DNA of 64,000 bases from Phanerodontia chrysosporium. Lineage: Eukaryota; Basidiomycota; Agaricomycetes; Polyporales; Phanerochaetaceae. The position numbers and the translations under genes were made by a program. The DNA lies in the NCBI GenBank assembly GCA_001910725.1, contig MJGA01000003.1:868001-932000 (forward strand). Reading direction: 5' to 3'. Positions 1 through 64,000 of this stretch are shown one piece after another. The notes under the pieces are model-generated. The model did no database searches. It saw nothing but the letters and a program-made list of their open reading frames with translations, and was not told the origin of the DNA. The first letter of the stretch is position 1; each line of letters starts with the position of its first letter.

Positions 1-3000
1 GGTATGTAGAGTTGCGAACACGCCGTCTTGTTTTTGCACGAGCGACATTCGAACGTTTGCTTTTTCTGTAGAGAAGGGTCAGTTTGCTTGTTCGCATCAA
101 GGGATAGGTATGGAGACGTACGAGGTTAGCAATCGCAGTAAGGCCACAAATGTCGCAAACGTGCAGTCGGTAGGCATCACTGGCTTCAAACAGACGCTCC
201 TTCAAGAAGGCAGCCACACCGTGCGAGATCATGCAGTCACGCTCCATCTCTCCGAAACGGAGACCACCATCTCGACTACGACCTTCGACGGGCTGGCGAG
301 TGAGGATCTGCACTGGGCCGCGTGCACGTGAGTGGATCTTGTCGTCGACCATGTGTTTGAGACGCTGGTAGTATGTTGGACCAAGGTAAACCTGCGCCTG
401 CAACTTGCGACCGGTGTGGCCGTGGTACATGACCTCGAGTCCACGGGACTGGTAGCCCTGTTCCCGAAGGATCTGGGAGACTGACTCGACAGTGAGGTCG
501 GTGAATGGCGTAGCGTCACCCTCGTTTCCGACGATGGTGGCCACCTTCGAGAGCAAACATTCGACCAAGTGACCGATGGTCATACGGGAGGGAATGGCGT
601 GAGGGTTGATAATGAGGTCAGGCGTGATACCTTCCGCCGTGAAGGGCATATCCTCCTGACGATAGGTGATACCGATCGTACCCTTTTGACCGTGACGCGA
701 AGCGAACTTGTCTCCAATCTGAGGGATACGAGTAGACCGCACACGAATCTTGACGAACTTCTGACCTTCCGCATTCGTCGTGATGAGCACCTGGTCGATA
801 ATGCCGCTCTCTGTGCTCTTGAGTGGCGTGGACACATCGCGCTTCGTGTGCGTACGAGTCCTCTGGCCGAGCTCCTCGCTGTCTGGTGGGATAGGCGCCG
901 TCTTACCGATGATGATATCTTCGCCGTTGACACCAGTACCGGGCGCAATGAGACCGTCGTCTTCGAGCTTGTCGTACGTGCCATGCTTCATTCGAAGGGT
1001 AGTGTCTCGGGTCGGCTTCTCGAACTCCTCCAGTTGTTGCACCCCGCTTTTCTTTTCCAGATCCATGTAACTGCGGTAGTACATGCTGCGGAAGAGACCA
1101 CGGTCGATGGAGCTCTGGTTCATGATGACGGAATCTTCCTGATTGTAGCCACTGTAGCAGAGAATAGCGACAATCGCATTCTGACCAGCAGGGAGCTCTC
1201 GGAATTTGAGATACTCCATAGAACGAGTCGTCGCCAAGGCTTCTGAGGGTAATAGAGGATATTTGCCATGGTGTCCATGCGAACGAGGAAGTTCGTGAGG
1301 TAGATACCCATCGCTTGTTTACCCATAGCGGACTGATAGGTGTTACGGGGGGACTAAATTCGAATTAGCACAGAGGATCCTGGCTGGAAGGCGTTGCACC
1401 TTACCTGGTTATGATCTGGAAAAGGAATGATGCTTGCGCAAACACCCAAAATCATGCTAGGATGAATCTCGCAATGAGTCCACTGATGCGCAAGGGTCAG
1501 GTTCTTCAATCTCGCAGACGGGTCGAACTCGCCCTCGTCTCGATGAGGGTCAATTCCGGCCTGCTGCAATCGCGAATTCTCCAGGTCTTCAGGCGTCATA
1601 CAGATCATTACAGTCTCCTCTTCCTCGGCGTCCAGCAGCTCGATGATGCCGTCCTTGATGAGATTATTCCACTCATACGGCTGGTTGTCATACGTGCCGT
1701 CCTCCTTGAGTAACCGGTTCCCGGCCTCATCGTACTGCGGCACTCCGTTTGTGATCCATTCGATGTGCTTCTTCCGGAGGGTGAGCTGATTGTTCTCGAC
1801 GATGAAGAGTGGCGGCAGACACGTCCAGCGTCCGTGTAGAGGCGGAGCTCTCGTTCACGGATATCTCGGACGACCGAAACTTCAGGGCTGATGTCGTCCT
1901 TCCGACGGAGCTTCTTGATCGTCTTCACCAAGTTCGCGGGGTCGCGGTGTACACCCATCCAGACACCGTTGACGAAGACCTTTGTGCATGGGGTGGCAGA
2001 GTGCGCGTTCTCCTCCAAGGACTCCAGACCCCACTCCTCCAAGAACTCGATAACCGGGGCAGAGAGCGAGCCAACAGAGATGCAGGACATGAGCGACAAG
2101 TTCTTGACGAGACCACAAGCTTGACCTTCTGGGGTTTCGGCGGGACATACCATACCCCAGTGCGTGTTATGCAACTGACGAGGCTTGGCAATCTTTCCTT
2201 CTCGACCGAGAGGTGTGTTACAACGACGCAGATGCGAAAGAGTGGAAGCGTAGGTGTATCTGTTGAGCACCTGGGACACACCAGCTTTGGCGGACATTGA
2301 CTTCTTCTGATCGCCCCAGTTACCAGTAGCCAAGGAGTACTTGAGACCGTTTGTTATGGTGTTGTGCTTGACAGCGAGAGACAAGTTGAATTCCTTATGG
2401 GTCTCGACGCACTGAAGGGCTTCATGAGGATGATGTCTCTGATATATAGACGCAAGAAACGTACCTTCTGGAGATAGCGATATACATCTCGCGTGAGCTT
2501 GCGGAAAAGCATACGGAAGAGGTTCGCGAGTAAAGGTCCAGCTAGATCCAAACGCTTCTTTCCGAAGTGATCACGATCATCGAGGTCTCGTCGCTCCAGT
2601 GCTGCCAGCAACAGACGATGAATCATGTAACCGAAGAAGTACGCCTTCTTCGACTCGGAACCCTCGGACATGGAGATGTGTGGCAGCATTTCCTTCTGCA
2701 AGATCTCTTGTGCGTACCGCAGACGACGCTCGCGATTGAGACCCGTGGTTGTTCCACGGTTGCCAATGAAGTCAAGGGCAATCTGGACTGTCATGAATGC
2801 ATGGCCATCACGAGACTTCGATCAGTCATACCTCGCGATCCTGAATGACGAAGCCATCGTCGATGCACGGCTTGAGCATCTCGAGCATCTGGGCATCCTG
2901 CATATCATAGCAGATATGTTCGAGAATGTCACGGTCGGAGATGACCCCGAGAGCACGGAAGACGACCCAGATAGGAATGTCGACCTTGATGTACGGAATA

Positions 3001-4018
3001 GTCGCCTTCATGACGTTGCCCAGCTACGCGGCGCAAAAGCTATAAGCTGCTGGCTGACAGACGCGCTGCGCCAGGCTACTCACCGAGCGTTCCTGGTTTC
3101 TGTGGTAAAGCTTAACCTGGAACTGACTGATAGTCTTTCCACCTTTCTCAACGGCGGAGCGGATCTCAGCAAGAAAGCTGATCGGAGAGGCTGGGCTTTC
3201 GCGAATACGTAGACATGATTCGTGGCCATGCGCTCCTGGGCGATGAGAACCTTCTCGGAGCCATTGATGATGAAGTATCCTCCAGAGTCGTAAGGGCATT
3301 CGTTCAAGTCGAATAGTTCCTCTTGCGTCAGCTTGTTGAGAATACAAAATGTGGACCTCAGCATGATGGGGACCTTTCGCAGCCAATTAGCCGATATGTA
3401 CATGCCAGAAATGCAGCGACGCACCTTTCCTATCCACACCTTCCTCGTATCCTCTGGTGACTCATCATGCTCTGGTTCCCAAACCAAATCTCCTGTCGTA
3501 CTCTCTGGATCCTCTCTTCCAACCAGTGTCCGCTTCTTCATCTCGACGTATAAAGGCGCAGAATATGTCAGGTTTCGCAGCCTAGCCTCCTGCGGGAATA
3601 TGGGACGACCGAGCCATCCGCTTCCGTGACTGTCGGTCGCGAGAGGTAGATCTGGCCAAATTTGATCTCGTAGCGTCGCGTTACGTCTGATTCATGGCCA
3701 GTATGCTGGTCGGCCTGGTCCAAGATGAGGTCCGCGTTTTCGTCGACAAGTTCTTGCATTGTGTTCTGCACGAACTCATCGAAAGAGTCCAGCTGCTGCC
3801 GCACAAGACCCTTCTGGTCGAAGAAACTGGATATAATGTGCCAGCAATCCTCCTGGGTAATCTCTTCGTACTCTTCCTCGTCCGCCTCCATATCGTAGCC
3901 GGTATCGTCATAATTGTACGCGGACTGAGTGGGATCAAAGTCCATAGCTGAGACAAACAACATGAGTTACAGAGAACTGCTCCGAGGACAAGATGAACAT
4001 ACCTGAGATTGCAGCCAT
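1..4018 (-). CDS. RPB2: RNA polymerase II second-largest subunit, partial at 3' end
   Basis: Second-largest catalytic subunit of nuclear RNA polymerase II, which makes mRNA. The start ATG is at 4018; exon 1 codes only MAAIS plus one base, followed by a 55-nt intron (3948-4002). Visible family landmarks in order: an acidic N-terminus, [52 protein letters not shown], the catalytic-site stretch [33 protein letters not shown], and the first half of the C-terminal zinc site (CDIC), with its second half (CRSC) after a last intron near 37-107. Roughly the final 20-30 residues lie beyond base 1. The reading frame breaks by one missing base near 1235, 1811, 3190 and 3603, each at a short homopolymer; since the gene is essential, sequencing error is the best explanation. 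Identity is certain. Confidence 0.97.
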
Positions 4019-4338
4019 TTTGTCAACCTGCACGCGTAGACGGCTTGGACGCGGTAATCCTGAGGTCCGAGAGAGCTACGCCAGCGGAGACAGGGCAAAG
4101 AGAGTACCCTATCACTAATGAAAGGGGAGAGAGGGTCCGAGCAGCGACGAGAAGGTGGTCGTCGCTGACGAAGGTAGGCGGCTGTTTGGCTCTGTTGTTC
4201 CCGACTCTCTTTACACGTAGACGCCCACGAATTTCAGTCCTCCCCGCACCCGATCACTAGCTTGACTCTCTCACTCCATCTTATACGAATTCTCGTCTTG
4301 TTAAACGTTACAGGACGACTCGCATTCTCTGCGTCATG
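4019..4338. other. Intergenic: RPB2 promoter side
   Basis: The stretch between the RPB2 start and the stop of the upstream minus-strand kinase gene. It should hold the RPB2 promoter and the kinase 3' UTR. I see purine-rich GAGAG runs near 4098-4135 but no clear TATA box or gene. Confidence 0.5.
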
Positions 4339-5456
4339 CTACTCTGGAATCGCTCTCAATAGTCTATCCATAATTGCTCTAGAACTGCTCGCATATCCGC
4401 TCTTGATTTGCCTCGTCAGCGCCATCCTACAAAGCTGAGAAGACTGGGACTTACTCCGAACAAGACGGTATGGTTCAAGTAGTGGTACAGCTCGTATAAC
4501 TCGCCTCGCAGATCGTATTGCTCGACAGGATCGCTCTTGGGGAAGTACTCGTGATATGTCGTGAAGAAGGACCTGGGAATACCGCCGAAGATGCGAGCAA
4601 TAGCCAGACTGTTATGCGTCAATATGTACGTCCTGTGTTATGTTGAGAACCTTACTCGGCCTCGTTGTGCCCGTAGTAAGATGACGGGTCAAAGATGATA
4701 GGCTCCCCGGTACTTGAATCCGTGCCTGTGTTCCCGCTCTGATAGAAAATAATGCAGCTTATTCTCAGACGGTGACTGTACGATGCACTTACCCACAAAT
4801 CACCGTGCAGGAGCACCGGCTCAATATCCAGCGGACTTAGCAGCGCAGGTATGACCCTGCATGATTAACAATGTAGTATTGGATCGCAGCGATAGCGTCG
4901 TGGCTGCTCACCTTGCGCGAACTTCTTCCCCCTTGTGGCACAACTCGTCATATCCGCCCTTCTGCCTCAACTTGTCAAGCAAACCCCCTATCAACACATC
5001 ATAGCACTCTTGCCACGACGCGTACCACCCGTTATCCTGCTTAGTCCTTCCGCAGAACGTCGGCACAGGGAATCCAAACCCCTGGGTACTTTTGTACGCA
5101 TGCAGCTCCGTCGCAAGCCTCTTCGCTAGTTGCTTGGCTGCGGCATCTGTCAAGGACCCAATGTTCTTGTACTCGGATACGAAGTACGGCCTGCCTACAT
5201 CGGTGTCGCGCTCAGCAGTCTCAGAGTCTATGATCCCTGAGTCTATGAGCTGAGGCGCAAGCCCTGGCGCGGCGATCTGCATAGCCTTCAGTGCCTCCGC
5301 TTCGCCGATGAATTGCTCAACCTCTGATCGCGAGCCGATCTTTGCGAAGTAGGTCTTGCCGCTGGACGACTGAACATAGGATGCCTTCTTCTCGGCGATA
5401 GCTCCTGGCTCATGCTTTTGGATGGCTCGAAGGATGACTGGGTGTACTTCAGGCAT
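4339..5456 (-). CDS. Fructosamine/ketosamine-3-kinase family protein
   Basis: Predicted kinase that phosphorylates sugar-amine adducts (fructosamines, ribulosamines) on proteins so that they fall off, a protein deglycation role in the cytosol. The N-terminal part carries the FN3K pattern [20 protein letters not shown] and then [19 protein letters not shown]. The catalytic loop reads LLHGDLW, then SGNTG after an intron, and the metal-binding segment [14 protein letters not shown] spans another junction. The last intron (about 53 nt) joins YLNHTVLFG to [15 protein letters not shown], which restores the usual family C-terminus and puts the stop at 4339. I chose the ATG at 5456 because family members start a few residues before the PVILRAI segment; an in-frame ATG at 5525 would add 23 residues. 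Tandem with RPB2 on the same strand. Confidence 0.88.
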
Positions 5457-5626
5457 GAGGACTAAAGGCTGTCCGTGGTGCACTTTTCGGTGTGAAACGA
5501 TAGCAAGTGCAGCGAAAGAAGGCACGAGGACGAGCGTCTGGTCTTAGCTCTTAGACGTTAGATGACGTGAGCAGACGTGGAAGAAATGTTCAAACACCTC
5601 ATGCTCGCATTCCCGTCGGAACCGCG

Positions 5627-5634
5627 TATAAAAG
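5627..5634 (+). promoter_or_regulatory. TATA box of the flavin oxidoreductase gene
   Basis: TATAAAAG lies about 130 bp upstream of the ATG at 5766, in the 309-bp divergent gap between the kinase and oxidoreductase genes. Position and match are good for a fungal core promoter. Confidence 0.55.
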
Positions 5635-5765
5635 TCCACACACTCTGTCGTCTCGGCAAGCCCATGATCGCCATCGTTGCCCGAAGGCGTTGTATACCCA
5701 CTCGGCTTTCAAGAGGAACTCCGCTTACTTATAGCCAGAGAGCGCCTTTTTCTCGACCAGCAGCC

Positions 5766-7343
<1,578 letters not shown>

Positions 7344-7553
7344 ATTTCTGATTACCCGTGTACAAGAACTTGACAAAGGCTCCGAAATACAATGCACATG
7401 CGCCGGCGTGGCCCCAGCAAGCGTCAGCGTGAACGATTTAGATTGCCATCTATCGCTCATCTGAGCGCTCGTGATTACCTTTGGCTGGTCTATATGAACC
7501 AGACCAGACAGGTGCGTAGACCCTCACTATTCCCCACTTCTTCCTGCGCCACC

Positions 7554-8915
7554 ATGTCTATGGCTACAAACAAGACCGACGTTCCTCACGAACTCCTCCG
7601 CCACATTTTCGAATGCTTGCCAGAAGACAAGCACACTCTGTCCTCCTGCGGTCTCGTATGCAAGGCTTGGGAGCCTGCAGCTCGCCCTGTGCTCTTCCGC
7701 GAGGTCACCCTCTATCCTGATGTGGTCGGGGCCACCGCGCATCCACAATATCCGGAGCTCGAGATCCCTGACTGGAAGTCCGCCGCGCGTGCGTTCAGCC
7801 AGATGACTCACCTGGCGTCTTACGTGCAGGTCCTACACATCGAGGGTGGCCACCTGCCCATGGAAAAAGAGATGCTCGACGAGTACGGAGAGGTCGAGAT
7901 CGAGCGTGGCGAAGATGGCACAGAGACCGCCACGCGCCTCAACTACTGCTCCATCGATCTCGCATCGCTGTACGCCATCGTGAAGGCGCTCCCAAACCTG
8001 CGGAAAGTCGCCTTCAACACTCTCGCCGTAAAGATTGTGCCGGTCCCAGCGCTGGAGCCCGTGTGCATCGACGTCCTCGAGATGCACGACGCCGGCACCG
8101 CCAAGGGCGAGAACCCGTTCGACATCCTCAACATCCTGCGCCCCAAGAAAGTCGATCTCGACATCTTCCACAGGCCGGGAAGCGACGGGGCGTGGCCCGA
8201 AGCCCATATGCTCCCTGACTCCGCCACCACCGATAACTGGAAGGTCCGCGGCGACCCCAGCGCCGCACCCCTCATCCGCGGGCTCGCGGCCTCGTCGCAC
8301 GGACGCATCACCTCCCTTTCCGTCGATCTGAAAAACGAGAAGGACCTCGTCGCACTCGCCGAGTCGCTCGCTGTGTTTGGGCCCGCGCTCAAGGAGCTCA
8401 GGCTCGATCTGTGGGACGCCACATGGGTGGCGACGCCGCACGTCTTTCTAGCGCGTAAGTCCGGCTAAACCTCGGAACATAGCTGCCCTACTCACCTCTT
8501 GCACTCGACAGCCGCGTTCGAGGAGGTCTGGTGCGACGCCTTTTCGCTCGCTGAATGCAAGGGATTACGGTCCATCGAAATAAATGTCAAGATTGGATTT
8601 GGGGAGGACTCTATGGCTCTCCTGGCATCCGTCGCGCGCGTCTGCTCTACGCTGCCACCCACGATCTGCTCCGTCCACCTCATTCTTGATCTCGCATACT
8701 TCGATCCGGAGGGCATTGACGATATGCCTTGGTTGATGATAGGTTTGGCGTTGAGCTCAAAGACGAAGCACCCCGACCTTGAAAAGGTAACCCTCACCGT
8801 CTTCGACGGAGACGGAGACATGGAAGAGGAAGATCAGGACAACATGAGACAGGCCATCGTGTCTCAACTTCCGGACCTTGAAGAGTGTTTGCACATTGCA
8901 TTCGCGCAAGAGTGA
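7554..8915 (+). CDS. F-box domain protein
   Basis: Predicted substrate-recognition subunit of an SCF ubiquitin ligase. The N-terminus has an F-box-like segment (PHELLRHIFECLPEDKHTLS, then CGLVCKAWEPAARPVLFREV), followed by a region with leucine-rich spacing typical of the expanded agaricomycete F-box families. One 57-nt intron (8455-8511) joins FLA to PAFEEVWCDAF; the joined protein is about 434 residues with an acidic stretch (DGDGDMEEEDQD) near the C-terminus. The ATG at 7554 follows CGCCACC, a good initiation context. The target cannot be inferred. Such genes are numerous and fast evolving in mushrooms, so the neighbourhood tells little. Confidence 0.8.
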
Positions 8916-9141
8916 GCCATGATCTGCGTAGCCTAGTCCTGCCTTCGGGAATGAACCGAGTTGCTTCCGAAACAGTAGTGTAGCCCGTTGCTACCTCGCG
9001 ATTTACGAGTCACTCAGCAGTAGGGAAACGGGATATTACACTATATTACAGCAGTGATAACGTTGAACAGTGCGTAAAGTACATGAAATCCAGGGTATCT
9101 TCGAGATTAATAAGAAGACCAATCATTCGAGCTCCGCGGCT

Positions 9142-10002
9142 CTACACAGCGGCGACATTGCATTTCCCGTTGGTGACTGTGGCGGGGTAGGGTCCTCCGA
9201 CGACACCGCCGCCAGACTCGAGTGGAGCAGTGGTTGCTGGGACAGGGTCGGGCTTGGATGGGGCCTGGCCGCTTCCGGCGCCAGTAGCCTCGTACGCCGA
9301 TTGCGAAGTCGCCTCGGCAGTCGAGCGAGCAGCGCCTGCGAGCCTCTCGACGTGAGGCTGCACGGTCTGTTGTGCGGTCGACAGGACGTTCTTGGCCGTC
9401 TCGACAGCGGCGCCAGCAGCGGACTGTACGGTGGACATAATGTTGTTGCCGGTGGTCGGCCTGCCCTCTGGGTCGGTAGCAGAAGCGGTGGATCCGGGAA
9501 CGGAGGAAGGTAGGTATGACTGAGAGCAAGTTAGCGAATCGTCGAATTATGGACGGGATGATTACTCACGGCAGCGGTAGCCATAGCACCACCGACTATC
9601 TCACGAGCTTGCTGAACATAGCTGCTCGCAGTGGATGTCGCAGACTGAACGTTCTGCTGGCCCTCGGCAACAGCTTGGTTGGTCTTCTCGCTGAGACCTC
9701 TTCGAGTCTCTCGACAGCCACTTCTGCGGATTGGTGCTTGAACTGGAAGCGTGTCAGCTACGCGGGGTGGTAACAGGCAAGAGAGGCACACACCTGAGCA
9801 GTGTCGGCTGCCTGCTCGGCGACCTGGTGCGCCTGCTGTGCGTTCTTCTCTACCTCGTTCTGAAGTTGAGCGTTGGAAGTCTCTGCTGCCTGCCACGCAG
9901 CGGTGGTCTCAAAGCGAGCGTCGGACCTGTACAAGACGCGTGAGTTCGGCGTATCGCTGACAAGTGCATGGACGCGACGTACGGTCCGGTAGCAGATGCC
10001 AT
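9142..10002 (-). CDS. Ala/Gln-rich LEA-like coiled-coil protein
   Basis: Small hydrophilic protein of about 220 residues in four exons. The spliced N-terminus reads MASATGPSDARFETTAAWQA, then come heptad-like Ala/Gln/Glu stretches (NEVEKNAQQAHQVAEQA, NQAVAEGQQNVQSATSTA), then a second helical region (STVQSAAGAAVETAKNVLST) and a Gly/Pro-rich tail ending GKCNVAAV. No signal peptide or membrane segment is visible. The composition resembles late-embryogenesis-abundant or other stress-protective proteins, but I do not recognise a named family. The ATG at 10002 is chosen because the short first exon splices cleanly and a TATA box lies 89 bp upstream. One missing base near 9690 is needed to join ERLEEVS to EKTNQAV. 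Confidence 0.65.
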
Positions 10003-10580
10003 GGTTTCTAGAGTTGTTGAGTATGTGGGTTGTAGTAGGAGGTGCGTGTGTTAGAGTTGCTGTGGATGGCATGGTGCAGGAGTAAGGCTGCTTATATAGT
10101 GCTGTGGACGCCCCACGGTCACCACCTGTGAGCATCTCGAGTGGCTCCGTGCGTCATCTGCGCAAGGAGTCGGGCGCTCGCCCGCGCGCCGTCACCGTCG
10201 CGGTTGCTTTGACGTCATTGCACGTGACAGCATTCGTGGTCTGGGAAACTGGCGACATCGATTGCGTACACTACTCGAATGATGGCAAGAGGCCAAGTAT
10301 GTCGTGGCAACAACGGGGAAGGAGGACAAGGAGGGGGATAAGGGTATCTACATGGCCATGTCGGATTGCATGCAGGCAGGACAACAGAGGGGGAGATTGT
10401 ACTAAGCCAGAACCATATCATGGATATCTAGGTAATGCAACGAAGGAAAACACGTCGTGCAGGGGCTGGTCGACGCTAAGCTGAGACGAGAGCAGACTAT
10501 GCAAAGACAAGGGAACCGTCCCGATGAGAATGAGAGTGGAAAGAATCAAAACAAAGAGGGAGACGGAAATACTTCATAAC
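10003..10580. other. Intergenic: promoter of LEA-like gene and 3' side of glycogenin
   Basis: No gene recognised. The part nearest 10003 holds the TATA box; the rest is probably the 3' flank of glycogenin. Confidence 0.4.
10091..10098 (-). promoter_or_regulatory. TATA box of the LEA-like gene
   Basis: TATATAAG on the minus strand, about 89 bp upstream of the ATG at 10002. A strong TATA box fits an inducible gene. Confidence 0.55.
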
Positions 10581-13500
10581 TTATGCTGCTTGACCAGCCT
10601 GGCGCTGCTTGTTTTCTTCGTCAAACGAGCCCATTCGCAAGAAGCGCGCCAACACTTCCTCCGAGCCACGTTTGAAGACGTCGACACCTCGAGCGGGGTC
10701 CCAGACGCGTGAGCCTCTCCGCGGAGTGTTGTCCGCGGGGGTGACAGGCGAGTCGTAGGTCGTGGTGGGCGAGGGCGTGATGGCCGTCTCGTTGGAGATA
10801 GAGCGTGTCAGCTCCGGCGAAATCGAAGACAAACGCGTGTGTTTCGGCGAAGGTGTAGTCTGAGTCATCCTGGCCGTCGTGCCAACCACCGGCGAGCTCG
10901 CTCTCGACGAGCCTGAGCCGGTCAACGAGGACGTGGACAACTTGCGCCCGGTCGCGGGCCTGACGCCTGCCTGGGGGGACATCGAACCCTTCGTTTGGAC
11001 AGGCTGAAGAGGTGCCTTGCTGGGCGAAGACGGCCCTCGGAGAGGCGAAGGGACCGCCGGCGGTGAGGAAACCTTCGGGGGCGAAGGGATGCGCAGGGGC
11101 GATGCGACCTTTGGCGGAGAATAGGTGCGGGGCGATCCCAAGGTTGCTGGCGATCTCAGGCCGCTTGGAGTTGCCATGGAGGGGAAGGGCTCGCTAGAAC
11201 GACCGGTAGTGGGTACCATGGGCGTGCCTGCCCCTTGCTCGTGCTGGGGCATGAAATCACGAGGGACGGCGGACGGCAGTAGCGTCGAGGCGATGCCCAA
11301 ACCCACGGCCGCTGGAGGCGCTGCCCGCACAGGAGCTTGCACTTCTGCAGCAGCTTCACGGAGTGGGCGAGAGCAACAGGGGCAAGTCGAAGGGTCCGTG
11401 TCGGTCTGAATGCTACATTCGGTAGTGTCGGGGTTGGCTTGCACGCCGCGCGAACGATACTTCTTCTTGGTCTTCGATATGCTTTGCGCACGCGACCTCC
11501 TTCGGGAGCCTTGAGGGCGTTTCCCACGCGAACTGCCTTCGCTCACTTCTAGCTCATCCTCATCCACCTCTTCGTCGCCCTCGTCCTCGTCATCCCCGTC
11601 CATACTGCTAGCATCATGCCGATCCTGCATCTCCTTTTCTCGCTGCTTTTCCCATTGCTGCTTCCAATCGTCGTCTTTTGGAGGCGGCTGAGGCGCCATG
11701 TATTGGTGCGGGAATATCTTCGGCGAGCCGGCCAATTTTTGGGCGTAGCGCTGGATGCTTGGTACCGCGTCCCACGCGTTCGAGAACCCAACACCTCCCC
11801 AAGGCGATGCGAGCGGCGATGTCGCAGCTTGAACGTGCGGGATGCTGCGCTCGGGATGAGTAGGGGGCGTAGATATGGGGGAGGATGTCCTCTCAGACTC
11901 GATGTAATTAGCGACCGGTGGTGGAGGGTCAGTCTTCGGGAACACTCGTCTTGGAACGTGGCGAGGCTTCTCTTCCCACGGAAACACCGCATGAACCTTG
12001 GACTTATCCGGAACCGGAGGCGACGACACGGACTCGGGAGAGTCCTGTTGAGGTGCAGGCCCAAGGACATTTGAATATTGACCCTCACGAATGAGTTGAT
12101 CTGGTATTACCGGAGGGGGAGGAGGAGTGAAAAACTCCTTTTCTGCAGGAGCGGGGGACGTAATAGACTGACTATGAGCGTCGTGAGGCCACCCGGCTGG
12201 CTGATCCCATATATTAGGGTAGTAGGTATCCTCAGGGAAAGCTGACGGAGGCGGAGGCGTTTTCGGGGGTGGTTCGACAGCGGGGTTCCACTCGACCTTA
12301 GGCGGAGATATAGGCCTGGGGGGTGGGGCCCGCTGGCGATGTTGCGGCTGACTGGGTAGCTCGGGGTGATGATGGTGAGGCTGAGGCTGTTGCAAGTGAC
12401 CATGATGCGGTTGAGTCTGCTCATGATGGTGCTGATGACCGTGGTGTTGGGTCTGGTGTGACCTGCGGGTGCCTTCACGCTTCCACGGCTGGTCCTGAGT
12501 AGGGGTTTGGTCCCCGTCCTGCGGACGACGCTCTTCGTATCCTGGCTGCTGGCGGGGCGGTGTTTGATAACCACCTCGTCGTTGATCACCACGCTTCGGG
12601 CTAGCGTAGCCAGGCTGGTGTGTGTGGCCATAGCCCTGCTGGCGATGAGCAGCAGGCGGATGTGTGGCGTATGTGATAGCGGGGAGAGTATGATCTGACT
12701 CAGATGAATCTTGGGGCGCAAACGACACACGCTGCTGGCCAGCATAGGAAGAAGTGCGATGATGATGATGGTGGTGGTGAGCAGGCTGGGGATGATGCTG
12801 GAACGAACCGTCGTGCGGTTGAGCCGTGGGTTGGTACGATATCTGCAAGCTGTTCACGTCTTGTGCCCCCACGTAGCGAGATGGAGGACCGTAATACGGC
12901 GTAGGTGTCTGCGACGGCGGCAAAGACAGGCCATGGTGGTATGGTGCAGGAGGAATTTCGTTGGGGCCAGGGGTTGGCAAGGTCTCGGTTCTGAAGTAGT
13001 CACCTTGATCCGGAGGTATCTGAACATGACAGGGACGTGGCGTTCCGGGGTACTCTTCGCGATCGGGTACTACGAACGGTTCTCTCTGGGGCTCTGGTTG
13101 AGGCTCAACTTTCGACTCTGCCTCCGGCTCTGGCTTTCGAGGTCGCATTAGGTCCACCCGCCCCTCGAGAGGTAGTGACCGATATTCGCCCATGACGGGC
13201 CCGGCAGCGGGCAGCGGAACGGCATTGGAGAAAGAGCTGATCCCCTCCACCGCAATACGACGCAAGTCTTCCAGATCCAGCGTCCCTCCGGAACTTGACC
13301 GAGGCCTGGCCTCGACGGGAGTGCCGGCATCCCAAGCTGATATGTACGTATCGAACTTGAAGTCGCGAGCGGTAGACACAGGCTCCATCCTGTAGTGCTT
13401 GTCGTAGACCGCATACCACTTGTCCACAAGTGACTCGTAGTTGTATGCTCGTTTAGTGCCGTCGTCGAGTGTAGCTTCGGAACTCTTGATACCGGGAGCC

Positions 13501-14511
13501 CGGTACGTGAGCCCCCTCCAGGGCTTATCGTACCCGATGAAGTGGATAGCTCTTATAGCCGAACCGAAGCGTTCGTAGGCAGGTGCATAGCTATGAAATG
13601 CACAGTGAGCCGCACATCCAGATATTGATTGCGACGATCCTGTACTCACGTATACGCAGCGGTGGGAGTGGTGTTGTACACGAAGCTCAGTCGATGCCAA
13701 TCGGAACCTCTCCACTCGTTCAGCAGTCCCTGATCACCGCCATCCCAACTACCCTTGGTTTTCTGCAGTTCCATGAGCTCTTTGAACTTGTCCTCGCCCG
13801 GGGTGACGACGAGGACCCCTGAATTGAAGATATCTGGCCATCCGACGTCCGGAACGGCGGAAAAATCGTGGGGGGTGTTGAAAAGATGGAGATCGGCAAA
13901 ATGGGAAGGACGTCTGCGTCCAGGAAAATTAACTTCGAGTACTGCGTTAATCGAAATATGTGAAGCTTGGTGAGGACGGTGGTGAGATCTGGACGACCTG
14001 GAGGAGCGAGAGCTTTGGTAAGAGTGCGCAAGGGACCAAGATGGATGCTGAAGCCACGAGTCCCCCGTCATTCCTTGTCATGAGACCCACGCCGGTGGGT
14101 ACCAGGTGGACCCCGTGACATGCGAGGTTTACCGCAAAGGGGACGAGCACCAACGCGTCGGAAGCTGTCTCAGAATGCATCGCGAGAGAGAGCCAGTGTT
14201 CGCGTTGATTGGGGATGCGGTCGTCAAGGGATCGATGGAGCTGACTCGTGCTCACCTAGCAGACGCAGCTTCCGGTCGTCCTCCTGCTCGATGATTTCCA
14301 CGCCAATAACAACATTATATGCGCTCCTAAGGAGCTTAATCGTCGACACGTCGACCGTCTCTGGAGTGACGAGGCAGACCGTTTGGAACTCGACCTCCGG
14401 CGGGGTAGGCGGAAACGGGTGCAGGTCCTTGAGGGCGGCGGCGAGCGCGAGAGCGCCTGGAAGATAGAAGTCGGAAGATACGAGCGTTACGAAGGCATAA
14501 GGAGTGGCCAT
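10581..14511 (-). CDS. Glycogenin with long disordered C-terminal extension
   Basis: Self-glucosylating GT8 enzyme that primes glycogen synthesis. The N-terminus (MATPYAFVTLVSSDFYLPGA) is the GT8 entry strand; RPDLTTVLTKLHIFRLTQYS and FLDADVLP carry the metal-binding DxD (DAD); VGWPDIFNSGVLVV and LLNEWRGSDWHRL with FIGYDKPW complete the catalytic domain. After it come roughly 900 residues rich in Pro, His, Gln and Ser, with an uninterrupted His run (near 12753-12773) and an acidic patch near 11540-11610. The extreme C-terminus (DPARGVDVFKRGSEEVLARF) is a conserved amphipathic segment in fungal glycogenins, probably the glycogen-synthase contact. Intron 1 (13998-14255) is 258 nt, about five times the local norm. 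One missing base near 13904 breaks the frame just after DADVLP. Glycogenin (GLGEN) is a known companion of the A mating-type region in mushrooms. Confidence 0.92.
12340..12790 (-). repeat. Low-complexity His/Gln codon tract in glycogenin
   Basis: Runs of CAC/CAT/CAG codons, densest near 12360-12450 and 12753-12780, encode QPHHHH-type and HHHHHHHR segments. This is protein low complexity, not a mobile repeat. Confidence 0.7.
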
Positions 14512-15075
14512 CTAGCGCAAGGCTGCGCAGAAGAAACAGAGGAGAACGCCTTTGTGGACGAGGGGAACGTCGCGGACGTCGAGGACGTGTTCAAGTTAGC
14601 AAAACGGGACCCTTCGCGGAAGCGCCTCGGTAAATTCTGGTCGAACACTGGCGCCCGCAGCCCTGAAACCGGGGAAGCCCAGACGCCCCCGCGGATCTCA
14701 GATCAGCCTTCTACCGCGTCATCAGAGCGCGACACGCTGACGTAAGCTGCGCAACCTGCCCGCTTCAGGAAGCTCAGTAGAAACGTCAGAACGTCCGCCC
14801 GCAACGCCCAGGTCCGCCCGCCCCGAGCCCCGCCCAAATTTTCCACCAGCGGACCGTGTCTGACCCGACTCTCGCTCGCGGTTGGAACAGCAGGTCTCGA
14901 CAGTCCGTGAGACACAACGTCCCACCGGAATTTGTGAGGTCGCGCCTGCCGCTCTATCTCAGAAACTTCGAGTTTAATTGAGTCGTGAGAAGTCCCACAC
15001 ATGTGCATCGCCGTCGTCCAATCGCCGTATATTACGATAAGTACCAACTCCTAGTGTATCTCTATACAGACGTGG
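14512..15075. other. Intergenic: glycogenin promoter, kinase 3' flank
   Basis: Between two minus-strand genes. No convincing ORF or RNA gene; CG-rich in the middle (near 14760-14830). No clear TATA box. Confidence 0.4.
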
Positions 15076-17452
15076 TCAACCTGCCCAATGATCAGCGACG
15101 CACAGCGAAGATCGACCGCGCGTGACGTACCAGTCGTACTTCACCAACTCGTCCGCGTCTACAAGGGCTGATGATGCCAGTTCCCTGGCTTCCACGTACA
15201 CCCAGACCTGAGACCCACCTCGGTTAATCACTGCCGCTCCGAACAAAAACAAGACGCGTCTCACCTTCAAGAACGCTCCAAGGTTACTTCTCTCCATATG
15301 CTTGAGATTTTCCTGCGTTCCCATCTGGCGGCCCAGCTGTCGTAGAATAGGCAGCGCGCTCTTAAACAGGTCCAGACCAGGGTCCAGCTGTCGCCCAATG
15401 CCTTCTAGCAACAGCACCGAAATGACCGTGTTCACAAAGTCGGCCTCCATCTTGACATGGTGTTCCCTCACGGCCTTGAGCACCGAGTGCAGAATGTCCG
15501 AGATCTTGATCTGCCCCAACGAGAACGTCTTGCGCTTCACCTGGAGAACAATGTGCTGCATCTTCAAGGCGAACGTCTCAGGGTCAATGGCGAGCTCGGG
15601 GGTCCGACATCGTTCAACCATCAACTCCCCAGCGCGGTAACCGTCAAACTCTGCGATAGCGCGGAAAAGGTCGAGGAAGTTTCGACGATTCTTTGCGTCC
15701 AGGGTGGTCACCAGCCCTGCGTCAATGAAGACGATTTCGGGGAGGTAACCTTCGCTGTGGACCTTCTGGAGCTGCGCTTGCCACGCCTGTGGGTCCTTCC
15801 TCAACTCGCGTAGTTCGTCGACGATGTTCTCCGTCGTGGGGTCGATGAACATGGAGCCAGCGTGTGCCAGGGCCTCGTTCACTTGCTGAAGCTTTGACTT
15901 CCAGAGCGCGTTCCAAGCGTTCTTCAGGAGCAGCACAGTGGACTGCGGCTTCGCGAACTTGATCATGATGTTCCCGGATGCAAGTCCGAATGCACGAAAT
16001 TGTCCAACAAAAGCATGTTCTGCCGAAGATCAGCGTTTTGAAATACCAATGAAGCGTCGCGCTCACCAAGAATGCGTCAAGTCCTACTTCCGCCAGGGTA
16101 TCGTTATAGGGTCCGCCTCCATTACGAAGGAAATCTTCCAAGGAAAGAGCGTTCTGGTATTCCTCAATCAATATATCCCTTGTACTCCAAACTTCCAGTG
16201 GTCGAGGAAACGTCACTGGCAGCCGTCTTCCGGCAAAGCGTTTCTCGAACTCGACGAGGTTATGGCTTTCGTTGCGTAGGTCGAGCTGCTCGCGCATCAT
16301 GCGACCGAACACTTCGACCTCTTCCGGTAGAGAGAGCCACTGCACGCCAGGAATGAGCGTAAGGACATTGGCGAAGAATGCCATTATTTTCAGGTCCCGA
16401 TGAATGAGCTTCTCGACTCGCGGATGCAAGATCTTAATGGCGACGGCATTGGTTGGTACCTCCTGCGGAGGGTGGAGGATGGCTGGCGCGAGAGACGCGG
16501 GTCTCGAGGGATGTGGTCGTTTCGGTGCAAGATGAGAAGGCGGTATAAGGTCATTCCTGAGCTTTGCGCGGTAGACCTAGGAGCAGTCATCAGAAGAAGG
16601 TCGTCGGCCGACGATAGAGCGCGCACCTGAGCGATTGCCCCAGTACCAATCGGTGTGGCGTCAAACTCCTCGAAGACCTCCTCAAAAGGTCGTTGGAAAA
16701 CCTGTTCAATGACTTCCCGGGTGTGTCCGAACGGATGGGCCTTGCCCCGCGAATGAAGGGCGCCCATGCGGTCGCAGAGTAGAGTGGGGAACAGATCTGC
16801 TCTTGAAGCAGCCCATTGCCCGAGCTACATAACCAGTAGTCGGTGACATACGGCATGTAAAACGCGTGTATGCACATACCTTGACGAACGTTGGGCCTGC
16901 CCTCTGCATCTGGGCAGTCAGAAACTCATACCACCAGACCGCTCCCCATCTATCGCCCCCAAACTGCTTCTCCGGCTTGCCCACCAGTAGCATAGGTGAA
17001 GTAAGGAGAACCGGTATGAAAAGGATGAGCAGGTGAACCAGTCTTCGCGCGGTAAGGATGGGCTCCCAGACATTGTCGCGTACGAAACAGACCACTTGGG
17101 AGAAGAAGGACCGGTTCGGCTCAGCGGGCGAAGAAATGGGTGGTTCTGGAGGCGGTTTGCGTATGTCGTTGCATGGGATGATGGTAGGTGAATACAGGAT
17201 GTCCGCAATCAAGGATCGCGGTTTCGGAGAGAGATAGAGGGCAAGGCCGCCTGCGACTGGAACTATCCACAAGTATTTTCGAAGGGCCGTGCGGCCTTGC
17301 TGGGATATTCGAATCGGAGGCGGTGCGGCAGTATGTGCTCGGCGTGTCCATACGAAGGCATTTCGGGGCGTAGCTCTATGGGTAGAAAAATCGAGATATG
17401 AGAAGACAGTATGCCTCACCCCGCAGGGCATTGAAGACCAGCGAGAGGCCAT
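15076..17452 (-). CDS. ABC1/ADCK-family atypical kinase, ADCK2/Cqd1-like, mitochondrial
   Basis: UbiB/ABC1 atypical protein-kinase-like protein, a group that governs coenzyme Q synthesis and distribution in mitochondria. The N-terminus is Arg-rich without acids and is followed by a hydrophobic segment (YLWIVPVAGGLALYL) and a second one near 16985-17050 (LLILFIPVLLTSPMLLV), suggesting inner-membrane anchoring. Hallmarks in order: KLGQWAASRADLFP (the KxGQ motif, restored across an intron), GTGAIAQVYRAKL, VAIKILHP with the ATP-site lysine, HSDLHPGNIMIKF (catalytic loop) and FIDAGLVTTL in place of DFG. LGQWAASRADLFP and the length (about 700 aa) favour the ADCK2/Cqd1 branch over Coq8. One missing G near 15974 breaks the frame inside HPGN. 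Expected role: mitochondrial CoQ handling; the subfamily call is an inference. Confidence 0.87.
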
Positions 17453-17746
17453 GTTCAGAGGTATGTCAGCACTCTATAGCGCAGGCATCTTACATGGGGA
17501 TGAAGGAGGTGCAAGTCAAGCGCGGAGCACACGACGAGGAGCCTGAACGCGCAGCTTGACTGGTTGACGTCATAACGGAAAACACAAGCTAATGCTTGAA
17601 GGCGCATGAAAAAATCCCAGAGGAAACTACCTCGTGCATATCCCTGCGAAGGGTCTTACTTATTGTACACGAGACCGTCGGCAATTAATGTTTGAACGTA
17701 AGTCAGAACCCGATACTACCACCAAGCACTAAGGTATGATTGTAAG

Positions 17747-19110
17747 CTATGAGAATTGCGGCTCTGTACCAGGAAGCGTCGAAGAACCCAACATATTACC
17801 AGATGTCGTTTGGCCCCCAGTGAACGTTTCTTCTTCGTCGCCGTCGAAACAGCCATAAGTCTCCAAGTCATCGCCCAATTCAACACCCCGCACATGCCAG
17901 AGACCTTCAGCGTCCTTTAGAACATACTACCAAGGTCAGGAATACGGGAGGATGCCCATCCCGTCCACGACAGGTCGTCGACGATATCGCTTATAGTCCT
18001 ATCGTCGTTCCAGAAACTGTCCAAACCCAACGGATGACACTGCACTGTTGGTCATCTTGGCCCGAGAACCACTGAACCTGTTCGAGAGTCTTGTGAACGG
18101 AGGCCAAGGACCAAGGCCGTCATGCCTTCAGAGATGAGGAGTGGGCCCCAGGCTGTGAGGAACAGGCTGGGTCACGTAGATCCAGCGTGGCGGGCTGAGG
18201 AAGTTTCAAAACCTCTATGGTTGCCATTTCGAGGCGGTCGGGTCGTCGTGCGGAAATGTGTACCTTTGCTCAAGGAGTGACATTGGAATCGTAGAGCAAT
18301 GGTCAAAAGCAATCGGGAGGACTTTGTCGAGAGTAAGTGCCGTGGCGTCGGAGTGGTTGATTTCGGATCGCGCCAGACAGCGGAGCTTGGGGAAATAAGA
18401 GCTCAATTCCTCCGCGAGGTCGGCGGTTGGCGGATGTGGTCAGCTCATCTTTCGGAATATGTAAGAGCATAGTGCACTTACGATGTAAAGACCAATTTCT
18501 CTCTTGATTCAAGTATGATGCAAGGTCGTCGTATTTCCAGAGGATGCTCAGGTGCTGGAGATGGATAGAGGACCGCGCGAGACGGCACGACTTCGCGGAA
18601 GTGTACATGACGTCTCAGACCGACTAGGAGATGATATCTGGCCTGTCGACGACTGTGTATGGAGGATCGAGTTGCCTTTTATTAGGGCCAAGTGCCTGTC
18701 GGACAGCGAGTACTGGGCGCGTCCAATCTGAACAGAACTGAGCAATTGGAAGTAATTCACAGTAAGTTACAGTATAACGCGGGTGTTGGCAGTACACACC
18801 GCACAAGAACAACCCCCTCGGTGTACCCAAAGCCATGTCACTTGTCCACAAGTCTGCTTGCATAATGCCATTTGAGCCCGCATAAGGAGCGTACGTGTGA
18901 AAGTACTGATGACTACGGTGTCAGTAGGCTTGAGTAAAGGCGCGAAGGCGGCGATCTACACGTGCAGAAGGGTAGCGAAGGTGCTGAATGGCGAACGAGG
19001 ATATTTTTCGGCTTGCAGGTGGTCACAAATATCGTCCAGGAGCTCGTTGAGAGGCCCCAGAGGCCTATACTACATCGATTATCAGTATTCACGTGTCGTC
19101 ATGGCCATTG
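17747..19110 (-). CDS. Uncharacterised F-box/LRR-like gene, boundaries uncertain
   Basis: Several coding-like segments line up on the minus strand but are not joined by one open frame. They include PLNELLDDICDHLQAEKYP near 19060, IHLQHLSILWKYDDLASYL near 18550, EELSSYFPKLRCLARSEINH near 18390, FWNDDRTISDIVDD near 18010, and a C-terminal EGLWHVRGVELGDDLETYG with an acidic tail ending TEPQFS at the stop (17747). Leucine spacing is that of mushroom F-box/LRR proteins. At least two joins need either short introns or one extra base at a homopolymer (near 17927 and 18045). The start is not found; coding-like sequence (VDFAQITLPPLTTLLRLVPY) continues upstream to about 19200. It may be a real gene with miscalled bases or a decaying copy. 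Confidence 0.4.
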
Positions 19111-19650
19111 GGAGGTCGTAGTCCCAGCGAGTCTGCTGTAGGGAACGAGACGCAGCAAGGTCGTGAGCGGAGGAAGCGTGATTTGCGCGAAGTCGACATA
19201 CGCGTTACGTCACATCAGTGATGCGAGCTGGACGCGGCGCGCCTTCAAGTTGGTTGTCCTCGGGCAGGAAGAGAGAGAAATTGAGCATGGCGCATCCACT
19301 CCTATCGTCGCATGTCGTTGCGCCATAGAGACCACCGGTACCCTCCTGAGCTCCTCTGATCGCGGCCGATGCTCGCTCTGACCACATGTTCCTGCATCGC
19401 CGTGTATCCGTGGAGGTCCCAGGCGCAGAGCAACGCTCAGGTCCAAGGCCAGACGAGTCGACCCCGCGCGGCCGTCTTCGTTACTGCGTAGAGTGGCACC
19501 TCCTGTGAGTGGCGGGCTGCGAGTCTGCGCCGCGCTGGGCGTGCGGAGACAACTGAGGTCATCTTCGGCAAACCCCGACACGTATATGTGGCACCGCTTT
19601 CCAGACCACAGCACATCTCTCGACCATCTAGCATACATCTAACGACCACC
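19111..19650. other. Upstream flank of bfg, possible 5' part of the F-box-like gene
   Basis: Minus-strand coding-like residues persist to about 19200. Nearer to 19650 lies the bfg promoter, with a TATA-like cgTATATg at 19581-19588, about 65 bp before the ATG. No other gene is evident. Confidence 0.4.
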
Positions 19651-20934
19651 ATGGTACGTGTCCCCCTGAAGCCAACTCATTGATATGGTGCTCACTGTGC
19701 GTAGGACAACTTCATCAACCTCGGCAAGCAGTTCCTGGAGAGCCAGGCTGGCGGGCACCAGAACCAGGGCGGCCAGGGCGGCGAGCGTACGTGACGTTCC
19801 CACCACGAAGCACCCAAATCCTGATCTCCCCTCTCTTGCTCCGCAGAACAAGTTGGTCGCCAGGGCGGCCATGAGTACAACTCGCCCGATAACCAGCCTC
19901 CGCGCGGCTACCAGGGCGGCGAAGGCGGCTATGGCCAAGGAGGCTACGGCGGCGGCAACCAAGGCGGCTATGACGGCGGCAACCAGGGCTACGGAGGTGA
20001 CCAGCAGGGCTACCAGGGCAGCCAGCAAGGCGGCTATGGAGGTGTCCAGCAAGGCGGATACGGAGGTGGTCAGCAAGGTGGCTATGGAGGCGGCCAACAG
20101 GGCGGCTATAGTGGTGGAGGCTATGGCGGAGGCTCTCAAGGCGGCCAGGGTGGCTACGGCGGTGGGGGATACGGTGGAGGCCAGCAAGGTGGCTATGGCG
20201 GCGGTCGCCCTCACTGTGAGCACATAACTCGCCTCGCTCTGGCTCTATACCTGACTTGTGTCTTCAGTCGACCAGGACGAAGTTGTCAACACCGCCGCGC
20301 AGCATGCCAGCAACGATGGCCAAGACAAGTCTCTCTTCTCTTCCGCCCTTGGCTTCCTGAACCAGCACCAGGTACGCTTTGTCAGACCATCACCCAGCGC
20401 AGATTCTGATTAGGCCGGCTTCCAGGACGAGCACGAACGCCCCGTCGACGAGCAGCACGTGCTCGACGCGCACGACAAGGCATACAACCAGGGCTCAGCG
20501 GCCAGCCTGAGCGCAGGCTCGCTCGGCTCCGCAGCAGCGATGCAGGTACGCCGATCCTATCGATCCCATCATTCCTTCCGCTTAAATAGCTTGCACTAGA
20601 TCTGAAGCAGTTCACCTCCAGCGGCGGCGGTAGCGGCGGCAGTGGCGGCGGCTCGAGCTCGCAGCTGATCAGCATGGCGATGGCCGAGGCGACGAAGCTG
20701 TTCGACAAGTCTGGCGGTGCGGCGTCCGGCAACAAGCAAGACGCGGTCAACAGCGCTGCGATGACCGTCATGAAGCTCCTTGTGCAGAGCAAGTTCAGCT
20801 CGACGACCGGCGGGTCGAACTCTGGTGGACTGGGCAGTCTCATGGGTTTGGTAAGTGTCTGATTCGTCATCTTCTTGCTGTTGCTGAAGCAGTCTCTTGT
20901 CTCCAGGCGAGTAAGTTTATGTAAACAGGATTAT
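19651..20934 (+). CDS. bfg: Beta-flanking protein of the A mating-type region
   Basis: Homologue of the conserved gene that borders the A locus in Coprinopsis, Pleurotus and many other agaricomycetes; its molecular role is unknown. Exon 1 codes only the initiator Met (ATG directly followed by a GTACGT donor); exon 2 starts at 19705 with DNFINLGKQFLESQAGG. The middle is a Gly/Gln/Tyr low-complexity region built on repeats of QQGGYGGG (about 19895-20215). The C-terminal half is better conserved: DQDEVVNTAAQHASNDGQD, LFSSALGFLNQH, and after a Gly/Ser linker SQLISMAMAEATKLFDKSGG and NSAAMTVMKLLVQSKFSS. The last exon supplies ASKFM and the stop at 20934. No signal peptide or membrane segment. The call rests on the domain pattern plus position about 5.5 kb from HD1. 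Confidence 0.88.
19895..20215 (+). repeat. Minisatellite-like GGC/CAG/TAT tract coding Gly-Gln-Tyr repeats
   Basis: Imperfect tandem units of about 24-27 nt encoding variants of QQGGYGGG. This is coding low-complexity within bfg; repeat number is likely to vary between strains. Confidence 0.75.
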
Positions 20935-21227
20935 GGTCGGGAATGGACTCGAATTTATCGTGAGGATGTACTTGTACTATGCAGAGGTGTACATGGAATA
21001 GAAACAAATGCTTCCACATGTGATTTGGCTTCTCAGGTGGGGTGATCTGCTCAAACCCATGAAAGCAAAGCCACATCGCCAGCTTTACATAGCAGACAGT
21101 CCATGAACCCAGAGTCATTGGATATCGTTTCATGAAGTCGATACTGCATAGCAACGATGATAGATACTAATGCACATATAATGACAAGCATCCAAAGCCA
21201 GGTATACACAGTAGGTATGGATAGCCG

Positions 21228-21729
21228 TTAGTGCTTCTCAGAAGGGACGAAGTCGTCGTCGTCGTCATCGTCATCCTCGTCGTTCATAGCACTGAAATCG
21301 ACAACCTCTGTGCTATCCTCGTCCTCGCTTTCGTCGTCGTCGTCGTCGGTCTCGACGGCTTCGTCTTCGTCGAGTTCAGGCTTGGGGTGCTTGGTGTGGT
21401 CGATGAGCTGCTTGTAGGCCGCGTCGAGGCGAGCTGGGCCGCGTGCCGGTGTTCTTCGGCGGCCTGGATCTCCTCTGCAAGGTGCGGATCAGTGGTGGGA
21501 TATATAGGTCGAGAGGGGAGTACGAGCACCTTCTGAGGCGCCGCTATTGCGGATGTCGCGCAGAGCCTGATCGGCGTCCTCGACTGCCTTCTGAGCGTTG
21601 TGCACGACCTGCTCAGGCGTGCTGGCTGTTGACGTGGAGGGTCAGCGTCGGCGGCCTCAGCGCTGCGAAGAGAGGGAGCCTACCTGGGTCGCAGGCGCAG
21701 ACACATCCGCAAGAGTGGGTGGTAGGCAT
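21228..21729 (-). CDS. Small acidic protein, unknown function
   Basis: About 128 residues in three exons. The start is MPTTHSCGCVCACDP, with four closely spaced cysteines; after a 60-nt intron comes STPEQVVHNAQKAVEDADQ, then after another intron EEIQAAEEHRHAA, ARLDAAYKQLIDHTKHP and a highly acidic tail (ELDEDEAVETDDDDDESEDE, DEDDDDDDDFVPSEKH). Two GT-AG introns fit well. The frame needs one extra base near 21434 (CAG-GCTCGC) to join HAAQ to ARLDA. The acidic tail suggests binding of basic partners such as histones or ribosomal proteins, but this is only an inference. A TATA box sits 84 bp upstream. I do not recognise a family. Confidence 0.6.
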
Positions 21730-21812
21730 AACTGGTGGACGGTGGGGGCTGGGGCAGAAGGTGGTGGTACGAGGTGAAGAGAGCTTTGGCTGTCCCAGCA
21801 GGGCGGCCACGG

Positions 21813-21820
21813 CTTTTATA
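21813..21820 (-). promoter_or_regulatory. TATA box of the small acidic protein gene
   Basis: TATAAAAG on the minus strand, 84-91 bp upstream of the ATG at 21729. Confidence 0.55.
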
Positions 21821-22389
21821 GGGACGTGGGACAAGCACCCGTGGTGCGCGCTCGCAGTTGAACTCCGCTTGGTGCAGCGCGACGCGTCGTGGAACCTTAA
21901 TGAGCGGGGACGCGTCTGTCACGTGCTCGCGGTGCTCGCGTCACGGCCTCAACGCGTCCATGTGGTACGCAGTCTAGGCCTTGTCCAAGGCTGTGTTGCA
22001 AATAGACAGGGACGTGAGATGTGAGAATGGGATGAGCCGCGTTTGTCGTGGCCCCGCGCGGTGCGAGGAGCTCGACGAGCATGCCGTTACGTGGCTACCG
22101 ACCAGCGAAGGAGTGAGGACTGTTGGCAGATAAGCTTGCTTTCGGGAAAGCTCTCAATAACGTACAAGCAGTTCCGTTCGTGCGCATGGAACGGCACCCT
22201 GGCCGCAAGACGCGAGACGGACGTCGACAGCGAGCGCGAGGAGACTCGGAAATTGCCGTTACGTGTGACAAACGTGACGTAACGCGTCAGGTCTCAGATC
22301 TCAGATCTTTGGTTACACCGCTGCGGAAAACTGCGCGCTCTGCAGACAATGCACAGGTGGACACTACGGTGAGTATCGCACCGACCGTG

Positions 22390-23470
22390 TTCGAACAAAT
22401 ACTCGTACACTATCAATCTGTGCCTGCGCGTGCTCTCCTTCCCCTGCCTGCCCGTCCTGCGACTCGACAAGATCGTGGACGACGTGCCGAGCGTGTACAA
22501 CTTTGTCCAGCGGCACTCCACGGTCCTCGCTCCGCGTTGAGGCGCTCCTGAAGCGCATTGACGGAACGGGTACGTGGCTCGGCCACGACGAAGTCGACAA
22601 AGAACTGCTCGACCAGCCGTCAGGTCAGGAGTTCCAACTGGGCGACCCGATTCCTGTCGCTATGGACATGTACTGAGGCCCGTTCAATCGTTTATCTTTC
22701 GGCGATGACCACTCACTCCTAAGAGCGTAATGTGGACGTCGTTCAAGGAGTCGCCTGTGCCACGGTACGAGTGCACCGCTCTCGCGGCCTATTTTCTTGA
22801 ATACGAGACCAGGGACATAGACATCTTTGAGATCATGGATATCATCGCCAACGTGGAGCCGCTATTCTCGAGTGTGCAGGAACTGCGCGTCGCGAGTCAA
22901 GTGCCCACGATCCATCCTAATGCAGAAGACAACTTCCGCTGTTTCATGGTACGGGTCCTCACAGTCTCGGCTAATCCTGTATGAGGCTCAATATCGTGCA
23001 CACAGGAACTCCTCGCGTCCTCGCTGCAATAGTGAGAGGTGCTGCGCAAGCTCAGCCTGCATCCGCCTTTCCCCATTTCCTTGTGGACGTGGACGGACGA
23101 GTAACCAAGCAGAACCAAACCCTTACTCGACGACGTCAATCCTCTCGCGTTCTACGACACGAGGCACCACAAGCCATGGACGCTCGCACAGTTGCACGAG
23201 GTATATCATGACGACGACACTGAACTCGCTGAGGCCCCAGTCTGCCAGGCCCTCTGCATTGACGACAACAAGCCGCTGGACGAAGACGACGAGAAGCTGC
23301 TCATACGTGCGTGGGAGGCGCGGCACAGCCTTTCCGTGGCCAGGATTGTACGGCAGGTTACACAGAAGAATACGAAGTCGAAGGAGGTTGAATGGTATGT
23401 CATGGATAAATACACAGACTTCCACATGCGGTGGCCCTGGAAGATCTTCCGCAAGATGGTGGGTCTGTGA
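22390..23470 (+). CDS. Unrecognised gene, frame interrupted
   Basis: Plus-strand coding-like segments follow one another: LRLDKIVDDVPSVYNFVQRH near 22460-22520, RVEALLKRIDGTGTWLGHDE with QEFQLGDPIPVAMDMY near 22540-22675, ALAAYFLEYETRDIDIFEIM near 22770-22830, and DPDTRHH-like FYDTRHHKPWTLAQLHEVYH then EDDEKLLIRAWEARHSLSVA, ending MRWPWKIFRKMVGL at 23470. They need introns (one good GT-AG pair near 22950-23005) and about three single-base corrections. The first part has leucine-rich spacing like mushroom F-box/LRR proteins; the rest matches nothing I know. The 5' end is not defined. It may be a degenerating or lineage-specific gene in the variable part of the mating-type region. Confidence 0.4.
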
Positions 23471-25687
23471 ACATGGTCCTTGGGATCTGACGTGGACAGG
23501 CTGTGTTCCAGGTAGACCTACACCCTTTCCCGTGTAGGTCAGGCAGGAGCCGAATTGTGCGCTGAGGCATGCAGGAGGCATGTTTTCGTAGATCGCAAGT
23601 TGTATCACGTACTATGGGATATGCTCTCGGGATAATAATGCGTTAGCTGTGGCTGGACATGCATACATGCCGCCGGGGTGTACGACGTCATCTAGACGTA
23701 AGTCGAGAATATTGAAACTGCACTCGTGCAGGGTCGGCTGCACCCAGGCAAAGCAAAGCAGTTACAGCGTGTATAGGGAAGAGGCAAGGCTGTGATTGAC
23801 GTAGGCCGCCATGCTCATTCCGCACCGAACAGCAGACAGAAAATGTTTGGTGACCTCGAAAGCAGGGGTGATGTAGGGATATATCGATGATATACGAGAG
23901 GGGCATCCGCTAATTCTAGGTAGGAGCTGGCTGGGCTAAAGGCAAATGCCGGCCGAGGCGGAGGCGAGCGGTGGGTCGCAATCACGGGCGCGGCTGCGTC
24001 GGGGCATGCTTTGTTCTCTCCGTCGTCATCCGAACGCCACAGAGCTGTCCGGCTGCGCTTTCCCCGCTACTTCGACATGCCTCGATGTTTCTGCCTGTCC
24101 TCGCTTGTCTTCCCACCCACAGATCTCATCAGAGGATCTACCTGCAGGTCAACACAGCCTGCGAGGCTCGGCCTGCGCTCTAACGACTTGGCAGCGTGCA
24201 TCGCGCATGGACCTGGCATACCGAAGCTCAGACACGACAGGCTGGCTCACTTCCTTGTGCTCTCGCTTGGCTGCCATGGCCAGGTGACCGCCAAGTCTTG
24301 CAACCAGCGAGGACAGAGCACACGTCTCGTCCTGTCGCTCATTGAAAATTGCTGTCGTCCGGCGCGTCTCGACGCTGATCTTCTAATGAAAGAAGGCTAT
24401 CTCTAAATTCTCGAATGCGCCGTTGCGCTCAGCGAGCGGTCTGAGCCCTTTGTATTTTGGATCGTGCCTTGAATGTGACGGACGCCGCTACGCTAGGCCG
24501 TCTGCGATAGCGCACTAGAGGACCTCGGGACACGGTCACTCTTCGAGAACCTTCTCATTATCTGAAGGACCCTTGAGGTGAGTGCTCCCCTCGCCGCAGA
24601 ACAATGCCGGCTCGTTGCTTTCCCTTTCACTAGGCAGATGTAACTCTACCCTTGTCATGACGCTGAAGATGTTCTCCGGCACCTGGCAGAAGGACCCTAC
24701 CGACCTGCGCAGCCCGCAACGGCCACGCAGCCCTCCTGATATCCGCAATCATGTCTACGCATGCCCTACACCATCTGCCAGTGGAGTCGCACCGCTCGCG
24801 AAGCCCCTCGCGCGGCGAATTCACGGTAGCGGAAGTGCCATTCCACGTCCAAAATCGGGCCGAGACGCGCATCTGCGGGAGCTATCGCTGACGTAAAGTA
24901 GGGGGCTTCCAGGAGCCAGGGGGATGATGTACGGAAAGGTCTAATTCGCGCACCGCGTCCCGGAAATGGCGCCGTCAGGACCCTACGGGCCTACGCTCGT
25001 CTTGCGCGTCACTCCCACAGACAACACCGCCGACTCACGCAGCGCGTTTTTCGCCCCTGCGAGAGGGCTGCCGTTGATCGCCTGCACTGTCTCTCCCAAG
25101 AGAGGGGCGTGAAACGCCTCTTTAGGGCTTTCGACGCGCCCGTTCAACGGCCATGCTGGGGCCAACTCCCGCACAGGCGCACGACCACCGAGCACCTGGC
25201 GGCGGGTGCAGAGACTCTCATCACCGACTGGACCTAAGCATGAGGTCATATTTCCTGCTGTTCGTTGAGCATGGCTTGATCTGGGCAGTGCAACCTTATA
25301 AATGACCATCTCCAGCGCGCCGCCGTCTTCTCTTTCAGCCCTCCGTCGTTGGGAAGTGCTGGCCGAGCGGACGAGCCGTTTGTTCTGGCAGTTTGGTTAC
25401 TCAAAGGTGCTGTGCTCGACGTGCGCATTGCAAACCCCGACGCCGTTATGCTGTATCTTACTGTAGCTGTTGTCAGCAACCACACGACGCGTGGTGCATC
25501 GCGCGGTGCTGGCGCTATGTCAGGGCAGGTAACATATCCCCTGCGGGTACGCAGTTGCCGTGAATCGCACAATGCAAGATGCCATCCATATGGCCGGAAG
25601 CCTTCCGACCATATGATAGATTCGATGGTCAGTCTGTAGTCGTCTACATATCACTGTGCTTACGCCTGCATGTAGAAGACAATCGAT
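23471..25687. other. Gene-poor interval inside the A-locus region
   Basis: About 2.2 kb without a convincing gene. Short open stretches exist (for example around 23950-24400, 24580-24890 and 25350-25640), but none show family motifs or clean intron chains, and I see no homeodomain (WFxNxR) remnant on either strand. No tandem or inverted repeats are obvious by eye. Confidence 0.45.
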
Positions 25688-26031
25688 ATGAGATTCTCTG
25701 GTGCTGTGAACTGCGATCGCGGAGTCCTGTCACTGGTGAACGCCATCGAGGCTCGATTAATACACACGCTGATATCGTTATAGCCCACTGTCCAGGAGGA
25801 GGAAGAGATAGAAATGGAGGACACGGGTTACGAAATCACAGTGAGCACTGAAGAGCGTGGGGACAATGCCCGTAAGGAACTGCCCACGCCGGCGACAATC
25901 GCCGTTGGGAACTTTTTCAACATCATCACTGTACGTCTATTGCCAAAGCCTGAGATTTACGCTTATTCTCCCCATGGCAACTGTAGACTTTTACACTTGT
26001 ATTGCGTCGTAGCATACAACTCAGAAGATAA
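25688..26031 (+). CDS. Candidate small spliced ORF (79 aa) near HD1
   Basis: A three-exon model is consistent with local rules: exon 1 25688-25735, exon 2 25784-25930, exon 3 25987-26031, with GT-AG introns of 48 and 56 nt. The product starts MRFSGAVNCDRGVLSLPTVQ, continues with an acidic block (EEEEIEMEDTGYEI) and ends with a basic, hydrophobic segment (GNFFNIITTFTLVLRRSIQL). No known domain is seen. It may instead be the 3' part of a larger gene or chance. It lies about 470 bp from the HD1 stop. Confidence 0.33.
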
Positions 26032-26497
26032 GTTAGAGATGTCCAGAAGGTCTGCCTACCATGACAGGGTACGCAGCTCCACTACTGTCAAGGGACTTAC
26101 CCAGAGACAGTTATGCGGGCCAGCGTATTGACATACCATCATTGTCTATTCGGAGAAGAACTCGGTTGGTTTGCTTCTTGGTCGCGACTTACTATCGGTA
26201 TTGCGCTCCAAAACTGAAACCCACCCGTAGGAAGTGTCGTAGAATTCTCTACTGTCACCCTTGAGTAGTCTGTTCGTATGCGTTCATTCTGCATACCATT
26301 GTTTGTGATGCCTGCGGGTTGACGGCGCTTGAACAGTTTCAAGCTCTAGGATTGCATCGAATACGTCCGAGCGAGCTACATGGCGGAAAGTGCGTGCTGA
26401 CGATGCAATGTCGTCCGAAGCACGGACCACGAAGAAATTAAAGGATTGGCAGTTACATATCATACGAACCGATGATCCTGTGAAGCATCTGTAAACA
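26032..26497. other. Intergenic: 3' flank of HD1
   Basis: No gene seen. Holds the HD1 transcript end and the end of the candidate small ORF. Confidence 0.4.
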
Positions 26498-28548
26498 TTA
26501 TGAGGTAACGTCGAAGATTACAGCAGATGCATGAAGTGCTGGCTCTTTCGAAATATCTAGGTTATCTTGAATTATGTGGCGGTACGCTTGAAGGTCATTT
26601 GGGGCGTAAGTCATAATCCTGAGCAACAGAGCGGATGACATACCAGAGGATTCTGAGAACGATGTTACTGGATCAGCTGAGGCGCTGTGGAGCGGAAAAG
26701 TAGGACAATCGAAGGCATCGTCCCACAAATCACCCTCAAAGTTCGGAAAGGATGTGATTGTACTTGCAAGCAGCAAATCAAATTCTTCCCTTTGCTTCGC
26801 AGACAGTGGAACAGACTGGCTAGTTGGATACCCGCAACCATGCGGATGAAGGTGAAGAGATGTTGACGCCTCGCCTGATGGTGACGAACTTGATTCAAGC
26901 GAGCCTGACAAGATGCTGTCGATGACTCCCATTAGCGACTCGGGTCGTAGCAGATCCGGGCCAACCGGAGGGGATATGGGCTGCGTGTAGCCCGATGACC
27001 ACATGTTATTTGTCTGCCCATTGTGTGAATGTAGGGATACGACTCGCCTGGCTGATGTCCGCTTCTGCGGACGGCTGCACAGTTTCGCTGGTACCCCACC
27101 CTGTTTATTTCAGCACAGGAAGGATAGGACGCAGACGCTGTACTCACAGGGTGATAGGTCGTGTTCCGCCACATCTTGCGATCGTGCACTGTTTAACTCT
27201 GTCGTCGTAAGGCTTCGGCGGCGGCTCGCGACGTGGCCCTCGCGGTCGGTCGAGAATGGGTGGAGAAAATTAGAGATGTTGTGGGACCTCTTCGAGGTAA
27301 CTTGTAGCCCATGCCGGAAGCGCTTGGTTGGAGGACCGATATAAGATGCAGATCTTCGGTGTCTCCTGGGCAATGAAGACAATGCAGGAGCTGCTGCATC
27401 CGGACTGGAAGGGATTGCGATGTGGCTCGAATGCCGGTCATTACAATTCATGACAGGTAGCGACTCCGCGTACAATGGTACCGGTCGCTCATCTTGATGG
27501 CGTTTATGAGAAGGATAAAAGCAGAGGGGGTCTTCGCCAGGCGTTCTTCATGACGATCAGAACGGTTTGATTCAGCCAACGACGTCGTGAACTCATACCT
27601 TCGACGTTTCCTGCGCTGCTGCGGAAGAGGGTTCGTCGCGCATACGGGAGATGGCGAGTAGCTCTCATCTTCACTGTCCGACGTGAAGATCAGCGACGGA
27701 GGGTGGGAAGGAGGCGATGGCTGTGACGAGACATTTGGAAGGGTGTGTGACTTGTCGATAGAAGATGACGAACTCAATGAGCTCTCGCAGATGTTCGCGA
27801 AGGCGAGGGATGACGTTTCAGGGGCTATATGGGTACAATGATCTGGGTAGAGGCATTGTAGCTTAGAGACAACAGATAGCAGCTCTGCGGCGACTTCTGG
27901 TGAGACATCGTCGCTCTGACTGCCTTGGAAGAGGATGCGTTTGGCTGCAGCGATAGCTAGAGCCCGAGACCCATTGAAACGACGCTTGACGAAGGAAAGC
28001 CAGCCGATGTGCTTGCGAACAGACCTGAACCAACTATCCACTGTGTGCAGAGACACCCCAGCCTCCTGTGCCATAGCCGACTTGAGTGAAGCTGTCGGAT
28101 ATGGGTTGTGCACGTTTCGGAGTATCCAATCGTATGGCAGAGCGAGGAAGGTTGGGATCAATGCGGGCGATGTCTGATTCTGAGTGACGGGTGTATGCCT
28201 CGAAGTAGCCCGCTCAGAAACACCGGTCAGAGGCTGCACGATGTCTCCGAGGGTCATTTGTGCCAGCAGATCTTCTATTTCCGTCATCGCCGCTGTTTGG
28301 ATTCTGTCGGCTTCCTCCTGGGCCATCGCGAGGCTTTCGCCCAATATCGCAATCCTGAGGAACACCGACTGAGCAATGCGGTCGAGATCGTCGTCCACAT
28401 TACCAGCATCCAGAGCATGTCGAAAATCCTGGCAAAGAATCTCCCACTTCTGCTCGAAGGCTGCTACTGCTGTAGCATTTCGTGCTGAGAGGAATTCATC
28501 TTCGGCATCTATGAGACGCCTTTCAAGTGATTGAGTTGCGTATACCAT
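26498..28548 (-). CDS. HD1: HD1-class homeodomain mating-type transcription factor
   Basis: One partner of the A mating-type heterodimer. My splice model has three exons: 27599-28548, 27148-27545 and 26498-27087, with introns of 53 and 60 nt, giving an intact 645-residue protein. The start MVYATQSLERRLIDAEDEFL (ATG at 28548) matches the N-terminal dimerisation region of HD1 proteins. The homeodomain spans about residues 130-190 (LPYDWILRNVHNPYPTASLK, then VDSWFRSVRKHIGW); its recognition helix reads WFRSVR instead of the canonical WFxNxR. Next come a Ser/Pro-rich segment, a basic cluster (QQRRKRRR) across the first junction and a second basic bipartite cluster (TKRFRHGLQVTSKR), both possible nuclear localisation signals. 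The long Ser/Thr/Pro-rich C-terminus is typical of HD1 activation regions. Divergent from HD2. Unlike many neighbours it shows no frame break. Confidence 0.93.
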
Positions 28549-28847
28549 GGCATACAGATAGTGACGAAGGAACAAGAGTGCGTGTACGTTGCGTTTGTCG
28601 TGACGAGAGATGACGAGTGAGCAGGAGGCAACCTGAAGGATATGTCAATAGTGCCGGCGTCGCCTGCGTTTCCCACCATGAACCGCGCTTTGTTGATCTC
28701 GGGGAGGATGATGCCTAATCCGTCACGGTAACACCGGCCCTCCTTTCGCACGATAGAGTATCTACATGGAGGTTCAAACGCTCACGGTCCCGACGTCCAC
28801 AGGTACTACGTTCACCAACGGACCTCCTTCCTCGGCCGTCTCCTTCC
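28549..28847. promoter_or_regulatory. Shared divergent promoter of HD1 and HD2
   Basis: A 299-bp gap between divergent HD1 (minus) and HD2 (plus) start codons. It must hold both core promoters. No canonical TATA box is evident on either side. Confidence 0.7.
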
Positions 28848-30531
28848 ATGGCCACCGCCGACTTGCACAGGCTTCACACCCTGCAGCATATCACCAGAAA
28901 AGCTTATCGCCTGTTGGACATCACTGGTGGCGAGTCTGCGAAGTTTGAATCCTCCGAGTCCAGTCCCAGTTCCTCATATGTCGCATCTGTGAAGTATTCT
29001 TTGCCTGATCCTCTACCGATCACATCCTACCTCATCGCGCAAGGGTTGCAACCCGCCCCATCCGAACAGCTGTCCCAGGCCTATCTTCACCATGCTCGCG
29101 GGCTGAAGGGCGCAAGCGAGAGGAAAATGCAAGCCTCTGCGTACTCTTGGCTGAGGGGTTGTCACGATCCGGGACAAGACGTTCAGAAGCAGCTATCTAG
29201 TCTGTATGCGGCGTACTATCGCTATTATACTTCGACCCTCCAACGCTGGGTGGATGTCTTGATACAACAATTCCAGCGCAAGCTATGCGCAGTCAAGTCG
29301 AGGATACCCGGCAGCTCCGCCTCTAGATCTTGCGAGAGGCGGCCTTTCATACAGGTGAGTTCTCATCATCAAATACCAAACCAAACATAGTTGACACATA
29401 TGCAGGAGGCCATACCTACGCTGGAGCAGGCGTTTCAATCAAATCCCTATCCTAGTCGGCAGGACAAAGAACGTCTGGCCGAAAAGACTGGCATGCACTT
29501 CAAACAAATACATGTTTGGGTCCGTGCCTTGTTGTCAGCTAAATCACAATGTTCTGACAAGCTTCTAGTTTCAGAACCGTCGAAACCGAGTAAAGAAAGA
29601 AGGGCGTGACTTACGCAAGACTACCATCTTTCATCCCATGTGGCAGGAAGCGTCCTGCGTCGTGTCTCTATTCGACGACGGCCGCGTGACTGCAGGCATC
29701 ACTGAGTACGACCGAGACATATCTATTGTATTGCCGGACAAACATGCAGCAGCGGTTTTGGTGAGTAATGTGCTGTACTGAATTGCGAACCTCCGCTTAT
29801 AGTGGTGGTGTCAGCGACCTTCGCCCGCGCACCTTCTCAATCCCCTCGACCGATTAGAATTGGAACGACCAGCTCACGCGTATCCTGCCCCCTTCCCTCC
29901 TATCTGCCACTACGACCCGTTCCCACTTGACGAGACTAGATCGTTTCAGGTACCCTGGCTTCGTTCTACCTCTCTGCAACATGGGACTCGTATGTCCGAC
30001 GCAACGGTAGACAGCCTTATCCAATCGTTTGGCAAATTGTCCTTGGACGACGACGGTTTGGTCGATTGTAAGACCAACAAGTTCCACCCCGCACTCACAC
30101 ACGATTCATGTGGGTTGAAGAGTAAACCCCTAGACGCACCGCTAGCCGCGCTTGTCCGCCACAGCCCAGTCCTAGCGAACTTCCAGCCTATCTTGCATGC
30201 CTGTGGTCTGTCACCAACCCACTCCTCATCATTGCCATCATTTGGCTCGCCATCCCTGCTGCAGGCCCCATTCCGGACTTCCCATGGGCATTCCATTACG
30301 GGGCGGAAACGTCTCGATATCCTTCACCACGCGTCGTCTCATACACTGCGCGACGAAGCACACCCGTATGCAGTCTCGCATAGATCTCGAACGCTCACTT
30401 CAAGACTACGATGTAATGGTCCAGTCCTTCCAAAGATCATTGCTGCGGCGACGATAGACCAGTTACCCACCAACGCTTCAGCCTACTCACGCGCTATCCC
30501 CTCTGACCACTCAATACCCAATGCAACGTAA
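28848..30531 (+). CDS. HD2: HD2-class homeodomain mating-type transcription factor
   Basis: The other partner of the A mating-type heterodimer. Four exons (28848-29354, 29406-29519, 29569-29760, 29815-30531) with GT-AG introns of 51, 49 and 54 nt give an intact 509-residue protein. The N-terminal 169 residues (ATADLHRLHTLQHITRKAYR onward) form the dimerisation and specificity region. The homeodomain (about residues 168-220) reads EAIPTLEQAFQSNPYPSRQD, AEKTGMHFKQIHVWFQNRRN and RVKK, with the canonical WFQNRR recognition helix; an intron splits it exactly at W-FQNRR, a common HD2 intron site. The C-terminus is Ser/Thr/Pro-rich and without recognised domains. In the compatible dikaryon the HD2 homeodomain provides most DNA binding. 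Confidence 0.95.
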
Positions 30532-30921
30532 CACATACCAATCAGTGACGATCGGCACCCCCATGCCCATGCGACATCGTACACATGTCTGCGATCACCC
30601 CCCAAATGTCCGATCTCATCTATCGACGGAAACGTTCCTCCAGAACCTTCAAGGTTCCATGGCATGGCTATCATTATTTACTACTCTATGGACTGTATGG
30701 GGCTGTATTCTCGCTGGTAACTTACTCATCGGTATTATTTCGACCACCCAGCTCGGCTGTTTCAAGACTAAGTCAAGGGCACCAACTTCATAGCCCGACC
30801 GCTCCGCTGGAAAGCAGTGTGCTGAACGCGCTCCAAGATACTGGATGCAGGTGCTATATTCGTCATCCCTCGTTCTTCAACATGGAGCTTTCAGTAGGCA
30901 GCGATCCAAATGACACCAAGA
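30532..30921. other. Convergent gap between HD2 and MIP1
   Basis: Both neighbouring genes end here. A plus-strand ORF (30585-31031) runs through the gap and into MIP1 but has no family motif; I treat it as chance. Confidence 0.4.
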
Positions 30922-33428
30922 TTAATGGCGTCCCGGGAAAGACACTTCATCCTCTATTTTCCATCTTCCAACCTCAGCCATTGACCCTGCGTCACCGCCT
31001 TCTAATTCTGCTGCGTGCAGCAGGGTGCTAACCATCTTCCATGGGTCTCTTCCGCCGCCATACCGCAGAATTTCGTTCTTATACCGTTCTCCCGTCGTCC
31101 GGTTGAGCGGATCGTGTGCGAAGAGTTTGCGCCAGACACGCGATGCGATTGCCCGATCGAACAGATACGAATAGTAGGTCGCACCGTACCCGAAGAGATG
31201 ACCGAATTGCGTCTGCCACGAGGTGCCCGGCACGTAGGGAATGAGGCCACGGTATTCGTACAGCCGCGCAAGGGCGGCTGTTGAGTCGAACTCTGGTGAT
31301 AAAGCAGCAGGTGAGTGGTAGATTTGGTCGAGGGCAGCTAGAAGAATTTGAGTGTGCGTGTCAATGGAGCGACAAGGATCCTCTTGATGATGCGTCGATT
31401 CCGCCAGTATATTGCCCTTGATGTCGAACAGCGAGAGCACCGTTGGCGACTGCAGGAAATGCTCCATGAGGATGGAAGGCAGTTCAACGAAGTCTGTAGC
31501 GCAGCGCGTCCCCGATACGTTCTGATATTCTGTGCGTCCAATCATGGCTATTGATAAGTGGTGAACGCTAAGCTCAACAGTACAGCTTAGGGTTGGAACT
31601 CACAATGCATCGCATGTCCCATCTCATGGAACAATGTAAGAACTTCGTGCCACGCAAGAATTGTCGGACCCCTATGGACAGTCGGGCGAGTAAACTCGCA
31701 CAAGAGGACTACGACAGGCAGCTGGAAGATCCCATCGGTACCTGGTATTCTTGCCCGGTGAGCGTTCTCGAACTTGTCGGATAGCTGGACTGCCTTCAGG
31801 GCGTTTTCGTCCCAGACGTGCTCGAAGTCCCGGTGTGCGTCATCGTCGTCTGTGCGACGCGAACAGCGGACGGTGTAGTGCGCTGCGCCGCTGGGCTTGC
31901 CTCGCCGCGCGAACAGGTCAGCGTAGATCCATCCGATCACCCCGGACTTCTCGTCTACGACTTCTAGTTTCCGAACATCAGGGTGCCACACCTCGCCTGG
32001 CGTGATTCTAGCGAGGCGGAGGGATATACCATATAAGTTGCGGAAGAGACGCGACAGTCCCATGAAGACCGTGCCTAACGTGAGTGGAGGGAGTGAAACG
32101 GGCGGAGCGGGGGGTTCAGGCGGGCAATAATAGTCTCTATCCCAAGCTTGTATAGTAGGATATGGGTGCGTGTGAAGATGTTCTTGCTTCCGTAGACTAA
32201 GGGCGCGTAGTGCTCTACGGGCGTAGGGGCGTGTGTGATCCAATAGTGCATTCAAGAAGTGAGCGACATTCTCTGCACCCTTCAAGTCAGCCAAGCGTTG
32301 CTACGAGCCGCAGAATGGCTGAACTTACCAGGAGATTTCGCCATTTTATCGGTCAAAGTCATATGTGCGAAACTGGGCTTCCCAACCAAGCGGGCCAGTT
32401 CGCCACGGGCACGAAGAAGGCTCTCTAGAATCCGAATTTGCTCAGGCGTACTCGAGTTGGCGGCCATGTAGACTTTTCGACGCGGTTCTTCCTCCGGCGC
32501 AGAATGCATGATCATCTGAGCTTGCAACGACCCGGGGTAGACAACCAGGTCTCGCTGAGTAAACTGCGCCTGGAGTCGAAGTCGCGTCCCCATAGCCTTG
32601 TCCTTCAGTCCCGTGAGCTCGTGCGGCTTGATGACAGCCGGCGGGCGCGGACTGGCCGTCTCGTTCAGGAAGAGCCGTCCGAGGTGTAGAATCTCCGACG
32701 ACAGGGAGACAAACTTGTTGCGTTGTTCAGGCGGGAGGTTGATTCCGGACTTCTCAAAGTCCCTCCAGAAGATGAGAGCAGTCTCGCGAGCTTCTGGTCC
32801 GAGGACTGGGACACTTCCGGGTCTGACAAGACCGCTCGTAGGACCTAGAGAAATGTGTTGAATGGGGCGTTTCCAGTTATGAAAAAAAAAAAAAACAATA
32901 TACGTACGTTGTACAAGTCTACATCTGTGTTAAGCACGTTCATGAACTCACACATCTTCTCGTAGACGTGCTCCGCGCTCTCCGTCCATGCAGGGTCAGG
33001 GTGAGCATTCCGAACAAGCTCAGCAAGGTCTATAACGCCGCATAGAAGATCACTGAGCCTGTCCAGATGCTTCACGACCTTGAAGAGCTCTTCTCGGAGT
33101 CCTTCGTCTTGTGTATCCTGCGGGTGAGGAGTTGTGCACGGCAGAGGGTAGAATCCGCCAACTCGACGAAGGCCGCGGGAGTGGTGAGGAAATCATGACC
33201 AAAAAGACCGGTATAAGCAAGCCCTGAACTAGACTGTGGTGGTTGGGGGATATCGAAGTCCGCTATGATGTCGACATCGTCACTGGTCGCTGGCGAAGGT
33301 GCGCTGACAGTGGTAGCGGTTCGTGTGCCGCGGATGGACAGATCTTGTTTCGCGCGTAGACAGCGGCGAAATCTAAATGCATGGCGAGTCTGCTTCGAAA
33401 GCACATTCCGTGCGGTATGTGCGAGCAT
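30922..33428 (-). CDS. MIP1: Mitochondrial intermediate peptidase
   Basis: M3-family zinc metallopeptidase that trims an octapeptide from imported precursors in the mitochondrial matrix; the best known physical marker of the A locus. The start [20 protein letters not shown] is a basic, acid-free presequence, preferred over an in-frame ATG at 33638. The catalytic segment is [13 protein letters not shown] (HExxH, near 31605-31635), followed across an intron by [20 protein letters not shown] and [10 protein letters not shown], the usual MIP block with the third zinc ligand region. The C-terminus ends [18 protein letters not shown]. One intron contains a 14-A run. Two single-base losses (near 33117 and 32809) break the frame at GG/CC or GGG/CCC runs. 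Convergent with HD2. Confidence 0.95.
32882..32895 (+). repeat. Homopolymer run of 14 A in a MIP1 intron
   Basis: Poly(A) on the plus strand, poly(T) on the coding strand, placed just after the donor of an intron. It probably serves as an extended polypyrimidine-like stretch or is a neutral microsatellite. Confidence 0.8.
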
Positions 33429-33787
33429 AAATACGAAGAGAGGAAGTGGGTGTCCTATGCCAAGTAGCACTCCAGGCGCTTGCAGCTTCGCGAGAGTTGG
33501 ATCTACAAATCGGGACGAATTTACCGCGGCAAACACCGAGCCAATGGAGCTTCCGCATTCCGCAATGCGAGAGCGAACGGTGGCTTTGGAGCAGAGCAAG
33601 TGACCAGGCGACGGGAAAGTAGCGGTGAGAATTGACATTGCACATTGGGTAATTTAGGAAGTACAGTAACATTATGCAGAGGGTATTTGGTAGGTGCAAA
33701 TGAGTGTGAATGCAGTACAACGAACATGAGTGGAAAGCAAGAGACGACAGGAGACATAAGCCAAAACATACACGCATACAAATTGCT
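33429..33787. other. Intergenic: MIP1 promoter and 3' flank of the DDT/WHIM1 gene
   Basis: AT-richer than the flanking genes. No convincing gene; an in-frame extension of MIP1 upstream to 33638 lacks family similarity. Confidence 0.4.
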
Positions 33788-35931
33788 CTATGATTCGTCC
33801 ATGGTCGGCTCGGGTGATGAACTGTTAGGAACACTCGCGTCTTGAGACTCAACGCCGTCCCGTCCTCCTTCAGAAGATGCGTCATCTCTCACTGAGTCAC
33901 CGTTCAGGTGACCGTTTTCTGCCGTCGCTTCCTCCATCTCGACGTCCTGGACAGCCGGTTGCGCCGGTTGCGGTTGCGCAATAGGCTCCACCGCGTAGAC
34001 CCAGAACTTGCTCTTCTTCTTCCCGCGACCGTCTCGACAACCATCTCGGTCGGCTTGACCGCAGCGGCGCCGTTGATCTTGAGCTTGATATTACCAGCGC
34101 CAGCTGGTGCAGAGCCTTCCCGCGAGCTCGCGGTGCTTTCCTCTGTTCGCGCTCGCTTCGTAGCTGGCCTGTCGGCTTGAACGTCGGTGGGACCTCCAAG
34201 GCGGGCAGATCGCCGCTCCCCTCGCCAGTCTGCCAAGTCATCTATGGCCTTGTTGGTGTTCGCAGCAGCCCTGGTGGATCGCCTCGTAGGCGCACGGCGA
34301 CGGCCCGCCGCAGGTCCGTTCTCAACAGCTTCATCCTCGTCAAACTGATCGTCCTCATCTTCCTCCTCCTGGAATTTGTACTCGTCTTGGTCGTCCTAAA
34401 AATGCCAGTCGTATCGAGTCGCGTCCAATAGCTAACTGTGTGCGGTGAACACTTACCTCCTCTATGGGGTCGTTGAGGTAGGCATAATCTGGTCGTGTCG
34501 TGCGCCGTCTCGTGCGTGTCTCCCTGATCTCAGCCTGTGCTATGAGCATGTTCCGCTGAGCGATCTTCTTCTGTACACGCTGTATACGCTGCAGAAGCTG
34601 GGTCAGAATCTGCTTGGTGTTGGAGCGAAGTCTGCCCCTGAAGTAGCCACGTGTAACTCACCGCTATTTCGGCATCGATAGCGGGAAGACGGTCTTCTAG
34701 TGCCTTGACGAGATTTATATGGTTCAAGTCCACTTTCTTGTATCCTTTGTCTCCGGCCTTTTGTGGGGGAGGGGAGGCTTCCTTGAGCTGTGCTAGCAAC
34801 GCGAGATATTCTTCACGGTCTGAGGATAAGGCTGTGAACGAAGAAGTAATTTTCCATGGGTTCGTTGAGACGTAGACTCTCGGTGAATCTGTCGAGGATG
34901 CCACACGGTTAGCCACAGGATTAGCCGCGTAAGTAAGCACGAAACTATGATGTGAACCGCAATATGCCGAGTTTATGTTTCAACAACTCCAGATAGGAAG
35001 GCAAATATGCGCAAATATAGGGCAGAGGGAAGAATGGAATTTTTGGCGCATACGCACCATCAATAACCCAGTACCGCTTCCTCTGCACATCCTGGCCTAT
35101 GGGCACAAGCTGCAGGTTTTCCTGGCTCTGCGGGTCACTTGCAGGAGGACGAGACTCAGTCATCTCCGACTTTTTGTGTTTGTTGTGTACAACGCCCCAT
35201 GCCCTGTCTATAATCTTCTTGATATCGTGGCTATGACAGAGCTGCAGCTCCACGAGCTGACGCAGGATTCTGAGCTAAGAATGCATAGTATGAGTACGAG
35301 ACCAGCTCTCACAAGAGCTTACACGCTGATACGTACCTTCAAATCCCATGGAGCACCCCAGAAGCCGTTCTCCACACCCTGCAGAGGATCCTCGTTGATC
35401 TTCAGGTCGTCATTCCAGAAGACTCCCCTTTCACTGCCTTTGATGTGCTCCTGCATGAGTGAGGTGATAGAAGCAGAAATCACGTCGGAACTAGAGGGAA
35501 TCGCAACGGAGTAAGCAAGACGAACCATAAGGCACGTCGCAAACAGGTGCTCGCCTCAAGTTACGCGTCTGCGGCCGCAAGTTGAGCACGAATCGCGAGA
35601 GGATCTGGACCATGACCGGGTCGACGTCCGGATTCATCAACGCCGCCTCAAAACTGGATGTTTGCGAGTACGTCAGGAGTCTGCCATGTTAGAAAGTATG
35701 GTGGCATACGCACCTCATTGGTGAGTCGAGCCCCTCTACCTTGCCCCGCAGTGTGGTGAAGCGACATATGAACCCATATACGAACAGAGATTCCCATCTA
35801 TCTCTGGGGTGTGTCGCGTTTGACGGAGGACATATGTGTCCTTTGGGCTCGTTATCGACGTCTGCCGGACCTGTCTTCATGTTGTGGTCGACGAGAGTGG
35901 CATGAAAGGAAGAAGCAAGTGAAGCGGTCAC
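33788..35931 (-). CDS. DDT/WHIM1-domain chromatin protein
   Basis: Nuclear protein with the layout of accessory subunits of ISWI-type remodellers (RSF1/Itc1/Ioc3 type). The N-terminal part (WESLFVYGFICRFTTLRGKV, then SSFEAALMNPDVDPVMVQIL) resembles a DDT domain. A WHIM1-like helix follows (LRILRQLVELQLCHSHDIKK, IIDRAWGV), then DVQRKRYWVIDDSPRVYVST and NPWKITSSFTALSSDREEYL. The C-terminal half is acidic then basic (DDQDEYKFQEEEDEDDQFDE, GRRRAPTRRSTRAA) and disordered. The frame passes through several introns, including one that joins SPM-R to LLTYSQTSS. Start 35931 is the first in-frame ATG; 35880 is an alternative. It lies next to MIP1, as a WHIM1-type gene often does in this region in mushrooms (from memory, not checked). 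Confidence 0.75.
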
Positions 35932-36184
35932 GCCTTAAATTGCCCCGACATATCCTTCTGCCGTCACGCAGGCGATATACAACAGCAAACAACTCCCGTG
36001 CCAGACACGTTGTTTACATCTTTCTAAACCCTAGACAAGCTTGCTTCCTACGCACGGACCTTGCTCGTACGCCAGTCACCCTCATGTGCCTTCTGATAAC
36101 GTTCATGTGGCCCAGCGAGGGTAATTTTGGCAATGAAGCGTATATTCCAATAAGAAATAGTAATACAGCGAGATATACATGATA

Positions 36185-36734
36185 TTAACCGGGTCCAACC
36201 TGTCGTCGACTTGAGCGTGCTGAGAGCGGAGTCGCAAGAGGGCCCACATACCTTGGGAATGTCGTGGTGTTCGCTGAGCGCTTCGAGCTTGGAGTTGAAC
36301 TCACTGACCCTGTCCTTGTGGGTCTTCGCAGCGAGTCTGGCAACCTTCTCTGCCAGCTGCAACAAATGAGTCACAGGTGAAGCACCAACATCGCACGGAA
36401 CACGTACCCGCTTGCGCTGTACCTCCTCGAACCGCTTCTCAGCTGCTGTCTTCCTCTCGCTGCTTACCACAGACGGTGAGGCTCTGCTGCTACCTGCAGG
36501 AGAGGCTGTCTTCCGCTCTTCTTCCCGCATGGTAGCCTCCAATTCTCTCAGGCGTTGCTTCTCGACCTCGTCATCCTTGTCTTTAGACTTGCTCTTGGAC
36601 TTCTTCTTCCTGTTGATAGATGAGTACATGCAACATGTGAGATGGAGAACAACGCACTTCTTCACGATTCCGCCCTCGACGACCCCGCCCTTGAGTTTGA
36701 GGGAGCCGCCGGGGCGAAAGTCATAGTCTGACAT
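36185..36734 (-). CDS. FAM32A/DUF1754 family protein
   Basis: Small basic nuclear protein of about 130 residues; the human homologue associates with the spliceosome. It starts MSDYDFRPGGSLKLKGGVVE followed by a Lys/Ser cluster (KKKSKSKSKDKDDEVEKQRL), a conserved KTAAEKRFEEVQRKR and a C-terminal helix VARLAAKTHKDRVSEFNSKL with SEHHDIPKVGPG. The last junction is a GT-AG intron that joins IPK to VGPG and puts the stop at 36185. The order and sequence match DUF1754 proteins along the whole length. Divergent from the TMEM115 gene with a 233-bp gap. Confidence 0.9.
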
Positions 36735-36967
36735 CGCCCCGTAAAGCTGAAGATGACTGTCGAAATGAGAGGTGAATCTGTCACAACGTCACGGAACTGT
36801 CGCGGACCCGACCTCCGTCACGCCGGATAGGCGCGCCTCCTGGGCAAAGTGCTCACTGCGTCCACCACCGCAGCCGACACAACGGTCGTTCTCGAGAGCC
36901 CCAGCTGGTCCTTCTGCTTGGCTTTGGTCTAGCCGGCTATATTCTTGGCTCGTTTCTCCTGTCAGGC

Positions 36968-38282
36968 ATGGCCGTACTTTCGACTTCTCCGCTGCAGTTC
37001 GTGCAGTCAATACCACCCGTTACGCGTGCGTTCACGGTTGCTACCATCCTCACCTCCCTGTTGTTCTACTGGCTTTGGTGGACCGGAGATGAGACTTTCA
37101 GTGCACCCTACCTCGTCTTGATTCCTGGGCAAAGCCTATTTTATCCCTGGACGTTCGTGACATCTGCATTGGTGGAGACCAGCGTGGTTGAGGTGAGCTC
37201 GTCCGCTCGTGTGCCGAAACCGAAACACTGAACGTTCCCCAGCTCCTCTTCACGCTGCTCACAATTCCTGCATCCTTGCGGTACTTGGAGCGTTTATGGG
37301 GTGCTGCGAGACGTTGAAGTTCGTCGTTGTGACCATCGGTGTGTCGAACATCATCGCCTTCGGTCTCAACTGGATCGAGTATTTCGTGCTGAGGAACCCT
37401 TTGTTCTTGTGAGCTTTGTCCCTGGTGTGTTTTATATACCTCATAAACCTAATACATCACAGGTACGGCCAGTGGTACCATGGCCAAATGGCCCTCCAGA
37501 TTGGTGTTCTAGTGGCATTTACACAACTGATACCGGAGCACCAAGTTCAACTGTTTGGAGTGTTGAAAGCTCGAGTCAAGGTGCGTTGTAGGGCAAATAT
37601 CATGATGTCATGTCGTTTTGAGGCATGTTCCTCCTCTAGACCCTTCCGATGGCGTATGTCACCATGTCTACTGTCATGTGCATCCTCGGTTTCCAGTGCC
37701 CATGGATTGTTATCCAGTTTGGATGGCTTGTGTCCTGGGTCTGGCTGCGTTTTTACAAGAAAAACCTGGACACCATGGGTGGAGCTCCCACGTACGGTGA
37801 CCGTAGCGAAACCTTCGCTTTGGTTTCATGGTTCCCACCTTTCGTGCAGTAAGTCAGGCCATCGCGTCACCACTCAACACAGTATAACGCCTCGTGTCTA
37901 CCAGCAAACCGATCACATTCCTCGGCAATACCGTCTACGGTCTCGCCACGCGCTTCCACCTGATACCTCTTGGAAGCGCCGACATCGAGGCTGGGAGTTA
38001 TAGTCAAGTTCCAGGAGGCACTCGTGCTGAGGCTGAGCGCAGGAGGTAATACTACTACTGTTCATCATTACTGGTGACATTCTAACCGAGCATTGCAGGG
38101 CGATGGCGTTGAAAGCACTCGACCAACGGCTGGCTGGTGGCCAAGCCTCTCCGGCCAACAGACAAACTAGTGGATCGATCTCGAGTGGGTCTCGTCCTGC
38201 GTCTGTGCCCAACAGCGACGTCCCACAACCAGCTGCCGGTACGGAAACCATTGACAGTAGCACCAAAGCGGAGGATCGGTAA
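36968..38282 (+). CDS. TMEM115/DUF1751 rhomboid-like Golgi membrane protein
   Basis: Multi-pass membrane protein related to rhomboids but expected to lack protease activity; the human relative works in Golgi retrograde transport. Membrane segments include FTVATILTSLLFYWLWWTG, LKFVVVTIGVSNIIAFGLNW, MALQIGVLVAFTQLIP, and AYVTMSTVMCILGFQCPWIV with IQFGWLVSWVWLRFY. The family block (PGQSLFYPWTFVTSALVE) and YGDRSETFALVSWFPPFV are present. The C-terminal tail is cytosolic, Ser/Pro-rich. One missing G near 37308 interrupts LWGAAETLKFVV. Five or more short introns. Confidence 0.88.
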
Positions 38283-38566
38283 TAGACTGGCAACTTAATT
38301 CACTACTTGCATGCTTTCATTCTCTCTCTGCTACATCTTGTGCGCAAATACTGTAGAAGTGTACGGTGGTAATGGCCGATAAAATGTGTTATAATGACTT
38401 GGATTTCCGCGTTCGTCCCCGACCGCGTGCCTAGCTCGATCCCCGCCCCCGTCGTGCCACCGACGCTGCCACGTGGTAATCGCTGTGACCCCTTCAACCG
38501 CCAACACCCCGGACGCCAGCTTACCCCCAACCAACACCTCATCCGCGTTGAGGGCGACACAATATC

Positions 38567-41500
38567 ATGGCCAGACGGCCGTCTACCGTGTCGCTGTCGT
38601 CTGTGGGATCTGGTACCGGGCTACCTAAGCTCGCGCAGCTACCTCCCTTGCCGAGCTTCCCTTCGCGCTCTAGCAAGACGTATCCTAATGGTTCACCACC
38701 CGTTAGTCGAAAGGGCTCAGTCAATGCTGCACCGTTGGAACTTGGCAGTGGGGGAACATGGGATCCCGATGAGCTTTTCGCGAAACATACTGTGGCGGAG
38801 GTGAAAGTGATACAACAACGGCTCAGGTATGTGCTACATTCCACTGAGCATGTGCACTTATGCACCTGTGGTTTTACAGGGCTGATGCAGACGCGAAGCA
38901 AGAGGAGCTTCGCCTCATGGTTGGGTGCGTAACTTAATTCTCAAGTCCGCTTCTCGCTCAATTGTAGTACGAAAGCGCAGGGAACGCTATCGAGACCTAT
39001 TGCAGGCGTCGACATCCATAATATCTCTGGGGAACTCATCGCACTATGTTTTGAACGAACTTGGTGAAATGCGAAACGTGACGTCTGCAATACAGACTGT
39101 AGATAGCCCCAAATTAGCTGGTCCTGGGCAAGGAGGTGCGTGAGGCGAGCTACGGACTGTGGCTGACGCTGATATGGAGTTGAATAGACACGCATTTGCA
39201 ATCTATGCAATCACTCGCGCACACTTGAAGCTCCTCCTCGACTCCCCAGAGCATCTGTGGAGGCTTATGGAAAAGAAGATGTATCTACACGCAGCGTGGT
39301 TATTTCTCCTCTCGCGTGTCGTGCATAGATCGCTCTTGAAGCACGGTGCAGACGAGGATGACGAAGGTTGGGTCGCCCTCAGTATCGACATTTCGGTCAG
39401 TTACGTCCAGTGTCCGCATGTCCACCAAATTAACGATGCAGCACAGGAGCAATTTCCGCTCGTACAACGGCAGTGGGAAGCTATATCACAGTTTCGCTCC
39501 CAGATCACGCATAAAGCCACCTTGTCACTGAGAGAGCCCAACCTTACGTCCTCTGTATGTGTCTACTGGCTAGACATTGACTGGAGACTCATCAGAACCT
39601 TAGGAGGTTTGCGCGATTTTGCTCGCTCTGCACTTGCTGGAGTCCAGACCTTTCGCGGAAGCCTTGAACACTTTCCTATCCCAACGCACCCGGTGTCTCG
39701 CGAACGCTCTAGCTCGTCACAAGGAACGAATGCAGAATGGCTTCAGCAGCGGCCCCACTCATCACATCATGTTGGATCCGCAGAGGCCCCTGCTGCTAAA
39801 ACCGAGCTCCGCGATGTGCGTCAGAGATCGAAGACTGTCTTGGACATTGTATCGAGGACTCTGGGAACTGCTCGAACTATTTTTCTGGATGAAGACCACG
39901 AGCCGTCACTGATGCGAAAGGTCATTGCATGTCTTCAAGCGTCCACACCATCCTCGTCGGAAGAACTTCCTCCAGAGGTCCGACTTACCAGCCAAATACT
40001 ACTATCCAGCCTTCCTGCTTCCAATCACTTCCTCCTATTGCCCGCAACCATCAAAGGATACAAACCCTACGTGGATGTCGACTCCCTCTCGCACGAGAAG
40101 CAAGTTCGCTTCTCGCAGAGCCTGGCTGAGTGGTTCCAAAGTGCCATGCAGACGATACGTACCGCAATGTCTTCTTGGTTCTCCAGCCTGGCAACTATCC
40201 GGGAACTGTGGGCGGCAAGAGCCTGGTGCAGAAAACTGATACGTTCGTCTCAAGGGCTGCGTTCCGACGAGAGAACATCTATCAATGCAGCGATGGACGC
40301 GATATGTCGATCAAGAGCAGAGGAAATCTGGAAGTCAGTATTGACATCGGCTGACGCGACCTTCCGAAGCCACCTCGAGTCAGCTATTTCGCAGCTCAAG
40401 CAGCCGGGCGGAAGCGATTTGCCTGGTAAGTCCCACGTAGTGCCTGGATAGTGTTCTCTGACATGTAGCTCCGATCAGATGCGCAACCAGCGCGATATAT
40501 GCTGCAAGTCCCTCCAATCTCACTCGCCTCTATTGGAAGGGGAGTCGGGTCTCCTTTCCAACGTTATAGCCAGAGCCTGGAACAGCAGATATCGGGTCGC
40601 ACTCCACTCCTGCAGGGGGTACTGAACACAGTCGAAACTCGTATGCAGGCTCTACGAGTCGACCTAGATACCATGCGTGGACAAGACGAAGATACCCAGT
40701 ACGACTTTTATCTTACCTCCCGCTTCTATGCTTTTTGACATCCCTATAGGTCATTAGCTTTGCAGCTAGTGGAACATTATCGTGATGATGCGGACTCTAT
40801 GTGTAATTCTATATGTGATGCGCTACAAGCTGCGGCTAGTCTCCCGCAGGAAGCACAAGGCAAGTGCAAGCCCTCCCTAGTGCACCGCACCATGCTTACT
40901 CCCTCGTAGCGAGTGCATTGCAGGAGATGGTCTTTTTGGCCCGACTAGCTGATGAGCTATCGTCCTCCGATCACTTACTGGCTCGCATTGGCTGTAGCGA
41001 TTCAGCCACTGACAGTGCGTCTCACGGTCCGCTTCATTCGTGCTGTTGCGATGGTCGACTTTCCAGATTTCCGTCAACGTCTGCAGGTACTCCACGAGGA
41101 TACCTTGCAGCGTTGGCAAGCGCACGTCGCCAACAAAGCGCTGGATGACTATTGGAACAACATTCCCGGGATACTACAGCGCATATGGACGAGAATGGTA
41201 AGCCCTAAATGTAACCTCAGTATGATAGTTGCTGACAACTTCGACAGTCTCTGTGCATCGTCCTGGAAGACCGACCTCTGCCGCTGTGGGCTGCGTCCTA
41301 GCATTAGCTACTTCCCTCCAGCAACTTGGAGGGCTCCTCGATCCATCACGAATGCATACGCGGACCCAGAAGTTGCTTGGGTACTTCGCGGTGAAGTTCG
41401 TAGAGCGTTTGCAGCAGAAGTCAGACGTTACGGACTCGGTTAAGGCCGAGTTGGTGAAGGATCTCATATTCCTCCACATCCTTGTTACTGCAGCGTCTCC

Positions 41501-41832
41501 GGAGGACGCAGGCATTGGCGCGCGGCTCCAAGAAGCAGTCGCGAAGCTCTGTTCAGAGGTGAGTCGCTCGTCATCTTTCTATATCTCATCCTTAACAAGC
41601 GTGACAGGACCTCGAGAGCACCCGTAACACCATGATAAGCTCTGTATCCAAGATGCAGCTTTTGTTCGGCCTTCTGTTACCGTCTGCTCCTATACCTGCC
41701 GTGGAGAAGACGCCTGACGCGTCCAAGACTGGATCTTCTGCGATAGAGCCTTCGTCGCAGACCGCGTTAGATGTGGTCAAGCCCTCTGCTCGCTTCGGGT
41801 TACTCTTGGTAGGGTCGGCCCTTGGTCGTTGA
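38567..41832 (+). CDS. COG1: Conserved oligomeric Golgi complex subunit 1
   Basis: Subunit of the COG tether that captures vesicles recycling within the Golgi. The N-terminus (MARRPSTVSLSSVGSG) is disordered, followed by WDPDELFAKHTVAEVKVIQQ and after introns ELRLMVGERYRDLLQASTSI, the COG1/Vps51 signature. Central helical segments include HLKLLLDSPEHLWRLMEKKM, FPLVQRQWEAISQFRSQI and ALHLLESRPFAEALNTFLSQ. The C-terminus ends in a stretch typical of COG1 (FGLLLVGSALGR) at 41832. At least nine introns. Length about 950-1000 residues, near the family norm. Same strand as TMEM115, another Golgi protein, 284 bp upstream. Confidence 0.87.
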
Positions 41833-42238
41833 ATATATTTATCCAGTTCACGCTGTGGATATGCCCTCTCTGTGATATTTCCCAAGTGGCTCTGCAACGA
41901 ACACAGTGCGTGGTGGTTTCATGCTGTGCGCGGTGATAAGATCTACTGTCATCATCACATCTTCAGGCCTGTGCAATGGAGTACAGCGCCTTCTTCAGCT
42001 CGCGAAGCCAAGCCGCCATTCTTCGAGGTGATTTTGTGTCCCGTCTGGCTCATGATTGTCACTGGTGCGGATCGCTTTCGGAACGGACATCGTTGTTCCT
42101 GCCGTTTGCCAAGCGGGCTTGTCATATAAACGTCACATCTACTGCTCGACGGCCTGTCGTGTGGTTACCCCAGGCTGGTCCTATCCCTGACTTGACTCTA
42201 GCAGTCAAGGACTCCGCTGGTCGGCTGAGCAAAGGAGC
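41833..42238. other. Intergenic: promoter of the 7TM gene
   Basis: Contains open stretches but no family motif; taken as COG1 3' flank and the 5' leader of the next gene. Confidence 0.4.
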
Positions 42239-43860
42239 ATGAAGGACGGAGGTAAGTGTTCTACTCGAGGCTTCCGAGCATTTTGACAACTTTCCTTTCA
42301 GTAGACATACCGAATCTGAGCAGGTTCAAGACCTCTTACTTTGCGCTGCATATCGCTGGTGGTCATATCGGAATGCCCATTCTGGTCCTGCTATTCATTG
42401 TCTCAAAACGAGTACATCGACCTGCAAGCGTCATCAACTTCTGCGTCACATGGGTTATCTACTCTGTAGCCTACTCGCTGCTGTGAGTATTTCACGAGAG
42501 TATGTGCGAGCCACACTGACAGGATTTGTCTCCGGCAGCATGTATACAGGTTATCATGGCGAAGAGCACCCACCCTTCAAGTTATGCCTCACACAAGCCG
42601 CCATGATACATGGCGCCCCGCCCATGTAAGCAGCGCTTCGCCTGCAGCGGAGCTGTGTTTTGAACAGTGGATGTGGACAGGGCAGCCGTTGCGGGCATTG
42701 GCGTAGTGCTTCAGGTACACCGATCTTGATGCCGTGCCGTCCCGCGTAACGTTAACATCCCGTGCTCTCAGGCCTACAGTACCTTCCAGTTCCCTTGGCA
42801 GCACAGAAGAACCGCGTGGCTGTCCAAGATGCCTCGTTGTATTTTGCTTCTTTTCGTATGTCGCTTCGATTCCTTTGCATCGGCTGCACCTCATAACGTA
42901 TGTGGATCTACAGATTATGACACCGCCATATGTCACCTTTGGATCGTTCGCAATCGCGGCAGCAGTAGTGAGTTTACTTCCTGGCTGTGTCCTCGTATAT
43001 TTACGGCTCGTACGAAGGCTGGACTACAGCATCCCGAGGTAGTCAAACCACAAACACGGCTGTATTGTTCGTTAGAGCAGGGTACGGGTGCATTGTAAGC
43101 CAAGGCGTTCTGCATCTGTCTCATCCACCGCTGACTGATGTTGTGTGTAGGGAAGATTTCGTCGGTCCAGTTTTCTGCACTATCCTGGTTGCCATCATAG
43201 TAATGCTAGAAGGTGCGGTGCTACGAATATACCGTCTGCTACAGAGCCTATTCAAACCTCAGCGTAGTTGCCATGATCTTACAGTATTGGTACGGATGGT
43301 TTCGCATTAAACACGTGTTCCCTCTTGCTATCAGGAAACCATCCCTTTCGCCGTGGCTACGTGTAAGTTATCTCATGCAGCATGCACTGTTTAACACCTT
43401 TGACACTACACCAGGTATCGTTCTTCACGTTGTACAGTATTGCCACGCTCTTGTGAGTATTCTCTGCTCTGTGAGTTCACCTGCAAGCGACCAGAAGTGA
43501 CCGATGGATGCAGGACGTCCGTCTCGTACTTAACACGATACGCGAGCCCTTTACCGTATATGATCCAAGCATCTCGTGAGTATTGCTACGGAACTAAACG
43601 TCTGTTTGACTGAGAGACGGCGCAGTCCCTATGGTCGCGACGTTGGTGTTCGGATCGCAGTTGGTGAGCAAGACTTGGATTGCACGGCGACCTTGCTAAG
43701 CAGGTCAAAGGACATCTACCACACCGCGACGGCATGGGTACGCGAGCCACACAAGGAAGCAGAGATACCATACACACCAGGAGGAGGATGGTCTGCAACT
43801 GAAAGCTCGAGGCTCTCACCGCAACTTACCGGACACCTCACGTTGTCGTCGGACGCGTAA
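42239..43860 (+). CDS. Seven-transmembrane orphan receptor-like protein
   Basis: Plasma-membrane protein of the large agaricomycete 7TM family of unknown ligand. The first exon codes MKDG, then after a 48-nt intron VDIPNLSRFKTSYFALHIAG. Predicted membrane segments: HIGMPILVLLFIVSKRV, INFCVTWVIYSVAYSLL, IHGAPPM with a following AAVAGIGVVLQ helix, PPYVTFGSFAIAAAVVSLLP, and DFVGPVFCTILVAIIVMLEG. The tail (PYTPGGGWSATESSRLSPQL) is cytosolic. The EEHPPFKLCLTQAAMIHGAP motif between helices 2 and 3 is typical of the family. It is not a STE3-type pheromone receptor by these motifs. Many introns; exact exon ends partly unresolved. Confidence 0.72.
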
Positions 43861-44116
43861 TAAGGAGAGTGCAAGTTGCGAAGGTATCCAAATATCCATT
43901 TCAAGGCGCATCTTGCGTTAGAAGGAGTTGACAGGGTATCTCGGGAGTGCGAGCCAGGTTTCTGCCACCATTCGTAGGTGAAGTGTCGGGCTAGACGCTG
44001 CACGCGACATGCATATGCAACCATGCTCGGGGACGGTAGTGCGTAGGCACACGCTGAAACGCTGACTGGGTAAAATGGCATGTCATCCGGGCCGTACGGA
44101 GAAAGTACAAGGTCAT

Positions 44117-44555
44117 TTATGCAGCACCACTGTACACGGGTCAGCTTAGTGACGATATACACTTGAAACGGCACGCACACTAGGATGTTGTTTCTGGAAT
44201 GTCAGATACTGCGTCAGCCAGAGTGGGCGTGGACAGCACTGGGATCGAGACTCACATTGGGATGTGGATGAGCTTGACGAAGTAGCCGATGAAGCCCATC
44301 ACAGCAAAACCGACAGCTACGGCTTTACAAATCTGGATAAACTCTGATCGTACTGGTAAGACACAATGCATGCAAGCATGACAGAAAGGTCGGTGAAGCG
44401 TACCCTTGTAGGAAGGCTTTGTGCACCGAGTCAAGAACTGCAACAGTAAACGGTTAGAAGACGCTGCAGCTTCGTATGCGGTGCAGACGCACCTGCTGTC
44501 CGTCCTTAACAAACTCCTGGGGAATCTCAATGAACTCCTTCATCTTCTCGGACAT
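44117..44555 (-). CDS. SSS1: SEC61 gamma subunit of the ER translocon
   Basis: Single-pass tail-anchored subunit of the Sec61 channel in the ER membrane. Coding starts [20 protein letters not shown], then [31 protein letters not shown] and [13 protein letters not shown] with NNILVGAA. Five short exons are needed: the last junction splits the Val codon (GT-donor ... AG-T GGT GCT GCA TAA) and puts the stop at 44117. Without that last splice an unlikely 150-residue extension would appear. About 70 residues, the usual size. Convergent with the 7TM gene and divergent from the PPR gene. Confidence 0.93.
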
Positions 44556-44817
44556 GGTGGGCGGGTAAAAGGAGAGTGGTGACGAGGTGTGCTGAGTGGT
44601 CGACGTGTAAGTTGTCCGCGAGGGCGTTTCGGCGTCTCTAGCTGGGGCACACTCACGTGGCAAGACCCGGGGGCGGCACCATCCTCGTCCGCATTTCTGG
44701 CACTGGCCTCTGTCTATACTGACTGCTCTGCAAGGCATGTTGGCTCGCCGCTCCATGTTAGCCCATACTCATCCGAAGTACTCCAGCTTGCGGTACTTGT
44801 TGCCTACATGCACTTGC

Positions 44818-47139
44818 ATGTCCTGGAGGATCTTTCGTAATGCCGGACGTCCCACTCTGGTAGCCCTCCTGCGCCGAGCATCGCCTGCGTTATTCCCACT
44901 CTCGACAACATGTGGCCGAGGTCCCCTCTCCCCCGTGGCCCGATTCTCATTCCTGAAACCTAGCGTACTGGCGGACAAGCACGGCACAAGTGTCACCTCA
45001 CCTCGCACCGCCCTCGATGCTTTCGTGCCTATGCTACGCGAGTCCACCTCGGCAGAGGCTGCCATCAGGACTCTCCACCAGTGCATCCCCGTCTTGAAGA
45101 GACTACCTCCAGCCTTTCATCGAGATGCCCTCTTGGCAGTCTTCAAGTCTCTCGCGTTGCACGGTGAGCTCCAAGTCTTGAGGCATACGTTGAACGCGAC
45201 GCTTCACCTCTTCAAGCTGGAGATCAAGGAGGAGCTTCACGCCGCCGTTGTGGATGGTCTATTAGAAGGCAGACATCATACTAGAGCGATTGCTTGGCTA
45301 CGGGATATGACAAACTTCCCTGAAGCTCGCTGTGTTAGTATCAAGCTGTGGAACCACGTCTTCGAAAGCTGTCTCACATGCGAACAATACCCTCTTGTAT
45401 GGAAGAGCATGCGCCACATTCAAGATACCCCCTTCCTAAAGCCGGATGTGCGGACATACTCGTTGTACTTTCAGGCTATATTCTTTCGCTGGCGTCCTGG
45501 CACTCCGCCCTTGGCCTTCATTCAGTCATCTCTTGAGCGCATGAAGGCGGACGACATCCCTCTGTCCGACGACATTTTGCAGGCACTTCTCCATGGGTAC
45601 AACAGCGTGGGTGACAGATTCACCGCTGCTCGGGTCCAGCGCGTGTATGCTAGGTTGCGCGGCAGCAAGTCACTTCATGATAGCAGCGGTGGCAGCACAA
45701 AATCCGCTGACATAAATCCCGTGAAGCCTGCATTAGACCATGACGCTGAAGACACGATATCTGCTGTCGATGCCACCTTTTGCAGCAAGAAGCTGGCTAG
45801 TCTACTAGCAACTCGTCGAGACAACGTCGCGCGACGCGTGCTGACGCAAATGCTCTCCGCAGGCTTCAGGCCTACATCTTCCACCTTGGACGAACTCGCT
45901 CCGTACCTGCGCGATTCTAAAGCACTCGCCTACTGGGAAGGGGCTTTAGATGTTAGTGCCAGCCGCATTGCCTGGAGTATCATCTTGCGAAATGCTGCAG
46001 AGGCGGATACCACAGAGACTGTCCTCGCTACCTACCGCGAACTCCTGGACCGCAAGCTTGTTCCCTCGTCCGCCGACATTTCGTGTGTCCTCATGGCACT
46101 CTGCTCCAGCAAGATTCGGCCGCCCACGGACTCCGCGATTCGCGAGGCTATTCACATTTTTCGGGAGTATGTCAAGCTTACTTCCGAGTTGGAAGACCAT
46201 CTAGTCCAGGACGACCTTCCAGCGTACAACATCCTCATTCGAGCTCTTTGCTACTCCATGAACCTCGAATTCCATGCGGTCGCTGTATCCATGCTCGAGG
46301 ATCTCCATGCGCGGGGACTATCTGTCGACTCTGAGACCACGCGGTCCTTCATCATCCTCTTCATGCGCGTCGCCCCGGACGCAGACATGGCGTTCAGGTT
46401 CTACAGGAAAATGTACCGCTCACCCGACGGCAAAGTCATCCTCGACCAGAAAGGTTTCGAAGCCGTGCTGAACACCTTCTGCGAGCTCTGCCTCAATCAA
46501 GGCCAGTCCTCGGGCCTCTACCTCGCCATCGTCCGCGACATGCGGCTTGCGGGGTACGGCATCACCGCGGTCACATACACCATTCTCCTGCGGCGCCTGA
46601 GCCACCTGCTGCACGTCGCGCGGCGGGACCGCGCGCTGACGGCGGAGCTCGCGGCGAGCGTGCGGCGCGTGCACAACACGATCACGGTCGACCCGACGCT
46701 GCAGCCGGACACGGCGCTCTGGAACCAGCTCATGGACACGTACCAGCGCGCGGGCTGCTTCCACGAGGCGTACGGCATCTGGGAGACGCTGTACCTCTCG
46801 CAGCAGCTCGACAACACGAGCGTGAGCGTCATCCTCGATGCGTGCGGATACGCGGGCGCGGCGGCGCTCGCGATCAACACGTTCGCGAAGGTCTACGAGT
46901 CGGGGTTCAAGCTCAATCAGCGGAATTGGGAGACGTGGATCGAGTGCCTGTGTCGGTTGGGGAGGTTGGACGATGCGGTGAAGGTGTTGTGTCTGGCGCT
47001 GCCGAAGGAGAAGGCTAAGGGAGAAGGGGTGCATCCGACGAGGGCGATGGCGAAGCACATCTTACAAATTGCTGCTAACCAGGGACGACAGGACGAGCTT
47101 CGTGCACGCATAAGAGCTGTCTTGCCTAGACTTGTGTAG
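44818..47139 (+). CDS. Pentatricopeptide repeat protein, mitochondrial
   Basis: RNA-binding helical-repeat protein expected in mitochondria. A single long exon of 773 residues. The start MSWRIFRNAGRPTLVALLRR looks like a mitochondrial presequence (Arg-rich, no acids); an in-frame ATG at 44737 would add 27 residues. Repeated 35-residue helical hairpins are visible, for example WNHVFESCLTCEQYPLVWKS, YNILIRALCYSMNLEFHAVA, VTYTILLRRLSHLLHVARRD and WNQLMDTYQRAGCFHEAYGI followed by NWETWIECLCRLGRLDDAVK. Likely role: processing, stability or translation of a mitochondrial transcript; the target is unknown. No frame break. The 3' half (46500-46950) is strikingly GC-rich compared with the 5' half. Confidence 0.85.
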   Translation: MSWRIFRNAGRPTLVALLRRASPALFPLSTTCGRGPLSPVARFSFLKPSVLADKHGTSVTSPRTALDAFVPMLRESTSAEAAIRTLHQCIPVLKRLPPAFHRDALLAVFKSLALHGELQVLRHTLNATLHLFKLEIKEELHAAVVDGLLEGRHHTRAIAWLRDMTNFPEARCVSIKLWNHVFESCLTCEQYPLVWKSMRHIQDTPFLKPDVRTYSLYFQAIFFRWRPGTPPLAFIQSSLERMKADDIPLSDDILQALLHGYNSVGDRFTAARVQRVYARLRGSKSLHDSSGGSTKSADINPVKPALDHDAEDTISAVDATFCSKKLASLLATRRDNVARRVLTQMLSAGFRPTSSTLDELAPYLRDSKALAYWEGALDVSASRIAWSIILRNAAEADTTETVLATYRELLDRKLVPSSADISCVLMALCSSKIRPPTDSAIREAIHIFREYVKLTSELEDHLVQDDLPAYNILIRALCYSMNLEFHAVAVSMLEDLHARGLSVDSETTRSFIILFMRVAPDADMAFRFYRKMYRSPDGKVILDQKGFEAVLNTFCELCLNQGQSSGLYLAIVRDMRLAGYGITAVTYTILLRRLSHLLHVARRDRALTAELAASVRRVHNTITVDPTLQPDTALWNQLMDTYQRAGCFHEAYGIWETLYLSQQLDNTSVSVILDACGYAGAAALAINTFAKVYESGFKLNQRNWETWIECLCRLGRLDDAVKVLCLALPKEKAKGEGVHPTRAMAKHILQIAANQGRQDELRARIRAVLPRLV

Positions 47140-47398
47140 ACTTTTCATCTCAAACGTTTATTCTTTCCAAGACAGAGGACGATGATATTCGAGCGATTAA
47201 GTACGGTACAGATGACGATATGAACATGCGATGCGTGAGGATGGGAGATAGCAATGTCGATGAGGATGAGGTTTGAGAGTGCGTAATGGTTGAGCAAAAC
47301 ACCGAGGGCTGGGCCGGGCCATCTAGAGGAATAGAACGCCCTTTCCTAGAGTACAAGAGACACACCGATACCCAAAACTTGATGGAGAGAAAAAATGT

Positions 47399-50300
47399 CT
47401 ATGCAGAGTGGGACGCTGTCTCTTCGACGGTGGGACAGTCGCACTGTGGACAGTTGATCAGTGACGAGTTCGACGTGATCAAGATGGAGATGACTCACAA
47501 TGAGGTTCAGGTCTCCGAACGCTATAAAGACCGATGTCATGAGAAGAACTCACCCAAACAGCACGGATGCACTCACCATCATCGATACGCGAAACAGTGG
47601 GCCAGAACTTGCGCTCGCGGAGCCAAGGCACGGGGTATGCGGCCTGCTGGCGAGAGTAAGGCCTGTTCCACTCGGAGGCCATGAGGACGTGCATCGGGTG
47701 CGGCGCGTTCTTGAGGAGGTTGTTGTCCTTGGGCTGCTTGCCCGTGATGATGTCCTCCGCCTCCTTGCGGATGGTGATCATCGCGTCGCAGAAGCGGTCG
47801 ATCTCCTCGAGCGACTCGGACTCGGTCGGCTCGATGAGCATGCACGTCGAGATCGGCCACGAACACGTTGGCGGGTGGAAGCCGAAGTCCTGCAGCCGCT
47901 TCGCGAAGTCGGTGACCTTCAGGCCCGCGGCCTTGTCGAACTCGGAGAGGTCGATGAGCAGCTCGTGCGCGACACGCCCGTTCTTGTTCTTGTACCGCAG
48001 GCTGTAGTAGTCCTTGAGCCGATGTGCCATGTAGTTCGCGTTGAGCAGTGCAGTCTTCGTCGACTCCGAGAGACCGTTTCCGCCGAGCATCTTAATGTAC
48101 GCCCAGGAGATGAGAAGGATCGAGGCGCTGCCGTACTGCGCGGCAGACACGGCGTTGATGGCCTTGTCGCCCCCGACAGGGACGACAGGGTGGGTCGGCA
48201 GGAAGGGTGCAAGGTGCTCTGCAACGCAGATGGGGCCGACACCAGGTCCACCGCCACCGTGAGGGCTATAGGGAACAAGAATCAATTCCTGCATATACAC
48301 CCAGAGTTGAAAGGACTCACATAGCAAAGGTCTTGTGCAGGTTCATGTGGCAAACATCACCACCGCACTTGGCCGGGTTTGTGAGACCAATCTGCGCGTT
48401 GAGGTTGGCACCATCGAGGTAAACCTGGCCACCGTTCTCGTGAATGATGCGGCACGCCTCGGTGACACCGTCCTCGAATACACCGAAGGTCGAGGGGTAT
48501 GTGATCATGAACGCGGCAAGGTTGTCCTTGTACTTTGTCGCCTTCTGCGTCAGATCCTCGAGATCGAGGCTGCCGTCGGCAAGGGATTTCACGGGAACGA
48601 CCTTGAGGCCAGCCATCACAGCGGACTATGACGCAGGAGTCAGTCAGGGGAGCCATAAATATAGCGTAGCTAAACTCACCGCAGGGTTGGTTCCGTGCGC
48701 ACTAACCGGGATGAGGCAAATGTCGCGGTGGCCCTCGCCACGAGACTCGTGGTAGGCACGGATGACATTGAGGCCAGCGTATTCGCCCGCGGCTCCTGAG
48801 TTGGGTTGGAGCGAGCACGCGTGGAAACCGGTGATCTTGCAGAGATCTTGCTCGAGCTCCTTAATGACCTGGAGATAGCCCTCGACCTGGTCCTTAGGGG
48901 CGAAGGGGTGCACGTTGCTGAACTCGGGGAACGTCAGCGGGACCATGCTGCTCGTGCTGTTCAGCTTCATCGTGCAGCTGCCGAGCGGGATCATCGCGTG
49001 CTCAAGACCGAGGTCCTTCGACTGCAGGTGGTAGATGTACCGCAGCATCTGGGTCTCGGAGTGGTGCGAGTTGAACACGGGGTGGGGCAGGAACGAGGAG
49101 GTGCGGCGCAGGGGCTCGGGGATTGCCTCAGACTCGACAGGAGGAAGGTGGAGAGGCGAAACAGCGGGCTTCGAAGCCGCGGCAGCGAAGACATTTGCGA
49201 GCTTGATAACCTCCTCGATACCGACACTTTCGTCCAGGGTGAGACCAACAAGCTTATCGTCGATCCGGCGGAGGTTGATACCAGCGGCCAGCGCAGCGTC
49301 GTGGACTGCAGAAGCTGTCTTCGCGGGGCCCGAGACGTCGATAGTGAGCGTATCGAAGAATTCCGCGTTGGTGACCGTGTATCCCAAACGCTCGACCAGA
49401 GCCTTGAGGATTTGTGTGAGCGCGTGGACCTTGTTGGCGATGCGCTTGAGCCCCTCGGGACCATGGTAGACAGCGTACATCGCGGCCATGTTCGCGAGCA
49501 GCGCCTGCGCAGTGCAGATGTTGCTCGTCGCCTTTTCACGACGAATATGCTGTTCACGAGCTAGACAGTATTGTCAGTGTGAGAAAAACATTACAAAAAC
49601 GCGAGACGTACTTTGCAGTGCCAGGCGATAAGCCGGCTTTCCCTGCGCGTCGCGACTCAGGCCAATGAGGCGCCCGGGCATCTTGCGCTTGAGGCTGTCG
49701 ATGCACGCGAAGAACGCGCCGTGCGGGCCACCGTATCCTGCGGGCACACCGAACCGGGCCGAGTTGCCCACGACGACGTCCGCGCCCCACTCGCCGGGAG
49801 GCTTGAGCATCGTGAGCGCGAGAAGGTCCGTGGCGCACACGACGAGCGCCTTCGACGCGTGCACCTCCTGCGCGAGCGCGCCGAAGTCCTTGATGTTGCC
49901 GTCGACGTCCGGGTACTGGACGAGCACACCGCACAGGTCGGCGCGCACGGCCTCGTCCTTGAGCGCGGCTGACGCGTCGCCGACGACCAGCTTGATGCCG
50001 AAGCCCTTTGCACGCGTCTGGAGAACGGCGAGGGTCTGTGGGAGCACGCCGTTATCGACGATAAACGTGCGCTTCTTGGAGCCGGTGTTGCTGAACGCGA
50101 GAACCATGCCCTCGGCCGCGGCCGTAGCCTCATCCAAAAGCGACGCGTTGGCAATGTCCATCCCGGTCATAGACATGATCATCGTCTGGAAGTTGACCAG
50201 CGACTCGAGCCGTCCTGTGAGGGCATGTCAGTGGCCGCCACATCACGCTTCGCGCCACATCAAGCCTACCTTGAGCAATCTCGGGCTGGTACGGGGTATA

Positions 50301-50807
50301 GGGGGTATACCAGGCAGGACTTTCCATGATCTAGGGAACAAAGTCAGGGTGGAGAACCGCGGCAATAAAAGAAGGACATACGTTTCGGAGGATGACGGGA
50401 GGCACGACAGCGTTGTGGTAGCCCATGCCAATGTAGCTCTTCACCGGCTTGTTCGCCTTGGCCAGCTCACGAGCACGGTTGTGCAGCTGGGACTCGGACA
50501 GCGCCGGGATGGATTCGTTGCTGATGTCGTTCTCAGCGACGCGAATTTTAGGTGGGACGGTGTCCGCGACAAAGGCCTCGATGGAGTCATAGCCGAGCTG
50601 CTTGAGCATGTACTGGACCTCGGAGTCGACAGGACCGATGTGACGGTTGGAGAAGGTGTCCAACGACGCGAAGACCGACGACGAGGACGCTGGCGCGGGG
50701 CTCGCGAGGCCCCTCACTGGCGTCTTGGACGCGAGGGCGGGCAGGGAGCGGGCACCGCGGGCGATGACGCGCCGCGAGAGGAGGACGGGGACCCGGCGGA
50801 CGGCCAT
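47399..50807 (-). CDS. GCV2: Glycine decarboxylase P-protein (glycine dehydrogenase)
   Basis: PLP-dependent P-protein of the mitochondrial glycine cleavage system, which decarboxylates glycine and passes the aminomethyl group to the H-protein. N-terminal presequence [20 protein letters not shown], then [60 protein letters not shown], the second half [40 protein letters not shown] and [20 protein letters not shown], where the lysine after LH is the PLP site. The C-terminus is assembled over two introns: [18 protein letters not shown] then [14 protein letters not shown] with stop at 47399. Nearly 1,000 residues, the family length, with no frame break. GLYDH is a known A-region neighbour in several mushrooms. 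Confidence 0.96.
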
Positions 50808-51808
50808 GTTTGCGGCTTTGTGCCTGCTGGCGAGGACGAGAGAGGGGTTGGGGAGGCCATGGGGCGAGCGAGCGAGAAATATTGAGAATTGTGTTCACCG
50901 AGCCATTCACCGAGTACACAAAATCCTTATCGCGGTCGACGACGGTCAACAACCCAGACCCGTCCACTTAACCGACACTACACACCGGCGCTCCGAGGCT
51001 CCAATCCACTATTTCTCTAAATTCGTGCACCGAGCTAATCTGGAGCTAACATGGCACAGAAAATTCGGATTCTCGACGAGCAAGTCTCCCAGAGAGCATG
51101 CGAGCGCGATTCTAGGCGGACTGCGGCTGCGTTGGACGCGCAGACGAAATTGGACATTGTCACGCTTTCCTAAAAGGGGCGGCGGAGAGTAACCGAGCCA
51201 GAGTGAAAAAGTTTTTTCACGGTGGCTCGGAGCCCCCCGAGCCTCCGTGGGGACTTTTCCGTCGGCTCCCCGCACCCGCCCTTCGCCTTTTCGGGCCCGC
51301 CCCGACGCCCTGGATATTTCCGCCGCCGCCCAGGTGACCAGCCAGCTGCAACGGACCTTGCATCTCGCGTCGCACAACACTGCAAATTTTGCATCCCTCG
51401 CGGCCTTATCAGAGTGAGAGCTCGTCAGGGAGATGACACCGCCGCCGCGGCTTTCTCGTATGTACTAGGCGCATCATCGAGCTCACCGTTCCATTGGACC
51501 GCAGGCTGTGGGAACGCGCGCTGTCCAGAGCAAAACGACTTCCATTGGATAACGCAGACGTTCGCGGCGATACGCTACTCCAAGTTACGTCAAGACGCTG
51601 ATCTCTTGTTCAGGGATACTGCGGCAGGACGTACACCGATGCTAAGGCAGACGACAGGCGGCCTCAGCACAGCAAGAACGCGCGGTGGGGACAGAGAACG
51701 CACACGCGCCAAAAGCGGGAAGCGGTGCTGCCAAACAGGCGTGAAAGCCAGCGTGTGCACCTAGTGCGGGAATAAAGGCCGCAACGAAGCCGGGTCATGA
51801 AGTGAACG
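50808..51808. other. Intergenic: P-protein promoter and RSC9 3' flank
   Basis: About 1 kb, GC-rich. A plus-strand ORF (51222-51764) has composition like noncoding CG-rich DNA and no motif. No RNA gene seen. Confidence 0.4.
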
Positions 51809-53866
51809 CTACGTCGCCCCCGAGAAACCAGCATCCACCATTTCGGATATCCACCCTTGCAACGTGTAGTCGCGCAAGCGAACTCCCTCGAGCAGGTGCC
51901 GCACGACGGCGAACGCCCGCCTGCCCCGCCGCTCGCCCTCCCGCTCGCTGTCGGTCTTGCCCCCATATCCTCGTCGCCCTCTTTCTCGCCGACCTCCTCG
52001 ATGATACCTGGGAACCCAAAGTGATCGTCGTCTACCCGCGGCGCTGCGTCCGAGGACGCAAAGGACGCGCGGAACAGGATGCGGATGCACAGAAGTGCTG
52101 TGAGCGCGGTGTGCGTCGGGTCCTTGGCAGGCTCGGTGTAAGTGATGGCCGCGTACCGCGGGGGAGGTATCGGTCGCGTCGTCGGGTCCGAGACAGGGTG
52201 GGGAAGTGTTCAGAGGGAAGAGTGACCAACTCGTCGGCCAAGGTACCCTCGGTGGAGGCTGCGTAACCGGCAGGTGCGTCAAAACATGTCCTCGCATATG
52301 CGTTGTGAGTATGGGGCCATGCGAGCAGGTCGCCCAAGAGCAAGTCATCTTCAGCTCGGCATGCGGGTTGATGTGGTCTTGCAGAACGTGCTCGTAGAGC
52401 TCGCTCGTCGAGTTGAAGGAGCTCTTGTCGCATTCGCCCTTGTTCCAACGGCACTTGAAGCGGTCGATCGCGCGAGCGTCCTTCTTTCTGTCAACGCCAC
52501 GGACGACAAACTTCTGCGGGGACCGGGAAGGACCATAGCCTGTGCTGTGGGGAACACCGTGGTCACGTTCTTGATGACTTCTGATGCTGGGATGCAGTAG
52601 TACTGGTTCTGATACGGGATGAAGGTGTCCTTGTACATGTTGTAGAACTCGACTTGAGTCAGCTCGCGATCCGGGTTGACCTCGAACATGGTTTTCATCC
52701 TGGACAACGCAAGTCGACACGAGAAACGAGCCCACATAGGCTAATCACGTACCATTCGAAACACCGCTCTGGCTCTGGCATAGGCAGCAACCTCTCGAAC
52801 TCTTCCCGCGTCAGGACATGATCCTTGTCCCCCTCCACGGCCGCTGATGCAGTGAAGACTGGACCAGCAATGTCAACGGCGACGGTCTCCTCCTCCTGCT
52901 CGTTCAACATGACGAGCACCAGCATTTTCAACGTCGCCGTGAGCTCCTTGCTTTGCAGGAAGGCTTTGGTCATAGGCGCATACGACAAATGTGTGTACAG
53001 GTAGTTGAGACTCGCGTCCAGTAATGGCTTGTCGCTAAGCAGAGGGAGATATCGTATTGCAGCGGCCAGTGCGGGGCTGTCCGGCGTGATGTGACCGACA
53101 TTTGGTGGATTCGAGAAGAGCAGGTGCAAAGTAGTGAGGCTGGAGATGATAAGCGAGCGATTTGACGACGATCCTGCCAGCTCGAGAAGCGGAGGTACGG
53201 GATTGGCGTATATATGCGAGTTCGGCGGGGGAAGGATGGACGTGCTTGCAATCGCCTGCAGGATGTCGATCACATCGAGGAGGAACTCGACGTTCGCGTC
53301 GTTGTCGGGGCGCAGCCTGTGCAGCGCAAGCAGGATGAGCTCCTGGGTCGCGCGCCGCGCCGAGAGCTCGCCCGCGTTTTGTGGGTTCAGGGATGCGTTC
53401 CGCAGGATGAAGACAGACTCGAGTGCGTGCCGCCTGTACTGCTCGATGTCCTTCGGCAGCGAGAACAGCGACGCCTGTGCCGCGACGTCGAGCGCAGCCC
53501 CCCGGGCGTACCACAACGGCCACTCGAACAGCCCCTCGATGAGCCCCGGCAGCGTCCACAGGTGGAACTGCTCGTTTGCGCTTATGCGGCAGAGGCGGTT
53601 GAGGGCCCACGCAATTTCGGAGTTGATACCACACTTGAGGGCGAGCACCATCCGGTTGCTAGGTGTAGATTCTGTGTACCATCCTATATTTCACCGGTTG
53701 AGAGTTGAGAGTGACGAAGTAGACCAAGCACGTACATGAACTCACGCTCATGGTCGTCTACGGTGATGGGGCGTGGAGGCGCAGGTGTTGTGGTCGCTCC
53801 CCTGGGTGGCACTCTCTGGTGTGGGGTACCGGAGCGAGCGGGATTTGTGTCAAACACGGTATTCAT
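51809..53866 (-). CDS. RSC9: Chromatin-remodelling complex subunit RSC9 (ARID2/BAF200-like)
   Basis: Subunit of the RSC/PBAF SWI/SNF-type nucleosome remodeller. The start [20 protein letters not shown] leads via an intron to a long helical region ([55 protein letters not shown]). After the next intron come [20 protein letters not shown] and the zinc-finger region [20 protein letters not shown] with YEHVLQDH and CSWATC with H-rich partner residues. The C-terminal block ([60 protein letters not shown]) is typical. Between 51930 and 52270 the frame changes three times, each explained by one missing base. Stop at 51809. Confidence 0.85.
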
Positions 53867-54231
53867 CCCGAAGAAGCCTGAGAGAAGGCGGAGGAGATGC
53901 AGATGGCGAGATGGAGGGGCGAGGACGAAGACAAGTTCAAAGGTGTGGGTTTACGCGTAAAAGCGCGTCTAGGGACCCCGAGCACCGCTTAGCGCTGGCG
54001 AGCACGGACGACGATGGCGACGACACAGTGCATGCGATAGCAATGGCAAAGCAGAATATCTACAACATAGATGTAAACCAACAAAGTCCACAGATAGTAC
54101 AGCGTCACAGTCCTCGATAATGTGTATGTAGTCCGTTCAGCTATTTACGGATGAGTCCGGGGCACCTACAGCATGCCAATCACAATCCCTGGGTGAAAAG
54201 TGTACAAGTCCGTTCATTTTTCGATGGAGCC
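53867..54231. other. Intergenic: RSC9 upstream and acyltransferase 3' flank
   Basis: No gene recognised. It should hold the RSC9 promoter. Confidence 0.4.
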
Positions 54232-56140
54232 TCATCCAAGGAACTCGTCAATAGCCTGGAGGACCTCCGTCCAGAACCTGTCGACGACGCCTTCTGCGAA
54301 GCCATTCTCGTCGTAGCCGAGGCTGACCCAGAGCTTGCCCGCGAACGTGTAGCCGAAGAGCAGCATCGCGCCGTGCCGCTGCCGCGAGCCTGTGGTGAGC
54401 GTGTGCAGCTTGATACGCGGGAACTGCGCGTGCTTGTACATGCCATCGAGGTTGCCGAGGAGCGACAGGCCGATGAGGGCCGTCGAGGGCGCCTCCGCAC
54501 GTGCAGGGAGGACAGGCTCCCGGGGAGGCCCGGAGGTCGCGGACGGCGCAGGCGGCGTCCAGGTGCCCATCGCCCGCTCGTCGTCTTCCTTGCCCCATGC
54601 GCGCGCACGTGCCCCACGCTCTTTGGCCATCTCCTGAGTGCGCGAGATGAGGAGGGGGTGCTTCGCCGCGCGGGCGCTCTGCTCCTTGGCTTGACGCGCG
54701 CGATGCCAGAACGTGGTCTCAGCGCGTGCGCGGTCCGACGGAAGGAAGCTCGGCAGGATGACGTTGAAGTACCCAATTGAAATGAACCAGTACGAGGCCA
54801 GCGGCGACGGACGCGGCGCGGTGAAGTATGGCCGCAGGTTCAGCGCAGAGTACATGAGGGTCGGCAGCTCCTTCGGGCCAGTGCCCGTCCGCGCCCACGC
54901 GACGTTGCAGACGGCGAACAGCGCTGCGGAGATGGAGACCCCCTTCTCCTTGCATCGCTTGAGCATGGCCTTCGTCCGGTGCTCGGGAACGAGATAGTTG
55001 GCACGATAGTGTGGCGCTCGGGATGCTTGCGCTTAGGGAAGGCCTGCCCGCCCACGAGCTTCTGCTGCGAGATCTGGAAGTCGACCGAAGCTGCAACACT
55101 ACGCAGCCTGCTCCATGTGATAGCGAGGTTGTTCTCGAGGGTAGCCGGCAGAACCGATGACTAGAAGTTCGACGTCAGTGTCCGGCCCGACAAGAGCAAT
55201 TGAGACTTGGACCAACATCGTGTTGCTTGCCCTGCCACCGTTCGGCGCACTCCGCGTGCAGAACGGCCTCGAGCTCGTCAACGCTCTTCTCGCTGCCCAA
55301 CAGGCCGAAGAATTCGTTCGCGAACGTGTGCAGGGCCATACCGTCGCCGATGAAGTGCATAGCGCAGATCAGGAGATCGTATTGCGAAGGTGGAGGTGTG
55401 CCTTCATCGCTAAGGCTAATGCTCGCCTCGGGGCTCTCACCTGACGGTGATGGAGTGCGTGGGGCGTGAGAAGGCTTCTGGGCTCGTCCGCGTGTGAAAG
55501 AATAAGATACGAGAGGCGTGTGTTGGAGAGCGTCCGGGGGCCGTTGAGGTAGCTATCAATGAGGTCTATTCACCGATGTCAGCTGCTGAAGAGCGGCGTG
55601 ATGTTCCCGGCAGCGCGTACCATCCTTGTTCTGGGTCCGGTACTCGAGGTTGGCCTCGGCATCTCGCAGGACGTCTTCCGGTGAGTCGGGGGCTCGGTAG
55701 CTAACCATCGCTCAGCACGAGAGCCCATTCGACATTAGGGCGCATTACTCACACGAAGCGGACGTCGTCATAATCGTGCATGCGGGCATGCGCAGACAGC
55801 AGCGGGTGCCGGAGCCGAAGGATGGCCCATACTGCCCGTACTCTTGGCCAGCTCGTCAAATGTTCCGGAGCGTTGAACCCGAGGTGCAGATACCTATCAG
55901 CGGGGTGAGACCTCTCGGATGGCGGACAGCATTCGACGGTACGCACATGTCGTTGACGCCTGACTGCCGGGATGGAAGGAAATACGAGAGCTCGGTGTCG
56001 CCCATCTTGCGCTCGAAGTACACTCCCTTGCTAGCCTTCGACGGCACGTCCGAGGACACATCGCGGACGGTGGGGAGGTTCTCACTGGACGGGGGCGGGG
56101 TCAGGAGAACAGGATCGGCAGCAGCGGTGACGCGTCCCAT
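54232..56140 (-). CDS. HxxxD-type (condensation/CAT-fold) acyltransferase-like protein
   Basis: Member of the chloramphenicol-acetyltransferase-fold superfamily (condensation, BAHD, alcohol acetyltransferases). The start is MGRVTAAADPVLLTPPPSSE; NAPEHLTSWPRVRAVWAILR with HPLLSAH matches the early substrate-channel region. The catalytic motif reads LLICAMHFIGDGMALHTF (HxxxDG, near 55340-55390). The second half includes LKRCKEKGVSISAALFAVCN, ELPTLMYSALNLRPYF, SLLGNLDGMYKHAQFP and KLWVSLGYDENGFAEGVVDR, the usual second-domain order. Five or more introns; at least one missing base near 55015. Acyl donor and acceptor are unknown; in fungi such stand-alone proteins often act in secondary metabolism. 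Confidence 0.7.
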
Positions 56141-57263
56141 GGTGGCCAGCAGGTGAAGCTAAGGAGCAGAGCGGTGGACAGGCCAACGAGAACGCGGGCA
56201 TTCTGGATGGCTCGAAGGATTTAAGGGCGGGCATGGCGCCTCCCGGCCGAAACAGCTGGAGATTGAGCATAGCGATTTGACATGGATAGCCATAAATCCG
56301 GAGGTAAAATAACGTCAGACGTCAGACGGGGACGCAGGGGTTTTCGAGGGTCGTGTGCGAGAGCGGAGAGCGCAAGCCGAACGGCGGCACAGTGGATTCC
56401 GTGGACTCGCCTAGGACATGCACCACGACGTGAAATGATGGTCCGAAGCCAGCAGCTCCTATAGAGAGGAGTTAGGCCGTCGCTCTGGGACTCCTCGTGC
56501 AGTCTTCGCGTTTCTGCACCAGGGCTCGCACGCACCTCCTTCTGCCGAGGCGATCAGTCCGCAAAGAACGCGACGAGGCGCCGGGCGGGCCTCCGGGCGT
56601 CGGTGCTCGCGTTTCAACGAAGAAGGCCCCCCCAGCCCCTGAATGGCCCCTCAATTCGTCTTCGCAACACGAGGGTGCGAGCCGGATGCGGCTGGTGGAC
56701 CTGCAAAGTTCTCGAGGAAGATCAGGGACGGAAGGCCGGAGCTACCTAGTATCCCATCCCTCTCCTGGGCCAGGCCCGTGGACGCTCCAAAAAATCGACC
56801 AGTGCCAAGGGGGACCGCTGCACCTTGCAGCAGGCTAGGCAACATTCGGACAGCTTGAATGTATCATGCAAAAATAGGACTCGCTCTCGTACCTAACTGA
56901 GGAAGCTCCGTGCGTGCGGACGAGCGACCATGCGGCAGTTCGCTGTCGGCTCTGCTGTGCGTGACATTGACAGCGATGGCCGGCATCGGAGGCCTGCACA
57001 TTGAATTGAATCATAGATCACCAGGCACCGTGAACACAGTTGTGGGGAACCGAAGGTGCAATGCAAGCAACGCGGTTGCCAGCGCGGAGCGCCCCCTACG
57101 CGCTTGCTTCCCACGCCTCGCCAACCGTCAGACATCGTGTGTCACCATAAAGTGCCTTCAATGCTACAAACGACAGCGAAAGTCCGTGTGCTTCCAGTCA
57201 CAGTCTATACTAGTCCATAAAAGTCCACTGTGGAGATGCCCCATCTTATCCGACTACAAATTA
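56141..57263. other. Intergenic interval upstream of the acyltransferase
   Basis: About 1.1 kb. Open stretches (56497-56838 plus, 56910-57398 plus) have no known motif and no intron chain. I see no RNA gene or mobile element. Confidence 0.45.
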
Positions 57264-58663
57264 CTACTGGGCGCCGCCAGCCGACGTCTCGGACGCGTGC
57301 TTCGCAAGCGCAGTCTCCGCCTTTTCCAGATCCGCAGGGTCTCGGGGAGGACGCTCGGTCGCGGCGCTGCTGATTCGACGGACTTGACCCATGTATAGTA
57401 CATCGTACCCAGGGCGATTGTCAGGATGGAGAAAGCGCGGTTGCTGCGGCAAAGAGAAGCATGTCAGCAACCGTGTCGTGACCGGAGAACAGCTCAAGAG
57501 CAGCAACAATTACGCATTTTAGCGACATCGCGACACTTACCTGGTGAGGAGGTCGTTGAACAGCCAGACTCCCAACAGCGTCTGGATGACAGAACGCGCC
57601 GCCTAGAGATACAATGAAACCCATGGGAACGGACGGAGAAAGGACGATGAGCACTACACAAAAGGCAATAACCAACTATACTCACGCTCGAGAACATGTG
57701 CGTGATAGGACTTGTGACCTTGATACTGAGCAGGCCCGCCACGCAGAGCAAAAAGCCGAACACGCCTGTGATGATGCTGCCCCAGATGAACACGCTGCCA
57801 TTCCAGTCCCGGCTGGCCGTCAGTTCCAGAAGGCGTCCATACTCGCCCTGGATAACGATGAACGGAGCCAAAAAGAGGGCGGAGCCGAGATTCTGCCAGT
57901 AGGCCAATTGGATGGTCGAGTTGTGGACGTGCGGCAGCGAAGACTTGATGAGCACGGCATGCACGGCGATGAACAGCGACGAGAGCACGCCGTAGAAGAT
58001 CGAGAGCCCGCTGGGGGCGGAGCGCCACTGGATGTTGGCGAACGTGTGCGGCGCGACCCCGAGCACGAAGCCGAAGGTTACGACACCGGCGGCCAGCAAG
58101 ACGCGCGGAGATGGCACATTACGGGTGTGGATCGACGACACCGCGATGGTGAGAGGAAGCACAAGGCCCCTGGCAATCTATTGTTGGAATGCGTGAGTGA
58201 CCCTGTCCGGCCGCCAGCACAAGCGCAGGAATTACCTGGAAAAAGGACGCCTCGACTCCGCGGAGGCACAATATGTTGAAGACCAGCCAATAACGTTGAC
58301 AAGGGTCACTGGAGTCACTTTCTTCGCCGTTTTAAGATCCAGGCGTGGGATCTCAATTTTGGGGTAATCAACGCGGAGGCGTGGAGGAGAACGACCGCGA
58401 GCACGAGCTGATTCAGGAGAAACAGCAGCGGCAAATCTGGAGAAGAGTTCAGGACAGCCTTGTTACTGCCATGACCGCAATGTGAGCATTGTATCAGTAT
58501 GACAGGAGTGGTACTACGCACACGAAGACCATCTACATAAAGGCGTGAGATACTTGTTGATCGATGAGCGCAGAACACTTACCACCAGCGCTGCTCCCAT
58601 GTAGAAGGAGACTACTCCAGCGACCTGGAGAGTCTGGGACGCGTTCTGCTTGGGGGACTCCAT
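57264..58663 (-). CDS. GDP-fucose transporter-like protein (SLC35C1 type)
   Basis: Golgi nucleotide-sugar antiporter of the TPT/SLC35 family that brings GDP-fucose into the lumen. The start is MESPKQNASQTLQVAGVVSF; then VNKAVLNSSPDLPLLFLLNQ, PRLDLKTAKKVTPVTLVNVI, NILCLRGVEASFFQIARGLV, VTFGFVLGVAPHTFANIQW, LSSLFIAVHAVLIKSSLPHV, SIKVTSPITHMFSSAARSVI and ALGTMYYTWVKSVESAAA. The blocks RLD..TAKKV.P, LCL..V..SFF..ARGL, IK.TSPITH and YTWV follow SLC35C1 over the full length. About nine membrane helices, short tail. A TATA box lies about 91 bp upstream. Divergent from the putative fucosyltransferase, which suggests one module. Confidence 0.82.
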
Positions 58664-59529
58664 GGTGAGCGAGCTAGGACGTCGACACGGAAGGAGTTGA
58701 AGGCTGGCGGCGCGCGAGGGACGTGGCCGTAGGGACACACGACCGCAAAGGGACTATATAGCAAGCCCCTGAGGATGCGATTGCCGCCAGGTTGGGGTGC
58801 GCCAGATTCGTGGTGCAGAATGCAGGAGATGACGATCGACGGCGAGTATTAAATTAAAATTGAGCTGCCGTCGGGCTGGGAGACCTACGGCAAAGAGGCC
58901 GGCAAGACCTGGGCGGAAGGAAGCTGAACTTCCGCGACTTGTCGGAGACCCTCATGAGGCAGAAGCAGCCCGTCGGTTTCGGGTTCGCGCTATGCAAGAC
59001 CTGCTGATAACGACCACCTCGGTGGTGTGCTGCGCAAAGGAGAATTGAAACTGCGTAAAGGGTCCCCTGGACGGTGGAGAGTTGTTTCGGGACCCCCGGA
59101 TACCGTAGGCCTCTATGTCCGCCTGTCCGGCTGGCGTTCGTCATGGTGGAGACGTAACTCTACACGCCTCGTCGAGGATTCTGCGAGGTGATTCTGCGAG
59201 GCCTGGCGGTAGAGGGCAGCGTCCGGACTAGTGCGGTGCCTCGATGTAGCAAGGCACACCAGGAACGCGCAGAAACGATAACAAAGCCGTTTGTAGTCGC
59301 GTCACAGGAGATAAATGCAGGCGTGACGGTGCTTCAACGGATGTCAAATGTGTGTCACGGACATGATCGGAGGCGCGATCCGTCCGCGTCGAGGGAGTCT
59401 CGCCCTGATTGTACTTCACCGCTCTAATTCGCCCGCACTCTCTCACAGCCTGCACGCCTGAAAATATGTCACGGCCCTGCTCCATCCTCTCGCGCCTCCG
59501 TCTCTCCTCCACCACCACCACCCCGGACG
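58664..59529. promoter_or_regulatory. Divergent intergenic region of the fucosylation pair
   Basis: 866 bp between the transporter (minus) and fucosyltransferase-like (plus) starts. A CT-rich leader (59490-59525) precedes the plus-strand ATG. Confidence 0.45.
58754..58760 (-). promoter_or_regulatory. TATA box of the GDP-fucose transporter gene
   Basis: TATATAG on the minus strand, about 91 bp upstream of the ATG at 58663. Confidence 0.5.
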
Positions 59530-61402
59530 ATGAAGGAGTTCTACGGCCACGCTCGCACCCAGTCGGGGGTCCCCCTCCTCCCGTACTCTGACACCACTCC
59601 GCCGTCCACGCCCTTTGTCGCCTCCTTCCGGGGAAAGACTGCCCAGATACCCCATCGCAGGAGGTCCGCCTTCGCGCTTTGCGCCGTCCTCTCCGTCGTC
59701 TCGCTCGGCGTGCTCGCGTCCTTTGCCATCCGCGGCTCGCGCCCTGTCCCCGTCGCGTCCGCTCCTCAAGACCCGCTCTTCCAGGACGAACCTACCTGCC
59801 ACCCAATGGCTCGTTCCCCGGTCTGCACGAGGACGATGCGCTGCCTGTCGCGGAGGAATACCCGCCATGGGTCCTGGGACCGCCCACCGAGAGGTTCCGA
59901 GATAACCTCCGGAACGACACAAAATATGTCACGTCGTGGCTCTCTGCAGGCTGGAGTACGTGATCGCTGGCTCTCACATCGGACATCGCTCACCTCACGT
60001 CTACTCTAGATAACGATGTCATGACCTACATGAATCTCATATACCTTGGTATAATCACGGACCGAGTTCCCGTAGTCGCCATGTTCACACCATCACATAT
60101 CGGTGGCGACGCTGGCGTAATCACCTTTGGTGAGGTGTTCGACGTCCCAGGTTCAGAAAAGAGTCCGGGACCCCGCTGCTCGAGTGGCTCGAGGTCAAAG
60201 ACCCTCAGAGCGAAGAAGTGGACGAGATTGGCTGCTGGAACATTTGGGAAGCCGTGCAGTACTACGAACACTTTCCGAGGGGTAGCTCCGTCCCAGACTG
60301 GCTTAATCTCGGTGCGCACTGGCGTTCGTCTCAGTGATCCCATCCAGAGACGCTAAACTCGTTTCTACAGACATCTCCTATACCAGAGCGCCAGACTGGG
60401 TCAAACTGATACCTGGCTACGAACACGATAAGTGCAGTACCTTCTGGGCCCTGGCGCGCCTCGCCTACCCAGAAGATAGGAATAAAAACCTCGGAAACCC
60501 CCTCCCGTCTCCTAAGAATGGTGTCACCCTCGACCCCGACGAGCAGATGCTATGCTACGACTATATTTACTATGCTTGCGCAGCGCAGGTGTGTTCCATT
60601 GCTATGTGCCTTTGAGGCTTGTGTCTGATCGCACCTCATGCAGATGGGTGAATACGACTACACTTACGCGCCACAGTGGAGATTCGTCGGCAAGTACCTA
60701 CACTGGTCGAAGGACATCGAGACTATTGCTGGTCAATATGTCAACCGTGTCTTTGGGCTTCCGGAAGATGGACCAGTGCCGCCTGTGAGTGCTCTCGCGG
60801 CTTGAGCAACCCCAATGTTTCACTAACGGCGCGACTCACCTCTCCAGTACATTTCTATCCATGTTCGACATGGTGACTTCAAGAACTGGTGCTGGGATGC
60901 TGAAACCCCAGAAGATTGTTTTGCACCCCTGCCTGTCATCGCTAGACGTGTTCGGTAAGCAACGTCAGGCGATTCGCCGTTTATTGCTCAACTGAACGGC
61001 AAACTCTTGCAGCGAGGTGCAGGATGAGATCTTGCAGCGGAAGGGCATCTACATACCCATGACGAGGGTCATCATGACCTCTGACGAAACGGACGAAGCT
61101 TGGTGGGACGATGTCGCTGCCCATGGCTGGGTACGCATGAACCACGATGCAATGCAGACCGCGCAGCGGTATAGCAGATGGTGTGTACACTCTGCGCATA
61201 CTCCACACCTGCTCCTGTTACTCATCTGATATGTTTCAGGCATCCTGTTATTCTCGATGCCGCCATCCAGTCAGGAGGCTTGGGTTTCGTAGGCACAGAT
61301 CGCTCCACGTTCTCCGTTCTGTCACGCCGACGGGTTCTGGACTGGAACGACGGGGCGGTGCGCATGGTCCTCTGGGGCCGCAAAGGCGCTGATGATCACT
61401 AA
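59530..61402 (+). CDS. Putative type II membrane fucosyltransferase
   Basis: Predicted Golgi glycosyltransferase of the GDP-fucose protein O-fucosyltransferase-like fold. The N-terminus is short and cytosolic (MKEFYGHARTQSGVPLLPYS), followed by one membrane anchor (SAFALCAVLSVVSLGVLASF) and a luminal domain: NNDVMTYMNLIYLGIITDRV, SHIGGDAGVITFGEVFDV, YTRAPDWVKLIPGYEHDKCS, YISIHVRHGDFKNWCWDAET (the HxRxGD-type donor motif), IYIPMTRVIMTSDETDEAWW and DAAIQSGGLGFVGTDRSTFS. The C-terminus is GRKGADDH. At least six introns. Missing bases near 59795 and 60168 break the frame at CC and GGG runs. Acceptor is unknown. Divergent from a GDP-fucose transporter, which supports the fucose assignment. Confidence 0.72.
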
Positions 61403-61743
61403 CGAGTCGCGAGTAATTTCCGGGAACTCGAGCTTTGGCTGCATATGGTTGGGTCCATGGACTCAAAACCAAGTCTCTCGCCGCAAAGGCCGAGAGACCG
61501 TGGACTGCTACCTCGTGGGACTTGACCGGACTTTTGATACAGTATACCGTCATCTATTGTTGATAACCATGATCTTGTGCACATAGAACCTACCACCGGA
61601 CATTGCATTATTGCCTGTGGCTGCATCTAGCATGTTTTCTATCGTATTTATGCTACGCATCGTTGTGTCGTTGTAGGCCGTTTATGCATGTCGTCATCGC
61701 TGTGCGTAGCCGTGGGCGTCTCACAACTCAATCTCAGACCGCG
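61403..61743. other. Intergenic: fucosyltransferase 3' flank and F-box gene promoter
   Basis: No gene recognised. Confidence 0.4.
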
Positions 61744-63829
61744 ATGACCGTGCCGCCTCTCCCAGTCGAGGCATGTTTGGCGTTCAGATGACACTTTTTA
61801 GCATCTGCTAACGGACTCCGGCGTAGCTGCATGTCGCGATCCTATCTCAGATACCGTGTTCGAAGGAGGACTCTAGCGAGGAGACCCTGGCCCACTGCCT
61901 GCACGCCAGTCGCATCCTCCACGCCGCAGCGCTCGCACCGCAGGTGTGGAAGACGCCATATCAGGTTAGATACACGCACTCCGACGAAGAGCGGGAACGA
62001 CAGCGGCGGACAGATGCCTTGGGCGATTGGCGCAAGCTGTACGTCCGGAGGCGAATGCTCGACCGTGAGGCTTTGCGTCTCCTCGACCGGATACGCAACG
62101 AGCGCGTGAGCAGGCACGACCTCGCGCGACGCATCGTGAAGGATTACGGCTTTGACGTCTGGGACGCCTTCAGGCAGGAGGCGTCCCTCCCGCGTCCGGC
62201 ATGGTGCTACCCCCAGTCGCCGCCGCAAGATGCCCTGCGGTCCCCCCGGACGCGCTGCCGCGCCGCTACTGGGCTCAGGTGATGCTCGGTGTCATCGCGC
62301 GGCACTCGGTTATCGGCATGTGGTACAGGGTCGCACGGGCGACCCAGCAGGACGTCTCCTTTGAGGAGGCTCTCGCCGGGCTTTCTGCCTTTTTCGACGT
62401 GTCGACTAAGGAGGCAAGTCCCTGCTATCGTGTCTGTCTGTCGAACGCCCTTGTTGACAGATGCGCCGCAGGTGCTCTCTGAACTTGAAGTCATATGCGA
62501 CCAGTGCATCGAGAACCTTGTCGACAAGGGTGTGCCGCTGGATCCGAACGAGCCAGATTACGATTTTTGGAATCTTGTTGAAGAGATACGGGAAGCCATT
62601 CACGATCAAGGTTTCGGCGTCGCAACAGGTGAGCGTCGCGCTCGGTCCACAAATTAATGATGTCAACTTACCTTCTGTAGGACCCGAATTTTACAGGGTC
62701 ACCAATCAATTCCCCATTACTTCCTGAAGCCTGGCGGGCGACGCTCCATCCCTATGTCGCTTGTTTACGTGTTCGTAGCTGTCGCTCGACGTTTAGGGAT
62801 CCAAGCCAGTCCTGCGAATTTCCCCGGCGTCGTGCAAGCTCACATCCACCCCCGAATGGCGAACCTGCGAAGGCTACTGGACATGCGCGGAAACGAGCCT
62901 CCTCCGAGTTTCCAAGCTCGCAATACCTCCAGTTTTGGCCGGTCATGCTCCAGAACCAGACGGAGTACAGCCGTCCTGCTCCTCCCGCAGTGATGCTTAC
63001 CCGCGCATGCAACAATGTCCAGGCGTTCATGCAGCAGGAGATGATCGCAGGAATCCCTCAGTCCGCAGAAGTGCACGACGCCGCGTTCTACGCAGGCTCT
63101 TGCTGGATTATGCTTGAAGGCTCGGCGAATCACATCGTCCCCGCACCGCCCGACTTCAAGCCATTAGACGTCGGAGCTGTCCTTCTTGATGTCCTGTGCC
63201 CTTGCTTCCGCCGGTGTTGCGTGCCGCGACCAGCGCACATTATGAGAGAATGATCGAGGCCGACGAAGCACGCTCCAGGTCTGTGAAGATGCGCTCGACT
63301 TACCCCAACCTCCAGTTCTTCGTGGGTCTGCCGTTCGTGCACAGGACGTACGACTATATCGGTGTTATCTACGGCTGGGATGTGAGCTTCCTGCCTTCCT
63401 GAATGTGCTTGCGCTGACGCACAAACTGGCTAGCCTACGTGCATGGCATCGGAAGAGTGGATAGAGCAAATGCGTGTTGATGACCTGCGGCATGGGAGGA
63501 ATCAGCCGTTCTATCATGCTATCCCCTCCGAGGGCCAGCCAAGATGTAAGCCACGGAGATGTATGAACGTGCACGTCTCACTCATCTACATTGCAGACGT
63601 CGCGCAGGAGAATATCAATCCAGGGCCGGTCGCGACGAGAGAGCTAAGTGAACTATTCGAGTCTCATTCACTGATGAGCCGATACTTTGGCGGTATTGAA
63701 CACAATCTGGAGAATGGCCTCTGTAGACTTCTGGCGAGCAAGGAGTTGAGGGACATGTACCCTGAGGACGACGCCTTCGGTGCATCGTTTTTGAAGACCA
63801 CTGATACTCAGAGCTATAGCGACGTCTGA
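61744..63829 (+). CDS. F-box protein with transglutaminase-like and YccV-like domains (FBXO21 type)
   Basis: SCF-type adaptor with the layout of FBXO21. The F-box is built over an intron: MTVPPLPVE joined to LHVAILSQIPCSKEDSSEET; that intron starts with GC (gcatgt) and ends TAG. The middle (RYWAQVMLGVIARHSVIGMW, FEEALAGLSAFFDVST, LSELEVICDQCIENLVDKGV, GGRRSIPMSLVYVFVAVARR with LGIQASPANFPGVVQAHIHP) is the SirB1/transglutaminase-like region. The C-terminal YccV-like (hemimethylated-DNA-binding fold) domain reads YPNLQFFVGLPFVHRTYDYI, GVIYGWDPTCMASEEWIEQM and QPFYHAIPSEGQPRYVAQEN. Frame changes near 62215 and 62850-62860 need one base each. The stop is at 63829. Confidence 0.8.
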
Positions 63830-64000
63830 CGATAATATGTGACATAGTGCACCTCTGCTGAACTATACCTTTACCTTCTGATATACCGCATCACACTCGT
63901 TCTACTGGTTTTGTGCTCTGAGTACAGTCGGCGACAAGTGTAACTGCGGGTGCCGTGGCGCGAGTCCTGGTACTAGCCTTATTCGGACCGGCGTGTGCAC
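63830..64000. other. 3' flank to window end
   Basis: No coding evidence in the last 171 bp. Confidence 0.4.

Follow-up and report, generated by a model that had tools for sequence, protein, structure and literature searches.

The question raised by this stretch of the Phanerodontia chrysosporium genome is whether the two homeodomain genes lying on it constitute the mating-type locus of the fungus and, if so, whether they represent a new allele. In Agaricomycetes, HD1 and HD2 proteins of different haplotypes form a transcription factor by pairing through their N-termini. A MAT-A-type locus reportedly controls mating compatibility in P. chrysosporium, going by the title of the 2011 paper of James et al. 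The window, the whole stretch of 64,000 nucleotides that was analysed, corresponds to positions 868001-932000 of contig C69 (2,497,588 bases) in an assembly of 39.0 Mb and 145 contigs. The locus is almost certainly MAT-A (HD) of this species, the species being assigned from the HD proteins and the STE3 pattern. The assembly has it as a single copy, with the allele pair deposited as E7DAG8 and E7DAG7 or one very closely related to that pair. The locus is real, ordinary and already known, the new element being a revised set of introns for HD1. The genes are arranged as follows.

19651-20924, plus strand: bfg (beta-flanking gene), from a splice model and a DUF7721 match
26498-28548, minus strand: HD1 (A1 mating-type protein), from the spliced contig P0002 and a Homeobox_KN match
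28549-28847, no strand: divergent intergenic region between HD1 and HD2, 299 bp
28848-30531, plus strand: HD2 (A2 mating-type protein), from the match to E7DAG7
30922-33428, minus strand: MIP1, M3-family peptidase, from Peptidase_M3 frames and position

A preliminary description, made from the letters of the window, had placed bfg, HD1, HD2 and MIP1 at these coordinates, and all four positions were reproduced. The order is bfg, HD1, HD2 and MIP1, HD1 adjoining bfg and being co-directional with MIP1. HD1 and HD2 are transcribed divergently, as expected of an Agaricomycete MAT-A locus, from starts at 28548 (minus strand) and 28848 (plus strand), leaving exactly the 299 bp claimed; this gap presumably serves both genes as a promoter region. 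HD2 and MIP1 are convergent, as had been described, and the distance from bfg to HD1, put at about 5.5 kb, is 5,573 bp between the two stop codons. The flanks also have the expected nature, one being an M3 peptidase (for mip) and the other a six-intron DUF7721 protein (for beta-fg). Gene content and order are observed directly and, together with the matches to A1 and A2 proteins, bear out the reading of the region as an HD mating-type locus between bfg and MIP1.

The bfg gene was modelled by hand as a spliced reading frame of 316 aa, which stays open as far as a TAA at 20922-20924 and contains six GT-AG introns, the first directly 3' of the ATG.

19654-19704, 19787-19846, 20216-20267, 20372-20413, 20546-20607 and 20851-20906, plus strand: bfg introns

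Residues 153-235 of the spliced protein match DUF7721 (E 1.8e-19), which we take to be the beta-flanking family, and the unspliced frames have no Pfam match. Six introns, one of them after the start codon, are also given for beta-fg1 in an excerpt of a published account (PMC8305134). The N-terminus of bfg is expanded and rich in Gly, Gln and Tyr; at 19935-20202 of the window it is encoded by tandem units 24 and 48 bp long. On the other side, Peptidase_M3 was detected in three of the four MIP1 frames tested (30922-32929, minus strand; E 4e-47, 1.9e-47 and 5.9e-10), one of which matches thimet oligopeptidase and neurolysin in the PDB, and an EMGH stretch stands at an exon end. The fourth, 5'-most frame, with an ATG at 33428 and an Arg-rich start, has no Pfam match. 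The designation as a putative mitochondrial intermediate peptidase follows from M3 membership and position, the M3 subfamilies not being separated by sequence.

The 5.6 kb between bfg and HD1 (20925-26497) has little recognizable coding sequence; a frame of 238 aa at 22821-23534 is without a Pfam match. A repeat or transposon filling this gap was considered and rejected, as 21800-26400 matches only itself in the genome when simple repeats are skipped. Scans of the window for tRNA and Rfam families found none. Farther out, the frames at 1611-2570, 7374-8465, 36051-36788, 44611-47136 and 48647-49573 belong to ordinary genes, with matches among them to RNA polymerase Rpb2 domains, an F-box-like domain, FAM32A, PPR repeats and the glycine cleavage P-protein.

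The two homeodomain proteins are of the two kinds expected, a TALE-type HD1 that matches Homeobox_KN only and a classical HD2 that matches both Homeodomain and Homeobox_KN and contains WFQNRR.

28015-28128, minus strand: part of the HD1 homeodomain (Pfam match; HNPYP stretch, TALE type)
29328-29598, plus strand: HD2 homeodomain (Pfam Homeodomain; WFQNRRNR), with introns 1 and 2 inside it
29355-29405, 29520-29568 and 29761-29814, plus strand: HD2 introns, in agreement with E7DAG7

Both matches exceed the curated cut-offs (HD1 Homeobox_KN, E 9.3e-9; HD2 Homeodomain, E 1.2e-16, residues 163-217). The HD2 model of 509 aa in the preliminary description was reproduced exactly, and its three introns agree with the deposited protein, which is of equal length and identical at 507 of 509 residues; no HD2 transcript was seen. 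Intron 2 splits WFQNRR between W and F, and the motif is intact in the protein. Helix 3 of HD1 reads WFRSVRKHIGW, serine replacing the asparagine of WFxNxR, and this motif is absent anywhere in the deposited HD1 protein (P0001, E7DAG8) and in P0002. HD1 may bind DNA poorly because this asparagine is missing. Exchanges at WFxNxR are known in HD1 proteins, and some are tolerated (PMC4101180).

The main correction concerns the exon structure of HD1, which had been described as an intact protein of 645 aa with two introns. The frame of that model is indeed open, but the product supported here is one of 585 aa with five introns. P0002, a protein from one contig of 1,992 nt (source 'lgn'), maps to the window with no mismatch over 585 aa and establishes this splice form, for which the Homeobox_KN match has E 7.2e-9.

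27546-27598, 27405-27473, 27101-27147, 26981-27047 (GC-AG) and 26587-26643, minus strand: HD1 introns, from P0002 placed on the window

The genomic sequence between the start and the stop codon measures 2,051 nt, more than the P0002 contig, which must therefore be spliced; the 'lgn' source probably consists of RNA assemblies. P0002 is backed by this single contig of 3 member sequences. Of the two introns proposed earlier, 27546-27598 agrees with P0002, whereas 27088-27147 has a different acceptor in it (27101-27147), and the chain lacked 27405-27473, 26981-27047 and 26587-26643. The deposited protein E7DAG8 has a model of its own with two introns (27405-27454 and 27088-27147), under which it shows 3 substitutions against the window; in contrast to P0002, it reads 27546-27598 as coding and places its other splice sites elsewhere. 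All three models have the same residues 1-317, comprising the N-terminus and the homeodomain, except for Q161R. The deposited entry and the preliminary description both depart from the single spliced contig, and the HD1 model needs correction.

It might instead be supposed that HD1 is mainly a two-intron protein of 645 or 646 aa, with the 585-aa form as a minor product of splicing. The open frame of the earlier chain is in keeping with this, as is the fact that E7DAG8 likewise has two introns, sharing 27088-27147 with that chain. The exact fit of P0002, necessarily spliced (1,992 nt versus 2,051 nt), to five introns argues against it, and so does the retention in the deposited model of 27546-27598, a segment with GT-AG ends that P0002 lacks. 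We thus consider a predominantly two-intron HD1 unlikely. Less likely still, and advanced as a speculation, HD1 might occur in several splice forms with differing middle and C-terminal parts, serving only in dimerization with HD2 and activation, with its activity set by splicing; this idea combines the five-intron form of 585 aa, the two-intron database form and a helix 3 without the DNA-contacting asparagine.

The preliminary description had further proposed that the haplotype probably has a new or rarely sampled specificity, which the comparison with deposited proteins does not sustain. In protein searches the spliced products match the A1 (E7DAG8) and A2 (E7DAG7) mating-type proteins of P. 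chrysosporium, both full-length searches having scored only the candidates that share most words (7,993 and 7,997). HD2 has the same length as E7DAG7 and is identical to it at 507 of 509 residues, the first 201 being without difference; the exceptions are K202E and K373E (window residue first). HD1 under the deposited intron model differs from E7DAG8 at 3 of 646 residues, Q161R, P487L and C578R (window residue first, numbered as in E7DAG8), and its first 160 residues are identical. The window codons at the five differing sites are CAG, CCC, TGT, AAA and AAG, and one transition suffices at each. These differences may be polymorphisms between strains, or one of the two sequences may contain errors.

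Alleles of HD2 are highly divergent within the species, as is characteristic of MAT-A. Two other A2 proteins of P. chrysosporium (P0004 and P0005) are 34% identical to E7DAG7, with 49 of 148 aligned residues (33%) identical in the N-terminus of each, and 36/57 (63%) and 29/57 (51%) in the homeodomain. Neither of two protein searches, with the full-length protein and with the HD1 region, found another A1 (HD1) allele; the latter, a search for distant HD1 relatives in which to compare the helix-3 asparagine, returned P0001 and P0002 only. In a study of Trichaptum, an excerpt of which states that HD proteins act as different types only if they are less than 86% identical (PMC8970355), a threshold is provided under which the window haplotype, if it holds here, would have the same specificity as the E7DAG7/E7DAG8 pair. 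A locus of new mating specificity would have to rely on the five differences from the deposited pair, of which HD2 position 202 lies within the homeodomain. HD1 1-160 and HD2 1-201, the parts thought to set specificity, are identical, and the HD2 identity of 99.6% is far above the level in that excerpt (PMC8970355), so that a new specificity is very improbable. On this comparison of sequences the allele is not new, being either known already or very close to a known one.

No second HD pair was found in the assembly: another A2 allele, used as query, gave 2 matches and HD1 gave 5, all of them at this locus; a second haplotype may have been collapsed or left out of the assembly. A profile search of the assembly gave three places for Homeobox_KN (HD1, HD2 and one on C33) and 11 for Homeodomain, one of them being HD2. 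A second HD1/HD2 pair among the other Homeodomain places was looked for and rejected in the six of ten that were read (L025, L026 and L027); the homeodomain places outside that reading are those on C91, C2 and C55, the second on C58 (L028) and the one on C33. Two of these three loci are on the contig of the window. At C69:566551-567756 (L026), three homeodomain matches lie within 1.2 kb, perhaps in one gene with three homeodomains, and at C69:934239-936695 (L025), 2-5 kb beyond the end of the window, there are two; none is HD1 or HD2. In four of these five homeodomains the frame breaks, by eye, after an 'LGM'-like stretch and before helix 3, which suggests a shared intron position. From these further homeodomain genes on the same contig it could be argued that HD1 and HD2 have a general regulatory role in development and are not mating-type genes, but the divergent HD1/HD2 pair, the flanking bfg and M3 peptidase and the almost complete identity with the named A1 and A2 mating-type proteins leave this notion practically no weight.

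Downstream of its homeodomain, in the C-terminal half, HD2 contains a second conserved block, which is proline-rich.

29869-29925, plus strand: second conserved HD2 block, PAHAYPAPFPPICHYDPFP, residues 290-308

Against two other alleles, residues 284-322 are identical at 27/39 and 26/39 positions, and the preceding residues 218-283 at 4/57 and 9/61. The best match to the 19-residue core of the block, taken from P0003, is higher than that of any of 100 shuffles in all 22 HD2-type proteins compared (P0003-P0024, P0003 included; in P0023 by a margin of a single residue), and in 0 of 12 others, namely two HD1, two Mycena and eight mammalian proteins. The possibility that the block is a new motif was discarded. 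Conserved proline-enriched regions of HD2 are already described as putative activation domains in an excerpt of PMC8970355, possibly referring to another block, and the present one is probably not new.

From what is known of the family, a mechanism may be outlined for the locus, where dimerization, discrimination of self from non-self and a transcriptional switch would be expected. HD1 and HD2 encoded by one haplotype would not pair with each other. Once two mycelia with different alleles have fused, HD1 of the one and HD2 of the other would pair via their variable N-termini, and the resulting heterodimer, with the HD2 homeodomain as its main DNA-binding part, would turn on the heterokaryon programme. 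The genes bfg and MIP1 are neighbours linked to the pair. The window is anchored by the MAT-A region, which is unbroken on a contig of 2.5 Mb and comes from a white-rot fungus used as a model. The analysis also types the haplotype and gives a corrected gene model for HD1, and it opens no new question on mating systems.

Compared with the common Agaricomycete locus, represented in an excerpt on Agaricus bisporus by the order mip1, HD1/HD2 and beta-fg (PMC8305134), the present one has the same four kinds of genes and a divergent HD pair. It differs from the A. bisporus locus, as given in that excerpt, in that the HD pair has the opposite orientation with respect to its flanks and in that bfg is present in one copy instead of two (PMC8305134). 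The inverted arrangement, with HD1 beside bfg, is already published for P. chrysosporium as well as for P. placenta and Pycnoporus, where it is interpreted as a probable inversion early in Polyporales (PMC4101180). The likeness to the inverted polypore loci of Postia placenta and Pycnoporus cinnabarinus is one of arrangement, drawn from the published description. As to the pheromone receptors, the positions of 14 STE3 matches indicate five genes, of which three lie on C59 (146.8-157.2 kb) and the others singly on C54 and C57; this grouping is our own, from exon matches, and counts for repeats and large families are lower bounds. The STE3 genes are thus located on other contigs, with no match on the 2.50-Mb contig C69, although contigs of one chromosome may still be linked. 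For bipolar P. chrysosporium, an excerpt of PMC4101180 gives five pheromone receptor genes, three of them clustered and two of non-mating type, and the pattern found here, three clustered and two single genes on contigs other than that of the HD pair, is the same as in that account.
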